In this document: positions 1-64,000 of the stretch, one piece after another
How positions within the stretch are numbered: position 1 is the first letter of the stretch
How the letters are laid out: each line of letters begins with the position of its first letter
Origin: Methanolobus zinderi
GTDB taxonomy: Archaea; Halobacteriota; Methanosarcinia; Methanosarcinales; Methanosarcinaceae
Direction of reading: 5' to 3'
Length of the DNA: 64,000 nt
NCBI RefSeq assembly: GCF_013388255.1
Contig: NZ_CP058215.1
Location: 1,550,001 to 1,614,000 of the forward strand
Notes under the pieces: model-generated
Told to the model about the DNA's origin: nothing
The model's database searches: none
The model's input: only the letters and a program-made list of their open reading frames with translations
Made by a program: the position numbers and the translations under genes

Positions 1-478
1 CCGTGCCTTCGACACAGAGATTCGTGATGGCACCTCCAAATAGCAGTGTATCACGGTTCAAGGACCTTAGTATCCTGTCGAGGTCCGTGTTGTGAAAACC
101 ATCCATAGTATGGTGTTTGGCGACTATCAGATCTTCGTAATGAGGTGCAAACTCATCGATAACCCTCCCCTGGAATGCTCCTTCCTCGCGGCTTATTTTT
201 GTAAAATCCAGTTCCTTGATCGGCTTCCAGAAATCGATGTTAGGCAGGTTCGCATTCAATTCCTTTGATATCTGGGGCCGCAGCTCCATATTCACATAGA
301 TTATGGGTATTCTTTCAGCCCTGAATCTTTCCATGGCTTTGGCCGTACTCTCAATAATCCCCTTTTCCCGTGCGAATTTCCAGGCTTCCCACCGGGCAGC
401 AGTTCCTTTCTCATGAAGAACGAAGTTCTGTGCATCTACTAAGATGAATGCAGTGCTATCTCTGTTGACTTTTACCAC
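1..478 (-). CDS. Cysteine hydrolase of the isochorismatase family (3' end cut by window)
   Basis: About 159 codons are visible, read leftwards and running off the window edge. The product opens VKVNRDSTAFILVDAQN, a hydrophobic strand ending in an Asp that matches the first catalytic residue of isochorismatase-like cysteine hydrolases, and the visible part ends in FGGAITNLCVEGT, where the Cys is the expected nucleophile. Such enzymes hydrolyse amides or vinyl ethers (nicotinamidase, isochorismatase, carbamoylases); the substrate cannot be told here. I chose the GTG start at 478 because a strong GGAGGGG ribosome site lies just upstream. The C-terminus is outside the window. The family call is firm and the specific function open. 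Confidence 0.8.
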   Translation of the reverse strand, partial: MVKVNRDSTAFILVDAQNFVLHEKGTAARWEAWKFAREKGIIESTAKAMERFRAERIPIIYVNMELRPQISKELNANLPNIDFWKPIKELDFTKISREEGAFQGRVIDEFAPHYEDLIVAKHHTMDGFHNTDLDRILRSLNRDTLLFGGAITNLCVEGT

Positions 479-596
479 AATTTTCCCCTCCGGTAATCCC
501 TGATTTAGCTTTTTGGTGGAGGGGATATAAGAGTGGTGGTTGAAGATAAATTTTAATCTAAAGTTTGTTTCAGGATAAGGATTTCAGATGTTAAAA

Positions 597-629
597 ATTA
601 TTGTGAATACAATTATTGTTGAGACAATA
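597..629 (+). repeat. Box A', solo copy of ATPase 5' repeat
   Basis: Thirty-three bases match the box at 811-843 at 30 positions, begin at codon 4 of a local ATG (588) as there, and encode IIVNTIIVETI. The box is rich in ATTGT/ACAAT half-sites. No ATPase gene follows it. Confidence 0.8.
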
Positions 630-685
630 ATCTTGTTGTTGTATGAGAGTTTTAAGGCAACTCTTCAATCATCTCAGAATAGAAT

Positions 686-722
686 AATGATTATTTTTGT
701 AATCATTATGTTTTTAATCATT
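686..722 (-). repeat. Box B', solo copy of the second ATPase 5' repeat
   Basis: Thirty-seven bases are identical to 3655-3691 at 35 positions. The box includes the hairpin AATGATTA-TTTTTG-TAATCATT. Read on the minus strand from 721 it gives an ATG followed by IKNIMITKIIIILF and a stop at 674, echoing the start of the ATPase at 3690 (MIINIMITKIII). No ATPase gene is attached. Confidence 0.8.
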
Positions 723-801
723 TTAATATCAGCAACTGAAACCTGGACTAACACAAATTGAGAGTATTAAATAAATGTTGTATTCCTGATAAAGGTCGTA
801 A

Positions 802-2259
802 ATGATAAATATTATTGTGACAACAATTATTGTTGTGACAATAAAGTCTGAATTCATAAATCGTGAGAATGAACTTGGATATATTGAAAATGAATTCTCA
901 AAGAAAGATTTCCGATTTATTTCTGTTATCGGACGACGAAGACTCGGAAAAACCCGTTTCCTTGAACAATTCCTCAAAGGAAAATCAAAATACTGTTATG
1001 TGCTGGTTCCCGAGCTTAATGATGAAGATACCAGAATGGAGATTGCCAGGGTATTCTATGAAAAACTTGACATAGCTTTTTTGGGATTGCCTTCCTGGGA
1101 CGAGATATTCGAGAAGCTGTTTATAAAGTCTCAGAAAGAGCAAGTCATCGTCCTTTTTGATGAGTTCCAGAGATTATCACGAATCAATAACAGTGTATTC
1201 TCATATTTGCAGAAACATATAGACAAATCAGCTGCAGATTCCAAGCTATTCCTGGTGGTATCAGGCTCTTCCATCGGAATGATGCATCAGATATTCGAAT
1301 ATGCTTCTCCGCTATACGGCAGGAGGACCGGACAGATTCCTTTTGATGCTTTCAGGTTTGATGCACTGAGTAAATGGTTCCCGAATCTGCCTGTAGAAAT
1401 GAGAGTGTACGTCTATACGATCTATGGCGGTACGCCAAAGTATCTGGAAGAAGTCGAGTCTGCCAATTTGCAGGAACTTATAGTTAAAACACTTTCAAGA
1501 ACAAGTGTGTTATACAATGAACCTGAGGTTCTGCTCAAAACCGAACTTAAGGAAAGCAATACCTATTTCAACATATTGAAGAACATAGCCTCCGGCGTTT
1601 CTAAGTCCTCGGAAATTGCAACAGCTTCAGGTATAAAGGCAACTTCCATTGATTACTATCTTAATATTCTGATCAATGATCTCGATCTGGTCAAAAAAGA
1701 AATTCCGGTATGTGACAAACCTTCATCCCGAAAGGCAATCTACCGGATTAACGATAATTTCTTCAGGTTCTGGTTCAGGTTCGTGTATCCATCCTTTTCG
1801 GAACTTGAAATTGGAAATTATGAAAGAGTGCTTGGAAAAATAGAAAACGAACTGGATACCTTTACAGCCCCGATATTTGAAGACATAAGCAAACAGTTCC
1901 TGCTGGAAATGAATAGGCAGGATCGTCTTCCCTTTACCTTCGAGAAGATTGGACTCCAATGGGGCAAGTTCAGGGGCGAGCCCGGAAAGAACAACTACGA
2001 AATTGATCTGGCAGCCATCAACAACAGCACAAAGGAGATACTGTTCTGCGAATGCAAGTGGCAACACCAGAAAATTGGACCCGACATAATAGCAGACCTG
2101 ATGAACAAGGCCAGATATGTCCAGTGGTACAACGGGGACAGGAAGGAATACTTTGCTGTTATTTCAAGGGCAGGATTCACTCAGAAAGCGAAGGAGTTTG
2201 CTGAGGAGAAGGGAGTATTGTTGTTTGATCTGGGGGATGTTGAGAGGGTTATGGGGTGA
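802..2259 (+). CDS. Archaeal ATPase with C-terminal DUF234 (PD-(D/E)XK-like) domain
   Basis: This 485-residue P-loop ATPase belongs to the archaeal ATPase_2/DUF234 family. Walker A is GRRRLGKT (44-51), Walker B is VLFDEF (117-122), and VSGSSIGMM follows as a sensor-like segment. The C-terminal part carries EIDLAAIN (Asp402) then ECK (Glu417, Lys419), the D...ExK pattern of PD-(D/E)XK nucleases reported for DUF234. The cellular role of the family is not established; nuclease-linked defence or mobile-element roles are inference. An AAGGT ribosome site supports ATG 802. Codons 4-14 are a palindrome-rich box (811-843) that recurs upstream. The gene is convergent with a paralogue 12 bp downstream. 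Confidence 0.88.
   Translation: MINIIVTTIIVVTIKSEFINRENELGYIENEFSKKDFRFISVIGRRRLGKTRFLEQFLKGKSKYCYVLVPELNDEDTRMEIARVFYEKLDIAFLGLPSWDEIFEKLFIKSQKEQVIVLFDEFQRLSRINNSVFSYLQKHIDKSAADSKLFLVVSGSSIGMMHQIFEYASPLYGRRTGQIPFDAFRFDALSKWFPNLPVEMRVYVYTIYGGTPKYLEEVESANLQELIVKTLSRTSVLYNEPEVLLKTELKESNTYFNILKNIASGVSKSSEIATASGIKATSIDYYLNILINDLDLVKKEIPVCDKPSSRKAIYRINDNFFRFWFRFVYPSFSELEIGNYERVLGKIENELDTFTAPIFEDISKQFLLEMNRQDRLPFTFEKIGLQWGKFRGEPGKNNYEIDLAAINNSTKEILFCECKWQHQKIGPDIIADLMNKARYVQWYNGDRKEYFAVISRAGFTQKAKEFAEEKGVLLFDLGDVERVMG
811..843 (+). repeat. Box A, palindromic repeat inside ATPase codons 4-14
   Basis: The box contains the perfect palindrome ACAACAATTATTGTTGT (820-836) and flanking TTGTGACAAT half-sites. 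It encodes IIVTTIIVVTI. Its position across the start region suggests an autoregulatory operator, or a terminal sequence of a mobile unit; both are inference. Confidence 0.7.
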
Positions 2260-2271
2260 AAGGATACAATC

Positions 2272-3690
2272 CTACAGAAAATCTTCCAATTCCCACACAC
2301 CAAAACCTTCTTTCTCTAGTGATTCACGGTCTTCTACCGTCCTTGCAGCAACCCCTATCCTGACATCCATCCCGGATAGTTCTCCAACCAGTTTAACCTT
2401 ATCTGCAGTAAAGTTAAGAATACGCCTTGCTTCATTCCCGGTAAGTTCCTTGTTCTTTATCTCAATTGCCAGAACCTTTCTGTTTTCGCGGTTTATAGCC
2501 AGAATATCGACCTCATCTCCCCTTCTGTTCCACCAGCTTCCAACATCGGGATATTCGGAAATGATATTATCTGTAATCAGTTCCCTGAGAATATCCTCGA
2601 ATAATTTGCCTGTGTAGCTCTGCCACTGCTGCAGGACCTTTTCCATTATCGGATCGTAATTACCTGCCATGTACTGGCTTAGTGCAGGATATATGAAACG
2701 GCCATAGAACCTGAAGAAATTATCCTTGAGGAAATACTTGCCTTTCTTGCTTTTTTTAGGACTGTCCGTTACAGGTATCCGATATTCCACTATCCCAAGA
2801 AGGTCTGTGAGATCATAGAAATAAGGCGACAGTGAACTTGAAGATACGTGTGTCATCTCCGATATTTCACTCATGGAACACTTTCCCTGTGATATAGCAG
2901 AGATTATCTCATAATATGTGGAGTGCTCCTTGCCGAATTCCTCGATGAGTATGTCCCTTACCTCGTCCTTCAAAGGTGCGAACTCGCTGAACACGAGTTT
3001 TTCAAGAGCATCAAGAAATCCCGTGCACTGGTACTTTTCAAAGAGTCGGTAATAGTAAACAGTTCCTCCGAAAAGGAAATACAGGTTCAGCTTTTCCTGC
3101 AGGTCCGTGATACCCATGCCATCAAGCATTGTAAAGGTTTCGCGGACAGTGAATGACCGTAGGGTCAGGATGTTGTCCGCACGCTTGAAGAGCGGAGCCT
3201 TCGCCTCGATGAAGATCTTTCGTATCATGCCGATGGAAGATCCCGACACGATGAGAAAGACCCTGCAATTGTCCGCCTTCATGTCCCAGTATCTCTGTAG
3301 CTGGGTGATGAAAGGAGGATAGACCTTGAGAAATCTCTGGAACTCATCGATTGCTATCACCAAATCCCTGTCATAGGATGTGATGAATTTGAGGAAATTC
3401 TCAGGCTCCTTAACATTTATGTAATCTGGCAGGTCCATCTCCTCCCTGAGCAGCCTGTCAAACTCGTCCATGAGTATATCGATGCTCTTGTTGCTGTCCA
3501 CGAAGAAGTAGATTGCTTGCCGGTTTTTGCTGAACTGTTTGATAAGCTCAGTCTTCCCGACCCTTCGTTTGCCGGTTATTACCAAGAAGGACGGCTTGCT
3601 TTTGTCGAGGAGGGACATTAAGGCGAGTTCCTTCTCTCGGTTGTAGAAGTCCATAATGATTATTTTTGTAATCATTATATTTATAATCAT
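2272..3690 (-). CDS. Second archaeal ATPase with DUF234 domain, paralogue of the 802 gene
   Basis: This 472-residue protein has the architecture of its convergent neighbour: Walker A GKRRVGKT (40-47), Walker B IAIDEF (112-117), VSGSSIGMI, a winged-helix-like segment (CSMSEISEMTHVSSSSLSPY) and a C-terminal VDILAINREN...IEIKNK (Asp395, Glu410, Lys412) PD-(D/E)XK-like core. The two proteins are clearly homologous but divergent, so this is not a recent duplication. The start at 3690 lies within repeat box B and has no clear ribosome site; ATG 3675 and ATG 3654 are alternatives. Function is unknown; both proteins keep ATPase and nuclease motifs, so both look active. Confidence 0.87.
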   Translation of the reverse strand: MIINIMITKIIIMDFYNREKELALMSLLDKSKPSFLVITGKRRVGKTELIKQFSKNRQAIYFFVDSNKSIDILMDEFDRLLREEMDLPDYINVKEPENFLKFITSYDRDLVIAIDEFQRFLKVYPPFITQLQRYWDMKADNCRVFLIVSGSSIGMIRKIFIEAKAPLFKRADNILTLRSFTVRETFTMLDGMGITDLQEKLNLYFLFGGTVYYYRLFEKYQCTGFLDALEKLVFSEFAPLKDEVRDILIEEFGKEHSTYYEIISAISQGKCSMSEISEMTHVSSSSLSPYFYDLTDLLGIVEYRIPVTDSPKKSKKGKYFLKDNFFRFYGRFIYPALSQYMAGNYDPIMEKVLQQWQSYTGKLFEDILRELITDNIISEYPDVGSWWNRRGDEVDILAINRENRKVLAIEIKNKELTGNEARRILNFTADKVKLVGELSGMDVRIGVAARTVEDRESLEKEGFGVWELEDFL

Positions 3691-3691
3691 T
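3655..3691 (-). repeat. Box B, repeat spanning the start of the second ATPase
   Basis: The box covers the ATG at 3690 and the next 11 codons and includes the hairpin AATGATTA-TTTTTG-TAATCATT. It is 35/37 identical to the solo box at 686-722. With box A it brackets the convergent ATPase pair, facing inward. Confidence 0.75.
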
Positions 3692-3820
3692 GTCGAAGAA
3701 GAATCAATTTGTTAAAGATAGAATGATGAGTATGGATGAAAATTAGGATTGTCCTATCAAAAAGTTAAATTGTAGTAAAAAGCATATTTCACCCATATAA
3801 AAAAAATTAATGGTTTAAAT

Positions 3821-4633
3821 ATGCAGTGTATATTTTGTAAACACGACTCTAATGATTCTAGAAGTATTGAACATATTATACCCGAATCACTTGGAAACGA
3901 ATCACACATTCTTCCTAAAGGAGTGGTTTGCGACAAATGCAACAATTATTTTTCAAGGAAGGTTGAAAAGCCTTTTTTAGATTTGGAAGTTATGAAAATT
4001 CTTCGCTTTCATCAAATAATACCGAGTAAAAGAGGCAACATTCCACCTGTTGAGGCAACGATTGGGTCCAATTATCCCGCCACGGTCATCAAGAGAATGA
4101 AGGATCCATATTTGTTTTCAATTGAACTCTGTCCTACAGCATTTGAATATGCAAAAAATACAAAAGAGGGGAAAGTTATGATTCCAGCCGGTGCACCATT
4201 GCCAGTTGGTCCAGTTGTTTCAAGGTTTTTGGCAAAGGTCGCGTTAGAAGCTATGGCCCAAAAATTAATCAAAAATCCTGCGGGCATAGAATACCTTGTA
4301 AATGAGATACAATTAGATTCACTACGGAATCATGCACGTTACGCACAAAATAATGAATGGCCTTTTTATTCCCGTAGAATACATGACCCCGACAAGCTCT
4401 GGATTAACGAAAATGGGAATAAAGTACAAGTTGTCCACGAATTTGATATTTTTAAAACAGAAGTTGGGGAGCTTTATTTTGTTCTTTCAATTTTTGGAAT
4501 GGAGTTTGCCATAAATTATGCTGGGCCAGCGATAGATGGATACATTCAATGGTTAAAAGATAATGATAATGCAAGTCCATTGTATTATGGTAAAAATTCT
4601 GAATCCCTTATAAAAGGAAAAACTGAAGACTAA
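3821..4633 (+). CDS. HNH endonuclease-like protein
   Basis: This 270-residue protein starts with a zinc-binding CIFC (Cys3, Cys6), continues with IEHIIPESLG (His18, the EH motif of HNH_5-type nucleases), then CDKCNN (Cys37, Cys40, Asn41). The order CxxC...EHIIP...CxxCN is characteristic of HNH endonucleases. The remaining roughly 220 residues match nothing I recognise and may bind DNA or a partner. The gene is AT-rich compared with argG next door and lies beside the ATPase pair, which fits an acquired accessory region. It may be a defence or mobile-element nuclease; no modification enzyme is nearby. It is convergent with argG. Confidence 0.8.
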   Translation: MQCIFCKHDSNDSRSIEHIIPESLGNESHILPKGVVCDKCNNYFSRKVEKPFLDLEVMKILRFHQIIPSKRGNIPPVEATIGSNYPATVIKRMKDPYLFSIELCPTAFEYAKNTKEGKVMIPAGAPLPVGPVVSRFLAKVALEAMAQKLIKNPAGIEYLVNEIQLDSLRNHARYAQNNEWPFYSRRIHDPDKLWINENGNKVQVVHEFDIFKTEVGELYFVLSIFGMEFAINYAGPAIDGYIQWLKDNDNASPLYYGKNSESLIKGKTED

Positions 4634-4693
4634 GACTTTATTTAAGCATACAAAAAAAATAATACAAAAAGAGTTAGAAAGTGAAGATGAACT

Positions 4694-5875
4694 TCACTTC
4701 TCAACAACCTTCCTGAACATCCTGGCCTGGAAGCCATGATACTTTGCGAATCCTTCGGCGTCCTTCTGGTCGATGGTGGCGCTGTCGAAGGATACTAGGT
4801 CCTCTGAGTAGAGGGCGTACGGGGATGTCCTTGCGAGTATGATAACGCTGCCCTTGTGAAGTTTCACGGTGACAGTGCCTGTTACGCGTTCCTGGGTCCT
4901 GTCGATGAAGGCATTCAGGTCATGGTAGAGTGGTTCGTCCACAAGGCCGTAGTAGGCAAGTTCTGACCACTGCTCGTCCACACCTTTCTTGAACTTGAGT
5001 TCTGCTCTTGTGAGAACCAGCTTCTCAAGGTCCCTGTGGGCTGTCAGGAGCACTGTGGCTGCTGGGTGCTCGTAGTTCTCACGTGCTTTGAGTCCGAGTA
5101 CACGATCCTCGATCATATCCGTCCTGCCGACACCGTGTGAACCTGCGATCTCGTTGAGCTTTTCGATAAGCTCCACACCGCCCATCTTTTCGCCGTCAAG
5201 GGATACCGGGACACCGTTCTCGAAGCCAATTACAAGGGTCTTGCCCTCTGGTGCTGCTTCAGGTGAAACCGTCCACTGGTAGATCTCCTCCGGCGGGATG
5301 AATCCTGGGTCTTCGAGCTTACCTCCCTCGATGCTGCGGCTCCAGATATTTTCGTCAACACTCCAGGGCTTTGCGGTTGTTACACCAACAGGGATGCCAT
5401 GTTTCTTGGCATACTCAATCTCCCACTCGCGGGTGAGGTTCATATCCCTCATTGGTGCGATGACATCCATGTCTGTCATTCGGAACACTGCCTCGAAACG
5501 CAGCTGGTCGTTACCCTTGCCGGTACATCCGTGCGCAAGTGCAACAGCGCCTTCCTGCTCTGCGATCTCAACAACCTTTTTGGCAATGAGCGGGCGGGCG
5601 ATGGAAGTTCCCATCACATAGCCCTCATAGTCTCCGTTGGCCTTGATAAGAGGGAAGATGTAGTCCTTCACGAACTCATCACGCACATCAAGGGTGAAAT
5701 GCTTGTCACTGATCTTCTGTGCCTTCTCTGTAGCCTGTTTTACATCATCCTCAGGCTGTCCCACATCAACGGCAACTGTGATTACCTCATCGTAGCCGTA
5801 TTCCTCTTTGATCAGCGGGATACACACAGAGGTGTCAAGCCCGCCTGAATAAGCAAGTACAACTTTCTTTGTCAT
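4694..5875 (-). CDS. argG: Argininosuccinate synthase
   Basis: It ligates citrulline and aspartate using ATP to make argininosuccinate, the penultimate step of arginine synthesis. The N-terminal PP-loop AYSGGLDTS (8-16) binds ATP, and the family signatures [13 protein letters not shown] and EGGKLEDP are present. At 393 residues it has the usual full length. GGAG lies upstream of ATG 5875. It follows carB by 29 bp on the same strand, so carA-carB-argG is probably one operon: carbamoyl phosphate feeds citrulline, which ArgG then uses. Confidence 0.97.
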
Positions 5876-5904
5876 ATGAAAACTCCTATCCTTCCTTTAT
5901 AGAA

Positions 5905-8900
5905 TTAAGAACTCATCATTTCCCTGTGGTACTCATTTATAGATTTTACCGCACCTTCACCATTCTTCATTGAAACGATCGCATTGGATGCAGCGATTGC
6001 CGCCTGGATTGTAGTGATGTACGGCACCTTGAAGTCAACCGCAGCACGGCGAATCCTTGAGCTGTCCTCACGTGCCTGTTTGTCCTTGGGAGTGTTAATG
6101 ACAAGTGCAACCTCATAGCGGCGCATCATATCGATCACATTCGGACTGCCGTCATGGACCTTCTTCACGATACCCATCTCAATTCCGTGTTCAGCAAGTG
6201 AATCTGCGGTACCTTTAGTACCCAGCAGCTCGATTCCCGCACCCCTGAGCTTCTTTGCCACATCCACAAGCTGTTCCTGATCCTCATCCCTGACTGAGAG
6301 GAAGACCTTACCTGTGAGTGGCAGCAGGTTATCAGCACTGAGCTGTGCCTTGAAGAAAGCCCTGCCGTAATCCGGGTCCACACCCATGACCTCACCCGTA
6401 CTCTTCATCTCGGGACCGAGTATCGGGTCAGCTCCGGGGAGCTTGTCGAAGGGCAGGAGTACTTCCTTAACGGAGACGTGTTTGACCTCGGGTTCCTTAT
6501 CGGCCGTATAACCGAGGTCCTTCAGGCTCTCTCCCATAATCACCCTGGCAGCGATCTTTGCCAGTGGAAGACCTACCGCCTTGGATACGAATGGTATTGT
6601 CCTGCTTGAACGTGGGTTTGCTTCGAGGACATATATCTTATCGCCCCTCTTGGCCATTTGAATATTAACAAGACCTTTCACATTAAGTGCAAGTGCGATC
6701 TTGCGGGTGTAATCGCGTACTATTTCAAGAACTTCCTCTGACAGTGACTGTGGCGGAATTACACATGCAGAGTCTCCGGAATGCACACCGGCTTCCTCGA
6801 TGTGTTCCATGATTGCACCGATGAGTACATCCTTACCGTCACACACTGCATCCACATCGATCTCCACGGCTCCTTCAAGGAAATCGTCAATGAGAATCGG
6901 ATGTTCAGGAGATACTCTCACAGCTTCACGCATATAGCGTTCAAGGTCGGTCTGATCGTAAACGATCTCCATTGCACGGCCACCCAGCACATATGATGGT
7001 CTTACGAGTACAGGGAAGCCGATTCTCGATGATATCTCGATGGCCTGTTCCTGTGAAGTTGCATAACCGGCATCCGGCTGGTTGATTCCCAGTTTGTTCA
7101 TCATCTGATTGAACTTTTCCCTGTTCTCTGCAACATCTATATCCGCAGGGGATGTGCCGAGAATCTTCGTCTTGAGATCGCTGCGCCTCTGAAGTTCTTT
7201 TTCAAGGGGAAGTGCGAGGTTAACCGAGGTCTGTCCACCGAACTGTACGAGCACACCGTCAGGGTTCTCCTTATCGATGACGTTCATTACATCTTCCAGC
7301 GTCAGAGGCTCGAAAAAGAGCTTGTCGGATGTGTCGTAGTCAGTTGAGACTGTTTCCGGATTGTTGTTGATGATATGTGCCTCAATACCTGCCTCGCGTA
7401 TGGCCGCTACCGCATGTACGGTACAGTAATCGAACTCTATTCCCTGCCCGATACGTATTGGACCTGAACCAAGTATCAGTATCTTCTTACGGTCAGACGG
7501 CTCTGCTTCGCACATCTGCTCGTAGCATGAATAATAATAAGGGGTTGCTGCAGCAAATTCGGCCGCACAGGTATCTACCATCTTGTAGGTGGACTTTACA
7601 CCTGCTGCCCGCCTCTGGTCATTGATCTCCTCACGGCGTTTTCCTGTAAGTTCCGCAATACGTGCATCGGTCAGACCAATGCGTTTTGCATCACAAAGCA
7701 GATCGTCAAGTATTTTTTCTGAGGAACCGGCGTCTTTTATCTTCTTTTCCATGTCAACGATGTTCTTGATCTTCCTGAGGAAGAATACATCAAAACCACT
7801 TAAGTCAGAGACTTCTTCTATGGAAAAACCATTGCTCAGGGCGTGATATATAACGAACAGACGCTCGCTTGTCGGAGTTTTGAGCAGGGTCTTGATCTCA
7901 CTTGAAGACCATTCATCGGAACCTAAGTCCATATCGATATCCAGTGAACGTACTGCCTTCAGAAGTGACTCCTCAATGGTACGACCGATAGCCATTACCT
8001 CTCCGGTACTCTTCATTGAAGTGGTAAGGGTCTTGTCTGCAGTTACAAACTTGTCAAATGGCCACCTTGGTATCTTTGTGACAATGTAGTCGATGGTTGG
8101 CTCAAATGATGCTGGTGTCTGCTTTGTAACATCGTTGAGAATCTCGTCCAGTGCCATACCGATTGCGATCTTGGCTGTGACCCTGGCGATCGGATAACCG
8201 GTTGCCTTTGAAGCAAGTGCGGATGAGCGCGACACACGTGGATTGACCTCCACAATACGATATTCTCCGTCCTTTGCAGCGAACTGGATATTACAACCGC
8301 CTTCAATTCCGAAAGCCCTGATGATCTTGATCGCAGCGGTCCTGAGCATCTGATGCTCGTCATCGCTGAGTGTCTGGGATGGTGTAACCACCATGGATTC
8401 ACCCGTGTGAACTCCCATGGGGTCCAGGTTCTCCATGTTACAGATTACTATACATGTATCATTTGCATCACGCATGACCTCATACTCAAATTCCTTCCAG
8501 CCGAGTACGCTCTCCTCGATCAGTACCTGACTGATACGGCTGCGGCGAAGACCCCTTTCTGTAATCTCCAGCAGTTCTTCCCTTGAATGGGCTATACCGC
8601 CACCTGCACCACCGAGTGTGTATGCGGGACGGATGATAAGCGGAAGTCCTAGCTCATCGATAAGCTCCTCTGCTTCCTTTAGTGTGGATATTGCCCTGCT
8701 GCGGGGTACTTTCTCCCCGATCTCTTCCATTTTACGCTTGAAGAGCTCACGGTCCTCAGTATTTTTTATCGCTTCCAATGGGGTTCCCAGAAGTTCTACA
8801 TTATACTTCTCAAGAACACCGTGTTCTGCGAGTTCACTTGTGATGTTGAGACCTGTCTGACCTCCGATACCTGCAATGATACCATCGGGTCTTTCCTTCT

Positions 8901-9135
8901 CAATGATCTTCTCAACAGCCTTGACATCGAGTGGTTCGATATAGACCGCATCCGCCATTTCAGGATCTGTCATGATGGTCGCAGGGTTGGAGTTTACTAG
9001 CACGACTTCCAGACCCTCTTCCTTAAGAGACCGGCAGGCCTGGCTACCAGAGAAATCGAACTCTGCCGCCTGCCCGATCATAATAGGACCTGAACCAATA
9101 AGAAGAATCTTTTTAATATCCGTACGTTTTGGCAT
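5905..9135 (-). CDS. carB: Carbamoyl-phosphate synthase large subunit
   Basis: This is the synthetase subunit, making carbamoyl phosphate from bicarbonate, ammonia supplied by CarA, and two ATP, for arginine and pyrimidines. At 1076 residues it shows both tandem halves: the first opens [20 protein letters not shown] and the second [20 protein letters not shown], each followed by an ATP-grasp fold, with a C-terminal MGS-like allosteric domain (about 940-1076). Its ATG overlaps the carA stop by one base (TAATG), indicating translational coupling. Full length with no disruption. Confidence 0.97.
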
Positions 9136-10232
9136 TATTTCTTACCTCCGGCCATTTTGAAAACCCTGTCAAAGAAAAGCTTCTCGGAATCAAGGGGACC
9201 AGGATGCGCATCAGGGTGATACTGAACACTTACAATATCGAGATTCTTGTGTGCTACACCTTCGACCGTTTTGTCGTTGGCGTTCATCTGGGTTATCCTG
9301 ACTTCCGCATCTTCAAAGGTATCCGCATCAACAGCAAAACCATGATTTTGTGATGTTATATGTACGATCCCGGTTTCGAAATCCTTTACAGGCTGGTTTG
9401 CACCCCTGTGTCCGAACTTCATTTTATATGTATCCGCACCAAGTGCACGTGATATGATCTGGTGTCCCAGGCAGATACCTACTATAGGCAACTCTCCTGA
9501 GAACTTATTTACTGCCTCTATTCCTTTGACTGCCTGCTGTGGATCTCCCGGACCGTTGGATAAAAAGAGCAGGTCTGGCTCAAATGCTTCGATCTCGGAT
9601 GTTGAAGCTGTACCCGGAACAACCGTCACATCGATACCTCTGGACAGCAGGCTCCTTTCTATACTCAACTTTCTTCCGAAATCCATGAGCACTACATGTA
9701 CAGGATTTGAGGGATCCCTATATGGGCTCTCTATCCTGAAAGGTTCAGGACAAGTGACCTTTGAGATCAGGTCGATCTCCGAGATCCTGGGCTGCTCTCT
9801 TGCCAGTCTTACAGCCTCTTCTCCGTCATCACTTCCATTGATCAGGGCCGCACGCATTGTTCCATGCTCACGTGTCTTTATAGTAAGCATACGTGTGTCG
9901 ACACCTGCGATACCGGGTTTACCTGCATCCTCCATCATCTGGAAAATGGTCTTCTTTGAGAGGTGGTGGGATGGCTCGGGACAAGCCTCCCTCACAACAA
10001 GACCTTCGGCTTTTACTCCGTCAGATTCAAAACAGCTTTCGCTGACGCCGTAATTGCCGATGAGAGGATAGGTGAACATCAGGATCTGACCCTTATAGGA
10101 GGGGTCGGTCAGAGCCTCCTCATAACCAGTATATTGAGTAGTAAAAACAAGTTCCCCGGAAACGATACCTTCGGCACCGAAGCCAGTGCCTTTTATAATA
10201 GTCCCATCTTCTAATCCTAATACTGCATTCAT
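9135..10232 (-). CDS. carA: Carbamoyl-phosphate synthase small (glutaminase) subunit
   Basis: It hydrolyses glutamine and channels ammonia to CarB. The 365-residue protein has the CarA N-terminal domain ([16 protein letters not shown]) and a class I glutamine amidotransferase domain with nucleophile Cys254 in GICLGHQ and the partner His in [12 protein letters not shown]. It is the first gene of the carAB-argG set. Upstream, on the minus strand, TACTTATAG near 10268-10276 is a plausible TATA element. Confidence 0.96.
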
Positions 10233-10337
10233 TGTACGAACCTGCGTCTACATGTAAGGAATAGGCTATAAGTATTACGATGGATTGCAGGTGTGAACGG
10301 TATTAATATAAAAATAAAAAAGGTTCAGGAACTTAGA

Positions 10338-11411
10338 TCAGCGAATCTTCCGGAGGAACGAATAAACGATAAGACTGACAAGCAGGAATGAAATTATAAG
10401 CACTGAAATAATGAAATCCCTGGGGTTCTCATTGGCAAACAATCTTATCCTGTCAATATAAGGATTCATTTGCCTTTGTTCAGTATCAACTATTTCTTCC
10501 TCTTCTTCCTGCAATTGCAGATTCTGATCTTTCAGATCCATTATCCATATATTATACTCTCCGTCCTCATTGGAAACATAGGCAATTTTGCTCCCATCAG
10601 GACTCCACGCAGGTGCCCTTTCATTGGACGACACGGATGTCAGCATGGTGAAACCTTTACCGTCTGCACCCATGATCCAGATATCATAGTCCCCACCCTG
10701 ATCCGATGAGAAGATTATCATATTCCCGTCTGAACTGAAAGATGGTTCCACATTATCATAGGAATTATCCAGCAACACTGTCGGTTTTACGGAATCCGTT
10801 TCCTGGACAAGTATGGCACCTTCAAGTGAGTAAACCAGTTTGCTGCCATCGGGGCTCCATGAAGGAGAGCTTTCATCACCCTGACTGTCGGTCAGCCTTT
10901 CATTGTTGTAACCGTCCGTATCCATGATCCATACATCATAGTTGCCGGCAAGTCTTGAAACATAAGCGATCTTCGTTCCGTCGGGACTTACAACAGGATC
11001 CTTAGCATCCGCGCTTTCCGTGAGCTTTACAACATTACCGCCGTCAGCATCCATCACGTGTATGCTGGTATAACGTGCAGAATAGGCTTTCTTGCTCTCG
11101 GTGGCATAATATATCCTGCTTCCGTTATGATTGTATACAGGATCCCCTTCCCATGCGAGGTTATCATATAGTTTCTTCCTGCCCGAGCCATCAGCATTCA
11201 TGCTCCAGATAGCCTGATCATAAGCAAAGACCAGTTTTTCCCCATCCGGGCTCCAGGATGGGTGGTTGTAGTTGGAATCGTTGGTCAACTGAACATTTTC
11301 ATTGACATACATTTCGGCTGATGCCGCATGGATCAGCAATAAAGATACAATAGCAGCAAGTACCAGACAGGCTGCTTTTTTGGGTGGAAGAAGGTGTGGG
11401 AAAGAGTACAT
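10338..11411 (-). CDS. Secreted TolB-like six-bladed propeller protein with C-terminal membrane anchor
   Basis: The 357-residue product begins with basic PPKK and a hydrophobic stretch ending HAASA, a signal peptide. Six PD40-type repeats follow, with cores such as PSWSPDGEKLVFAYD and DPVVSPDGTKIAYVS and blades ending in WIMDTDG-like segments, enough for one six-bladed beta-propeller (about 35-290). After a Glu-rich linker (QEEEEEIVD) the C-terminus is one transmembrane segment (about 328-352) ending RKIR. It should sit outside the cell tethered to the membrane. Its ligand is unknown; it lacks the peptidase domain of DPP/tricorn relatives. Confidence 0.82.
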   Translation of the reverse strand: MYSFPHLLPPKKAACLVLAAIVSLLLIHAASAEMYVNENVQLTNDSNYNHPSWSPDGEKLVFAYDQAIWSMNADGSGRKKLYDNLAWEGDPVYNHNGSRIYYATESKKAYSARYTSIHVMDADGGNVVKLTESADAKDPVVSPDGTKIAYVSRLAGNYDVWIMDTDGYNNERLTDSQGDESSPSWSPDGSKLVYSLEGAILVQETDSVKPTVLLDNSYDNVEPSFSSDGNMIIFSSDQGGDYDIWIMGADGKGFTMLTSVSSNERAPAWSPDGSKIAYVSNEDGEYNIWIMDLKDQNLQLQEEEEEIVDTEQRQMNPYIDRIRLFANENPRDFIISVLIISFLLVSLIVYSFLRKIR

Positions 11412-11424
11412 TAAAAATATATAT

Positions 11425-13323
11425 TCAATTTATATATTTATTAATCTTTTGTTTTAGGATATCACTCACAAGTTTTCCGTCAACCTTACCTCTGAACTCG
11501 GCCATCACCGGACCCATAAGAGGACCGATTGCTGCAAGACCCTTTTCCCTGACGAATTCCTCCCTTTCGCTGATCACAGTATCAATGAAAGCTTCGATAC
11601 TCTCGGTATCAACTCCTCCTAGACCAAGTTTATCTGCCGCATCCTCGGCACTCATAGACGGATCTGCTGCCATTTCCCGAAGCACCTGGTCGATTGCTTC
11701 CTTTGAGATGTCCCCGTTTGCAACGAGTGTAAATACATCAATGAAATGATGATCATCAAGATTATCGATCTCCACACCGTCACGTTTGAGTTCGGGAAGT
11801 GTTCCGGTGAGTGTCCTGACTACAAGGGTCGCATTGATGTTCTGATTTTGGGCAAAACGTTGCATCATATCCTCAAAAAGAGGAAGATAAGTTGAATAGA
11901 CTATCTTCTCGGAAAGTTCCTTATGCAGATCAAATTCGGATTCAAAGCGTTTTGCACGCTCGGTCAGCAGCTCCGGTACTTCCACTGAAAGGAAATATTC
12001 CTCTGAGACTTCAGTCTGTGGAACATCGGTTTCAGGATACATCCTTGCAGCACCGGGAAGAGGTCTCAGGTAAGAGCTGTTCCCGTCAGGCAGCGCACGC
12101 CTTGTTTCTTCGGGTACACCCTCAAGGGTCTCACGTGCTCTTATGATCACACTTTCCATGGCACCCCTGGCACGCTTTTCAGAATCTGCTACCATAACTA
12201 CAGCATCATTTTCACCGGCTCCCACGGTCTCACGAAGTGAACTTACTTCATCCTCGCTTATGCCGTACTTGGGAAGCTCGTCAGTATGGAATATGCCGCC
12301 AACACCTGATGTCTTGGCGCGGTCGGAAAACTCCGTACCCAGACGCCTGCCGGGCTGTACCTCCCTGCCCACAAAACCGGCAAATCCCGGAAGCAGGACG
12401 GCAAGCACCTTGCCCTTTTTCAATGCTTTCTTTACGACCTTGGACTTTGTTTCTTTGAAAAGGTCGGTGACATCGAAGATAGTATCACAGGCCAAAGCAC
12501 CTCTTTCCAGCAGCTCGTCACGGATCTCAAGCAGATTGACCTGACGTTCGACCTCCCGCTCGACAATTGTCTCGATCATATCCAGTGCCTGTACACCTTT
12601 AAGTTCAACCCTGGCACCCTTTGCAATGGAGATATTAACATCCTGACGGATGGTCCCAAGTCCTCGTTTGACCTTCCCTGTTGAGCGCAGGAGCATACCG
12701 ATCTGCTGTGCGGTCTCCTTTGCATGTGCAGGAGAGATGATATCAGGATCCGTGCCGATCTCAACAAGCGGAATACCCAGCCTGTCAAGGGAATATATGA
12801 TAGAATCACCCTTGTCCTCTATCTTCTGGCATGCTTCCTCCTCCAGACAGAGTACACCGACACCTACAGGTCCTACTGAAGTGTCAAGATGACCGTCCTT
12901 TCCGAGAAAAGCCGTTCTCTGAAAACCGGATGTATTGGAACCGTCCACAACGATCTTACGCATTACATGCACCTGGTCAACGGGTTTCATTTTCAGGAGC
13001 TTGCTTATGCTCAGCGCGATATCCAGGGCTTCCCTGTCAAGCTCCTTGGGTGGCTCATCATCGTTTTCCACCAGGCAGGTGGTGTCGTAGCCCTTGTAGA
13101 CATATTTGCGCTTGAGTTTGGACTGTTCCAGTGCAGCCCTGTCGGTCTCACCCATCTCACTTGCAGTCGGACGCAGGTAACGGAAGAATTCATAGGTCGA
13201 CTCACCGGTTTCCCTGATCTGTGTAGGGCATCGGCAGAAGAGTTTCTGTTTGGAATCAAGCTGCTGATGTATCTCAAGACCACATTTCAAACCGAGTCCG
13301 GCATAATCGAATTTGTCACTCAT
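11425..13323 (-). CDS. gatE: Glutamyl-tRNA(Gln) amidotransferase subunit E
   Basis: GatE activates and amidates Glu-tRNA(Gln) with ammonia from GatD, the archaeal route to Gln-tRNA. The N-terminal catalytic region shows [23 protein letters not shown]; an AspRS-like insert and C-terminal YqeY/GatB-tail helices follow ([15 protein letters not shown], ending KQKINKYIN). I chose ATG 13323 (632 residues) because it begins MSDKFDY and has GGTGAT about 9 bases upstream; the open frame extends nine codons further without a better signal. Its partner gatD is not in the window. Confidence 0.95.
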
Positions 13324-13437
13324 GGAAAATATCACCAATATTAGTATCAATCAATTTATCAGGATAATCATAGCAGTATATGATATTGTGAATCTGTCCT
13401 TAAAGATACACATGAAAATGCATAAGCATGTATAAAG

Positions 13438-14772
13438 TTATTGTTCGTCTTCGGACCCGGTCCTTTTGCTGAACTCTTCCCTAACTTCGGAAGCAGGCTT
13501 GCTTTCCAGCATCTTCCTTATCTTCGGACTTGTAAGTACAGGCCTTGCTTTTTCAATACGTTCTTTGGCAAGTTTGAGCAGGGAACCATCAACCTCGGGG
13601 AATTCAACCTCAACATGCTCCCTGGGAGCTTCCTTACCGACCTCAAGTGTCCGCGATGTATCAGGAAGTTTTCGTTTTCCGGTGATCATTGAATCTACGG
13701 CATCGCGCCACTGGTCCGCCCATGGAGAATCAGGAATCTCAGTATGGGCTACTTCACTGCGTGAGACAGTCATAACGTCCTTGGGACATGCATTGACACA
13801 GGCCCCACAGTAGATACAGTAGTCTTCCTTCACCGCAATCTTAGCATCGCCATCCTCGGGAACGTACCAGAGATGGGACGGGCATACGTTAAAACAGCCA
13901 TGACATCCCTGCGGATCACATTTATTTATATTCGCATCCACCAGCCGAAGCTCACCCTCAAAAGGTTTCCTGAGGTCGACCGCCTCGTAGGGACAGACTA
14001 CCTGACACCATGTACAACGTGTGCATTTATCATCGTCAACTGTAACATTGCCTTCTATCTGCGGAGCTTCACCTCTTTTTTCACCCTTGACCGTGATAGC
14101 ATCCTCGGGACAGAGATCCTGACACAGCACACAGTAATCACATTTGTCCTCGTCCACAAGCAGGAGCTCAAAAGGCGTGGGGTCGGTCGGAGTCGGTTCT
14201 TTCTCGATCAGAAGGAAAGCATCACAGAACTCCGCACACAGGCCGCAGAAGTTACATTTATCGGTATCAATCTCGATCTCACCTTCGGCATCTTCTTTGA
14301 ATAATGCTATCTCCTCTTTTTTCGGGAAGGTGAATTCCACATCAATGGCATCCTCGGGACATGATGCTTTGCAGAGGGCACATGGCAGGCATTTCTCGTT
14401 CATCCTGACATATGAATCGAATTCCGGGAACTTCTCATGTTCCGGGAAATCACCTTCTGATGTCATTTTGAATGCTTTTACCGGACAGAAACTTGCACAC
14501 ATTGAACAGAAAGTGCACTTATCAAGATCAAGTGTCACAGGCGGAGCATCAAGGCCAGTGGATATCTCCTGCATGGGACCGAGTTCCAGTGCCTTTGTGG
14601 GGCACAGGCCGACACAGAGACCACAGCCAATACAGCGCTTGTAATCATAATCAAGGAACTTGACTGATTCATCGGTTATCAGCTTGTAGATGAAATGTGT
14701 ATCTTCCACATCCATTTCCCTTATAACTGTCAGTGAATCTTCCTCGCAATTGTCCTCACGTTTTTCAGTCAT
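13438..14772 (-). CDS. Polyferredoxin with eight [4Fe-4S] motifs
   Basis: The 444-residue protein has eight CxxCxxC-type clusters, beginning CIGCGLCVGLCPTKA, CTFCSMCASFCP and CLPCALCKASCP, and ending CIYCGACVNACPKD. The fourth ends CDAF and the seventh is CDPQGCHGCFNVCP, so cluster spacing varies. It resembles FwdF/FmdF polyferredoxins and the polyferredoxin beside hdrA2 in Methanosarcina. Its start overlaps the hdrA stop by four bases (ATGA), implying coupled translation and a physical partnership: it probably wires electrons between the HdrA flavin complex and ferredoxin users. The acidic C-terminal 100 residues carry no clusters. Confidence 0.92.
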   Translation of the reverse strand: MTEKREDNCEEDSLTVIREMDVEDTHFIYKLITDESVKFLDYDYKRCIGCGLCVGLCPTKALELGPMQEISTGLDAPPVTLDLDKCTFCSMCASFCPVKAFKMTSEGDFPEHEKFPEFDSYVRMNEKCLPCALCKASCPEDAIDVEFTFPKKEEIALFKEDAEGEIEIDTDKCNFCGLCAEFCDAFLLIEKEPTPTDPTPFELLLVDEDKCDYCVLCQDLCPEDAITVKGEKRGEAPQIEGNVTVDDDKCTRCTWCQVVCPYEAVDLRKPFEGELRLVDANINKCDPQGCHGCFNVCPSHLWYVPEDGDAKIAVKEDYCIYCGACVNACPKDVMTVSRSEVAHTEIPDSPWADQWRDAVDSMITGKRKLPDTSRTLEVGKEAPREHVEVEFPEVDGSLLKLAKERIEKARPVLTSPKIRKMLESKPASEVREEFSKRTGSEDEQ

Positions 14773-17123
14773 TGGGGCTCCTCCAGCAGTTCGGAACCTA
14801 TAGGACCGATCTTTTCCAGATATTCAACCATGTCCTCAATCGTGTTTGCAAATTTCTCACCTTCGGCAGCGGATAACCATTCCACCTTCAGCCTTTCGGG
14901 ATCGATGCCTATGTCCTTCAATACTTCCTGAAGGGCTTCCATCCTGTGCTTTGCATTGTAATTGGCAAAGATATAGTGACACTCACCAAGCCTGCAACCT
15001 GCTACAAGCACACCGTCGGCACCCTGTTCAAATGCCTCGAGCACGAATGCAGGATCAACACGTCCTGCACACATGACCTTGATTGTCCTGATATTGCTCG
15101 GATATTGAACCCGTGATGTGCCAGCAAGGTCGGCACACTTATAGCTGCACCAGTTACACAGGAATGCGATTATAAGGGGGAACTGGGACTTGACCTCGGT
15201 GGCTGCACGTATCTGCGAGAAGATCTGCTCGTCAGTACTGTTACGCATGGATATGGCATCTGACGGACAGGATGCACTGCATGCACCGCATCCCATGCAG
15301 GAAAGCTCATCCACAACAGCCTTGTGGTCAATCATACTGATCTTATTGAACTGACACACATCGGCACAGATGGAACAGCCGATACATGCATCAGGATTAA
15401 CATGTGCACTGAGCGGATCGCTTTCCAGCTCACCCTTTGAGAGCAACTGCATTACCTTGGAGGCTGCTGCACTGCCCTGGGCTATGGAAACCTGTATTTC
15501 CTTGGGTCCGGAGGCGCATCCTGCTATATAGATTCCCTTTACATGAGAATCAACCGGACGCATCTTGGGATGGGCTATTGAAAAGAAACGGTCAGAACGT
15601 GTAGTCAGATTCAGCACACGGGAGATTTGGTCGGCATCCGATACGGTTTCCATACCTGTTGCCAGAATTACCATATCATACGGGTCTTCATGTATCTCAC
15701 CTGCAAGTGTATCCTCATAACGCAGACTAAGTCTTCCGCTATCTTCCGGCAGTATCTCTGCAACCCTGCCACGAGTGAAGTTGATACCCATGGACTGGGT
15801 CCTTATATAGTATTCCTCGTACATCTCACCGGATGCACGGATGTCAATGTAATGAATGGTAATATCCATGTCAGGATAGCGTTCCTTGAGCAACTGGGCA
15901 TTTTTCATGCTGGACATGCAGCAGACCCTGGAACAATATGGATTATCCACCTTCTCGTCCCTTGAACCCACACACTGGATGAATGCAACCTTGTGCGGAA
16001 CATCTCCGGTGGACGGGACAAGCACCCTCCCCCTGGTGGGACCGGCAGCATTTAACAGGCGTTCCAGTTCCATATTGGTGATGACATCGGGATAGATTCC
16101 GTAACCGTACTCCGGCTTGCGTGACGCATCAAAGAGCTTGTAACCGGTTGCAAGCACTATGGCACCCACAGTGAACTCCAGCGTTTCCTCCTTCTGCTCA
16201 TAATCGATGGCATCCGCCGGACATGCCTGCTTGCACAGGCCACAGCCAACGCAGTACTTACTGTCTATATAGACTACCTGTGGCACTGCCTGCGGGATTG
16301 GCATATTGATGGCTTTGGCCTTGCCAAGTCCGAAGTCGAATGGATTGGAAACTTCAACAGGACATACGCCACCACATTCTTCCACACAGCCCTTGCATTT
16401 GTCCTCATCCACATACCGGGGTTTTTGCTTAACGGTAACATGGAAGTTTCCCACAGAACCCGTGACCTCGCTGACCTCGGCCATCGTGATAAGATCTATG
16501 TTCGGATGGTTCTGCACATCGGTCATCTTGGGCGCGAGCACACAAATAGAACAGTCATTGGTTGGGAAAACCTCGTTGAGCAGAGCCATCTTGCCACCTA
16601 TCGTGGGCTCCTTCTCAACCATGTAGACATGATAGCCCGAATCCGCAAGCGTGAGTGCGGCCTCGATACCGGCAACACCTCCCCCGATCACAAGCACATC
16701 CTTTGTGACCTCGACCTTCTCTATCTCCAGCGGATCGAGCAGTTTCAGTCTGGCAATACCCATCCTGATAAGATCAAATGCCTTCTGGGTGGCCATCTGT
16801 GGCTCTTCCTGGTGAACCCATGAGCACTGCTCACGGATGTTTACCATTTCCAGAAGGAAAGGATTAAGACCTGCCTTTGTAAGCACCCTCTTGAAAGTAG
16901 GCTCATGCAAATGAGGTGAACATGCAGCAACAAGCACACGATCAAGCTCGTTTTCCTTGATATCCTTGATTATGGATTCCTGTCCGGAATCAGAACACAT
17001 GAACTGGATGTCCCTTACAACCGTAGCGTCCTCAAGATCGTTCACTTTCTCCTGAAGGGAAACGACGTTAATGGTATGGGCTATGTTCAGGCCGCAGTGA
17101 CATATGTATACTCCGATGCGCAT
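14769..17123 (-). CDS. hdrA: HdrA-MvhD fusion, cytoplasmic heterodisulfide reductase subunit A (HdrA2 type)
   Basis: This 784-residue iron-sulfur flavoprotein is the flavin core of cytoplasmic heterodisulfide reductase. Visible are an N-terminal HdrA domain (GVYICHCGLNI), the FAD motif VIGGGVAGIEAA (about 147), the HdrA Cys motif FPTNDCSICVLAPKM, two central ferredoxin motifs (CKGCVEECGGVCP; CVGCGLCKQACP) and two more near 580-620 (CIGCSICADVC; CMGCGACSASCP). The last 130 residues (FLCNWCSYKCAD...GCRLGECHY) match MvhD, the electron carrier that usually connects hydrogenase to HdrA. This fusion is known from HdrA2 of Methanosarcina, reported with HdrBC to use F420H2. No hdrBC or hydrogenase lies here. 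Confidence 0.94.
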   Translation of the reverse strand: MRIGVYICHCGLNIAHTINVVSLQEKVNDLEDATVVRDIQFMCSDSGQESIIKDIKENELDRVLVAACSPHLHEPTFKRVLTKAGLNPFLLEMVNIREQCSWVHQEEPQMATQKAFDLIRMGIARLKLLDPLEIEKVEVTKDVLVIGGGVAGIEAALTLADSGYHVYMVEKEPTIGGKMALLNEVFPTNDCSICVLAPKMTDVQNHPNIDLITMAEVSEVTGSVGNFHVTVKQKPRYVDEDKCKGCVEECGGVCPVEVSNPFDFGLGKAKAINMPIPQAVPQVVYIDSKYCVGCGLCKQACPADAIDYEQKEETLEFTVGAIVLATGYKLFDASRKPEYGYGIYPDVITNMELERLLNAAGPTRGRVLVPSTGDVPHKVAFIQCVGSRDEKVDNPYCSRVCCMSSMKNAQLLKERYPDMDITIHYIDIRASGEMYEEYYIRTQSMGINFTRGRVAEILPEDSGRLSLRYEDTLAGEIHEDPYDMVILATGMETVSDADQISRVLNLTTRSDRFFSIAHPKMRPVDSHVKGIYIAGCASGPKEIQVSIAQGSAAASKVMQLLSKGELESDPLSAHVNPDACIGCSICADVCQFNKISMIDHKAVVDELSCMGCGACSASCPSDAISMRNSTDEQIFSQIRAATEVKSQFPLIIAFLCNWCSYKCADLAGTSRVQYPSNIRTIKVMCAGRVDPAFVLEAFEQGADGVLVAGCRLGECHYIFANYNAKHRMEALQEVLKDIGIDPERLKVEWLSAAEGEKFANTIEDMVEYLEKIGPIGSELLEEPQ

Positions 17124-17460
17124 TTTGATTTTTCCTTGTTTTGAAGAATGGACGACGTGGAATGAGATATAGTTTTGGATAAAAGGAAAGAAACTTTGCT
17201 ACCTATTGATCTTGAATAAAACCTATTTAAAATTGCCGGAACAAGAAAATCCATGACAAGCTAATTTTTAAAACAGGGCAATAGCCTGATAACCTGCATT
17301 TGTTAAAAAAGGTAAACACCTGATTGATGCACCTATTTTTAATTAAATAATCTATAATCCTCTCTTTCTGGAGTATCCGATCGGAAACTGTCTTACTTAT
17401 AACACAGTATCACCAATATACTGGTATCCAAAAGATATCAATTAGTAAATGGTGAAAAAT
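17124..17460. promoter_or_regulatory. Divergent promoter region of hdrA and hcp
   Basis: No gene is visible in this AT-rich 337 bp. For the rightward gene, TTACTTATAAC (17393-17403) is a good TATA element. Just downstream CAGTAT (17405-17410) and ATACTG (17418-17423) form an inverted repeat near the expected transcription start, a possible operator. A palindrome TCCGATCGGA lies at 17376-17385, upstream of the TATA element. An AAGGAAAA ribosome-site-like sequence precedes hdrA on the minus strand. Confidence 0.5.
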
Positions 17461-19146
17461 ATGTTCTGCTACCAATGTGAAGAAACTCTTAACGGAACCG
17501 GATGTACAAAGAATGGCGTTTGTGGAAAGAAAGGCGATGTTGCAGACCTTCAGGATGATCTCATGTATCTGCTGAAAAGCATTGCATTCTATAACTCAAA
17601 GGCAAGGGCAAATGGCCTGAATGACGCAAGGACAGACAAGTTCATGCTTGATGGAATGTTTGCTACGGTCACAAATACCAATTTCAGTAAGACGGATTTT
17701 GAAAGACTTATCAGTGAAGGCTTTGAGATAAAAGACGGCATAAAACAGAAACTGCTCGCTGCAAAGGTAATTGATGAAAAGTCCGGCTCTTCATTCCCCA
17801 GGTGGATCAAAGAGAAACTTCTCGGAGCAAGCCCGAATGCAGGTCAGGAGCTTCCGCTTATGGCAAAGGTCACACCCGAAAGCCTGGCTAACATAAACAC
17901 AGGCATCCTTGCCACCGAGAATGAGGATATTCGCTCTCTCAGGGAATTGCTGACCTACGGTCTGAAAGGTATAGCTGCTTATGCCCATCATGCAAGTGTG
18001 CTTGGTTACAGGGACGACGATATCATGGCTTTCATGGAAAATGCCCTCCTGGCTACAATGGATGACGAGATGGGAGTTGACGAACTTGTCCCAATGGTTA
18101 TGGAATGTGGTTCAAAGGGTGTTGCTACGCTTGCACTCCTCGATAAGGCAAATACCACCACCTACGGCAACCCTGAACCTACGGCCGTCAATATCGGAGT
18201 TCGTGAAAATCCTGCCATTCTCATAAGCGGACACGACCTGCGTGACATGGAACGGCTCTTGGAGCAGACACAGGGCACAGGCGTCGATGTCTACACACAC
18301 GGGGAGATGCTGCCTGCAAATTCCTATCCTGCCTTCAAGAAATACGATAACTTTGTTGGCAACTATGGCGGATCATGGTGGAAACAAAAGGAAGAGTTCG
18401 AGAAGTTCAACGGTCCGATACTCATGACCACAAACTGTCTGGTTCCACCGAAGGAAAGCTACCTCAACAGGATCTACACAACAAGTATCGTCGGATTCGA
18501 TGGAGTCACACACATAAATCCAGACGAGAACGGAGCCAAGGATTTTTCAGCCATCATTGAGCAGGCAAAGGCATGCAAGCCACCCGAGCAGCTAGAGGAA
18601 GGCACTATCATGGGAGGGTTTGCACATGTTTCCGCACTTTCAGTAGCTGATAAGATCATTGAGGCAGTTAAAGCCGGACAGATAAAGAAGTTCATTGTCA
18701 TGGCAGGATGTGACGGAAGGCACAAGGAAAGAGATTACTACACCGACTTCGCAGAAGCACTTCCTGAAGACACCGTAATCCTCACTGCAGGCTGTGCAAA
18801 GTACAGGTATAACAAGCTTGACCTTGGAGACATCGGCGGAATTCCGAGGGTTATAGATGCAGGTCAGTGTAATGACTCCTACTCGCTGGTTGTCATAGCA
18901 CAGAAGCTTGCCGAAGCCTTCGGACTTGAAGATATTAATGACCTGCCGGTATCATATAACATTGCCTGGTACGAACAAAAAGCAGTACTTGTACTGCTCG
19001 CACTGCTGAGCCTTGGTGTTAAGAACATCACGCTTGGCCCGAAGCTTCCGGCATTTGTTTCACCGAACGTACTCAATGTACTGGTCGAGCAGTTCAACAT
19101 CAGGCCAAATGCAACAGTTGAAGAAGACCTCAAGGTCCTTCTTTAA
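17461..19146 (+). CDS. hcp: Hybrid cluster protein (hydroxylamine reductase)
   Basis: Hcp reduces hydroxylamine or NO and helps protect against nitrosative stress. The N-terminus [15 protein letters not shown] carries the [4Fe-4S] cysteines (Cys3, 6, 15, 21); hybrid-cluster ligands lie in [23 protein letters not shown] and [10 protein letters not shown], the expected order. At 561 residues it is full length. The start at 17461 is chosen over ATG 17449 because GGTGA sits seven bases upstream and the family normally begins MFCYQC. A cupin gene follows 63 bp downstream on the same strand. Confidence 0.96.
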
Positions 19147-19209
19147 ACTATTTCAGGAAAACATTCCTAAGCTAATATTTACATAATGATATTCAGGGAA
19201 GTGGAAAAT

Positions 19210-19548
19210 ATGAAGATAACAAATTACAAAGATGCAGAGAAGAAGGATAACCCTCACGGGGTCGCCGTGAATAAACTCTATGATACGGAACATGCACAGG
19301 TAATGCATATAGAACTAAAGCCGGGAGAGAAGTTAAAGAAACATTCGACTCCAGTTGACGCATTCTTCTATGTACTTGAAGGCGAAGGCATCGTGGAAAT
19401 AGGAGACGAACAGGAAAAAATCACAAAGGATATGCTTGTGGACAGTCTTGCACGAATTCCCCACCGGCTGATGAACGAAAGTGATTCTGTCTTCCGTTTC
19501 CTGGTGGTGAAGGTGCCACGTCAGACGGAGAAGACCAGGTTATTATAA
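19210..19548 (+). CDS. Small cupin-domain protein
   Basis: This is a single-domain cupin of 112 residues. Cupin motif 1 reads HIELKPGEKLKKHSTPVDAFFYVLEGEG and motif 2 ARIPHRLMNESD; metal ligands would be His52, perhaps Glu63, and His88. The start at 19210 follows GGAAGTGG. The short gap after hcp suggests co-transcription, so a role near nitrosative or redox stress is possible but inferred. Substrate unknown. Confidence 0.85.
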   Translation: MKITNYKDAEKKDNPHGVAVNKLYDTEHAQVMHIELKPGEKLKKHSTPVDAFFYVLEGEGIVEIGDEQEKITKDMLVDSLARIPHRLMNESDSVFRFLVVKVPRQTEKTRLL

Positions 19549-19712
19549 GCCTAGATTAGACATTCTACCTTCTATTTTCTATTTTTGATTATACGTCGGC
19601 TTCTGTTTACTGATAAAACGTTACCATATGTTATCGCCTGTGGGAAATTCATAAATAAGGATATCAGGAATATATCTTTCATACTTCTAATCTGATTTAT
19701 CGGAGATTATCT

Positions 19713-19991
19713 ATGACCGAACTTGCACCAATTATGGAAAAGACACACGAATGGGCATCAAAATACGCAAAGAAGAAGGGTTTTATCTTAAACCCGGATG
19801 AAGAGATGCTTCACATGGTCATTGAAGGGCTTTCCAGAAATAAGCATGAGCATGGGAAACAATACTGTCCGTGCAGACTGAGGACCGGCGATATCAAGGA
19901 AGACCGCAAGATAATCTGCCCCTGTGTATATCACGAGGACGAGATCGAAAATGAGGGCAATTGCCACTGTTCTCTGTTCTTTAAGGCATGA
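19713..19991 (+). CDS. Ferredoxin-thioredoxin reductase catalytic-chain-like protein
   Basis: The 92-residue protein has the three Cys signatures of the FTR catalytic subunit: CPC (52-54), CPC (69-71) and CHC (84-86). These hold a [4Fe-4S] cluster next to a redox disulfide that passes ferredoxin electrons to thioredoxin-like targets. Spacing between motifs is 14 and 12 residues, unlike the 16 and 8 of chloroplast FTR, as in the divergent archaeal branch. It begins a run with a ferredoxin, fwdB and fwdD. No variable-chain FTR partner is present. Which thioredoxin it serves is unknown. Confidence 0.9.
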   Translation: MTELAPIMEKTHEWASKYAKKKGFILNPDEEMLHMVIEGLSRNKHEHGKQYCPCRLRTGDIKEDRKIICPCVYHEDEIENEGNCHCSLFFKA

Positions 19992-20018
19992 GAGATATAC
20001 CTGTAAGAGGTTCTCAAA

Positions 20019-20480
20019 ATGGCAACTGTAATGGAAATATACCAGCTTCTACCGAAAACCAACTGCAAAGAGTGTGGGAAATCCACATGTATGGCATTTG
20101 CCGTTGACCTTCTTGCCCGCAAGTTCAAGGTGGAGGACTGTAAGCCACTCGTAAACGAGGACAAATATAAGGAGAACTACCAGAAACTCTCGGAAATGAT
20201 AACTCCGGTGGGAGATGTTACTGAAACCGGGCTTATAGTTCATGAGGACAAATGCATAGGTTGTGGCAACTGTGTGGTCGCCTGTCCCGTGAACGTAGCT
20301 GCCGATCCTGCCGGTGCCGGAAGCGGTAAAGCTCCCACATCTGATAAGGTAATTCTAAAGGTCGAGGACGGTGTGGTCAAGGCGATGAATGTGCAGGAAT
20401 GCAGACGCTTTGGCGAGAACAAAATACTCTGTGTTGCCTGTATAGACACCTGTCCTACAAAGGCCATAGAGTTTGTATAA
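20019..20480 (+). CDS. Ferredoxin-like Fe-S protein of the fwd operon (FwdG-like)
   Basis: This 153-residue protein begins with a PF04060-type four-Cys domain (Cys16, Cys19, Cys24, Cys41), as in CdhE/AcsC and RnfB, then a ferredoxin domain CIGCGNCVVACPVN and a looser second motif CRRFGENKILCVACIDTCPTKA. It lies 27 bp after the FTR-like gene and 21 bp before fwdB, so it probably feeds low-potential electrons to the formylmethanofuran dehydrogenase. FwdG of hydrogenotrophic methanogens is shorter (about 80 residues); the PF04060 extension is the unusual feature. Confidence 0.85.
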   Translation: MATVMEIYQLLPKTNCKECGKSTCMAFAVDLLARKFKVEDCKPLVNEDKYKENYQKLSEMITPVGDVTETGLIVHEDKCIGCGNCVVACPVNVAADPAGAGSGKAPTSDKVILKVEDGVVKAMNVQECRRFGENKILCVACIDTCPTKAIEFV

Positions 20481-20501
20481 AGGACATAGTTCTACGGGGG
20501 A

Positions 20502-21755
20502 ATGGAATTGAGCGATGATTATTATGTATGCACGGGATGTGCACTCCTGTGCGATGATATAAGTGTAAAGGTCGAAGATGAAAAACTAACAGCAGTCCAT
20601 GCTGCCTGCAGAAAGGGAGTCGCATTCATGAAAGGGTGCAGCCACCCCATGGAAGCCACGATCAATGGTGAAACAGCCGATGTAGAGTCTGCAATAAAGG
20701 AAGCTTCAAACATCCTGAAAAAAGCAGAGCATCCATTGATCTTCGGACATGCGAATTCAAGCAGTGCAGCACAGTTCAAGGCCATAGAGCTGGCCAGAAG
20801 GACAAATGGCTATCTTGACGATACATCATCATTCTGCCAGGGCCCTCTTATCGAAGCCATTATGGAAGATAAACTGAAGACCTGTACCCTGGATGATGTA
20901 AGACATAAGGCTGACGTAATAATCTTCTGGGGATCAGACCCTGCAAGTGCTCATCCAAGACACATGTCACGCTATTCCTATTTCCCGCGAGGAAAGGAGC
21001 GCCAGAGAGGATGGGAAGAGGACCGTACCGTGATAGCTATCGATGTTAGAAAATCCGACACCGCGGAGATATGCGGTAAAAACGGGCTTTACCAGATTCC
21101 TGTTAAAGGTGATGCCGAGTTCATGGATGCCCTGGTAAGTGCGCTTTCGGGCAAGGTACCAAAGACATCCTATGATTTTGATAAAAAACGCCTGCTTGAG
21201 CTTGCAAGTATCATGAAGAAAGCAAAATTCGGAGTCATATTTGCGGGACTTGGAATGGTCTACTCACTCGAAGACAATGAGCCTCTATACAGGCTGATGG
21301 AGAAGCTCAACTCGGTTTCAAATTTCCATGTAATCCCGATGTCAGGACACTATAATATGGTAGGATTTAACAAGAACCTCTTCGGGGAAACAGGTTACAT
21401 CAACAGGGTAAAATTTGAAGGCGAAGAAATAAAGCATGGTCCCGAATACTCTGTCGTGGAAGCCCTGCGGAAAAAAGATATCGATGCCGCACTTGTCATA
21501 GGTGCAGATCCGTATTCAAGCCTTCCGCGCTCAATTGTCAGGCATCTTGAGGACATACCGCTCATAGTCATTGATCCGTGCCAGACCCTGACCTCTACCA
21601 AAGCCGACGTTACGATCCCCTGCGGGCTTGTAGGTGTTGAATCCGGTGGCACTGCCGTTCGTATGGACGGAGTGGAAGTGGAACTCAAGCAAATAGTTGA
21701 ATCCGACCGCCTGTCGGATGAGGATGTAATGACAAAGATACTGGAGGGACTATAA
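20502..21755 (+). CDS. fwdB: Formylmethanofuran dehydrogenase subunit B
   Basis: The catalytic subunit holds the W/Mo-bispterin and a [4Fe-4S] cluster and interconverts CO2 and formate in the first methanogenic step, which runs oxidatively in methylotrophs. N-terminal cluster ligands lie in YYVCTGCALLCDDI, and Cys112 in SSFCQGP is the metal-binding residue. Cys there, not selenocysteine, is usual for the tungsten form. The 417-residue length is normal. GGGGGA precedes ATG 20502. The last base overlaps the fwdD start, so the two are coupled. fwdA and fwdC are absent here. Confidence 0.95.
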   Translation: MELSDDYYVCTGCALLCDDISVKVEDEKLTAVHAACRKGVAFMKGCSHPMEATINGETADVESAIKEASNILKKAEHPLIFGHANSSSAAQFKAIELARRTNGYLDDTSSFCQGPLIEAIMEDKLKTCTLDDVRHKADVIIFWGSDPASAHPRHMSRYSYFPRGKERQRGWEEDRTVIAIDVRKSDTAEICGKNGLYQIPVKGDAEFMDALVSALSGKVPKTSYDFDKKRLLELASIMKKAKFGVIFAGLGMVYSLEDNEPLYRLMEKLNSVSNFHVIPMSGHYNMVGFNKNLFGETGYINRVKFEGEEIKHGPEYSVVEALRKKDIDAALVIGADPYSSLPRSIVRHLEDIPLIVIDPCQTLTSTKADVTIPCGLVGVESGGTAVRMDGVEVELKQIVESDRLSDEDVMTKILEGL

Positions 21756-22162
21756 TGGCAGGATTCGGACAATTCCTTTCATCTCCTGAAGTAAAATTGA
21801 GAATTGTGACCTACAGGGATGCATTCCAGGATGCTGCAAAGGTAGAGTCGCTTTTTGGAGAAGAATATGAGAAACTATCCGCAGTAATACTTCTTGATCA
21901 AAAAGATATCACAAAACTCTCGATAAAAGAAGGTGAAACGGTCATCCTCAAGAACAGTTCCGGCAAAGTTGTTGTCAAAGCACAAAAGTCCGGCTACGAG
22001 CAGCCACACCCTGGAATCGGTTACATGGTTAACAGCCCCTGGTCCAACGCGCTTGTGCCAGAGGACGCCGGTGGCACAGGAGTACCTGCATTCAAGGATT
22101 TCGAGGTAGTCGCATCCGGCTCAAAGGAAGAGAAAGTTACCGGGATCAAGGAAATAATCTGA
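21755..22162 (+). CDS. fwdD: Formylmethanofuran dehydrogenase subunit D
   Basis: This small molybdopterin-dinucleotide-binding subunit (135 residues) completes the cofactor site of FwdB. It has the fold signature of the dinucleotide-binding domain (LSIKEGETVILKNSSGKVVV) and the conserved HPGIGYMVNSPWSNALVP segment. It begins at the last base of fwdB. In many methanogens fwdA and fwdC, which hydrolyse formylmethanofuran, follow here, but this run ends with fwdD. Confidence 0.95.
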   Translation: MAGFGQFLSSPEVKLRIVTYRDAFQDAAKVESLFGEEYEKLSAVILLDQKDITKLSIKEGETVILKNSSGKVVVKAQKSGYEQPHPGIGYMVNSPWSNALVPEDAGGTGVPAFKDFEVVASGSKEEKVTGIKEII

Positions 22163-22187
22163 TATTTTCGTGATACGCCGGCTTGCC

Positions 22188-22502
22188 CTATCTTTTTTCA
22201 TACACATCTCCCGTATCAAGGTTTTCAATTCTGTGTGCCTGCATTATCTTTCCCAGAATGCCCAGTTTTTCTCCGTTTGTCATCGAGCCTTTGATACGTA
22301 AACTGTCTTTTCTTACTACAGGACAGATCCCGGAATAGACAATTACCAGCCTGTGGTCATTGTGGTCAACTGAAAAGATACTCATGTATTTGTTATTGAG
22401 CCAGCCGAACACAATGATAATCGGTATTCCCAGAAAAAATGTAGCCTTATTGACGATGTTTGAGTCTGTTAATGCGTAAGCTTCTATTGTTTTTTTGCTC
22501 AT
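22188..22502 (-). CDS. Hypothetical membrane protein, one transmembrane segment
   Basis: I do not recognise this 104-residue protein. A hydrophobic stretch (about 20-37, TFFLGIPIIIVFGWL) would anchor it. The remainder (SIFSVDHNDHRLVIVYSGICPVVRKDSLRIKGSMT) looks like a beta-rich cytoplasmic domain of PH-like character. It is convergent with fwdD at 26 bp. No strong ribosome site is visible. Confidence 0.55.
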   Translation of the reverse strand: MSKKTIEAYALTDSNIVNKATFFLGIPIIIVFGWLNNKYMSIFSVDHNDHRLVIVYSGICPVVRKDSLRIKGSMTNGEKLGILGKIMQAHRIENLDTGDVYEKR

Positions 22503-22626
22503 TGTTTGCCGTAACCCTCAACTATATATCCTGGATCTTTTAGATTAATTTTTAAATATGGCTAAAGTATTTACATTTTATGGCCAACGTTCAAACAATG
22601 TAATAAGAAAAAAGGACAAAAAATAA

Positions 22627-22845
22627 TCAATCGTTATAGGCATCATATATCTGCCAGACCCAGACAATGAATCCAAGTAGATAGCCGATCAGTATAAACT
22701 GCAAAAACCAGCATATAACCAGCGCGATCCATATGCCGATGGCCTTGAGCACCTGGCCCTTTACAAGCTGACCCAGTCCGGGAATGAAAAATGAAAATAT
22801 TGCAGGGACACCATACGTCTTCTTTTGATTCATGTTTACGCTCAT
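22627..22845 (-). CDS. TM2-like small membrane protein
   Basis: The 72-residue protein begins MSVNMNQKKTYGVPAIFSFF, then IPGLGQLVKGQ, the short motif between membrane helices typical of TM2-domain proteins, and a second strongly hydrophobic region ending IYDAYND. ATG 22845 is chosen because AAAGGGGGT lies just upstream; the frame is open seven codons further. Function is unknown. Confidence 0.75.
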   Translation of the reverse strand: MSVNMNQKKTYGVPAIFSFFIPGLGQLVKGQVLKAIGIWIALVICWFLQFILIGYLLGFIVWVWQIYDAYND

Positions 22846-22948
22846 ACTAGACCCCCTTTGAGGCAATAATTATATCTATAAATGTAATGCCATTAAAACG
22901 CTCGCATTCATAATAATTATCCACTCTTCAGCCTGATACGGAATGTAC

Positions 22949-23509
22949 TTAAAGGTACGCGTTAACATTTTCGTGCACAATTACGGCATCCTGCCTGTAA
23001 ATAGCCAGTACTGTTTTTCCATCTCGTGATTTCATTGTAGGGACAATATGATAGGGATTTCCGTCAATATCAATTGTCCCGAGCAGAAGGTTCTTATGAA
23101 TCGTTAGATGTACACTGCTGTTTTCCATACCGCTTACCTTTCCCCGATATACATGGAATTCCGGCCCTCTAAGGATAAAAATCCCGGAATCATTGATGAT
23201 TTTTATCTTCCGTTGATCCTCATCTATCACCTGTTCTACAAGTTCCAGCTTTAGTTGATTATCAGGCAGCTTTAAAATTATCCCACCTTTAGAAACAGAT
23301 TCGTTGAAACTATCGGGATCCAGAGTAATGATAACCGTATCAAAAGGCCAGACGTCAATTATCCCGGAAGTACTTTTTTCAATATTGCTCATGGGCACTT
23401 CCCGGATAACAGGTTCATAAGCATTTTCCTGTAATGTACTAATTGCCATTAAGGATACAGGTATAAAAAGCAAAAAAACTAAAATTTTCAAATAAAAACT
23501 ATATTGCAT
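22949..23509 (-). CDS. Secreted protein resembling a metalloprotease propeptide, without protease domain
   Basis: A signal peptide (MQYSFYLKILVFLLFIPVSLMA) leads into a 160-residue domain with the YRGKVSGMENSSVHLTI...LLGTIDIDGNPYHIVP pattern seen in propeptides of M12-type (reprolysin-like) metalloproteases. A HExxH catalytic domain would normally follow, but the gene stops at HENVNAYL. It could be a stand-alone inhibitor or chaperone, or a truncated gene; no protease fragment remains downstream. The start at 23509 (AAGGTTT upstream) is preferred to TTG 23518. Confidence 0.6.
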   Translation of the reverse strand: MQYSFYLKILVFLLFIPVSLMAISTLQENAYEPVIREVPMSNIEKSTSGIIDVWPFDTVIITLDPDSFNESVSKGGIILKLPDNQLKLELVEQVIDEDQRKIKIINDSGIFILRGPEFHVYRGKVSGMENSSVHLTIHKNLLLGTIDIDGNPYHIVPTMKSRDGKTVLAIYRQDAVIVHENVNAYL

Positions 23510-23707
23510 TCCATTCAAACCTTTTACAGATAATTAGTACAGATAGTTAATATAGTATAATACATCGAACAAATAATTTAGTGCTGATATAATTTACCGA
23601 TTCTGTCAGATTTAAAAAAAATAAAATCCAGATCTTGTAAAAATGGCTGCATATTAAGTTTCAAAACACTTTTAAAATCCTATTCAAATATTAGATTGGG
23701 GAATTTA

Positions 23708-23938
23708 ATGCCATATGATAAGAATTCAGAATTACCGGATAGTGTGAAGGGAAATCTTCCGAAACACGCCCAGGATATCTACAGGAAAGCTTTCAACAGC
23801 GCATGGGATGAGTACAAAGACCCATCGGACAGAAGAGGAGATGCATCAAGGGAAGAGACAGCGCACAGGGTTGCCTGGAGTGCTGTGAAGAATGAATATG
23901 AGAAGGACTCTGACGGAAACTGGGTGAAAAAAGACTGA
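23708..23938 (+). CDS. chaB: ChaB-family small protein
   Basis: At 76 residues it has the ChaB hallmark sequence: LPDSVKGNLPKHAQDIYRKAFNSAW near the start and AHRVAWSAVKNEYEK towards the end. ChaB proteins were linked by name to cation transport, but their biochemical role is unclear. ATG 23708 follows GGGGA; an in-frame TTG lies at 23696. It stands alone, divergent from the propeptide-like gene. Confidence 0.85.
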   Translation: MPYDKNSELPDSVKGNLPKHAQDIYRKAFNSAWDEYKDPSDRRGDASREETAHRVAWSAVKNEYEKDSDGNWVKKD

Positions 23939-24020
23939 AATAGTGGAATTGACCCTGAAGGAATCTTACAAAAGAATTACCTGTAAAAAAGAAAGGACAG
24001 AAACCTGTCCTTTTCAAAAT

Positions 24021-27000
24021 TTAGTTCTGTCTGATCTTCCTACTGACAAAGAATGCAACAGTAACAAAGACAAGGCTCATCACAGTATCAAACCCAGGAG
24101 TACTCTTCTCTTCTGCAGGCATGGACTCTACAGGTTCATCTTCTGGAAATTCTGCTATTGCAGACTTTTCTTCTTCAGTAGTTGCTTTTACTTCATCACC
24201 AATGACACTGAAGATAGAGAATCCCTGTGTTTCTGCAACAAAGTAGAGGAACTCATCATCTTCATTAACTCTGTCGGTTGGCAGCTTTTCCCATTCTCCT
24301 TCATGATATCTTGCCATGCGGATCGTTGCAGGGTCAAGATTATTCTCCTGAATCCATTCTCTGCTTACCCTGAAATTGATCAGGATATTTTCAGCGTTCT
24401 GGCTGGAGATGGTTCCCTGCTTTCCAACATCAATGCTCAAGAGTTGATATGAATCTCCAACTGGAGAAGGAGTGTTGTCAGGAGAATCTGAGAGGACCTG
24501 CACGCTGGCAACAACAAGACCTTCATTGTCCTTTGCATCAAATTTTATAGAGACAACAGGGCTTTCTGTCTGAGATAGGTCATACTCGATACTGGAACCA
24601 CCAAGAATATGCTGCATTGAGCTGTGGGTAGATGCAACGATCTCAGATGGCTGGCTGACAGGAATAGACCTGCGACTGCTGGAATCACTTGAGCTGCCAG
24701 AATCTTCTACAGGTGCATTCACGATGATGTAGCCGGTCATAGTTGTGACATTACTGCCACCTACATTGCTTGCGTTTAGACTGACAGTGTAAGTACCTGC
24801 AGCTGAATAGGTATGTGTAGGATTCTGACTAGTTGCTGTAGTTCCGTCACCGAAATCCCATTCCCATGTAGTAGGTCCGTTTGTTGACAGATCAGTGAAG
24901 GTCACTGTAAGTGGAGTTGTGCCTGAAGTGATATCGGTTGTAAAGTTGGCAACAGGAGCAACAGCTACAGTTATATAATCTGTTACTGAGATGTTATTGT
25001 TTCCACCAACGTTACTTGCATTCAAACTAACATTGTATGCTCCTACCGTTGAATAGGTATGTGTAGGATTCTGCTCAGTTGAAGTGTTTCCATCTCCGAA
25101 ATTCCACTCCCATTCAGTAGGCCCGTTTGTGGACTGATCACTAAAGCTTACGGTAAGCGGGAGTGCTCCGGAAGTAACATTCGATGTGAAGTCAGGTACT
25201 GGAATGTTAGCTACAGTGATGTAGCTATTTATAGTTTTATTGTTGCTTCCGCCTATGTTGCTTGCGTTCAGACTGACATTGTATGTACCTACTTCTGAAT
25301 AAGTATGGATTGGATTCTGCTCGGTGGAAGTACTTCCATCTCCGAAGTTCCACTCCCATGAAGTTGGCACATTCTCAGATAGATCCGTGAAAGCTACCGA
25401 AAGTGGGTTTGCTCCGGATGTTACATTGGACGTGAAGTTAGCAACCGGAGTGTCGGCTACTGTAATGTAAGTGTTTACAGTTTTATTGTTGCTTCCACCT
25501 ACGTTACTTGCGTTCAAGCTAACGTTGTAAGTACCTGCAGCTGCATATGTATGGATAGGATTCTGTTCAGTAGATGTACTTCCATCTCCGAAGTTCCATT
25601 CCCATGAAGTTGGTTCATTCTCAGACTGATCTGTGAAAGCGACCGAAAGTGGATTTGTTCCGGAGGTTACATTTGCAGTAAAATTTGAAACCGGCTCAAC
25701 TGCTACTGTAATGTAGCCAATTAAAGTTTTTGTGTTGCTTCCAGCAATATTGCTTGCATTTAAGCTGACATTATAGGTTCCTGCAGTTGTATAAGTGTAT
25801 ATCTGATTTTGACCAGTTGCATTATTTCCATCACCGAAATCCCATTCCCATGATGTAGGATCATTTTCAGAAATATCTGTGAAGTTGACTGTCAATGGAA
25901 CTGATCCAGAGGTTACATTTGCAGTAAAGTTTGAAACAGGAATGTCTGTTACTATAATGTAATCAGATATAGTAGTTGTATTGTTCCCTCCGGCATTAGT
26001 GGCAGTCAGATTAACAGTGTAAGTACCTGCTTCTGAATAAGTGTATACCGGGTTTTGTTCGGTTGAAATATCACCGTTTCCGAAATCCCATTCCCACGAA
26101 GTTGGTTCGTTGGTTGATAAATCAGTGAAATTAACTGAGAGTGGAGTTATACCAGAAGTTACATTTGCAGTGAAATTAGCGACTGGAGTTTTGGCTACCT
26201 CAATGTTCTGTATAATGCTGTTGTATCCTTTTGAATTATATGCTTGCAGAGTTACCTGGTAAGTACCGATTCCGTCATAGGCATGTGTGGGGTTTTGTTC
26301 TGTAGAAGAAGCGGTTGTCAATTTCCAGACATCGTTGAAATAATTGGATCCACCATCATCGCCACCCATGAACATGATGCTCCCGTCGTTAAGAGCAATG
26401 GTATTGAGATATCGTCTACCAATCCAGTCGCCCGTGGAATTGATCTCAGTCCAGGTTGCACCTTTATCATTTGAGTGCCAGGTGTCATTAAAATAACCAT
26501 TTGAATCCTTGCCACCCATGAGTACTATACTACTATCAGGAAGAGCAACACTTGAGTGATAGAATCTTCCTGACCAGCCAGAACTTGAATTTAATTCGGT
26601 CCATGTTATACCTTTATCCTCAGAGCGCCAGGTGTCATTTAAAAAATTGTTATTGGAATCGATTCCACCCATGAGTACTATACTGTCATCAGGCAGTGCA
26701 ACACTAGTATGTTCTGATCTTGCTGACCAGTTGGCATTTGAGTTTACTTCGGTCCATGTTGCACCGAAATCTTCGGAAATCCAAGTATCGTTAAAAGAAG
26801 TGCCATCGGTAAAAGTATATCCGCCCATGAGTAAGATGCTATCATCAGAGAGGACAACACTGGAAGGTTGCTTCCTTGTAAGCCAACCTGAACTTGAATT
26901 CATTTCAGTCCATGTTAAACCATTATCAGTCGAGCGCCAGGTGTCATTTAAAAAATTGGTATTGGAATCATAACCACCAAAAAGTACGATACTTCCATCG

Positions 27001-28577
27001 GAAAGAGCAACGCTGTCATGCCATCTTCTTTCGGACCAACCTGAACTTGAATTAATTAGGGTCCATGTTACTCCATTATCTGTAGACCGCCAGGTGTCAT
27101 TTTTAGAGGTGCTGAGGGCTGTAGCACCACCAGTGAGTAATATACTGCCATCAGGAAGAGTAACAATGCTATGTCCGGATCTTCCAGTCCAGTTGGCATT
27201 TGAGTTTACTTCGGTCCAAGAAGAATCAGAGAGATTATCCTCTCCAAAGTACCATGCCCATCCGGTAGGACCGTTAAGTGACAGATCGGTAAAGTCTACT
27301 GAAAATGGTGCTTCACCAGACGTTACGTTGGATGTAAAATCAGCCACAGGTGCTCCAATAGTTACAGAAATCAAATCAGCAAATGTGGTAATGTTAGATC
27401 CGTCTGAGTTGGATACCTTTAAGGTAACATTGTAAGTACCTGCTTCATTATAGGTATGCACAGGGTTCTGCTCAGTAGAACCTGCAGTTGAAAGGCTCCA
27501 GACATCATTTAAACGGCTCGCATTGTTACCGCCCATAAGTACAATTGTACCATCAGAAAGAAGGACACTGCTAGGATACTGTCTTGCAGACCACTCTGCA
27601 CTTGAGCTAACTTCTTCCCATGTAGTACCGTTATCCGTTGATGTCCAAACATCATTAAGGTAAGAACCATCATTACCAGCCATAAGCACGATCGTGCCAT
27701 CAGGAAGAGCAACACTGCTATGATATTGTCTTGCTGACCATTCGGCACTTGAGCTAACCTGCTCCCATGTCACACCTTTGTCAATTGACCGATAAACATC
27801 ATTAAGAAGGGAACCCCTGTTTCCACCCATAAGAACAATGCTGTCATCAGGAAGTACAACTGTTTGCTGGCATTCTCTTGTACTCCATATGGCAGAATCA
27901 GTTATTTTTGACCAGGTTGTTCCACCATCGGTTGACTTATAAATATCATTTTTAAAATTTAAATCATAGCCACCCATAAGTAAAATAGTGTCATCTGAGA
28001 GAACAACGCTACTATGCTTGTTCCTTGCACTCCACATTGTACCAGAAGTAGTTAATTGAGTCCACGTTGCACCATTATCCACAGATTTCCAGACATCATT
28101 AAGGTTGGTACCATCAACATCTTTACCGCCCATTACTAAGATACTACCATCAGATAGAGCAACACTACTATGGTAAGATCTTGCAGGCCATGCACTTGTA
28201 TTCATCAGATTCCAGGTTGTACCATTATCAGTTGATCTCCACACATCACTCAGCCGAGTACCACCCCCATAGCCACCCATTACTATTATAATTCCATCTG
28301 GTAGGACAACACTGGTGTGACCAAATCTTTCAAGCCATGCGCTTGAATTTATTTCATTCCAGGATGATGCTGACAGGTTTTCATCACCAAAATACCATGT
28401 CCAGCTTGTAGGACTGTTAGTTGACAAATCCGTGAAATCAACTATCAACGGAAAAGTACCAGATGTTGTGTTTGCTGCAAAGTCTGCTGTAGGAGTTGCT
28501 GCAAAAGCTGTTCCTGAAAGCATTATTGAAAAAGCAATAACTGCTAACAATATCGATAAAATTGTTTTTTGATTCAT
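24021..28577 (-). CDS. Large surface protein: two propeller-interrupted PKD domains, six further PKD domains, PGF-CTERM-like anchor
   Basis: The 1518-residue protein has a signal peptide (to about residue 27). A PKD domain begins at about 29 but is interrupted after SWTWYFGDENLS by six repeats combining kelch-like VVLPDGIIIVMGGY with Asp-box STDNGTTW, then resumes at STEQNPVHTY. The second PKD (about 409 on) carries another six-repeat insert. Six uninterrupted PKD domains follow (about 800-1300; WEWDFGDG, STEQNPxHTY). A PGF-pre-PGF-like domain (VVSIKFDAKD...FSIFSVIGDE) precedes STPGFDTVMSLVFVTVAFFVSRK, a PGF-CTERM-type signal for archaeosortase processing. It is probably an adhesin or S-layer-associated protein. 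Confidence 0.9.
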   Translation of the reverse strand: MNQKTILSILLAVIAFSIMLSGTAFAATPTADFAANTTSGTFPLIVDFTDLSTNSPTSWTWYFGDENLSASSWNEINSSAWLERFGHTSVVLPDGIIIVMGGYGGGTRLSDVWRSTDNGTTWNLMNTSAWPARSYHSSVALSDGSILVMGGKDVDGTNLNDVWKSVDNGATWTQLTTSGTMWSARNKHSSVVLSDDTILLMGGYDLNFKNDIYKSTDGGTTWSKITDSAIWSTRECQQTVVLPDDSIVLMGGNRGSLLNDVYRSIDKGVTWEQVSSSAEWSARQYHSSVALPDGTIVLMAGNDGSYLNDVWTSTDNGTTWEEVSSSAEWSARQYPSSVLLSDGTIVLMGGNNASRLNDVWSLSTAGSTEQNPVHTYNEAGTYNVTLKVSNSDGSNITTFADLISVTIGAPVADFTSNVTSGEAPFSVDFTDLSLNGPTGWAWYFGEDNLSDSSWTEVNSNANWTGRSGHSIVTLPDGSILLTGGATALSTSKNDTWRSTDNGVTWTLINSSSGWSERRWHDSVALSDGSIVLFGGYDSNTNFLNDTWRSTDNGLTWTEMNSSSGWLTRKQPSSVVLSDDSILLMGGYTFTDGTSFNDTWISEDFGATWTEVNSNANWSARSEHTSVALPDDSIVLMGGIDSNNNFLNDTWRSEDKGITWTELNSSSGWSGRFYHSSVALPDSSIVLMGGKDSNGYFNDTWHSNDKGATWTEINSTGDWIGRRYLNTIALNDGSIMFMGGDDGGSNYFNDVWKLTTASSTEQNPTHAYDGIGTYQVTLQAYNSKGYNSIIQNIEVAKTPVANFTANVTSGITPLSVNFTDLSTNEPTSWEWDFGNGDISTEQNPVYTYSEAGTYTVNLTATNAGGNNTTTISDYIIVTDIPVSNFTANVTSGSVPLTVNFTDISENDPTSWEWDFGDGNNATGQNQIYTYTTAGTYNVSLNASNIAGSNTKTLIGYITVAVEPVSNFTANVTSGTNPLSVAFTDQSENEPTSWEWNFGDGSTSTEQNPIHTYAAAGTYNVSLNASNVGGSNNKTVNTYITVADTPVANFTSNVTSGANPLSVAFTDLSENVPTSWEWNFGDGSTSTEQNPIHTYSEVGTYNVSLNASNIGGSNNKTINSYITVANIPVPDFTSNVTSGALPLTVSFSDQSTNGPTEWEWNFGDGNTSTEQNPTHTYSTVGAYNVSLNASNVGGNNNISVTDYITVAVAPVANFTTDITSGTTPLTVTFTDLSTNGPTTWEWDFGDGTTATSQNPTHTYSAAGTYTVSLNASNVGGSNVTTMTGYIIVNAPVEDSGSSSDSSSRRSIPVSQPSEIVASTHSSMQHILGGSSIEYDLSQTESPVVSIKFDAKDNEGLVVASVQVLSDSPDNTPSPVGDSYQLLSIDVGKQGTISSQNAENILINFRVSREWIQENNLDPATIRMARYHEGEWEKLPTDRVNEDDEFLYFVAETQGFSIFSVIGDEVKATTEEEKSAIAEFPEDEPVESMPAEEKSTPGFDTVMSLVFVTVAFFVSRKIRQN

Positions 28578-28849
28578 TTTTGTGTCCCTGTTTTTTATTG
28601 AATATGAGCGAATGTATATTTTAATATTATATAAAAAGAAGGTATAATATTTAAGGAGTATACTGATAGTAATTCTTCCAAAAGCAACTTAAGTTTTAAG
28701 CTTAAAAAATAGATGATACACATAAAAGAATTATACATTAATATTGTGTGATTCAAAACCTCGGATTCAATTTATTCCAACAGAGCAGCAAAATAATTGA
28801 AAAGAGTTATAATTAAACTATTTTACAGAGAAGAGTATAACATCAGTTA

Positions 28850-29488
28850 ATGTCAGAAGAGGCAGAATCTGAAGAAGAAGTTCTCGAAACTGAGAATTTC
28901 TCGGAACTTATCAAGTACACCATTCCTGGATATATCATAGGCTTGGTTCTTGGAATTTCGCTGGATAGTCTCGGATACCAGCGCAGTCCTATTGGTCAGT
29001 GGCTGGTACGTACTTTTGCAGGAGAAGGAGAGAGTATACTTGAAGGAGTTTACTCAATCCGCCAGCTGTTGAGTAATGCTACAGGTAGCATGGCTGAAGC
29101 CTATGGATGGGGAAAACTGTTCGGGCTGGCCGTTCCCTGGGTAATCGATCTTGGCAGCCGCCTTGCGGGAGTGAATGTTTACGGGGTTGAAGGATTTTAC
29201 ATACCATATTTTTACGCCCTCAGCGACCAGATAGGAGCTAATATCTCGGGAATGCTTTACCTGAAACGTAAAGAAGGTGGCTGGAACAGGGGATTTGAAC
29301 GATACATTCACCACCCTGTCATGCTTGCAAGTCTGGCAGTCATACTTGTAGTCCCGGCAGGACTTCTGTTTGCCCGTATCATCGGATTTAGTCCGACAAC
29401 TCAGACCTTTACAGCTTTTGAAACAATAGTTGCCAACCTCTGCTGGATCCCACCGTTTGTCGGCTGGTTTATTGAAAGAAGACGCTGA
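28850..29488 (+). CDS. Conserved hypothetical multi-pass membrane protein
   Basis: I do not recognise a family for this 212-residue protein. An acidic N-terminus ([15 protein letters not shown]) precedes four likely membrane segments: near 25-45 ([18 protein letters not shown]), 88-105 ([13 protein letters not shown]), 157-178 ([20 protein letters not shown]) and 188-205. Its promoter region is shared with the divergent surface protein gene (28578-28849). Confidence 0.65.
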
Positions 29489-29565
29489 AATTTTGCATTT
29501 CAGGTACTGCTGAAAATCACCAAAAATAACAGTACTAGAGAATACTTAAATAGAAGTGATCCATA

Positions 29566-29611
29566 CATATGTAGTGTTAAGACTACATATGCAGGTATAT
29601 ATAATTCCTGC
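29566..29611 (+). promoter_or_regulatory. Two adjacent inverted repeats upstream of the PepSY-like gene
   Basis: CATATGTAGT (29566-29575) and ACTACATATG (29582-29591) form a perfect 10-bp inverted repeat with a six-base gap. Next, GCAGG (29591-29595) and CCTGC (29607-29611) enclose TATATATAAT, a TATA-like element. Either this TATA is the promoter with operators around it, or TACTTAAATA (29543-29552) is, placing the repeats in the leader. Confidence 0.5.
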
Positions 29612-29629
29612 AGACAAAGAGGTGTAAAA

Positions 29630-30118
29630 GTGAAAAGAGTAACAGCAATACTCCTTGCAGGAATGCTTATTGCAGTTGTTGCGGGAGCAGGCATAGTAAG
29701 TGCAGATGCCGGAGATGCCGAAGAGGATGGATTCTTCGGACCAATGTATAGGTGGGCTAACAATATGAGAGGCGGATTCGCAGGCTGTCCGTATTTCGGA
29801 TCATATGCTACTGATGATGCCACATATACAAGTGTAGAGCCGGAAGTTACAACAGTTGAAGAAGCAATAACAATCGCCGAGGAAGAGACCGGCCAGGACA
29901 TTCTGGAAGACAATGTCTACCAGATGGGCAGATGGTGGATCTTTTACTACACAGAGGATGATGTAGTTAAACAGGGACGCATTGACATCTACACTGGTGA
30001 TGTTATAGAGGATTTTACAGAGAATACAACTTACCAGCAGCAGTACAATCAGAATAGCCGTAATTTCCGTGGCGGCGGATATGGTGGCGGATGCTATGGT
30101 GGTGGATACAGATACTAA
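29630..30118 (+). CDS. Secreted PepSY-like protein with Gly/Tyr-rich tail
   Basis: A signal peptide (MKRVTAILLAGMLIAVVAGAGIVSADA) starts this 162-residue protein. Residues about 70-125 (TVEEAITIAEEETGQDILEDN...RIDIYTGDVIED) look like a PepSY-type alpha/beta module. The tail, rich in Gln and Asn then Gly, Tyr and Cys (RGGGYGGGCYGGGYRY), is low complexity and may be adhesive or metal-binding. Start is GTG 29630 with AGAGGTG upstream. A small membrane protein and an ArsR-like regulator follow on the same strand, possibly one unit. Function unknown. Confidence 0.7.
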   Translation: MKRVTAILLAGMLIAVVAGAGIVSADAGDAEEDGFFGPMYRWANNMRGGFAGCPYFGSYATDDATYTSVEPEVTTVEEAITIAEEETGQDILEDNVYQMGRWWIFYYTEDDVVKQGRIDIYTGDVIEDFTENTTYQQQYNQNSRNFRGGGYGGGCYGGGYRY

Positions 30119-30215
30119 ACTGTATCCCCTTAACATGTTTTTAGAGGAGGAGCGAAGATACTAATATAAAGTGCCTCCATATACTTTTAAAAAATGATTC
30201 ACAGAGGTAATTGAG

Positions 30216-30434
30216 ATGATGGGCACCGGCACCGGCATGTATGGATTTTCTATTTGGGGACTGCTTTTGAATATACTTGTTATTCTTGTAATTGTCGGGT
30301 TGGCATTCTTTCTAATAAACAGATCTGATTTTGTAAGTTCCGGAAACAACGAACGACTGGCCAGACTGGAAAAGGATGTCGAAGATATTAAGAAGATGGT
30401 TGAGGATATAAAGGAAAAACTTGATGAGATCTGA
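30216..30434 (+). CDS. Small membrane protein with C-terminal coiled coil
   Basis: In its 72 residues a Gly/Met-rich start (MMGTGTGMYGFSIWG) leads into one transmembrane segment (about 15-34, LLLNILVILVIVGLAFFLI) and then a charged heptad-like helix (LARLEKDVEDIKKMVEDIKEKLDEI). AGAGGT precedes ATG 30216. It resembles other small single-pass proteins of methanogens but I cannot name a family. Confidence 0.65.
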   Translation: MMGTGTGMYGFSIWGLLLNILVILVIVGLAFFLINRSDFVSSGNNERLARLEKDVEDIKKMVEDIKEKLDEI

Positions 30435-30484
30435 TCCTTCCGATCCCAATACAGGATATTTCAAAAACAGGTACATGATTCCCG

Positions 30485-30778
30485 ATGACAATGACACTAC
30501 AGGAAATTATAACGGTTGGAGAAGCCATTTCACACCCTGTAAGACTAAAGCTATTGTATCTACTTTCCGAGCGGGAGAGATACATCTATGAACTTTCCAA
30601 GGATCTGAAACTCTCCCGCCAGGTTGTACAGTTGCACTTAAAACGTCTTGAGAAAGCAGGATTTGTAGAAAGTGATCTGAGACTCGAAGAAGATGACAAC
30701 AGGGCTAAAAAGTTCTTCAAACTGAAGGAATTCGACGTAGCCATCGGAATGGATGACCTGTGCAAGATCTTTGAATGA
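30485..30778 (+). CDS. ArsR-like winged-helix transcriptional regulator
   Basis: The 97 residues form a single winged helix: GEAISHPVRLKLLYLLSE, then ELSKDLKLSRQVVQLHLKRLEKAGFV as the recognition helix region, and a wing. There is no Cys pair for metal sensing. It sits 50 bp after the coiled-coil membrane protein, so it could control the upstream secreted and membrane proteins; this is inference from position. Confidence 0.82.
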   Translation: MTMTLQEIITVGEAISHPVRLKLLYLLSERERYIYELSKDLKLSRQVVQLHLKRLEKAGFVESDLRLEEDDNRAKKFFKLKEFDVAIGMDDLCKIFE

Positions 30779-30796
30779 TTTTTTTATCACACTTTT

Positions 30797-31396
30797 CTAT
30801 GGCTTTGACCTTATAAGCCTGAACACATCACCCAATGCAAGATTTTTTACTTCAGTAACATGAAGCCCGGCCTTTTTTACATTTTCAACTGTCCTGCGGT
30901 TAATATTAACTCCTGTAAGACCTCTTGTAACAGGATTGAAGGTATCCTCGACAAGTGATATCAGCCTGTTCTCACTTCTCATATGCTCAATATTCATCAC
31001 TTCGCCATCTGGTTTGCATACACGTCGCATCTCTTCCAGTGATCTGACCGGGTCCGGTATCGAGCAAAGCACGAAAGTCGTTATCACATGATCGAAGCTA
31101 TCGTCCTTAAAAGCCAGATTCTCTGCATCCATAATGAAAAGAGAGATATTGTGCCTGCCTTCGAGTCGTTTCTTTGCATGTGACAGCATTTTCTCACTGA
31201 TATCTATTGCAATTACCTCACAATCATCAGGATAGTATTGCAGGTTCTTCCCGGTTCCCACGCCGATCTCAAGCACCTTCCCGGACAATCCCGAAAGGAA
31301 TTCCTGCCTCCATTCTGCGTAGCGCAGATGTTCCGCGGGAATCTCCATCATATCATAGACATAGGAAAAGCGGTTATACTTTGAGATGATCGACAT
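30797..31396 (-). CDS. Class I SAM-dependent methyltransferase
   Basis: In this 199-residue Rossmann methyltransferase of UbiE/Methyltransf_11 type, motif I is VLEIGVGTGKN (about 40-50), the acidic SAM-ribose residue is in VIAIDIS, and motif IV is FDHVITTFVLCSIPDP. The substrate is not predictable; relatives methylate quinones, lipids or small molecules. It is convergent with the ArsR-like gene and divergent from the CoA-binding protein. Confidence 0.88.
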   Translation of the reverse strand: MSIISKYNRFSYVYDMMEIPAEHLRYAEWRQEFLSGLSGKVLEIGVGTGKNLQYYPDDCEVIAIDISEKMLSHAKKRLEGRHNISLFIMDAENLAFKDDSFDHVITTFVLCSIPDPVRSLEEMRRVCKPDGEVMNIEHMRSENRLISLVEDTFNPVTRGLTGVNINRRTVENVKKAGLHVTEVKNLALGDVFRLIRSKP

Positions 31397-31470
31397 GCAT
31401 TATTCTATGTAAACCCTGACTTAAAAACCAGTCGCGCTTATTTTTTGCAAATAAAATCCCTGAAAAATAA

Positions 31471-31508
31471 CTTAAACCATCAGGAAAGTCATTTGTTTAA
31501 GGTTTAAG
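31471..31508. promoter_or_regulatory. Inverted repeat before the CoA-binding protein gene
   Basis: CTTAAACC (31471-31478) and GGTTTAAG (31501-31508) form an 8-bp inverted repeat with a 22-base gap, ending 15 bases before ATG 31524. This is operator-like spacing; no regulator is identified. Confidence 0.35.
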
Positions 31509-31523
31509 GGAAGATGTTAAAGC

Positions 31524-31952
31524 ATGGCAACAAAACAGGAAGAATTCTGGAAAAGGGATAACTTTGCGGTTATCACCGATGGCACAAAACCGGCACTTAA
31601 ATGGGCCATTGACGAGCTCCGAAAAAGAGATAAGAACATATATGTGGTGGACCTCTCGGAAAAGCCTGCATCTGGTTCACTTACCAGTATCTCAGATTTA
31701 CCCGACAAAGTCGAAAACGTGATCATAGGAATAACTACAACCGAGCCCGCCAGGATCATAGAGGAACTTGCAGCAAAAGGCATAACCGATTTCTGGGTTC
31801 ACTGGAAAACCGATACATGTGATGTGGAGCACCTGACCTATGATCCCGAACTGGATATAATAACAGGAAGATGTCCGATGATGTATCTCGGGAAATCCAT
31901 GAGCATACATGGTTTCCACAGGATCATTGCACGCTCCCTTGGTAAATATTGA
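31524..31952 (+). CDS. CoA-binding domain protein
   Basis: The 142-residue Rossmann-like protein resembles CoA_binding_2 (YccU-type) domains: FAVITDGTKPALKWAIDELRKRDKNIYVVDLS, a middle PDKVENVIIGIT strand and a C-terminal GRCPMMYLGKS motif with conserved Cys. Family members bind CoA or nucleotides; the biological role is unclear. Alone between divergent and downstream genes. Confidence 0.75.
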   Translation: MATKQEEFWKRDNFAVITDGTKPALKWAIDELRKRDKNIYVVDLSEKPASGSLTSISDLPDKVENVIIGITTTEPARIIEELAAKGITDFWVHWKTDTCDVEHLTYDPELDIITGRCPMMYLGKSMSIHGFHRIIARSLGKY

Positions 31953-32047
31953 CAGAAAATGTATCAGAACATAGTTAAATCTGGCGTGGATTTCAGCTAA
32001 CTGAAAAACTATAATAGCAAACATGCCTAAAGTTAATTGGTGAGTGG

Positions 32048-33133
32048 ATGGTCAATACCCTATCCCATTTAGGCATCGGGCTCCTTATAGCTACAGTTGC
32101 GGGACTGAACGGCAGGCAAAGAAAAATCGTAGCCTTTCTGGCAATAATGCCTGACCTTGACTTTTTTTCTGATGCCCTGTTAACATTTATTGGAGGAAGC
32201 TTCAGTCACCAGACCTATGTAAATCTGTATTATGTTTTTGGCCACAGGGAATTTTTTCACTCTCCCATGTTCATTCTCATGATCACTGCACTATTATGGA
32301 TCTACAGCAAGGACAAAAGGTTTACTGCTGCAGGGTTTGCTGCAATTTTCAGCCATTTCTATCTGGATTATGCAACTACCTGGAAAATGAGACCGCTTTT
32401 CCCTTTTTCAGATGAATCAAGCATCATGGGTGCCTTCGATTCATTTGATCCCATCGTTATGATAGTCTCCCTGATACCCATATACTTCCTGGTAGCAGAA
32501 GAGCTCAAAAAAAGGAAGGTCATTGGAAGTGTACCGGGAATCAGTCTTGATTCAAGCCACTACAGACGATTAAGAACAGACCGCATACTTCTCGCGATAT
32601 TGATAATATGGTGTGTCATTACCCCTGCATCGAAGGCTTTACTTGTGGACCGTGTTTCGGAAATCGAAGGTTATGATATAAGCTACCAGAATTCCTACCC
32701 AACTTACTTTGGAAGTTTCCTTTCTGCTTATCCTTATAACGAGACACACTACAAGGTAATGGAAATTAATTACTGGAACGGAGTGGAGAGGAGCATGTTC
32801 ACGCCCATTATATCAGAGGATGGTGCGGATGAAAATCTGGAATACATGGTACTTGCAACCCGACTCTATGATTCCGCCCCTTTTCAGGAGATAGATTATA
32901 CGGTTTACAGCATCACCAATAACGAAGAAACAGTAACTGTCACCCTGCGGGATGCCAGAAATCCGTTTGCCATCTTCTGGACCTATTTCCGGACAGAGTA
33001 TATCTTCGAGTTCGACAGGGATACTAAAGATTACACCGCCTATGTAGAAAGAGAAACAGTGTACCGGCAGGAGGCTCCTGACAACTGGTTCTGGATACCA
33101 TTTTATTCAATGTACATGGCATTCTTCTTTTGA
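32048..33133 (+). CDS. Membrane-bound metal-dependent hydrolase, YdjM/DUF457 family
   Basis: In 361 residues, the N-terminal membrane domain has the YdjM/DUF457 histidine and Asp pattern: NTLSHLGIG, LAIMPDLDFFSD, FGHREFFHS and FSHFYLDY, probably ligands of one or two metals. Membrane helices span about 50-150 and 195-215. The C-terminal 130 residues are an extracytoplasmic beta-rich domain. GGTGAGTGG precedes ATG 32048. Related proteins have been linked to phospholipid or DNA-damage responses in bacteria, but no activity is established here. Confidence 0.8.
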   Translation: MVNTLSHLGIGLLIATVAGLNGRQRKIVAFLAIMPDLDFFSDALLTFIGGSFSHQTYVNLYYVFGHREFFHSPMFILMITALLWIYSKDKRFTAAGFAAIFSHFYLDYATTWKMRPLFPFSDESSIMGAFDSFDPIVMIVSLIPIYFLVAEELKKRKVIGSVPGISLDSSHYRRLRTDRILLAILIIWCVITPASKALLVDRVSEIEGYDISYQNSYPTYFGSFLSAYPYNETHYKVMEINYWNGVERSMFTPIISEDGADENLEYMVLATRLYDSAPFQEIDYTVYSITNNEETVTVTLRDARNPFAIFWTYFRTEYIFEFDRDTKDYTAYVERETVYRQEAPDNWFWIPFYSMYMAFFF

Positions 33134-33210
33134 CTACATAGTATGAACAAACATGAACATCTTTAAGAAAAATTACACAGACGGTTTATATATGTGTTCA
33201 TGTAATCTGG

Positions 33211-33588
33211 ATGTTAGAAGCAAACAAGGAGATATATGTTTTGAGGGAAAATATAATCGGCCTGGTTATGGATGTAAAAGTCCATGAGTTCGTCAATAAA
33301 GACACATGGCATCTGCATCTGGCACTTCATGTAAATGACACTCTTGTGGGTGTATCATCTGCCAACCTTGGCAGCTCAAGATACGACTATGAGACTGTGG
33401 TTGCTGCACTGCAGAGTTTGAAAAATGATTATTATAACGCCATCGGATCCCCGATGAGATACTCAGAGGGGAAACTGGTCTACCTTCCCGCCGATCAGGG
33501 TCAGGGAACACGCAGACCGGAGCTTACGGGCATAAAATACGAGAACAATGTCCATGCGAGCGACCCCACGGTGGCTTTATCACACTAA
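33211..33588 (+). CDS. Hypothetical protein, probably leaderless
   Basis: I do not recognise this 125-residue soluble protein. It is predicted mixed alpha/beta, with DVKVHEFVNKDTWHLHLALHVND and an ending ENNVHASDPTVALSH. TTTATATA (33185-33192) lies about 25 bases before ATG 33211 with no ribosome site between, as expected for a leaderless mRNA. The stop codon lies in the left arm of the 17-bp inverted repeat that follows. Confidence 0.6.
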   Translation: MLEANKEIYVLRENIIGLVMDVKVHEFVNKDTWHLHLALHVNDTLVGVSSANLGSSRYDYETVVAALQSLKNDYYNAIGSPMRYSEGKLVYLPADQGQGTRRPELTGIKYENNVHASDPTVALSH

Positions 33589-33683
33589 TATAAATGTTGG
33601 CATCCAAGACTCCCCTCAGATAAATGTACACTCCTAAACCAAACAATCATATGTTTGCTTTCATGAATGCCAACATTTATATT
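33587..33683. repeat. 17-bp perfect inverted repeat with internal hairpin
   Basis: AATATAAATGTTGGCAT (33587-33603) is exactly complementary to ATGCCAACATTTATATT (33667-33683). Inside, CAAACA (33640-33645) pairs with TGTTTG (33652-33657). A T-rich run follows (33682-33713). The structure could be a terminator, a structured leader of the 33776 regulator, or ends of a tiny non-coding element. Confidence 0.7.
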
Positions 33684-33775
33684 TTATTTCAATTTTTTTT
33701 TAATTTTGTTTCCTGCTTTCAGGACAAGCTATATAAGAATGCATTCACACTATTATTATAGAGAGTAGTGGGAAC

Positions 33776-34075
33776 ATGCTGGAAGAAGACGATCTGGACC
33801 ACATGATAATGGCAAAGCCATCCGAGCGTGAGCGCGTTAAAATGGAGCATGAGTTCATGCATAAAGCAGCCTCACATCCCGTCCGCAGACAGCTTATCAA
33901 AAAAATAGGTGCTTTCGGATCGACAAAGGATGAGATCCAGCAGGATACTGATATCGACGACAAGTTATTCAAATACCATACTGAATACCTGATGAACGGT
34001 GATCTCCTGAACCTTGTGAACGGAAAATATTTCCTGACCGAGAAGGGGCTTGAACTTCTTTCTAACATAAACTGA
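33776..34075 (+). CDS. Winged-helix DNA-binding protein
   Basis: This 99-residue protein has a helix-turn-helix core: HKAASHPVRRQLIKKIGAFGSTKDEIQQDTDIDDKLFKYHTEYLMNGDLLNLVNGKYFLTEKG, typical of archaeal ArsR-like regulators. GTGGGAAC precedes the ATG. It sits 19 bp before a lipoprotein oxidoreductase and upstream of ccmABC, so it may regulate these or itself; the large inverted repeat just upstream is a candidate target. Confidence 0.78.
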   Translation: MLEEDDLDHMIMAKPSERERVKMEHEFMHKAASHPVRRQLIKKIGAFGSTKDEIQQDTDIDDKLFKYHTEYLMNGDLLNLVNGKYFLTEKGLELLSNIN

Positions 34076-34094
34076 CATTCATAAAAGTGTGGTC

Positions 34095-34775
34095 ATGCCT
34101 ATGACCGTTAAAAGTATACCAATCGGCTTACTAATAATATCTTTCATCATTTCGGGCTTTATTCTGTTTTCCGGCTGTATAGATGAAAGTGACACTCAGC
34201 AGACTTACAATACCTCGGCGGAAGTTACCGAATATGAGGGACGGGAACTGACACCTATCTCCGAGCAGCGCAATAATGCGATCAGAGGAACTCAGCAGAT
34301 CGATCCTGACACATATAAACTGCGGGTATACGGTATGGTGGACAATCCCATGAACATCAGTTATGACCAGTTGACAGCCTATCCTTCTGATACCAGATTT
34401 GTAAGGCTGGACTGTGTGGAAGGCTGGGGTTTTGATGCCATATGGACAGGTGTGACACTGAACACTATCTTTGAAGAGGCACAGGTACAGGAAAACGCCA
34501 CTAACGTCATATTCTACTGTGAAGACGGTTATTCCACATCACTTGAACTCGACTACCTGGCAGACAATGACATTATGCTGGCATATGAACTCAATAATGT
34601 AACCCTGCCACCTGAGAGAGGATTCCCCATACAGGTTGTTGCCGAAGACAAGTACGGATACAAATGGGCTAAATGGGTCACAGGCATAGAAGTAACCGAT
34701 GAACCATACGAAGGGTACTGGGAAAAGGTAGGTTACAACAATAATGCCGATGTTGGCGGACCTGCTTTCGGATAA
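34095..34775 (+). CDS. Molybdopterin-dependent oxidoreductase, sulfite-oxidase fold, lipoprotein
   Basis: In 226 residues, a hydrophobic N-terminus ends FSGCIDES, a lipobox with Cys at about 27, so the protein is probably lipid-anchored outside the membrane. The rest matches the Oxidored_molyb domain: LRVYGMVDNPMNISYDQL, then RLDCVEGW, whose Cys would ligate molybdenum, and RGFPIQVVAEDKYGYKWAKWVTGIEV. The substrate is unknown. The next gene is ccmA, 98 bp on; a c-type cytochrome partner is conceivable but not visible. Confidence 0.83.
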   Translation: MPMTVKSIPIGLLIISFIISGFILFSGCIDESDTQQTYNTSAEVTEYEGRELTPISEQRNNAIRGTQQIDPDTYKLRVYGMVDNPMNISYDQLTAYPSDTRFVRLDCVEGWGFDAIWTGVTLNTIFEEAQVQENATNVIFYCEDGYSTSLELDYLADNDIMLAYELNNVTLPPERGFPIQVVAEDKYGYKWAKWVTGIEVTDEPYEGYWEKVGYNNNADVGGPAFG

Positions 34776-34843
34776 GCTCAAAACCTATCGTGGAATTATT
34801 CATGTAATGATTCTCTATTATTTTACCTGATCTAACAAAACGT

Positions 34844-34851
34844 TAATTTAT
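34844..34851 (+). promoter_or_regulatory. TATA element of ccmABC
   Basis: ATTTATAC lies centred about 26 bases before ATG 34874 with no ribosome-binding site between, so ccmA is probably translated from a leaderless transcript. Confidence 0.5.
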
Positions 34852-34873
34852 ACTGACCGTGAATATCTAGCCG

Positions 34874-35623
34874 ATGGATACGATCATATCGGCTCGTGGA
34901 ATCAGCAAGAGTTTCGGAAAACATAAGGTACTCAGGAATATAGACCTGGAACTCAAAAAAGGCGTATCTCTGGCGATATTCGGCCCCAACGGTGCGGGAA
35001 AGACAACTCTTCTGAAAATACTATCGACCATAATCACTCCCACGCAAGGGGATGTGATCATAAATGGCATCGATATTAAAAAAAATCCATCCGGAGCCAG
35101 AGAACTGATAGGCGTGATATCGCATGAAAGCTACCTGTACGATGAACTCACGGCAAGGGAGAATCTGCGGTTCTTCAGTAAGATGTATGGGATGGAAAAG
35201 GACCTGCTAGAAGAACGTATCAACGAACTTCTGGAACAGGTTGACCTGCAAAAAAGAGCTGATGATCGGGTAGGTTCTTTTTCCCGCGGAATGAAACAGC
35301 GTCTTTCCATTGCAAGAGCACTGGTCCACAGACCTGTGATACTCTTTATGGACGAGCCGTATACCGGACTTGACCAGAGATCAGCAGAGGCTTTTGAGAA
35401 TGTGCTGAGGATGCTGGATAAGGACAATGTGACAAAAGTAATGGTATCCCATAACATCGAAAGAGCAGTACAGTTATGTGACCGGCTTATGATAATGGAC
35501 AGCGGAGAGATAGTATACGACAGCACCACAGAGCAAATAGAGAGTATTGATGAGTTCAAGAAGAATTACTCTTCACTGGTCTGCACCGATACTGATGTGG
35601 AAGGCATTACAAACCTTCAATAA
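34874..35623 (+). CDS. ccmA: Heme exporter ATP-binding subunit
   Basis: The 249-residue ABC ATPase has Walker A FGPNGAGKTTL (35-45), signature FSRGMKQRLSIARAL and Walker B VILFMDEPYTGLD. With CcmB and CcmC downstream it forms the CcmABC complex, which in bacteria transfers heme from CcmC to the chaperone CcmE for c-type cytochrome maturation. Cytochrome-bearing Methanosarcinales need this for multiheme cytochromes. Alone it could pass for any ABC ATPase; the neighbours decide the call. Confidence 0.9.
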   Translation: MDTIISARGISKSFGKHKVLRNIDLELKKGVSLAIFGPNGAGKTTLLKILSTIITPTQGDVIINGIDIKKNPSGARELIGVISHESYLYDELTARENLRFFSKMYGMEKDLLEERINELLEQVDLQKRADDRVGSFSRGMKQRLSIARALVHRPVILFMDEPYTGLDQRSAEAFENVLRMLDKDNVTKVMVSHNIERAVQLCDRLMIMDSGEIVYDSTTEQIESIDEFKKNYSSLVCTDTDVEGITNLQ

Positions 35624-35637
35624 AAACGGAGTAAGAC

Positions 35638-36312
35638 ATGTTAAGAAGTCTCCATATTGCAGCAAAGGACCTGAAGGCCGAATTCAGGACAAAACAGATG
35701 CTTAACTCCATGGTCATCTTTTCTGTGCTGGTCATAGTTATCTTCAGCATTTCCTTCGGAGACCTGTTGGGTCAGCAGGAGATAGTGGACAGGCTTGCTC
35801 CAGGAGTGCTCTGGATTGCTTTTATCTTTGCAGGAACACTCGGACTTGCACGCTCCTTTGCAGCGGAGATGGAAAATGGTTGCCTTGAAGGCCTCAAACT
35901 CTGCCCTGTGGACAGGGGTGCGATCTATACAGGGAAAACAATATCAAGCGCAATTATAATGTTTGCTGTGGAGATACTGACAATTCCTGTTTTTATCGTG
36001 CTGTTCAATTATAACATTCAGAATATAGCCGGCCTTGCTTTGGTAGTAATTGCAGGGACATTCGGCTTTATAACCGTGGGAACCCTGCTCTCAGCCCTTA
36101 CTGTGAACACACGCACAAGGGAGATCATGCTCCCCATATTGCTGCTTCCACTTGTGATACCTGTGATAATCCCTGCAGTGATGGCAACCGGAAAGATACT
36201 CACGGGCGGGAGCATAGGCGATATCTCCTCAGAGCTCAGGCTGCTGCTTGTGTATGACCTGATATTCTTTGCAGTGGGTCATCTGGTGTTCGAATACACG
36301 ATTCAGGATTGA
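35638..36312 (+). CDS. ccmB: Heme exporter membrane subunit CcmB
   Basis: The 224-residue integral membrane protein has six likely helices and the CcmB family sequences FIFAGTLGLARSFAAEMENGCLEGLKLCPVDR and LLPLVIPVIIPAVMATG. GGAG precedes ATG 35638, 14 bp after ccmA. It is the permease partner of CcmA. Confidence 0.93.
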   Translation: MLRSLHIAAKDLKAEFRTKQMLNSMVIFSVLVIVIFSISFGDLLGQQEIVDRLAPGVLWIAFIFAGTLGLARSFAAEMENGCLEGLKLCPVDRGAIYTGKTISSAIIMFAVEILTIPVFIVLFNYNIQNIAGLALVVIAGTFGFITVGTLLSALTVNTRTREIMLPILLLPLVIPVIIPAVMATGKILTGGSIGDISSELRLLLVYDLIFFAVGHLVFEYTIQD

Positions 36313-36379
36313 AACTGAAAAGTCAGTAAGTACCAAAAGCGTTTAAATAAAAAGCATCAGTAATGCCACAGGAGACAAA

Positions 36380-37087
36380 ATGTTCTTGGACAGGAAAATG
36401 GAAAGATTGATTGCCGCTGCTGCCGGAGTGGTGATGCTGCTTGCTGTCTGGATGATATTCTTCTACCTGCCGGAGATGAGAAGCGGTTCCGGTGAAGTTC
36501 TTGAAAGCAGTTTCAGGATATTCTATTTCCACCTGCCAATAGCTTTCACATCCTATCTGGCTTTCTTAGTCGTTTTTATTGCAAGCATTTTCCAGCTTAA
36601 ACAGAGCAGCAGGAAGTGGGATATAGTTGCTCTCTCGGCTGCCGAGGTGGGCATTGTTTTTGCTTCACTTGTGCTTATTACGGGTTCCATCTGGGCAAAA
36701 GCCACCTGGGGCTGGTACTGGATATGGGAACCCAGACTGACCACATCCCTCGTACTTCTGCTTGTGTACCTGGCATACCTGATGCTGCGCCAGGCTGTGG
36801 AGGAGCCTGAAAAGAGGGCACGACTTGCTTCGGTGTTTGGCATCATCGGTTTTGTCTCGGTACCTTTGAGCTTTTTCTCGGTCAGGCTCTGGCGCTCGGC
36901 ACATCCCCTTATGTTCGGAGGATCTGCATACGGAAGCACCGGAGGAGGACTGGAGGGAAGCAGCCTGCAGCTCACACTTATTGTAAACCTGATAGCATTT
37001 ATTCTTCTCTTTGCAGCCCTGCTGGTGTACAAGATCCGCAATGAGGAGATGAAAGAAGACATAGAGGACATCCATAGTTCACAGTAA
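36380..37087 (+). CDS. ccmC: Heme-handling protein CcmC
   Basis: In this 235-residue membrane protein the tryptophan-rich WWD motif reads WGWYWIWEPRLTT (about 110-122), and conserved heme-ligand histidines are in YFHLPIAF and RSAHPL. Six membrane helices. It presents heme for cytochrome c maturation. ccmE and ccmF are not in the window, so the rest of the pathway must be elsewhere. Confidence 0.93.
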   Translation: MFLDRKMERLIAAAAGVVMLLAVWMIFFYLPEMRSGSGEVLESSFRIFYFHLPIAFTSYLAFLVVFIASIFQLKQSSRKWDIVALSAAEVGIVFASLVLITGSIWAKATWGWYWIWEPRLTTSLVLLLVYLAYLMLRQAVEEPEKRARLASVFGIIGFVSVPLSFFSVRLWRSAHPLMFGGSAYGSTGGGLEGSSLQLTLIVNLIAFILLFAALLVYKIRNEEMKEDIEDIHSSQ

Positions 37088-37136
37088 GGGTGCCGGCTTC
37101 AAAAAAAATATAAGCCAGCGGACTCAATATTCCTTC

Positions 37137-38228
37137 ATGTTATTCGAATCGATATCAATGTGTGGAATGGAGGTACCGAATCGTTTTGTACGCTCGGCTA
37201 CCCATGAATGGATGGCTGAACCCGACGGTACACCGACTGACAGAATTGGGGACATGTATGAGGAGCTCGCTAGGAACGAGACAGGGATCATAATCACAGG
37301 CTATGCCTATGTGAATCCCATGGGAAAAAGTGATCACCGCCAGCAGGGCATCTATGATGACAGCTTTGTGGAAGATTACAAAAAGATAGTGTCCAGGGTT
37401 CACAAATATGATAGTAAAATAGTCTTGCAGGTAGTCCACGGTGGACGCCAGACACTGATAACCCCGGAGATTCCCTACTCTCTCGCACCATCGGCGGTCA
37501 CCGAGAAAACACTGGGGATGACACCCGAGGAGATGAGCGAGAAGGAAGTCCAGGAAACGATAGAGGATTTTGCCAATGCCGTCAGAAGGGGAAAGGAAGC
37601 AGGATTCGATGCGGTCCAGCTTCACTGTGCACATGGCTTTCTGTTAAGCAACTTCATATCTCCCTACACCAACCGCAGGAAGGACAGGTGGGGAGGAAGC
37701 ACAGAGAAGCGAACCCAGGTCATAGTTGATATTATCAAGCGTGCACGTGAGATGGTGGGGGATGATTATCCCATAATGGTCAAGTTGAACATGACAGATG
37801 GTTTTTCCGGCTCAAAGAAGAATACACTTGATGCTCCCGAGTCCATAGAGATAGCAAAGATACTGGCAGACAACGGCATATGTGCAATTGAGGTCAGTGG
37901 TGGCATCTCCGAAGCAGGTGACGAACTCTTTAGAACCAATATCGACTCGGAAGAGAAGGAAGCCTACTACAAGCATTACTCAAAGCAGATAAAAGAAGTG
38001 GTGGACGTGCCTGTAATCCTTGTGGGAGGTATCAGGTCAAAGAAGGTCATGGAAATGCTGCTTGATGAAGGATATGCAGACATGGTCTCCCTTTCAAGGC
38101 CCTTCATAGTCGAACCCGATCTTGTGCTCAAAATAAGGAAAGGGGAGATCGATGTTGTAAAGTGTGTCTCCTGCAACCTCTGTTCCGATAGCAGCGGCAT
38201 AAAATGCAATTATGACTTCGGCGAATAA
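37137..38228 (+). CDS. Old yellow enzyme-like NADH:flavin oxidoreductase
   Basis: The 363-residue FMN TIM barrel has N-terminal NRFVRSATHEW, FMN-binding LQVVHGGRQT, active-site LHCAHGFLLSNFISP and phosphate-binding ILVGGIRS. It ends soon after a Cys-rich segment CVSCNLCSDSSGIKC, like the start of the Fe-S region of 2,4-dienoyl-CoA reductases but without their NADPH domain. A TATA-like AAATATAAG about 27 bases before ATG 37137 and no ribosome site suggest a leaderless mRNA. Substrate unknown; it overlaps the convergent HAD gene by 19 bp. Confidence 0.88.
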   Translation: MLFESISMCGMEVPNRFVRSATHEWMAEPDGTPTDRIGDMYEELARNETGIIITGYAYVNPMGKSDHRQQGIYDDSFVEDYKKIVSRVHKYDSKIVLQVVHGGRQTLITPEIPYSLAPSAVTEKTLGMTPEEMSEKEVQETIEDFANAVRRGKEAGFDAVQLHCAHGFLLSNFISPYTNRRKDRWGGSTEKRTQVIVDIIKRAREMVGDDYPIMVKLNMTDGFSGSKKNTLDAPESIEIAKILADNGICAIEVSGGISEAGDELFRTNIDSEEKEAYYKHYSKQIKEVVDVPVILVGGIRSKKVMEMLLDEGYADMVSLSRPFIVEPDLVLKIRKGEIDVVKCVSCNLCSDSSGIKCNYDFGE

Positions 38229-38887
38229 GGACAGGCTGCTGAAGAAGGTCCGAGCTTGAGAAGGTAGTCTACCAGTTCCCTGTGATCCTGCAGGACAAGG
38301 TCTGCCTTTGAAAGCTTTTCAGAATCAAGATAGGTAGGTACTGCTATACAGCAGAGACCTGCCTTTTTGGCAGATTCCACACCCATGGGTGCATTTTCAA
38401 CTACAAGGCATTCATCCTTTGCAATACCGAGCTTTTCCACCGCCGTAAGGTATGGCTCAGGATGAGGTTTTCCGCGCTCAACATCATCTGCGCTAACAAG
38501 GATCTCGAAGATATCGGGAAACTCCCTGGCAATTATATCGTGAACAATCGGCCTGTCGGAGCCTGATACAACACACATGCGAAAATCATTGTTCATTGAT
38601 AGCAGGCATTCTCTGAGTCCGTCGAAAACCTTCAGTTCCACTATCCTGTTGAATTCCCGGATGTATCTATCAACAATATCATGGATATCATAACCAGAGG
38701 CATCGCCGGTTTCCTTCTCGATCAGGTAGGTGACTATATCCACTGTCCTCTCACCCTCTCTTTCGAAGATATCCTGCTTATCCATCTTCACGCCGATCTG
38801 ATCGAATATGTTCTGTACGGCTTGTGCATGATATGACATTGAATCCACGAGCACACCGTCCATATCGAATATTATAGCTTTTAGCAC
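38210..38887 (-). CDS. HAD-superfamily hydrolase (beta-phosphoglucomutase-like)
   Basis: In 225 residues, motif I is IIFDMDGVLVDS, motif II VVSGSD, the motif III lysine lies in ERGKPHPEPY and motif IV is LVVENAPMGVESAKKAG. This is the pattern of PGM-type phosphatases and phosphomutases; the substrate is not predictable. It starts at GTG 38887 with GAGGG just upstream. Its 3' end overlaps the convergent oxidoreductase. Confidence 0.9.
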   Translation of the reverse strand: MLKAIIFDMDGVLVDSMSYHAQAVQNIFDQIGVKMDKQDIFEREGERTVDIVTYLIEKETGDASGYDIHDIVDRYIREFNRIVELKVFDGLRECLLSMNNDFRMCVVSGSDRPIVHDIIAREFPDIFEILVSADDVERGKPHPEPYLTAVEKLGIAKDECLVVENAPMGVESAKKAGLCCIAVPTYLDSEKLSKADLVLQDHRELVDYLLKLGPSSAACPYSPKS

Positions 38888-38968
38888 ATATTTCCCTCAC
38901 ACTACTGCTGATATCGCATCTGTCTACATGGTCATACTATAAATACTAAAGTCCCGTAGAAAGAAAAC

Positions 38969-39631
38969 ATGAGACTGGATGCATATCTTGTGGAAATGGG
39001 CTACTTCAAGTCCAGGGCAAGGGCAAAGAATGCCATACGTGACGGTAATGTCAGAGTAGGCGGTAACGTGATGAAAAAACCCTCAAAGGATATCAGTGCC
39101 GAAGATGAGATAGAAGTGGAAGAAGGACTCGACATGCCAAAGGGCTATTTCAAGCTCAGAAAGATTCAGGAAGCATCCGGACTGATTGGTGAAAACGACA
39201 GCGTGCTCGATATTGGTTCCAGTGCGGGAGGCTTTCTTCTTTTCGCATCCGAGATAGCTGCGAGTGTCAGGGGTGTGGAATTCAGCAAGGATTTCAGATC
39301 GGAGCTGGGGAAGATAGCCTATGAAAAAAATAACGTATCCGTGATATTTGCAGATGCTTTCAGTTCACCACTTGAGGAGATATCTCCTGAGAAAGTTGAT
39401 GTGCTGCTTATTGATATGACACTTGAGCCCCTTGATTCTGTCAAGGCACTGGAAAGAATGCTGCCTTTAGTAAAGACCGGTGGAAAGTTCTTACTGGTCA
39501 TCAAGATTGAGAACCGGAAGAACCGAAAACCTATCCTTGCACGCATAGAGGACTGTGGTGTTAGGATACAGGATGTAATAGAGCCTGAACAAAAGGAGAT
39601 CTACATAGTAGGCGAGAAGACAGAAGAGTGA
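38969..39631 (+). CDS. S4-domain rRNA methyltransferase of TlyA/FtsJ type
   Basis: In 220 residues, an N-terminal S4 RNA-binding domain (RLDAYLVEMGYFKSRARAKNAIRDGNVRVGG) is followed by a Rossmann methyltransferase with SAM motif VLDIGSSAGGFLLF and a catalytic-type Lys region (FLLVIKIE). Probable 2'-O-ribose methylation of rRNA. ACTATAAATA lies about 28 bases upstream without a ribosome site, pointing to a leaderless mRNA. It is followed closely by the DUF2119 gene. Confidence 0.87.
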   Translation: MRLDAYLVEMGYFKSRARAKNAIRDGNVRVGGNVMKKPSKDISAEDEIEVEEGLDMPKGYFKLRKIQEASGLIGENDSVLDIGSSAGGFLLFASEIAASVRGVEFSKDFRSELGKIAYEKNNVSVIFADAFSSPLEEISPEKVDVLLIDMTLEPLDSVKALERMLPLVKTGGKFLLVIKIENRKNRKPILARIEDCGVRIQDVIEPEQKEIYIVGEKTEE

Positions 39632-39647
39632 CTTTCCGGAGGATTTG

Positions 39648-40268
39648 ATGTCATACAATATACTTGGTGATGGAAAACCGGTCCGCCTGTTTGTGGCAGG
39701 GTTACACGGGAACGAGTGGAAGGACACAACGGATATCCTGGAGAACATAGAAGCACCAGAAAAGGGAACACTTGTGACCATCCCACTTGTGAATAAGGGG
39801 AACTATATCTCTACACTGGATGCAAATTATTTTACTGAAATCGGGCAGGTTATAATCGATGCTGTTGAGGAACTCCAGCCCGATGTTTACATAGAACTGC
39901 ATTCCTATTCTGCCGAAAATCTGGAAAAACTCACAGAACCCGACAGGCTCCAGCGTGTGGGTGTGCCTGCCTTCAGCCGCCTGGACCATGATGTACTGCT
40001 TGGATCTGTGGCACCCTCAATTCGCAGGAACTATTTCCCGCAGGAAGCACTCTGCCTGACATTCGAGATACAGAAAGAGAACGCCCTTTCAAAACAGTAT
40101 GCCGCCAGGATAATAAACAGGATGAAGGAGTTCACATCAAGGGACGAGTTCATTGAGTGTATGCTCAGAAGATATCCGAAACAGGCAAGAAAAGCTATCG
40201 AAGATTACAGGAATTTTTACGGCCTGTCTGCTGATGAGCTTAAATATTATGAAGAGATCAGGAAATAG
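39648..40268 (+). CDS. DUF2119 family protein (aspartoacylase-like fold)
   Basis: The 206-residue archaeal protein has LFVAGLHGNEWKDT near the N-terminus, a zinc-ligand-like HGxE motif of succinylglutamate desuccinylase/aspartoacylase relatives, and VYIELHSYS as a second candidate metal site. CCGGAGG lies 5 bases before ATG 39648. It probably shares a transcript with the methyltransferase 16 bp upstream. Activity is unknown. Confidence 0.8.
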   Translation: MSYNILGDGKPVRLFVAGLHGNEWKDTTDILENIEAPEKGTLVTIPLVNKGNYISTLDANYFTEIGQVIIDAVEELQPDVYIELHSYSAENLEKLTEPDRLQRVGVPAFSRLDHDVLLGSVAPSIRRNYFPQEALCLTFEIQKENALSKQYAARIINRMKEFTSRDEFIECMLRRYPKQARKAIEDYRNFYGLSADELKYYEEIRK

Positions 40269-40315
40269 ACTTTAGAAAAGGTTGGAGGAAAAGAAAAGAG
40301 CCTCATGGCAGAACT

Positions 40316-40432
40316 TCAGATCACACCATGATAGCTGAACAGGGAATAGTATGCAAGCATTGCAAGTGCAAGTGTGGTCAGCATCGTGGCAAAGTTTGTG
40401 ATATCTGTTTTGTTGTAGTATTGTTCTGTCAT
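40316..40432 (-). CDS. 38-residue single-pass membrane microprotein
   Basis: A short reading frame encodes MTEQYYNKTDITNFATM followed by a hydrophobic helix (LTTLALAMLAYYSLFSY) and HGVI before TGA. Composition is typical of a real single-pass protein: polar N-terminus, clean transmembrane stretch, short tail. It has its own promoter-like region: a TATA-like TATTATATAG (minus strand, about 40462-40471) flanked by repeated operator-like boxes. No ribosome site is obvious. I do not know the family. It may modulate a membrane complex. Confidence 0.6.
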   Translation of the reverse strand: MTEQYYNKTDITNFATMLTTLALAMLAYYSLFSYHGVI

Positions 40433-40433
40433 G

Positions 40434-40499
40434 ATTTATCATGATACACTAGCAATTAAAACTATATAATACTTTTGCTTATTTATCATGATTAATCAT
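40434..40499 (-). promoter_or_regulatory. Promoter of the microprotein with paired operator-like repeats
   Basis: ATTTATCATGAT occurs at 40434-40445 and again at 40481-40492, bracketing a TATA-like element, and the second copy runs into the palindrome ATGATTAATCAT (40488-40499). Such flanking boxes suggest repression or tight control. Confidence 0.5.
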
Positions 40500-40631
40500 T
40501 CATCGGCCGAATTCTTTCCAAAATTTGAATTAAACAGCCAGCCCAAAAGCTACGCTTCAATATCCTGAAAATAAGCGCTGGAAAAGAGAAAAGAAAAAAG
40601 AAAAGTAGGCGATTAAGAGCTTTTAAGGCTC

Positions 40632-42263
40632 TTACATCATACCTGTCATATCGTAGTTGTGGACGTTATGTTCTGGCTTTACATCCATCATTTCCTGTTC
40701 CCTGGCACGGAGCATGTCGTCCACACGCAGGATCATGATAGCAACTTCAGCTGCTGACTTGATGGCCTGGGTCTTAACCCTCAGAGGATCAACGATTCCC
40801 ATGTCGATCATGTTCGCAACATCCCCGGTGCTGATGTCAAGACCGCCGTATTTCACATCGCCGTGGTTGGCACGCAGATGCAGGAGTGTGTCAATCGCAT
40901 CGAAACCGCAGTTCTCTGCTATAGCCCTTGGGACCTCTTCCACTGCAGATGCGAATGCATCGATGGCCATCTGCTCACGTCCTCCGATACTTGAGGCATA
41001 TGCACGCAGGTTCTGTGCGACCTCGATCTCTGAGGCTCCGCCGCCGGCTACGATAGTGCTGTCCTCGAACACGGATTTTACAACATGCAGGGCGTCATCG
41101 AATACACGCTCAACATTATCTGTTACGTGCTCTGAACCTCCCTTGATGAGGATAGTCATGGTCCTTGACTGCTTGAAACCCTTGATATAGGTCTTCTCCT
41201 CGTGGAGGTCTTCCTGTTCCACAAGTTCTGCAAATCCAAGGTCGTCTGATGTGATGTCCTGTACATTCCTCACAAGTGAAGCACCGGTGGAGTAGGAAAG
41301 TGCCTCCATGTCCTCGTCATTGACACGCCTTGTGGCATATACGCCTGCTTCCTTGAAGAAGTGCAGTGCATAGTCATCAAGGTTCTTGGAACAGAATACC
41401 ACATTGGCACCTGTGTCGATGATCTTCTGGATTATCCTTCTGAAATTAGCCTTTTCCTGTTCCTTGAACTCAAAGAGCTGTTCAGCCCTGTCCACATGCA
41501 GCTTTGACTTGGTAGTTGTCTTGCCGAATGTGAGTTCGGTGTCAATAAGTGCTATCTTTGCATTCTCTATCCTGTGAGGCATCTCCATGTGAAGGGCCTC
41601 TTTTCTGATAGCAATGCCGTTTATAAGCTCTGTATCATCGATACTGCCACCGATCTCCTTTGCGATCACGATGTCATCGTCGACATTGACCTCGCCATCG
41701 TTCTCGATTGCAAATACAGCATCCACACAGATCTTTGCAAGGTGTGCACTTGCCATCTCGGATGCTTTTCCGGTGATAGAGGTCAGTGCTATCTTCTCAA
41801 GTATTTCCCTGTCATCTTTCTTGACATCCATGGAATAGTCCTTCAGTACCTGAAGGGCTTTCTCAGTTGCCATACTGTATCCCTTGACAATGATGGTAGG
41901 ATGAACACCCTGGGTGATCATATCCTGTGCTTTTTCAAGCAGTGCACCGGCCATGACCACAGCACTGGTTGTACCATCGCCAGCTGACTTCTCCTGTGTC
42001 TTTGCGACTTCCACAACCATCTTTGCTGTGGGATGTTCTATATCCATTTCATCAAGAATAGTCGCACCATCGTTTGTGAGAGTGATATCTCCCATGATAT
42101 TCACGAGCATCTTGTCCATTCCTTTTGGACCAAGAGTGGATCTTACTATCTTTGCAACAGCCTGTGCTGATGCGATATTTACTGATAATGCATCTTTTCC
42201 GCTAGTGCGCTCTTTACTTGGATCAACAATTATTACGGGCTGACCGCCACTTTGTCCTGCCAT
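40632..42263 (-). CDS. Thermosome subunit (group II chaperonin)
   Basis: The 543-residue chaperonin folds proteins in an ATP-driven double-ring chamber. Signatures: [33 protein letters not shown] (ATP phosphate loop) and [15 protein letters not shown] 42263 is chosen because GGAGGT lies 8 bases upstream; the frame continues eight codons further. The C-terminus ends [12 protein letters not shown], the usual mobile tail. A divergent chaperonin homologue lies at 53152. Confidence 0.96.
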
Positions 42264-42413
42264 GCTTCCAGACCTCCGATAAACCATATTAAATTCATGT
42301 CTAATTAAGTATGAGTGAAACTAACTGTGTGTGGTTCTATAAAAAGGTAACGAGTTGCCGAAGCAATTGCCTGGCTTCAAAACCTTTAACATATAAAGGG
42401 CCGTTTTCCGACT

Positions 42414-43217
42414 ATGCTCACTTTCATAGGACTGGGTCTTTTTGATGAAAAAGATATCTCTGTAAAGGGACTTGAGGCGATAAGAAAAGCAGATATGGTC
42501 TTTGCGGAGTTCTATACCTCGGTACTCATGGGTACCACTGTTGAAAGGCTTGAAGAATTATATGGGAAAAAGGTTCACGTACTCTTAAGAGAGGATGTGG
42601 AACAGAATCCCGACTGGATAGAACACGCAAAGGAGAAAGATGTGGTTTTTCTTACCGGAGGGGACACCATGGTCTCGACTACCCATGTGGACCTTCGCCT
42701 GAGGGCGCAGGATGCGGGTATTGAAACAAAGCTCATCCACGGAGCATCCATTGCGTCGGCCATCTGCGGGCTGTCCGGTCTACAGAACTATCGTTTCGGT
42801 AAAGCCTCCACAATACCACACCCATATACAAGCAGCCGGGGAAGAACAATCATATCGGAAACCCCCTATGACACAATCAAAGCAAACAAAGAAAGGGATA
42901 TGCACACCCTTATCTTCCTTGACATTGACAGAGAAAAGGGATACATGACCGTAAATCAGGCAATGGAGCTTCTGCTTGAAGTGGAAGAGCGAAGGGGAGA
43001 AGGAGTAATGGAAAATGCCATTACCGTGGGCATTGCACGGGCAGGTTCACCTGGACCGATTGTCAAGGCAGATTATATACACAAATTAAAGGATCATGAT
43101 TTCGGAGGACCGCTGCATATTGTCGTGATCCCCGCAGATCTGCACTTCATCGAGGCCGAAGCGCTAGTAAAACTTGCAGGTGCTCCAACTGAGATCATGT
43201 CAACTGTTGAAGATTGA
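42414..43217 (+). CDS. dphB: Diphthine synthase
   Basis: It makes the trimethylated or tetramethylated diphthamide intermediate on elongation factor 2 using SAM. The 267-residue tetrapyrrole-methylase-fold protein shows LTFIGLGLFDEKDISVKGL, the SAM region LTGGDTMVSTTH, and IHGASIASAICGLSGLQNYRFG. ATATAAAG about 20-25 bases upstream and no ribosome site suggest a leaderless mRNA. It is divergent from the thermosome gene. Confidence 0.96.
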   Translation: MLTFIGLGLFDEKDISVKGLEAIRKADMVFAEFYTSVLMGTTVERLEELYGKKVHVLLREDVEQNPDWIEHAKEKDVVFLTGGDTMVSTTHVDLRLRAQDAGIETKLIHGASIASAICGLSGLQNYRFGKASTIPHPYTSSRGRTIISETPYDTIKANKERDMHTLIFLDIDREKGYMTVNQAMELLLEVEERRGEGVMENAITVGIARAGSPGPIVKADYIHKLKDHDFGGPLHIVVIPADLHFIEAEALVKLAGAPTEIMSTVED

Positions 43218-43293
43218 AAATTATAATACCGGGGGAAATATAATAATACAACCCGTACATATTAGCAGCAACCAAGAATTTGAGGGATGAAAA

Positions 43294-44988
43294 ATGGTTC
43301 GAGGTTCAGTAGGAGTTATCTTTGGAGAGACAGGTACCCTGGATTTTAAGATGCTTGTGTCGGACAGCACCGCCGTTCACAGGGGTGCATATGTCAAGGC
43401 ATGGCATGAAACCGATGGATGGGTACTTGCTCAGGTAATGAATATCACAAGATCGAGTGATTCTTTTACAATAGAAGAGGCAAAAGCAGGTCAGAGAAAA
43501 GACAAAAGTGACGACCGCATAGTAGCGGAAGCAATCGTAATAGGTACCCGTGACAATGATGGCATGCTCAGATCACCTGTCATTCCATTCAGCCCGGGTG
43601 ATCTGATATATGTTGCAGACGAGGGATTGATCCGGTCAGTGCTGGGACTTGTGGGAAAGGATATGAACATAGGCATGCTTGAAGGCACAGGAATAAAGGT
43701 TCAGTTAAGTGTCAACAGCCTTGTGCAGAAGCACTGCAGCATCCTTGCCAAGACCGGTAGCGGAAAATCCTATACTGCCGCCGTGATCCTTGAAGAACTC
43801 ATCGACAGGGACATACCGCTTCTTATTATCGACCCGCACAGTGAATACGCTTCACTCAAAACGGAAGCAACGGATGATCAGGAAGTATTCAAAAAGTACG
43901 GGGTCACACCAAAATCATATGCGGACAGGGTCAAAGTATACACACCCGCAAACAGGGCAATAAACCCGGATGCAGACGAGGTATTCCGTCTTAACGGGAT
44001 GAACCTTACAGTAAAGGATCTGACATCCATTTTCCCTGACAATTTCTCGACAACACATACGGGTATTCTCTATGAGGCCATACAGAGCCTGCGGGCTGAA
44101 ATGGAGACCTATACCATCGATGACATCATATTTGCCGTGAGCAACGACAAGAGCAAGGCAAAATGGACTGTCATCAACATGCTTGAAACAATCAAGGAAA
44201 CGGATATCCTGTCACCAAACCCGACACCCATAGAAGCTCTTGTGCAGAAGGGCAAGGTTGCGATACTTGATTTCAAGGGCGTGCCTCCTGACATACAGAG
44301 TATGATCGTGGCACAGTTGTGTTCAAATCTGTTCGAGGCTAGAAAGCTGGACAAGGTCCCGCCCGGTATGCTCGTGGTTGAGGAAGCACACAACTATGCA
44401 CCGGAAAAGGGGTTCAGCAAGACTGTCAGTACGGACATCCTGAGAACAATCGCATCAGAAGGAAGGAAATTCGGTCTTGGGATGATGGTCATATCCCAGC
44501 GTCCTGCGAGGATAGACAAGAACGTGCTTTCCCAGTGTGGTACGCAGATCATCATGAAGGTGACAAACCCCAATGACCTCAAAGCCATAAGCAAGGGACT
44601 GGAAGGGGTAAATTCCTATGTGGAAGATGAGCTTATGCGACTGCCGCCAGGTGTTGCCATGCTTGTGAGCACGGAAATTGAGAGACCTGTGCTTGTGGAC
44701 ATACGCATACGCAGATCCAAGCATGGTGGCGAATCGGTCAACGTGCTCAAGGCAGCGCAGACCATGAGCCCTCCACCTCCACCACCATCTGCGACGAAGA
44801 TCCCGACTGTGGAGGAGAGCAGAGCTCAGATTCCTGAAACACCTGCAGCTCAGCCACCTGTTGTAGAGACTGCAGATGTTGAAGAAGAAACTGTTAAGAA
44901 GACACCACCTCCGAAGAGAAAGCCGTCCCGTCCCCCTAAAAATGAAGGTGGAAAGCTGTTCACCAAAATATTTGGTGGCGGAAAATAA
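43294..44988 (+). CDS. herA: HerA-type DNA translocase/helicase
   Basis: HerA forms hexamers that, with nuclease NurA and Mre11-Rad50, resect DNA ends. The 564-residue protein has an N-terminal HAS-barrel (VGVIFGETGTLDFKMLV), Walker A AKTGSGKSYTAAVI (about 153-166), IIDPHSEYASL, Walker B MLVVEEAHNY and the arginine-finger region ISQRPARIDKNVLSQC. The last 75 residues are a Pro-rich disordered tail with a basic end. NurA is not adjacent, so it may lie elsewhere or this is a HerA-like paralogue. Confidence 0.88.
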   Translation: MVRGSVGVIFGETGTLDFKMLVSDSTAVHRGAYVKAWHETDGWVLAQVMNITRSSDSFTIEEAKAGQRKDKSDDRIVAEAIVIGTRDNDGMLRSPVIPFSPGDLIYVADEGLIRSVLGLVGKDMNIGMLEGTGIKVQLSVNSLVQKHCSILAKTGSGKSYTAAVILEELIDRDIPLLIIDPHSEYASLKTEATDDQEVFKKYGVTPKSYADRVKVYTPANRAINPDADEVFRLNGMNLTVKDLTSIFPDNFSTTHTGILYEAIQSLRAEMETYTIDDIIFAVSNDKSKAKWTVINMLETIKETDILSPNPTPIEALVQKGKVAILDFKGVPPDIQSMIVAQLCSNLFEARKLDKVPPGMLVVEEAHNYAPEKGFSKTVSTDILRTIASEGRKFGLGMMVISQRPARIDKNVLSQCGTQIIMKVTNPNDLKAISKGLEGVNSYVEDELMRLPPGVAMLVSTEIERPVLVDIRIRRSKHGGESVNVLKAAQTMSPPPPPPSATKIPTVEESRAQIPETPAAQPPVVETADVEEETVKKTPPPKRKPSRPPKNEGGKLFTKIFGGGK

Positions 44989-45005
44989 TATGAGTGGATG
45001 TTGTC

Positions 45006-45287
45006 ATGGCTGCGGATCTGAATGAAAAGGTCAAAAGATATGAAAGACTGCTAAGGGAAGCGCTGGAGAAAGCTGAAGTTGCTCCCATCAAGCAGTCACA
45101 TATGTACAGGATAGCCGGGGATTATCGCACCATGGCAACTTCATACTACAATGACGGCCTGCATTTCATGGAGACCGATGATCCTGTGAATGCACTTGTA
45201 TGTTTCAGTTACGGTCATGCATGGCTGGACGCAGGTGCACGTCTTGGCCTTTTCGATGTTGATGATGATGTATTATTTACCATTTAA
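45006..45287 (+). CDS. DUF357 family protein
   Basis: This 93-residue helical protein has the DUF357 pattern: KVKRYERLLREALEKAEV and YYNDGLHFMETDDPVNALVCFSYGHAWLDAGARLGLF, a TPR-like helix pair. ATG 45006 is taken; GTG 44994 is an in-frame alternative. It starts 17 bp after herA on the same strand, so is probably co-transcribed. Function unknown. Confidence 0.82.
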   Translation: MAADLNEKVKRYERLLREALEKAEVAPIKQSHMYRIAGDYRTMATSYYNDGLHFMETDDPVNALVCFSYGHAWLDAGARLGLFDVDDDVLFTI

Positions 45288-45465
45288 GTGGTAAGTTGAA
45301 TTGAAGAATGAACTTGCAATAAATAAGCAGAGTTCATATACACTTTTATTACACAGAGTAATGAATATTCTTTGACCATTTGATATATTAGACATTAAGT
45401 AATAGCATTCATTCCTTAGATGTATTCCCGGATATTTAGTTGATAAAATTATATGATGGTAATAA

Positions 45466-48006
45466 ATGACACAACTCGATGTAAATTCGGAAATTGCAAA
45501 AGTTATCAATGACAGCCCTGTAACAATTTTCATATGGAAGCCCGAAAACGGGTGGCCAGTGGAATTTGTCTCAGAAAACGTCAGACAATTTGGATACTCA
45601 TCCGATGATTTTCTTTCTGGCAAATTAAAATATGAAGATATTATCCATCCTGATGACATTGAAAGAGTACGTAGAGAGGTTACCGAATACTCTGAAGCAA
45701 ATGTTGATAATTTCACCCAGGAATACAGAATACTGACAGCATCGGGTGAGATTCGGTGCATTGATGACAGAACAATTATCAGAAGGTATGATGATGGTAA
45801 TATCCAGTACTATGAAGGTATTATTCTGGATATAAGCCAGAGAAAACTCTCTGAAACAATAATTGATTGCCGTAACCAGGTTCTTGAAGCTCTGGCTTCG
45901 GGTGAAACTCTGAATGAGATTCTTACACGTCTGGTGAAATCCACTAAAAAAATTATACCGGAAGCTATCAGTTTTGTCATGCTACTGGACGAGGAAAAGA
46001 AACATCTTGTTCATGCTATTTCTCCCGATCTTCCGGATTTCTACAAAAAAGCCATTGAAGGACTACCCATAGGTGAAGGCATAGGTTCCTGCTCAACTGC
46101 TGTTTACACCGGTAAAAGGGTTATTGTAGAGGATATAATGGAGCATCCTTACTGGGAAGACCTCAAGGATATTGCAGCCCGTGCAGGCTTTAGGGCCAGT
46201 TGTTGCGAACCCCTGATAAGTTCGAACAATGAAGTCTTTGGGACATTCGGGATGTACTTCCGCGAGCCACACACGCCTACAAAGGAAGAGATCGATATCC
46301 TCAAAGCAAACGCCAATCTTGCAGCTATCGCGATAAACAACAAGATGGTATTGGATAACGCTCTTGAATCTGAACGCAAACTTAAGATCATTTTCAACAA
46401 TGTAAACGATCAGATATATATCAGCGAACTAAACGGGAAAACTATTGCTGTGAACCAGGCTGTAGTAGATACACTGGATTACAGCAGGGAAGAGATGTTA
46501 AGTTCATACCCTTGCGATATCGTTCCGTCAGAAGATGTGCACCGCGTATCAAAACTGATGAAGGAGATCGAAACTGACGGAAGAGCGATATATGAAACCG
46601 AGGCGATACATAAGAATGGAAGGAAGATACCGCTGGAAATCAGTGCACGATTCATAATCTATGATGGGAAAAAAGCCATCCTGTCCGTTGCCAGAAACAT
46701 CAGTGAGCGCAAAAGAGCCGAAAAGAAGCGCCGTCTTGAAGAGGAGAGGCTTGAAGCTCTTGTTAAGCTTAACAGTATGACAGGTGCATCATTGGATGAG
46801 ATCACAGACTTTGCAAGGGAAGAAGCCGTAAGACTTACTGAAAGTTCACTTGGATACCTTGCATTTATGAATGCTGACGAAACCGCACTCATTATGCATT
46901 CCTGGTCTGAAGGTGCCATGAAGGAATGTGGTATCAAGAACAAACGCTTCGTATATCCCATAAAGACCACCGGCCTGTGGGGTGAAGCAGTAAGGCAGCG
47001 CAGACCTATAATAACAAATGAGTACTCACTTCCCAGTCCTATGAAAAAAGGATACCCCGAGGATCATGTCAGGCTTACAAGACACATGAATATTCCGATC
47101 TTCGATGGTGATCACATCGTAGCAGTTGCCGGTGTTGGAAATAAAGAAGAGGATTACGATGAATCAGATCTGCGCCAGCTTACCTTACTGATGCAGGGTA
47201 TGTGGAACCTCATTCAAAGAAAACAGATCGAAGATGCCTTAAAACAATATTCCGATGAACTGAAGGTGGCAAATGAGGAACTAAGGTCTGTCAGCATAAT
47301 GAAAACAGAATTTATCGCGGAAAGGATGGGACTTGAACACACACACGAACTCCCGGAGTGCAGTATCCTTCACGATGAAATGATCCGGGCCATTGATGAC
47401 CAGCAGGCCAAGTCCATCAATTCTGTATTGCTAAACTCTGAAAGATTAAAACGCATGGTAAATTCACTTATTTATATGAGTCAGGAGCAGGCAGGAAAGC
47501 TAAAATATGATTTTTCCCGGATACAACTGAACAAACTGATATCAGAAGCTGTGATGGATCTTATTTTACTGATAGATGAGAAAGGAATCGAGCTTGAAGT
47601 GAATGTACCTGACGGACTGCCACCGATAAGAGCTGATAAAGCTAAACTGACAGAAACATTGATTATCCTTATAGATAATGCGGTCAAATTTACTCCTGAA
47701 GGTGGAATGATAAACGTTGATCTAAGTGAAGAAAATGACCATCTGCACCTGAGGATAGCTGATACGGGACCAGGCATACAGAAAGACCTTATACCACATA
47801 TTTTCCAGAAATTCTATCAGATGGAGGATGCTATGAGTCGAATGTACCAGGGACTTGAGTCCGGCCTGTACATCTGTAAGGATATAATCCTTGAACATAA
47901 AGGCGAGATATGGATCGAAAGTAAAAAGGGTAAAGGAACAACATTCCACATAAGACTTCCAGTGGAAAGTCCGGAAGAGGATTCCTCACGAATTTCCAAA
48001 AAATGA
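45466..48006 (+). CDS. PAS-GAF-PAS-GAF sensor kinase of the methanogen Ms-type
   Basis: The 846-residue soluble sensor has PAS (about 8-125), GAF (about 130-300; GIGSCSTAVYTGKRVIVEDI), PAS (about 305-420), a second GAF (about 430-590) and a C-terminal HATPase with N-box IDNAVKFTPEGG and G-box DTGPGI. The usual SHELRTP phosphoacceptor is missing; residues about 612-680 (KTEFIAERMGLEHTHELPE...) occupy its place. MsmS of Methanosarcina acetivorans has a similar layout and binds heme through a Cys of a GAF domain; Cys488 (MKECGIK) is a candidate. It lies ten bases before an Msr-type regulator and upstream of the methyltransferases. Confidence 0.86.
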   Translation: MTQLDVNSEIAKVINDSPVTIFIWKPENGWPVEFVSENVRQFGYSSDDFLSGKLKYEDIIHPDDIERVRREVTEYSEANVDNFTQEYRILTASGEIRCIDDRTIIRRYDDGNIQYYEGIILDISQRKLSETIIDCRNQVLEALASGETLNEILTRLVKSTKKIIPEAISFVMLLDEEKKHLVHAISPDLPDFYKKAIEGLPIGEGIGSCSTAVYTGKRVIVEDIMEHPYWEDLKDIAARAGFRASCCEPLISSNNEVFGTFGMYFREPHTPTKEEIDILKANANLAAIAINNKMVLDNALESERKLKIIFNNVNDQIYISELNGKTIAVNQAVVDTLDYSREEMLSSYPCDIVPSEDVHRVSKLMKEIETDGRAIYETEAIHKNGRKIPLEISARFIIYDGKKAILSVARNISERKRAEKKRRLEEERLEALVKLNSMTGASLDEITDFAREEAVRLTESSLGYLAFMNADETALIMHSWSEGAMKECGIKNKRFVYPIKTTGLWGEAVRQRRPIITNEYSLPSPMKKGYPEDHVRLTRHMNIPIFDGDHIVAVAGVGNKEEDYDESDLRQLTLLMQGMWNLIQRKQIEDALKQYSDELKVANEELRSVSIMKTEFIAERMGLEHTHELPECSILHDEMIRAIDDQQAKSINSVLLNSERLKRMVNSLIYMSQEQAGKLKYDFSRIQLNKLISEAVMDLILLIDEKGIELEVNVPDGLPPIRADKAKLTETLIILIDNAVKFTPEGGMINVDLSEENDHLHLRIADTGPGIQKDLIPHIFQKFYQMEDAMSRMYQGLESGLYICKDIILEHKGEIWIESKKGKGTTFHIRLPVESPEEDSSRISKK

Positions 48007-48015
48007 GATGATAAA

Positions 48016-48801
48016 ATGAAATTGGCTCTGTTAGGTACTCTTTTTCTATCCGATAAAAGAAAAGATCTGCTCATCCTGCTGATAGAAAGACCGATGAATA
48101 TCGATGAGATCAAAACTACACTTAATGTTACTTCCAGTGCCATGATGACACAGATCAAGATTCTCATCGATCAAGGCATAATACTTTATGAGGATGATCA
48201 TTACAAGCTCTCAAGCTTTGGTGAGGTAATCGTAAAGAAAATGATCCCTCTTTTAAACACCTTGATGGTCTATGAAGATAACAAACAATACTGGGAAAAT
48301 CATAAAGTGAACGGAATTCCGACACATCTTCTTGAAAGAATAGAAGAACTGGGGGTCTGTGAACTCGTTGAGCCGGAACTTAACCGTATGTATGAACTCC
48401 CTAAAAAGCTAACTGACAATCTTGTAAAGTCAGAATACATAAAAGAAATCTCTTCTTCTTTCAGTCCGGCTTACCCTTATAAGTACATTGAACTTGCCAG
48501 AAAGGGCGTCCGAATATCACTCATAATTACAGAGCCTGTATTTGAAAGATTTGAAACGGAGTATTCTGAACAATTAAAGGATTACATCGGAATGGAAAAT
48601 ACCGAACTGTTTGTATGCAAAGACGATATCGGTTTTGCGTCCGGTGTGTTAACAGACAGATTCCTTTCATTGACCCTGTTCTATAAGAACGGAATGTTCC
48701 ACAATCATGCCATGATGAGTTTTGAAACGGGCGCATTGAAGTGGGGAGAGGACATGTACCGCTTTTACAGGAACACATCACAAGAAGTAACAGATATCTG
48801 A
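48016..48801 (+). CDS. Msr-type methanogenesis regulator (HTH plus DUF1724/FilR1-like domain)
   Basis: The 261-residue protein begins with a winged helix (DLLILLIERPMNIDEIKTTLNVTSSAMMTQIKILIDQGIIL) and ends in a FilR1/DUF1724-like output or sensor domain (ISLIITEPVFERFE...ENTELFVCKDDIGFASGVLTD). Msr regulators of Methanosarcina activate or repress fused corrinoid/methyltransferase genes nearby. It has no receiver domain, so any signal from the kinase ten bases upstream would be non-canonical. Likely targets are the repeats at 48902-49045. Confidence 0.9.
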   Translation: MKLALLGTLFLSDKRKDLLILLIERPMNIDEIKTTLNVTSSAMMTQIKILIDQGIILYEDDHYKLSSFGEVIVKKMIPLLNTLMVYEDNKQYWENHKVNGIPTHLLERIEELGVCELVEPELNRMYELPKKLTDNLVKSEYIKEISSSFSPAYPYKYIELARKGVRISLIITEPVFERFETEYSEQLKDYIGMENTELFVCKDDIGFASGVLTDRFLSLTLFYKNGMFHNHAMMSFETGALKWGEDMYRFYRNTSQEVTDI

Positions 48802-48901
48802 AATCCGGCTATCATATCAGAGATGTTTTCACTTCAGATATAATTTCATTTTTTTGACCTCAAAGTATCTTATTTTACTGTGTTCATTTTCGCGTTCATC
48901 A

Positions 48902-49045
48902 GATTAAAGCCATTAATTTGATTAAAGCCATTAATCTTGTTGGAGATCTTTCCTTTGGTTAACAGCGTTAATTAAAAGGCGTTCATTCATAAGATTGCGG
49001 TTCTGCTCAAAAAGAAACCCGGTTCATAATATTAACACCGTTAAT
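48902..49045 (+). promoter_or_regulatory. Operator-like repeats before the fused methyltransferase gene
   Basis: An 18-base tandem repeat GATTAAAGCCATTAATTT occurs at 48902-48919 and 48920-48937 (17/18 identical). It is followed by TTAACAGCGTTAA (48959-48971) and ATTAACACCGTTAAT (49031-49045), both of the form TTAAC-N3-GTTAA. No gene is visible from 48802 to 49154. These are the best candidates for Msr-type regulator binding. Confidence 0.6.
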
Positions 49046-49154
49046 AAATAACCGGAGGTTATGCTATATACCTCAAGTGAAATACTCCTCCTTGTTGACA
49101 GTGAAAAATGGAGGTTCACTGTTTAAAATAAAGCATAATACTTTGGAGGATAGT
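49046..49154 (+). promoter_or_regulatory. Structured 5' leader of the fused methyltransferase, with a possible 21-codon uORF
   Basis: The stretch before ATG 49155 holds a hairpin CAGTGAA (49099-49105)/TTCACTG (49115-49121) whose loop ends in GGAGG, an anti-ribosome-site-like ACTCCTCC (49084-49091), and the true ribosome site GGAGG (49145-49149). A short ATG frame (49061-49126, 21 codons) begins only two bases after another GGAGG. Together this resembles a translational control leader. Confidence 0.4.
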
Positions 49155-51062
49155 ATGAAAACATCAATTTTGAACCAATTAGCGGAATCTGTTGTCGAAG
49201 GTGACGACGATTTAGCAGAAGAACTTGCACAAAAAGCCCTTGATGAAGGTGTGGATCCTTACGAGGCCATAGTTGACGGACTCGCAAAAGGAATGATCAT
49301 TGTAAGTGACAATTACGAAAAAGGTGAAGCCTTTGTGCCACACCTGCTCATCGCATCCAGTGCCATGTATGCCGGTATGGACATACTGACACCTCATATG
49401 AAACTTGAAGAAGGTGCCGGAAAGCGTGCCGTAGGTGTGATCGGAACAATCGAAGGAGATGTGCACGACATAGGAAAGAATCTGGTCAAGACAATGATGT
49501 CTGCATCCGGCTTTGATATGGTAGATCTGGGCCACGATGTGCCTGTCGAGAAGTTCGTAGAGGTGGCAAAGGAGAAGAAGGCAGACCTGATTTCCATGAG
49601 TGCCTTGATGACCACTACCATGACCAACATGGAGAAGGTAATCGAGATGATGCAGGAGGAAGGTATCAGAGATTCCCTTATAGTCATGATAGGAGGAGCA
49701 CCTGTTTCACCTGAATTCGCGGAACAGATCGGTGCGGACTCTACACATCCGGATTCCATGTCAGCTACGGAATGGGCAAATAATGAGGTGCGTAAACTTG
49801 CTCCTGCTGATGAGAGATGGAGCGAGGAGAAGATATCACTTGGTAAGGTCAAATACAGAGAGATACTGTCTAAAAAGAAGGTTAAAGGAAAGACAGATAT
49901 CGGTCTGGAAACTGCGAAGCAGATCATTGCAGACTTTGAGAGCGTTGGCGTCAAGACAAAAGAGGAAATGACCCATATGGACAGGACGCTGGCAGCAATG
50001 GGTGACAAAAAGGTCGACAGATTGCCGGTATATCCGCTTGCCTGCGGAGTTTTGAGGAAATTCGCTGATGTCAGCTACAAAGAATATGCTACTGACATTA
50101 ATGCTTTTGTTGAAAGTGCTTACCTGGGATCCAAATACCTTGACACTGACATGTTCGTAGGACTCATTGACCTTTCTGCAACATCATCTGATTTCGGATG
50201 TAAGATCAAGTACCCTGAAGATGACACACCTTCATCCGAAGGACACCTTGAGGATTATGAGAGTATAGAAGTCCCTGAGGTCAAGGAGGGTACCCGTGCC
50301 TATGAGCTTGTAATGGCTTCCAAGGCGGCAACTGAGAAACTTAACAAGGAACTCAACACACCATTTGTCGGATTCCATGAAGGACCACTTCTTACCCTTA
50401 CCCAGCTTATGGGTGCAGACCGTGTTCTTATGGACATGAAGACACATCCTGATGTGGTACTTGAAGCAGTCCAGAAATGTACGGATTACATCTGTCAGGT
50501 ATCCGAACTGTTCTTTGAAGAAAATGCCTGTAACGCACTGTGTATCGATAACCTCTGGTCCAACAATGTGATCATGAGCGAGGAGGACTACTGGAAGTTC
50601 GACGGTAAGTTCGTATACGACCAGCACCTGCCGATCTTCAAGCAATACGACCAGCCATACATTATACACAATTGTGCGGATGCAGTACACTTTGACACAC
50701 AGATCAGCAAATTCGGAACTCAGCTATACAGTTACGCATACTATCCAAAACTCAGGAGTAAGGGCTCACAGAACTATGCAGACCTTATTCCAAAGTATGG
50801 ACAGGAATGTTGTATGATGGGAGAGGTCAACCCGGTAGAGTTCATGGACAACACACCTGCAGGTGTTCAGAAAGTAAAGGATGACACAAAAGAGTTGCTT
50901 GAAGGCGTGCTTCCTGTACTCAAGGAGAACGGAATGCAGTCCAAGTATGTCATGTCATCTGGTTGTGAGATTCCACCAGGAGGTCCTCTTACGACCGTGA
51001 AGGCTTCGGTAGATGTAGTTAAAGAGCTAGGTCCCGAGCTTCAGAAAAAGATATTCGGATAA
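49155..51062 (+). CDS. Fused corrinoid protein/zinc methyltransferase (MtsD/F/H-like)
   Basis: The 635-residue fusion has an N-terminal corrinoid module (residues 1-215) with four-helix cap and base-off motif GDVHDIGKN (His104), GGAPVSPEFAEQIGAD, a linker, and a C-terminal UROD-fold methyltransferase (about 275-635) with zinc ligands His505, Cys507 and Cys604 (HNCAD; SSGCEIPPGGP). Such fusions (MtsD, MtsF, MtsH) move methyl groups from methylated thiols or sulfides to coenzyme M. At 635 residues this is longer than the roughly 470 I recall for those. GGAGG precedes ATG 49155. The substrate is inferred to be a methylated sulfur compound but is not proven. Confidence 0.88.
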   Translation: MKTSILNQLAESVVEGDDDLAEELAQKALDEGVDPYEAIVDGLAKGMIIVSDNYEKGEAFVPHLLIASSAMYAGMDILTPHMKLEEGAGKRAVGVIGTIEGDVHDIGKNLVKTMMSASGFDMVDLGHDVPVEKFVEVAKEKKADLISMSALMTTTMTNMEKVIEMMQEEGIRDSLIVMIGGAPVSPEFAEQIGADSTHPDSMSATEWANNEVRKLAPADERWSEEKISLGKVKYREILSKKKVKGKTDIGLETAKQIIADFESVGVKTKEEMTHMDRTLAAMGDKKVDRLPVYPLACGVLRKFADVSYKEYATDINAFVESAYLGSKYLDTDMFVGLIDLSATSSDFGCKIKYPEDDTPSSEGHLEDYESIEVPEVKEGTRAYELVMASKAATEKLNKELNTPFVGFHEGPLLTLTQLMGADRVLMDMKTHPDVVLEAVQKCTDYICQVSELFFEENACNALCIDNLWSNNVIMSEEDYWKFDGKFVYDQHLPIFKQYDQPYIIHNCADAVHFDTQISKFGTQLYSYAYYPKLRSKGSQNYADLIPKYGQECCMMGEVNPVEFMDNTPAGVQKVKDDTKELLEGVLPVLKENGMQSKYVMSSGCEIPPGGPLTTVKASVDVVKELGPELQKKIFG

Positions 51063-51096
51063 GCAGGAACTATCACTTCCCCCTGCTTTTCCTTTT
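51061..51096 (+). terminator. Hairpin and T-run after the fused methyltransferase
   Basis: AAGCAGG (51061-51067) pairs with CCTGCTT (51082-51088), followed by a T-rich tract to 51097. It begins at the stop codon and should end or attenuate the transcript. Confidence 0.6.
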
Positions 51097-51098
51097 TA

Positions 51099-51194
51099 CT
51101 CATAGTGGTTTGAAAAATCACTTTATGAGGTCTATATCCACAGTGTGGCAAACCGCTCTGCTCCACAATATACACAGGGTGGTAAGCCACTCTG
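51099..51194 (+). promoter_or_regulatory. Three successive hairpins in the leader of the hydantoinase-like gene
   Basis: A hairpin CTCATA-GTGGTTT/AAATCAC-TTTATGAG spans 51099-51129 with a small bulge. Two related hairpins follow at a 34-base period: CAGTGTGG-CAAA-CCGCTCTG (51141-51160) and CAGGGTGG-TAAG-CCACTCTG (51175-51194). Differences in the stems keep pairing mostly through G-U wobble. Each is followed by CTCCACA. ATG 51221 lies 27 bases on. Confidence 0.55.
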
Positions 51195-51220
51195 CCTCCA
51201 CATAAAAGAAGGTGATAATA

Positions 51221-53155
51221 ATGAACTTTGGACTTGGCATAGACACTGGCGGTACATATACAGATTCTGTAATTATGAATCTTGAAGACGGATCAATAAT
51301 AGATTCAAACAAATCGCTTACTACTTACCCTGATCTAATAAAGGGCATAATAAATTCAATTGACGGCCTTAAAGCCGAATATCTTGCAAATGTGAGATTC
51401 ACTTCAGTATCTACCACACTAGCCACCAACACCACACTGGAAGGCAGAGGATATCCGGCAGGTCTCATACTTATTGGTTATAATATATCACGGAAAATTC
51501 CCACCGATCATATCCTTTCCATAAAAGGCGGACATGATGCAGACGGAAACGAAGTTGAAACTCTGGGCAACCTGGATGAAGTGGAAAAATTTGTCACAAT
51601 GAACAAACATAAGGTCTCATCCTTTGCCGTATCATCGTATTTTGGAGTGCGCAATCCTGAACATGAACTGAGGATAAAAGAGATCATCCAGGATCTGACA
51701 GATCTCCCTGTTGTCTGCGGACACGAACTTTCCATGGATCTCGGAGCATATGAAAGGGCTTTGACCGCACTTCTCAATGCTCAGCTGATCCCGGTAATCG
51801 ACCAGTTCATCAGATCAGTAAGGTCTGTAATGGAGGATAAGAAGATTGATTCTGTCCTGATGATGATGAAATGTGACGGCTCGCTGGTCAGGATAGAAGA
51901 AGCACTGAAAAAACCTGTGGAATCCATTTTCTCCGGACCTGCTGCAAGTCTCCTTGGCGCTGCACATCTAACGGATCTAAAAGAGTGCCTGACCATAGAT
52001 GTGGGAGGTACGAGTACGGACATTTCAATGATCCGCAATAGCATGCCTGTTGTCAGTAGTTCAGGTGCCGTAGTTGGAGGCTGGGATACAAAGGTCAAGG
52101 CTATCAAAATGAATACCTCTGCCATTGGAGGAGACAGTCATGTATGGATTCATGAGAAAACAAATATGGGGCCTAACAGGGTCATACCCCTGTGCCTTTG
52201 CGCTTCCGAATTCCCGTCCCTTATAAACAAATTACAGAACGCTGAAAAGATCTCAAGGCGCATAATGAATGACATCCTTCAGCCAACAACGTTCTTCATG
52301 TGCAATGGAGTAAAATCCCATTGTCTTTATGCCTCTGAACTTGAGGGAGAAGAGATAGAAATATTCGATGCCATAAATGAAGAGCCTTCTTCCATATCGG
52401 ATATTGCCTCAAGGACAAACAAGCATCCACTGATGTTCGAAGATATACTGAGAAGGCTCATACAGAAAAGATATATCAAACAGGTAGGTTTCACCCCGAC
52501 AGACGTCCTGCATGTGACCGGTGACTATACCAGATGGGATTCCAATGCATCGATGCTGGGAGCCACAATACTTTCAGATTATACATCCATGGAGCCCTTC
52601 GATCTCTGTGAAAAACTCAGGGAGGACGTGGCCAAGGAAATTGTGCTTAATCTGATTGCACACTGTGCGAATACCGTGAAAAAAACCGATCTGGAAAAAA
52701 TATTGAATGGCACAGAACTCATGAAATTCATGATTAAAAGTCCGGTGGTACTGGTTGGTGCACCTGTAACACCGTATATGAAAGACATGAAACATTTCAT
52801 TGATGCGGATATAAGGATCCCTGAATTCCATGAAGTAGGTAATGCTGTAGGTGCTCTTGTCGGTAACGTGGTCTACAGGGGAGAGGCTTTGATCAGACCC
52901 ACAGCACCCGGAAGCTCACAGTATCTGCTATTCTCGGAAAAAGGAAGATACACGTTCGATGACTATCAGGAGGCTCTTGACACGGCAAATTCCCTTGTCA
53001 ACAGCACAGTTTCAGAATACATGGCAGGCTACGGATTGAGTATGGACAATGTAAGTTTTGATCTTGAATGTAATGATATCGGAAGTATCGGAACGGTACC
53101 TCTGGAGACTAAAATAGTAGGAGTAGCTGTCGGTTCTCCAAGGAGAATAATATGA
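51221..53155 (+). CDS. Hydantoinase/oxoprolinase family protein (HyuA-like)
   Basis: This 644-residue ASKHA-fold protein has N-terminal GLGIDTGGTYTDSVI (phosphate 1 loop), SVSTTLATNTTLEGRG, ESIFSGPAASLLGAAHL and LTIDVGGTSTDISMI, so ATP binding is likely. Residues about 377-425 look like a winged helix (IFDAINEEPSSISDIASRTNK) inserted in the C-terminal half. Named members cleave hydantoins or oxoproline or activate acetone carboxylase; here the neighbours point instead to corrinoid methyltransferase work, perhaps an ATP-driven activation step. AAGGTGAT precedes ATG 51221. It overlaps the chaperonin gene by four bases. Confidence 0.88.
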   Translation: MNFGLGIDTGGTYTDSVIMNLEDGSIIDSNKSLTTYPDLIKGIINSIDGLKAEYLANVRFTSVSTTLATNTTLEGRGYPAGLILIGYNISRKIPTDHILSIKGGHDADGNEVETLGNLDEVEKFVTMNKHKVSSFAVSSYFGVRNPEHELRIKEIIQDLTDLPVVCGHELSMDLGAYERALTALLNAQLIPVIDQFIRSVRSVMEDKKIDSVLMMMKCDGSLVRIEEALKKPVESIFSGPAASLLGAAHLTDLKECLTIDVGGTSTDISMIRNSMPVVSSSGAVVGGWDTKVKAIKMNTSAIGGDSHVWIHEKTNMGPNRVIPLCLCASEFPSLINKLQNAEKISRRIMNDILQPTTFFMCNGVKSHCLYASELEGEEIEIFDAINEEPSSISDIASRTNKHPLMFEDILRRLIQKRYIKQVGFTPTDVLHVTGDYTRWDSNASMLGATILSDYTSMEPFDLCEKLREDVAKEIVLNLIAHCANTVKKTDLEKILNGTELMKFMIKSPVVLVGAPVTPYMKDMKHFIDADIRIPEFHEVGNAVGALVGNVVYRGEALIRPTAPGSSQYLLFSEKGRYTFDDYQEALDTANSLVNSTVSEYMAGYGLSMDNVSFDLECNDIGSIGTVPLETKIVGVAVGSPRRII

Positions 53156-54759
53156 GCACATCTATTGAACAGATACAAAACACGCATGCTTTGGACAATA
53201 TGGATGCTCTGAAGCAAAGTGTACGCAATCGTATCGGAATCAGGGAAGATGTTGAAGAGGATGAACTGATATACCAGATGTTACAGGCTTCCCAGGACAT
53301 CAAAGAACTCTTTACATCATCTTTCGGACCCTGTGGATTGAGTAAGCTGATAATCAGCCCCACAGACGATATTTATCTGACAAGTGACGGGAAAACAATT
53401 ATTGAACAGATAGATGTCCTGCATCCAGTGGTCACGTCCCTCAAAGAGCTTGCCATGTCAATGGACAGGGTATGCGGCGATGGTACGAAGACCGCGGTCA
53501 TCCTTGCTGCCTCGCTTATCGAGAATGCTGCCAAACTTGTGGAGTACGGACTGCATCCGACAACCATAATAAAAGGATATCAGCTTGCTCTGAGTAAAGC
53601 GTATGAGATCATGGATTATGAGACTAGCCGGATAGTTTCTGACAGCGATCTGCATTCTGTTATAGAGAATGCCAGCCTGAGTAAAGGTGTCGAAACTCAT
53701 CAGGCCCGGTTGATAGCAGACATCGTTCTAAGAACACTTTCAAAACTCGGAGACATACAGGCTAATAACCGCATAGATCTGAATGATTATGTCAAAGTCA
53801 TAAAAAAAGTAGGTGGGCCATCTATTGAATCCATTTCAGGTATAATTCTTGATGAAACACCTTCAAGAGATGACATGCCGCATTATTTAGAAAATGCGGA
53901 TGTCCTTATGATCAACGGGAATGTCAGATTTGAAAGTAAGATCATAAATTCCCAGCATAATATAAGATTCGATGGTTTTGACAATTCCACACTTCTGCTG
54001 GACGGCCAAATGAAGGCTTTGAAAGCCCACTCACAGAAAATAATTGGTTCCGGAGCTAACGTTGTTCTGTGTGAAGGAAAAGTGGACGAATATGTAGAGG
54101 AAGCCCTGGCAAAGCATGGTATTCTGCTTTTCGATAAACTGAAGATCAGGGATATGGAGATGATCGCAAAAGCAACAGGTGCAAACATCATTTCCATCAA
54201 GGATGATATACTGCCCCAGGATCTGGGTTTTGCCGATGAGGTGAAAGTTGAAAAAAGAAACGATGAGCATTTCTTTTTCCTCTCTGTAAACGAACAGCCG
54301 ATATCCACGATCCTGATATGGGAACCCTTCAGATATGGCCTGGAAAAACTTGAGGAAGCAGTGGATGATGCCATTAATAATGCGGCATTCATATTGAAGA
54401 ATCCTCTTGTAGTCAAAGGAGGAGGAGATATTGAATTTGTGCTCTCACAAATGCTCAGGAAGTATTCTTCCACTGTCGAAGGCAAAGAGCAGCTTGCAGT
54501 GATCGAATATGCGAATGCCCTTGAAGAGATACCAAGAACGCTGGCAAGGAATGTAGGTCTCAATGAGGTTGACGCAATAGCACACATGCTCAATTACTAT
54601 AGCAAGGGAATTGACTGCAGGATCGACCTTACACGAGAGGTCGTTGCAAACAACCCTCCTGTATATGATTCATCAAGCATTAAACAGATGGCTCTTATCG
54701 CGGGAACCGAGGCTGTAAGCAATATGCTGAGAATTGATGAGATCGTACTTAAAAAGTAA
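53152..54759 (+). CDS. Divergent group II chaperonin (Hsp60-4/-5-like)
   Basis: The 535-residue protein is clearly a thermosome homologue but far from the 40632 gene. It keeps FGPCGLSKLI (for [10 protein letters not shown]), TSDGKTIIEQI, VCGDGTKTAVI (phosphate loop) and VVKGGGDIEFV, and an Asp pair at AVDDAIN where the catalytic Asp is expected, so ATPase activity is plausible. It lacks the Met/Gly-rich C-terminal tail, ending RIDEIVLKK. Divergent chaperonins were described in Methanosarcina acetivorans. Translation is coupled to the HyuA-like gene (ATGA overlap), within a methyltransferase operon, suggesting a dedicated folding or assembly role. Confidence 0.9.
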   Translation: MSTSIEQIQNTHALDNMDALKQSVRNRIGIREDVEEDELIYQMLQASQDIKELFTSSFGPCGLSKLIISPTDDIYLTSDGKTIIEQIDVLHPVVTSLKELAMSMDRVCGDGTKTAVILAASLIENAAKLVEYGLHPTTIIKGYQLALSKAYEIMDYETSRIVSDSDLHSVIENASLSKGVETHQARLIADIVLRTLSKLGDIQANNRIDLNDYVKVIKKVGGPSIESISGIILDETPSRDDMPHYLENADVLMINGNVRFESKIINSQHNIRFDGFDNSTLLLDGQMKALKAHSQKIIGSGANVVLCEGKVDEYVEEALAKHGILLFDKLKIRDMEMIAKATGANIISIKDDILPQDLGFADEVKVEKRNDEHFFFLSVNEQPISTILIWEPFRYGLEKLEEAVDDAINNAAFILKNPLVVKGGGDIEFVLSQMLRKYSSTVEGKEQLAVIEYANALEEIPRTLARNVGLNEVDAIAHMLNYYSKGIDCRIDLTREVVANNPPVYDSSSIKQMALIAGTEAVSNMLRIDEIVLKK

Positions 54760-54778
54760 AAGTCCCGGGGGAGTATAA

Positions 54779-55894
54779 GTGGCTGAAGAAATGACTTCAA
54801 AGGAGCGTTTTATCAACGCCCTTGAATTAAAAGAAGTGGACAGAGCACCACTTGGGTATTTGTGGTTTGGAGCCGGTAATGCGGTACTTGAGCGGATGAA
54901 TGCAAACATGAAGGATGTTTACTACTCCGCAGAGGGAATTGCAAGAGCACAAATCCTGGCACGGGAAATGTATCATCATGACAATGTAATGTCTCCATGG
55001 GGATGTTTGCTTGTGGAAGCGGAAGCCTTAGGCGCAAAAATAAACATCAAAAAAGAAGGCTATCCCACCATAGCAGAATTTCCTCTAAAGTCTGCAAAAG
55101 AATATGAGAATATCGATCCCATTGACATAGAACGCTCGGAAAGGGTAAAGACCATTGTAGAATCCATCGGCTTGCTCAAAAAGCAGCTTGGAGATGAGGC
55201 TTTTATTACCTGTTCACTCCTTCCTCCTTTCATGATCGCTTCCCAGCTAATGGATGGAAGCAAGATGTTCATTGAAATGATGAAAGATCCCGATAATTTC
55301 CATGCACTGCTTGATGTCCTTACGGATAGTTGCATAACCTTTGCAGATATGATGCTTGATGCAGGAGCAGACGGTGCATTTATCGAGAACGGTGGCAGCA
55401 CTTCGGATCTTTTCAGTCTGGAAATGGCAAAGGAATTCGGGTTTAAGTACTCTAAAAAATTATATTCACATGTACAGGGCAGGGGTGCTTACGTAATTTC
55501 ACATAACTGTGCAAACCATGCATTCTTTGAACTTGAAAAGGCTCTTGAACCCGATGCTTTGAATTTCTTCTTTGGAGATGTAGAAGCACTCGGAGAAAAA
55601 TATGGGGTTGATTGTCTGAAGATTCACAATCATAAACACATTGGTTGCAGTGAAAGATATTGTTTCAGGGATTTCAAAGATTTCAGTGATTCCGGCATAT
55701 GCCTGATGGGAAATATCAATCCTTATGCATTCACTTCAGGAAGAAGCGACAAAATCGATGCCGAAGTTAAGCGCTGCATGGATGCAGCTCCTGAGAAAGG
55801 ATTTATACTAGCCACCGGGTGTGAAATTCCATTGGATACACCTCAGGAAGAGATGAAAATTCTCTGGGAATCTATGAAATCTTGTTTAAAATAG
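54779..55894 (+). CDS. Zinc methyltransferase, MtaA/MtbA-like (UROD fold)
   Basis: This 371-residue single-domain methyltransferase begins SKERFINALELKEVDRAPLGYLWFG, the family N-terminus, and carries zinc ligands His242, Cys244 (SHNCANH) and Cys348 (TGCEIPLDTP). Such proteins move methyl groups between a corrinoid protein and coenzyme M, or from a substrate to corrinoid. GTG 54779 with GGGGGAG upstream is the start. The sequence diverges from the fused protein upstream, so the two probably act at different steps. It is the third gene of its operon. Confidence 0.88.
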   Translation: MAEEMTSKERFINALELKEVDRAPLGYLWFGAGNAVLERMNANMKDVYYSAEGIARAQILAREMYHHDNVMSPWGCLLVEAEALGAKINIKKEGYPTIAEFPLKSAKEYENIDPIDIERSERVKTIVESIGLLKKQLGDEAFITCSLLPPFMIASQLMDGSKMFIEMMKDPDNFHALLDVLTDSCITFADMMLDAGADGAFIENGGSTSDLFSLEMAKEFGFKYSKKLYSHVQGRGAYVISHNCANHAFFELEKALEPDALNFFFGDVEALGEKYGVDCLKIHNHKHIGCSERYCFRDFKDFSDSGICLMGNINPYAFTSGRSDKIDAEVKRCMDAAPEKGFILATGCEIPLDTPQEEMKILWESMKSCLK

Positions 55895-55904
55895 GGGGAT
55901 TAAA

Positions 55905-57527
55905 ATGTACGCAATTGCATTAGATGTGGGAACCAGCGGCTTTAGGGCTCAATTGATCGATCTGAAAACAAAGAAAGTCGTTAAGACTTCAATGACAATG
56001 AAACATCCGTTGCCTGGAGGAAACGTAACCGACCATCTTGACTTTGCCATATCCATCGGGGAAGATGTGGCACACAGGATCATCATAGATGCCGTCGGAA
56101 AAATGATAGAAGGTTTTAATATAGATACATTGCAGATATCAAAGATGGCGGTCTGTGGTAACCCTATACAACTCTCACTTTTCCAGAATTCGGAAATACG
56201 TGATCTGGCCTATGCAGGGAGAAACATGCAAAAGAGACTGGGCATAGAGGAAATAAAACGAGATGCCCGGATGTTCAAGGCTACGGATATATTTCAGGGA
56301 ACTTTAAACCTTGATAATTGTGTGATAATCATTCCGCCTGCCATCGAGCATGAGATCGGTGCCGATGCACTTGCCATGATGGTGGAGACGGATTTTCTTG
56401 AACAGGAAGAACCAACTCTTGTAACAGACTACGGAACGAATGCTGAGATGGCTATAAAGATAGGCAGCAGGATAATCACAGGAAGCGCTGCTGCCGGACC
56501 GGCTATAGAGGGACAGGGAATAGATTGTGGTATGCTTGCCGGTCCCGGGGCCATCACGGATGTCAATCCGGAAGATGGTTTCTGGAGAATAACCGTACTT
56601 GACGAGAACATGGAAACTGTAAAAGGTCATCTTGTAGATCCGATAACCGGAACTATTCATGAAAAATCGGATATAGTGCCTGATGGTATTACAGGAACCG
56701 GTCTCATTTCCATATTGTCCCTTGCCATGGAAACAGGGATCGTAATCACCCCACCCAAGCTAAAATACGGAAAGATCGAACTGGGTGAGGGAATAGAGGT
56801 ATCGGAAGAAGATATAAAAGAAGCTGGCAAGGCCATAGGTGCCATAAGGGCTGCACAACTGACCCTGATACATGAATCCGGGATCGCCTATGAAGACCTT
56901 GAAAGCATGTATATGAGCGGTGCTTCCGGAACCTATGTGGATCCTGTGAAAGCAAGGAAAATTGGCTCATGTCCGGATTTTACAAAGAGAACAGTGCAAT
57001 TCGGGAACACATCCCTGGCTCTTGCAAGGGACATAGTCACTGAAAATGTGAAGCTTGACGTGCTGATCGAATTAGCAGGACATATAAAGGCAGATCATCT
57101 TATGATGGCAACCAGTGAAACCTTCAAAAGGTTCTACGCCTGTGAACTGGGATACTGGACAGAGGGTATGTCCATGGAGATGTACCGGAAACTTTTGAAG
57201 ATGTCGAAATTGCCTGAACTGCCAGCACCCATCGAATATCCGATTATTGAGAAAAGGGTCAGTAAAGATATCAGTGAGACCGGTTCAGGCAGAGTTGAAG
57301 TGATAGAGGACATAGGGGAAACTCTTGAGGAGATGGCAGTTGGGTGCATAATGTGCCATAAATGCGAAAAAGAATGTCCTGAGAAAGCAATATTCATAAA
57401 ATCAGACGGAAATTTCACTGCAGAGTACAATACTCTGAAATGTCTGGGGACGGCGTGCAAAAGATGTGTGAGTGTGTGTCCGGTGCATGCAATTGACTAC
57501 AAGGAAATAACGATTGCGGAAGAATGA
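55905..57527 (+). CDS. ramA: RamA-like corrinoid activation protein
   Basis: RamA reduces inactive Co(II) corrinoid proteins to Co(I) using ATP. The 540-residue protein has an N-terminal ASKHA-type LDVGTSGFRAQLIDL, TDYGTNAEMA and GSAAAGPAIEGQGI (DUF4445 region), and ends with two [4Fe-4S] motifs, CIMCHKCEKECPEKA and CLGTACKRCVSVCPVHA (about 485-530). Length matches RamA of Methanosarcina barkeri (about 60 kDa). GGGGG precedes ATG 55905, ten bases after the methyltransferase. Its place implies that the corrinoid protein encoded at 49155 is its client. Confidence 0.93.
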   Translation: MYAIALDVGTSGFRAQLIDLKTKKVVKTSMTMKHPLPGGNVTDHLDFAISIGEDVAHRIIIDAVGKMIEGFNIDTLQISKMAVCGNPIQLSLFQNSEIRDLAYAGRNMQKRLGIEEIKRDARMFKATDIFQGTLNLDNCVIIIPPAIEHEIGADALAMMVETDFLEQEEPTLVTDYGTNAEMAIKIGSRIITGSAAAGPAIEGQGIDCGMLAGPGAITDVNPEDGFWRITVLDENMETVKGHLVDPITGTIHEKSDIVPDGITGTGLISILSLAMETGIVITPPKLKYGKIELGEGIEVSEEDIKEAGKAIGAIRAAQLTLIHESGIAYEDLESMYMSGASGTYVDPVKARKIGSCPDFTKRTVQFGNTSLALARDIVTENVKLDVLIELAGHIKADHLMMATSETFKRFYACELGYWTEGMSMEMYRKLLKMSKLPELPAPIEYPIIEKRVSKDISETGSGRVEVIEDIGETLEEMAVGCIMCHKCEKECPEKAIFIKSDGNFTAEYNTLKCLGTACKRCVSVCPVHAIDYKEITIAEE

Positions 57528-57565
57528 CATTTCAGGTCTTTCGACATAAACTACGGGAGGATTCG

Positions 57566-57880
57566 ATGACAGAAGTAAGAGTAAATTCCAGGATATGTGG
57601 ATTCACACATATAGTCAGGGGAAAAAGAGATGGTAAAAAGATAATTGTTGACATTGATACACCATGTGAGAAAATCAAGAAAATGTCTCATCTGGAAGTC
57701 GACATGATGGATCTATTTGATATAAAAGATAATCTTGTGATGGAAAAGGCCAAAGAGGCAAGATGTACCCCCACATGCCTTGTACCCTGCGCAGTGATGC
57801 ACGTTTGTTGCATAGAGGCAGATTTTATGTCGGATACCCTTGCCAAGGAAACAGGAAGTATCAGTATAGATTTCCTATAA
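57566..57880 (+). CDS. Small cysteine-rich protein of the RamA operon
   Basis: The 104-residue protein opens MTEVRVNSRICGFTHIVRGKRDGKKIIVDIDTPCEKIKKMS and has a C-terminal run of cysteines (CTPTCLVPCAVMHVCCIEAD). It resembles small proteins found next to RamA-like genes (I recall the label DUF6951, not checked). GGGAGG precedes ATG 57566; the frame is open to 57524. Cys grouping suggests metal or Fe-S binding, perhaps an electron or corrinoid handling role; this is inference. Confidence 0.75.
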   Translation: MTEVRVNSRICGFTHIVRGKRDGKKIIVDIDTPCEKIKKMSHLEVDMMDLFDIKDNLVMEKAKEARCTPTCLVPCAVMHVCCIEADFMSDTLAKETGSISIDFL

Positions 57881-57883
57881 CCG

Positions 57884-57897
57884 ATTTTCTTTTTTAA
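57884..57897 (+). terminator. T-rich terminator after the RamA operon
   Basis: TTTTCTTTTTTAAT-like sequence just after the stop at 57880, preceded by an AGGAA...TTCCT pairing, fits an archaeal oligo-T terminator. The following methyltransferase would then be separately transcribed. Confidence 0.4.
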
Positions 57898-57965
57898 TAT
57901 AAGAATCATTTTAAGAATTAGTCTTCAAATACACCAAATAAAGATTATTAAAAGGATGGTATTAC

Positions 57966-59012
57966 ATTAGCGAATCAAAATCGGATATCTATAACAAATT
58001 TCAGGACATACTTGATGGAAAAAAAACAGGCACTCCTCTTGTGGGTACGGCCACCACATCAGCAACAATTGACCTGATGGATGTTTCCGGAGCAAGCAGA
58101 CCAGAAGCTGACAGGGATCCGGAAAAAATGGCAAAACTTGCATCTTCTTTACACACGGATGCAAAGTTTGAGCTCATACGTATCCCATTTGATGTGACAG
58201 TGATCGGAGAGGCACTTGGCTGCCAGATCGATTTCGGCACAAAGGCAAGAACGCCATCGGTAATAACCCACCCATTTGAAGATAATCCTGAGGATGTTGA
58301 AATACCCGGTGATCTGCTGGAGAGGGGAAGAATACCTGTTGTGATGGAAGCAATTTCCCTTCTTAAAAAGGATCCCGGATTACAGGTGCCTTTAGTTGCA
58401 GGTATTGAAGGTCCTGCTGATCTTGCGTCTTATCTCTGGGGGATCAGATCTTTCTTAAAATCAACTATCAAGAAACCTGAAATTGCAAAGGATATAATCG
58501 AAAAATGCATCGATGCCTGTATAATTTCTGCCAACGCTTATCTTCGTTCAAGTGCAGATGCGGTTGTGGTCGCGGATGCTCTGTCCTCTCCCGAGATGAT
58601 GGGACCTGACGCATTCAGGCAAATTGTAAAACCTGCACTGATCAGATTTAATAAGAGTATAAAAGGCCATAGTATCCTCCATGTATGCGGGGAAACGGAT
58701 AGTATTATACCGGACATGCTTGAATGTGGTTTTAGTGCTATAAGTGTCGAAGAAAATGTGAAGGATCTCAAATATGTGATCGATCTTGCACACAGGAACA
58801 ATACGGCGGTTATCGGAAATATTTCGACCGCGGACACACTTTATCGAAAGACACCGGAAGATGTAAGAAAAGAAGCCTTTAGGTGTCTGGATACAAATAT
58901 CGATATACTTGCTCCCGGATGCGGTCTGGCACCTGAGACGCCATTGGAGAATCTTCTGGCTATGGTCGAGGCAAGGGACGAATATGTTTCAAATTCAGAA
59001 GGTACCCTCTGA
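57966..59012 (+). CDS. Zinc methyltransferase, MtaA/MtbA-like, apparently with AUU start
   Basis: This UROD-fold methyltransferase has zinc ligands His239, Cys241 (ILHVCGETD) and Cys319 (LAPGCGLAPETP), and PLVGTATTSATIDLMDVSGA, as in MtaA. The family N-terminal helix (KFQDILDGKKTGTP) is encoded upstream of GTG 58041, but no ATG, GTG or TTG lies in frame before the stop at 57939. ATT 57966 sits about 6 bases after GGATGGT, so translation probably starts at AUU (348 residues), or an ATG has mutated. Starting at 58041 would drop the helix. It probably makes methyl-coenzyme M. Confidence 0.8.
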   Translation: MSESKSDIYNKFQDILDGKKTGTPLVGTATTSATIDLMDVSGASRPEADRDPEKMAKLASSLHTDAKFELIRIPFDVTVIGEALGCQIDFGTKARTPSVITHPFEDNPEDVEIPGDLLERGRIPVVMEAISLLKKDPGLQVPLVAGIEGPADLASYLWGIRSFLKSTIKKPEIAKDIIEKCIDACIISANAYLRSSADAVVVADALSSPEMMGPDAFRQIVKPALIRFNKSIKGHSILHVCGETDSIIPDMLECGFSAISVEENVKDLKYVIDLAHRNNTAVIGNISTADTLYRKTPEDVRKEAFRCLDTNIDILAPGCGLAPETPLENLLAMVEARDEYVSNSEGTL

Positions 59013-59211
59013 ATCCCAGAAGTATTCAGTATAATAGCTCAATGTAGTAAGATACGCTAATTTGCCTGTCTTCGGGGTTCATCAGGGCAAACAATTTATG
59101 TACCGTTGAATCCTTTTGTCAATTCGTTTAATTCAAAGCTTATCATTTACCTATAATACAGTTAATATTACATAGGTAATTGTAAGAAGAAAGTATTTCG
59201 GAGTTAGAGAG

Positions 59212-59565
59212 ATGCCCAATTATCATGTTATACTTGAAGCCGCCTGGTTGGTAAGAGATGTAAAAACAGCCGATGATGCCATTGGTGTTGCTATTTCGGA
59301 GGCAGGAAAGCGCCTGAACCCTAAGCTCGATTACGTTGAAGTGGATATCGGAACCACTTTCTGTCCTTCCTGCAGTGCCCCCTTCTCAAGCGTGTTCCTT
59401 GCAGCAAATACAGCCATTGTAGGACTGGTCCTTGAAATGAAGGTATTTGATGCTGAAAGTGATGAGCATGCCGCAAGGATAGCAAAATCCGTTATCGGAA
59501 GAGCACTCAGGGATGTACCCCTGGATGTAGTGGATGTACAGCCATTCGATGAGGAATCGATTTAA
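59212..59565 (+). CDS. UPF0212/DUF555 family protein
   Basis: This 117-residue archaeal protein begins [36 protein letters not shown] and carries FCPSCSAPF, a small zinc-like Cys pair. It is conserved in methanogens and uncharacterised. GGAG lies upstream of ATG 59212. The following kinase gene starts 26 bp on. Confidence 0.88.
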
Positions 59566-59591
59566 AGCGAAACAAGCTTAAAGTGATTCAC

Positions 59592-60491
59592 ATGGACAGA
59601 GTTATCTCGGTCGTCGGACACGCTGCCATTGATCTTCTTTTTGATGTTGAGAACATAGCTGTGCACAACGAGTCGCAGCCAATCATCGAGTATCATGAAT
59701 ACTATGGCGGAGGAGCTGCGAATATAGCCATGGGAATCGCCAGACTTGCCGGCAACTGCCAGCTAATTGCAGCAGTCGGAGGAGACTTTGCTTCCTCTGG
59801 ATACGAAGCCGAACTGGAAGACCAGGGAGTCGACCTCTCGCTGCTCTACAGATTCGAAGAGGAGAAGAGCACCAGAGCATTTGTATTTACTGACAGGGAA
59901 CACCACCAGAGTACATATTTCGACTGGGGTGCCTCAAAGCACCTCCAGGAACTCGATCCTCCGGCAGTAGATTTTGCACATCTAGCTACATCGGATTCAA
60001 CCTTTAATGCAAGGATAGCAAAAAAAGCAGGTTTTGTCTCATTTGACCCCGGACAGGATCTTGTGACCTATTCCAGAGAGAATCTTGAGAGCATACTTGA
60101 GAACACAAACATACTTTTCACGAACAAGCATGAGATAGAGCGCGTCTGCGACATGACCGGGAAATGTTTTGATGACATACTCGAAATGATCGAGACAGTC
60201 ATAGTCACATACGATGCAAAAGGCAGTATTATCCACCACGGCGGGGAGAGTATCTCTATTCCGGTAGTGTCCGTAAATGCAGTGGACCCCACCGGAGCAG
60301 GCGATGCTTACAGGGCAGGCTTCCTGTTAGCATATACGCGCAATTATCCTCTCGAGATCTGTGGTAAAACAGGTGCAACTGTAGCGTCCTTTGCGGTACA
60401 GAGCATTGGTTGTCAGACCGACCTGCCAACCTGGGATGAGATGGAGAAAAGGTACGAAGACCATTTTGGAGAAGCTATTCCCACGCTCTGA
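59592..60491 (+). CDS. PfkB-family carbohydrate/nucleoside kinase
   Basis: In 299 residues, the ribokinase-fold signatures are YYGGGAANIAMGIARL near the N-terminus and VDPTGAGDAYRAGFLLAY with catalytic Asp near the C-terminus. Archaeal relatives include nucleoside kinases and phosphosugar kinases; the substrate is not clear. ATG 59592 has GTGAT just upstream; GTG 59583 is an alternative. Confidence 0.9.
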   Translation: MDRVISVVGHAAIDLLFDVENIAVHNESQPIIEYHEYYGGGAANIAMGIARLAGNCQLIAAVGGDFASSGYEAELEDQGVDLSLLYRFEEEKSTRAFVFTDREHHQSTYFDWGASKHLQELDPPAVDFAHLATSDSTFNARIAKKAGFVSFDPGQDLVTYSRENLESILENTNILFTNKHEIERVCDMTGKCFDDILEMIETVIVTYDAKGSIIHHGGESISIPVVSVNAVDPTGAGDAYRAGFLLAYTRNYPLEICGKTGATVASFAVQSIGCQTDLPTWDEMEKRYEDHFGEAIPTL

Positions 60492-60506
60492 GAACCGGAC
60501 TTTACT

Positions 60507-61751
60507 TTAAATCCTTTCTGACTGTAAAATGTGTTTATTAGGGGTAGTATTACTCGAATTCACGGGAAGCCTGAACATGAACTTGCTGCCTTTACCGGGT
60601 TCACTCTCAACTGATATCTCGCCGTCCTGCATTTCAACAAACCTTTTCACAAGTGATAAACCAAGACCTGTACCGGCATATTTTCTTGAAAGTTTGGAGT
60701 CTATCTGATGGAAAGGAATGAACAACTTATCCATATCATCAGCCGAGATACCTATACCCGTATCAATAACAGAGAATTCGGCCATATTATCCCTTAAATG
60801 TGCTTTCAGTGCAACATTGCCACCATCGGGAGTGAATTTTATAGCATTGCTGGAAAGGTTCAGCAATATCTGTCTCAAGAGAAAACTATCAGCATACAGT
60901 GAAAACGTTTCAGGAACAATGGAGACATTAAGCTCAATATCTTTTTTCTTTGCAAGAGAGGAAATGTCATCCAAAACGCTCTCGAACACTTCATTGACGT
61001 CAACCTCCCCGTAATTAACTTCGATCTCTCCTGATTCTATATTTGAGACGTCAAGAATATCATTTATCAATTTCAATAGACGGGTACCACTGAGGGATAT
61101 ATTCTCCAGGAATTTTCTGTGCCGGTCATCAAGTATATCAGTTGTTTCCTCAAGCAATACTTCCGAATAACCGTTCACAGAGTTTAGGGGAGTGCGGAGT
61201 TCGTGGCTCATGTTTGCAAGGAACTCACTCTTGACCCTGTTTGCTTCCTCAGCGAGAAGCATCGCATCTATTGTAGCCCTTTCAGCCTCTTTCCGTTCAG
61301 TGATGTCATCCAGATAAACGATAACTTTTTTCTCATTCTGAAAATCCACGTATACGGTAGAGATTATGAAATCCCTGTTCGAAACAATATTGTTCCTGGT
61401 GAAGACCTCAATGGCCCCTTCAGCCTTATAATGATCAGAGCCCGTGCTAACAGTATTGGTAATGGTAGTACGGACAGGACAGGAGGCACAGCTGGAGGTC
61501 GTGCCACATCCATCGTCTTCGGCTGCATGAACACATGAGAAGATATCACCTGCCATCATCCCGAGAATTCTTTCAGGATCCTTGCCAATGGATTCAATCC
61601 CGATCCTGTTGATCCGCTCTACCCGACATTCCGAATCAACTAACAACATGATCGTGGGGGCATTTTCAAAAGCCACATCCAGCATTTTTTGCTGTTTTGA
61701 CTCATTACTACCTGTTTTTGGAGGTTTTATGAAATGACATCTTTCAGACAT
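60507..61751 (-). CDS. PAS-domain sensor histidine kinase
   Basis: The 414-residue soluble kinase has a PAS domain (about 28-150) containing a Cys cluster (CVHAAEDDGCG then CASCPVR), a classical HisKA box SHELRTPLNSV with phosphoacceptor His, and HATPase motifs NLSSNAIKFTPDGG, DTGIGIS and GTGLGLSLVKRF. No membrane segments. The Cys cluster may sense redox or bind a metal. No response regulator gene is nearby. Confidence 0.92.
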   Translation of the reverse strand: MSERCHFIKPPKTGSNESKQQKMLDVAFENAPTIMLLVDSECRVERINRIGIESIGKDPERILGMMAGDIFSCVHAAEDDGCGTTSSCASCPVRTTITNTVSTGSDHYKAEGAIEVFTRNNIVSNRDFIISTVYVDFQNEKKVIVYLDDITERKEAERATIDAMLLAEEANRVKSEFLANMSHELRTPLNSVNGYSEVLLEETTDILDDRHRKFLENISLSGTRLLKLINDILDVSNIESGEIEVNYGEVDVNEVFESVLDDISSLAKKKDIELNVSIVPETFSLYADSFLLRQILLNLSSNAIKFTPDGGNVALKAHLRDNMAEFSVIDTGIGISADDMDKLFIPFHQIDSKLSRKYAGTGLGLSLVKRFVEMQDGEISVESEPGKGSKFMFRLPVNSSNTTPNKHILQSERI

Positions 61752-61893
61752 ATGTGAACCGCTATTTTGTTTTGATTTAATCTTTCAGCGAGATGAGCAA
61801 TTATATAATAAACAATAGAATATAATTATTTCTGCTTTTTCTTATGACGATATAGTTCTGTGAGGAAACTATAATTAGTTAAAAAACAAAGAG

Positions 61894-61903
61894 TTTTTAT
61901 ATA
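61894..61903 (+). promoter_or_regulatory. TATA element of the secretion ATPase gene
   Basis: TTTTTATATA lies about 25-30 bases before ATG 61926 with no ribosome site, consistent with a leaderless mRNA. Confidence 0.4.
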
Positions 61904-61925
61904 TTCTCATATATAATAATCTTCA

Positions 61926-63626
61926 ATGAGTCAGGAGTCAGACAAATCCGGATCAGAATTGGCACTACCAGAGACAGAAAATCACGATATCCGGGAAACC
62001 AGAACAGAAGAAACAAAGCCTATCAAATCATTGCATCGATATCTGTGGGAGCAGATATCCACTCTCGGAAAGAAGAGAACCGAACTTCCTGCTTATGACC
62101 CTCAACTGCACGGACCTCTTGTTGAGTTCGAAATACCTCAGGGTTATGAGGAAATCGAGAGGTACTGGGTCAATGAGCCCTATTCTTTTGTGACCGTTCT
62201 TGAAAAGAGAAGTGTATTCCATTATTTTGTGGTTGAACCTGAACTCACTCTTTATGAAAGGGACATACTTGAAAGAATATATGATGACCTGAGGGACATT
62301 CTAAGTCTTGGAGGAATCGGCTCTAAAAAGGACAAGGAAGAAGTATTGGTAGAGCAGACACTCACACTTCTCAGCAGGTATCACGCCAACCTTGAGTATA
62401 GTTCCATCTACAGGATATTATATTATCTTAAACGTAACTTTCTTGGCAGCGACAGGCTGCACTCACTGATGCTTGACCCGGATATCGAGGACATATCATG
62501 TGACGGAGTCGACATCCCGGTTTTCCTGTATCATAATAAATATCGAAATATCAAAACAAATATCTCCTTTGGCGAGGAGGAACTCAACTCCCTGGTGATC
62601 AAGCTCTGCCAGAAAAGCGGCAAACACATCTCAATAAGCGATCCCATGGTGGATGCAACACTTCCGGATGGTTCTAGGCTTCAGGCAACCCTTGGCAAGG
62701 AGGTTACCACAAGGGGGAGCTCCTTTACCATCCGCAAGTTCCGGGGAGACCCCATCACCGCCATCGACCTTATCGATTTTAACACATGCAGCGTAGAAAT
62801 GATCGCCTATTTCTGGCTTGCCATAGAAAACGGCAATTGCGCCATCTTTGCAGGAGGAACCGCATCTGGTAAGACCTCCATGCTCAATGCGGTATCTCTT
62901 TTCATACCCCCTCTTTCAAAGGTAGTATCAATCGAGGATACACGCGAGCTGACCCTGCATCACGACAACTGGATCGCGGGTATCACGAGAAAATCACTCA
63001 GCTCCGGAAATACAGGGGAAGTCAACATGTACGACCTGCTGCGCTCAGCACTCAGGCAGCGTCCTGAGTACATCCTTGTGGGTGAGATTCGTGGTGAGGA
63101 GGCACTTACACTTTTCCAGGCAATATCCACGGGACATGCAACATATTCCACCATGCATGCCGGCGATGTGCAGACCGTTGTAAACAGGCTGGACAGCCCA
63201 CCACTGAACGTACCCCATGTGATGCTGCAGTCGCTGGATATCCTGAGCATACAGACACAGACCTTTGTCAATGACAGGCGCGTGAGGCGTACGCAGAGTA
63301 TCGTGGAACTCACAGGAATAGACGCAAAGACCGGCTATATCCGCATCAATGAACTATACCGCTGGGATCCTGCAACTGACACTTTCAAACGCAGCGGGGA
63401 TTCCTATGCCATAAATAAAATAATGCAGGCACGTGGATGGAACCGGGAGAAACTGATCTCAGAGCTGGAAACAAGAGAGCGCATACTTGAATATATGCGC
63501 AAGAAGGAAATGAGAGACTATGTCAGCATATCCCTTGTGGTCCAGGCATATACCGCCAACCCTGAAATGGTTCTGAAGGCAATAGACGACGATAACCTTG
63601 AGGAGATAATATCACAGGAATTCTGA
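61926..63626 (+). CDS. Type II/IV secretion or pilus assembly ATPase (GspE/TadA/FlaI-like)
   Basis: The 566-residue ATPase powers assembly of a pilus-like or secretion fibre. Walker A is AGGTASGKTSMLNA (about 315-328), Asp box SIEDTRELTL, Walker B YILVGEIRGEEALTLFQ and the His box STGHATYSTMHAGD. An N-terminal charged region precedes an N1-like domain (about 50-230). A membrane partner follows 10 bp downstream. Which fibre it builds cannot be told; no pilin gene is in view. Confidence 0.93.
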   Translation: MSQESDKSGSELALPETENHDIRETRTEETKPIKSLHRYLWEQISTLGKKRTELPAYDPQLHGPLVEFEIPQGYEEIERYWVNEPYSFVTVLEKRSVFHYFVVEPELTLYERDILERIYDDLRDILSLGGIGSKKDKEEVLVEQTLTLLSRYHANLEYSSIYRILYYLKRNFLGSDRLHSLMLDPDIEDISCDGVDIPVFLYHNKYRNIKTNISFGEEELNSLVIKLCQKSGKHISISDPMVDATLPDGSRLQATLGKEVTTRGSSFTIRKFRGDPITAIDLIDFNTCSVEMIAYFWLAIENGNCAIFAGGTASGKTSMLNAVSLFIPPLSKVVSIEDTRELTLHHDNWIAGITRKSLSSGNTGEVNMYDLLRSALRQRPEYILVGEIRGEEALTLFQAISTGHATYSTMHAGDVQTVVNRLDSPPLNVPHVMLQSLDILSIQTQTFVNDRRVRRTQSIVELTGIDAKTGYIRINELYRWDPATDTFKRSGDSYAINKIMQARGWNREKLISELETRERILEYMRKKEMRDYVSISLVVQAYTANPEMVLKAIDDDNLEEIISQEF

Positions 63627-63636
63627 AGGTGTATAC

Positions 63637-64000
63637 GTGAACGGATTTGATTATGTTGCACATCGGATCTTCGGAGAATATATCAGAGAGCGTATCGATG
63701 ATTTAGAGAGTACACGCATAATCCTCAGAAAGGCCAATATGGGCATGCTTGTGGAGCAATACATATCCCAGGCGTGTCTTGTATCAGCAATTACGGGCAT
63801 CCTTGCAGCACTTGTCGGAATTTTCATCGGGCTTTATTTCTTCAGGGACATTGCATTGTACAATATTGGTACATGGATCGTTCCCGCATGGATCAGTTCC
63901 AATTTTGCAAATATTTTTGCTTTACTTCTTTCCATTACATTCCTGGTGGTCGCTACATCGCTCACATACTATATTTTCATGTCAATTCCACAGGTACAGG
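63637..64000 (+). CDS. Type II secretion system F-domain membrane protein (cut by window end)
   Basis: About 121 codons are visible, starting at GTG 63637 with AAGGTG upstream: MNGFDYVAHRIFGEYIRERIDDLESTRIILRKANMGMLVEQYISQA, then two transmembrane segments. The opening, and the position right after the ATPase, match TadC/FlaJ/GspF-like platform proteins. The C-terminal part lies beyond the window. Confidence 0.83.
   Translation, partial: MNGFDYVAHRIFGEYIRERIDDLESTRIILRKANMGMLVEQYISQACLVSAITGILAALVGIFIGLYFFRDIALYNIGTWIVPAWISSNFANIFALLLSITFLVVATSLTYYIFMSIPQVQ

Follow-up and report, generated by a model that had tools for sequence, protein, structure and literature searches.

Chaperonins are usually generalists, and the question raised by the gene cluster analysed here is what a chaperonin does among genes for methyl transfer. 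The window, a stretch of 64,000 nucleotides from Methanolobus zinderi, had been read in a preliminary description as holding a candidate new system, in which corrinoid methyltransferases are served by a dedicated chaperonin and a HyuA-like ATPase. Domain and motif searches located every gene named there for the cluster at its position (Table 1), and searches for tRNAs and Rfam RNAs across the region came back empty.

Table 1 Features of the cluster (window positions)
Feature	Position	Strand	Evidence
PAS/GAF sensor kinase, RdmS/MsmS-like	45466..48006	+	Pfam: PAS, GAF, HATPase_c; no recognised HisKA
FilR1/Msr-type transcription regulator	48016..48801	+	PF08350, 129 bits
MtsD-type fused corrinoid and URO-D zinc methyltransferase	49155..51062	+	domains, motifs, identity, Mts tree
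HyuA-like ASKHA ATPase, 644 aa	51221..53155	+	Hydant_A_N 98 bits, Hydantoinase_A 105 bits
Mts-associated group II chaperonin, tail-less	53152..54759	+	Cpn60_TCP1 (PF00118), 391 bits
URO-D zinc methyltransferase, MtaA/MtbA-like	54779..55894	+	PF01208, 216 bits; HNC...GCEIP
RamA corrinoid reductive activase	55905..57527	+	TIGR04270, 746 bits (cut-off 500)
DUF6951, Cys-rich, 104 aa	57566..57880 (alternative start 57524)	+	PF22263
MtaA, methylcobamide:CoM methyltransferase	57966 (or 58041)..59012	+	NF040654, 424 bits (cut-off 400)

The methyltransferase system itself is not new, as the cluster is an mtsD locus and the fused enzyme is MtsD, a known dimethylsulfide methyltransferase. The fused protein has the domain order B12-binding_2, B12-binding and URO-D, with the corrinoid motif GDVHDIG (DxHxxG) and the zinc motif HNC...GCEIP (HxC...C). 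It is 81 % identical to the Methanosarcina acetivorans protein encoded at G074:C1:1019009-1020913, taken as MA0859, and falls in the D clade of the Mts tree, apart from MtsF. Domain order and motifs match those of M. acetivorans MtsD, MtsF and MtsH (MA0859, MA4384 and MA4558, respectively), with no important difference from these enzymes. Judged by its sequence, the window enzyme is MtsD-type, and dimethylsulfide:CoM methyl transfer is its predicted reaction.

The unit begins farther upstream than position 49155, with the kinase and regulator pair at 45466-48801. An orthologue of the kinase lies 5' of most mtsD loci with sufficient flank, and copies of the FilR1-type regulator, 58-63 % identical, lie 5' of mtsD in Methanosarcina. 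RdmS is MA0863, a kinase without an H-box (PMC11784639). The M. acetivorans MtsD locus likewise has the regulator pair upstream, and HyuA and the chaperonin as neighbours. The window RamA scores far above its model cut-off and has two Cys clusters and Fer4 domains, as expected for two Fe-S clusters; no difference from RamA was seen. MtaA probably starts at the ATT codon at 57966: the N-terminus is open 5' of the GTG, and the ATT codon is kept at the same position in three relatives.

The chaperonin had been called divergent, correctly, because its scores of 343, 342 and 336 bits lie below all three NCBIfam thermosome cut-offs (671, 450 and 400, respectively). Its Cpn60_TCP1 match nevertheless spans positions 1-488 of 490, and it shares GDGT, the catalytic Asp (DDA), the nucleotide-sensing Lys and GGG with group II chaperonins such as the thermosome and Methanococcus maripaludis Mm-cpn; the first three of these are invariant across the clade of Mts-associated chaperonins. 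Unlike the thermosome, members of this clade are tied to one enzyme gene and patchy in presence. They share at least 44 % identity with each other but no more than 34 % with ordinary thermosomes. As described earlier, the ATP motifs are kept and the tail is lost: the protein ends 6-7 residues past LRxD, and the Gly/Met-rich C-terminal tail of ordinary thermosomes is missing from each of the 50 clade members inspected. No large gap interrupts the apical portion of the alignment, which would hold a built-in lid (apical protrusion). With dN/dS at 0.13-0.14, the gene is under purifying selection. A client-specific role was also considered for the genome's fifth chaperonin (L005/L122) and rejected; its neighbours are ClpB and an ORF of 94 aa, and it probably represents a group I GroEL/GroES system.

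The proposal that such a chaperonin is dedicated to these methyltransferases agrees with its genomic distribution, since none of the genomes searched had it apart from a fused Mts gene; the chaperonin thereby withstood the refutation test proposed in the preliminary description. At all 49 testable whole-genome chaperonin loci a fused Mts gene lies on the same strand within 3.2 kb, compared to none of 44 ordinary thermosome loci, and all named chaperonin loci whose contig reaches far enough also have one. Within the family, 47 genomes carry both genes, none the chaperonin without Mts, six Mts without the chaperonin and 59 neither. The six are fragmented assemblies, in which the Mts contigs mostly end where the chaperonin should begin. 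Presence of the two genes varies together inside six genera. At two loci (L167 and L168) the chaperonin lies 5' of Mts, so gene order is not fixed and the obligate link outlives rearrangement. It is the fused enzyme to which the chaperonin is tied, because family genomes with only ordinary corrinoid methyltransferases lack it; a role as general partner of corrinoid methyltransferases was rejected on the same ground. Counting against dedication, some Mts copies, such as M. acetivorans MtsH, a second MtsD in genome G016 and a second copy in G010, have no adjoining chaperonin, although each of these genomes carries one at another place.

Within a single Methanosarcina genome, the chaperonin linked to MtsD is either sister or identical to the one linked to MtsF, while their Mts neighbours fall in two old clades. 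One chaperonin type therefore serves both enzymes, and exchange has occurred between the MtsD- and MtsF-linked copies.

Our favoured explanation, to which we give a probability of about 0.6, is that the protein is a group II chaperonin, ATP-dependent and dedicated, which would have as its client the fused two-domain Mts, an enzyme of about 70 kDa that combines a corrinoid domain with a URO-D TIM barrel. Upon induction of the dimethylsulfide cluster, the chaperonin would fold or assemble the fused Mts, the corrinoid would next be reduced by RamA, and MtaA-like proteins would pass the methyl groups onto coenzyme M. In favour of this explanation, mtsD increases about 100-fold when MCR is limiting (PMC11267899), and MA4384-MA4394, the block with mtsF and mtaCB2, is controlled as a single unit (PMC11619418); in M. 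acetivorans the mtsF-linked chaperonin gene is situated between mtsF and mtaCB2. Genomic linkage alone fits folding, cofactor insertion or complex assembly alike.

It is also conceivable, though unlikely, that a general stress chaperonin with no preference for Mts is merely co-expressed within the dimethylsulfide cassette, e.g. under thiol or sulfide stress. The cassette is patchy within genera, and energy stress induces it (PMC11267899, PMC11619418). However, a general stress gene would be expected to move away sometimes, whereas the chaperonin adjoins Mts in two families despite differing gene orders and other neighbours, and is never found elsewhere.

The HyuA-like protein was proposed earlier as the partner of the chaperonin, the two loading or reactivating corrinoid on the methyltransferases with HyuA as a second ATP-driven factor. 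The translational coupling on which this idea drew is present at this locus, where the two genes overlap by ATGA. The ASKHA phosphate motifs (GIDTGGT and IDVGGTSTD) are intact, and in the AF2 model (pLDDT 80) the predicted fold best matches acetone carboxylase beta (Z 24) and acetophenone carboxylase (Apc) alpha (Z 20), followed by ASKHA activases, including dehydratase activases, and diol-dehydratase reactivase. The protein also shares Hydant_A_N and Hydantoinase_A with these carboxylases and with hydantoinase/oxoprolinase HyuA, but in contrast to them it has no HyuB or carboxylase partner, as no HyuB-like ORF or domain was found in 45466-59565, and it sits among methyl-transfer genes. Many methyl-transfer operons are flanked by HyuA paralogues, and of the 53 HyuA-like genes in eight genomes, 32 have such an operon nearby and 21 do not.

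The pairing did not hold beyond this locus. Many chaperonin loci, including the MtsF loci and both loci outside the family, have no HyuA, and HyuA paralogues occur without the chaperonin at mtsH, mta, mtm, mcr and mtr operons. An obligate pair was rejected accordingly. Of the co-occurrence that the preliminary description had suggested surveying, the link between chaperonin and methyltransferase thus stood while constant company of HyuA did not. Unfused corrinoid proteins also manage without the chaperonin, and joint corrinoid loading is regarded as unlikely. The HyuA-like protein, which is no obligate partner of the chaperonin, belongs to a broader group of ATPases associated with methyl transfer and, by fold analogy, most likely acts as a corrinoid or enzyme reactivase; as such, a function as second activator beside RamA is possible.

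Outside the family, only two fused Mts genes were found in the sampled phylum, and both have the chaperonin 9-12 bp downstream; one of these genomes has dsrA and lacks mcrA. The two chaperonins group with those linked to Mts rather than with the thermosomes of their own family (f10). Independent origin from the latter was rejected by the AU test (p 5e-5), a value to be read with caution in view of long branches. In both, the Asp of TNDG is replaced by Lys and the catalytic Asp by Ser or Asn. ATP-driven folding therefore cannot be the whole story in the f10 lineage, and such a loss of ATPase residues is also ill-suited to a general folding machine for stress.

These ATPase-poor copies could function inside a mixed ring, which brings in another explanation, namely that the protein is a specialised subunit joining ordinary thermosome subunits and adapting them to Mts, without forming a homomeric ring. 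Five group II subunits are present in M. acetivorans, and how multi-subunit archaeal rings are composed is not fully elucidated (PMC6420498, PMC5220055). The clade is nevertheless distant from other subunits, with the low identity given above, and we regard a mixed ring as quite unlikely. A broader version of the dedicated-client reading is offered tentatively, as a doubtful possibility: the whole branch may have evolved into a maturation chamber with the fused corrinoid methyltransferase as its sole client, common to methanogens and an archaeon without mcrA, working in the second lineage without ATP hydrolysis, and perhaps helping domain docking or cobamide insertion besides folding.

What is new here is the accessory chaperonin at MtsD, which is undescribed in any paper found; the fused enzyme itself was already known. 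Our literature search found no paper tying a chaperonin to mts genes, and earlier notice may exist. A clade that in two archaeal families is never away from one enzyme gene would be an uncommon example from nature of a chaperonin devoted to one client, and would add a maturation step to the archaeal pathway from dimethylsulfide to methane. It also offers a concrete, testable role for Hsp60-4 and Hsp60-5, the additional group II subunits of M. acetivorans, reportedly described by Maeder et al. in 2005. That species (G074) has two clade members, which must be among its five listed group II subunits.

The small DUF6951 protein probably starts at 57566, which is preceded by GGAGG. Foldseek gave no match below 0.001 for its model, and VIA-align gave weak matches to IscU/SufU (Z 5.1 at most), so an IscU-like fold is possible; Cys11, Cys34 and Cys71 are invariant.

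The fused corrinoid and zinc methyltransferase (Mts) of the window is 81% identical to the protein encoded at G074:C1:1019009-1020913, in a genome which we take to be that of M. acetivorans C2A and in which locus tags were assigned by position and identity, and it was placed in the MtsD clade of the Mts tree. MtsD is MA0859 in M. acetivorans, and among the three fused Mts proteins it is the one that prefers dimethylsulfide (PMC7374477). Thus, the enzyme is of an already described type and the methyltransferase part is not the new system proposed in the preliminary description. All genes named there were confirmed (ORFs, Pfam, NCBIfam) in this closed genome of 2.70 Mb, of which the window is G000:C1:1550001-1614000, and a kinase and a regulator upstream also belong to the mtsD locus (Table). 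RdmS (MA0863) of M. acetivorans is a kinase without an H-box (PMC11784639).

Table. Coordinates of features discussed in the text
Feature	Position	Remark
PAS/GAF kinase	window 45466-48006	no HisKA domain; mtsD locus
FilR1-type regulator	window 48016-48801	mtsD locus
Divergent chaperonin	window 53152-54759 (+)	tail-less
Ordinary thermosome subunit	window 40632-42287 (-)	Met-rich C-terminal extension
DUF6951 protein	window 57566-57880	three invariant Cys
Chaperonin, f10	L263:8045-9586	Mts-linked
Chaperonin, f10	L264:2022-3617	Mts-linked
180-188 aa protein, f10	L263:9589-10131, L264:3639-4205 (-)	between chaperonin and RamA
HyuA-like paralogue	G000:C1:900561-902519 (L117)	directly after mcrA
HyuA-like paralogue	G000:C1:2302141-2304057 (L121)	beside mtrH and methanogenesis marker 8
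CAAAA-rich repeats, ~500 bases	L124:9280-9790	immediately upstream of G074 MtsF-linked chaperonin

The chaperonin is consistently linked to the fused enzyme. In all 49 loci with enough flank to judge, a fused Mts gene lies on the same strand within 3.2 kb of the chaperonin, and the named loci show the same linkage; in the comparison group, none of 44 ordinary thermosome loci had any gene of the mts cluster nearby. The common gene orders are mtsD-hyuA-cpn and mtsF-cpn, and the order is reversed, with the chaperonin ahead of Mts, in L167 and L168. Among 112 genomes of the family, 47 carry both genes, none the chaperonin only, six Mts only and 59 neither, and the two co-vary within six genera. 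Almost all Mts contigs of the six Mts-only genomes stop at the expected chaperonin start, so that these cases are consistent with assembly breaks; in contig G101:C138 the Mts gene is broken. The anticipated co-occurrence held for the fused Mts, but not for HyuA, which is missing from the mtsF-cpn order and from the stretches examined around the two loci outside the family.

Judged by sequence, the Mts-linked chaperonins are a distinct clade. In the family-wide search identity to the window chaperonin was 44-100% within the clade and, after a clear gap, at most 34% for ordinary thermosomes. A clade member was present in 47 of 238 genomes class-wide. When 84,980 species (one genome each) were scanned with degenerate patterns, by which relatives can be missed, named members were found in Methanolobus (the closest), Methanosarcina, Methanococcoides, Methanosalsum, Methanohalobium and Methanimicrococcus, beyond which identity falls to 34%. 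The reported loss of the C-terminal tail was borne out, as all 50 clade copies checked stop 6-7 residues past LRxD. The ATP-binding and catalytic residues are invariant across the clade, and dN/dS between close relatives is 0.13-0.14. The window also contains, at a distance of 11 kb from the divergent chaperonin, a gene for an ordinary thermosome subunit.

Searching a phylum sample of 393 genomes with an Mts profile gave two more fused Mts genes, both from one other family (f10), in which only 2 of 55 genomes have them. A divergent chaperonin without a tail follows 9 and 12 bp downstream of them, and RamA lies in convergent orientation; no HyuA was found in the 18 and 9.2 kb examined. Hints including PGF-CTERM and a transporter suggest that f10 may be Archaeoglobaceae, and its genome G378, with a dsrA match of 664 bits and no match to McrA, seems not to be that of a methanogen. 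In trees the f10 Mts-linked chaperonins group with the Mts clade, apart from all thermosomes including f10's own; the alternative grouping with f10's own thermosomes was rejected by the AU test, a result to be read with caution as the branches are long. ATP hydrolysis has probably been lost in these proteins, since the TNDG Asp is replaced by Lys and the catalytic Asp by Ser or Asn. A protein of 180-188 aa without a Pfam match is encoded in both f10 loci.

The Mts tree consists of two clearly separate clades, D and F. In the chaperonin tree, D- and F-linked copies of one Methanosarcina genome are frequently sisters, and those of G007 and G083 are identical or almost identical. The pattern looks like gene conversion, and such exchange would mean that the two enzymes share a single type of chaperonin. 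Concerted evolution of two or three Mts-linked chaperonins per genome was seen in L129 (G007), L079/L080 (G083) and L123/L124 (G074).

For the chaperonin, the analysis establishes the linkage to Mts, the distribution, the loss of the tail, the conservation of ATP residues, selection and exchange between copies; linkage is no proof of function, and the fused Mts would be its client, acted on by folding or assembly. The fused Mts combines a corrinoid domain and a TIM barrel in one protein, and chaperonin clients are often TIM barrels. Corrinoid loading, the other role initially proposed, is possible but not supported. Under MCR limitation mtsD is up ~100-fold (PMC11267899), and MA4384-MA4394 are regulated as one block when HdrED is repressed (PMC11619418). 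As the MtsF-linked chaperonin lies between mtsF and mtaCB2, it should belong to this block. No earlier notice of the chaperonin-mts link was found in the literature searched; older mts and Hsp60 papers fall outside that coverage and prior notice is possible.

The HyuA-like family has 4-9 members per genome. In the window's genome they occur after mcrA, beside mtrH, between the mtmB and mttB genes (two in tandem), beside mtaB/mtaC and in the mts cluster. In a set of eight genomes, 32 out of 53 members have a methyl-transfer operon within ~9 kb, as counted against an incomplete reference set. The paralogues L117 and L121 point to an ASKHA ATPase family that is associated with operons of core methanogenesis. 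For the AF2 model of the window protein (pLDDT 80), the best matches were acetone carboxylase beta and acetophenone carboxylase alpha, followed by ASKHA activases, and the protein may be a reactivase.

DUF6951 may be an IscU-like scaffold, as weak fold evidence hints, and could perhaps supply RamA with Fe-S clusters. MtaA of the window apparently starts at ATT (57966-57968); ATT also precedes the conserved MtaA N-terminus in L108, L109 and L112, the last with an additional in-frame ATG two codons earlier. A start at GTG 58041 is less fitting, because the conserved stretch would be lost.
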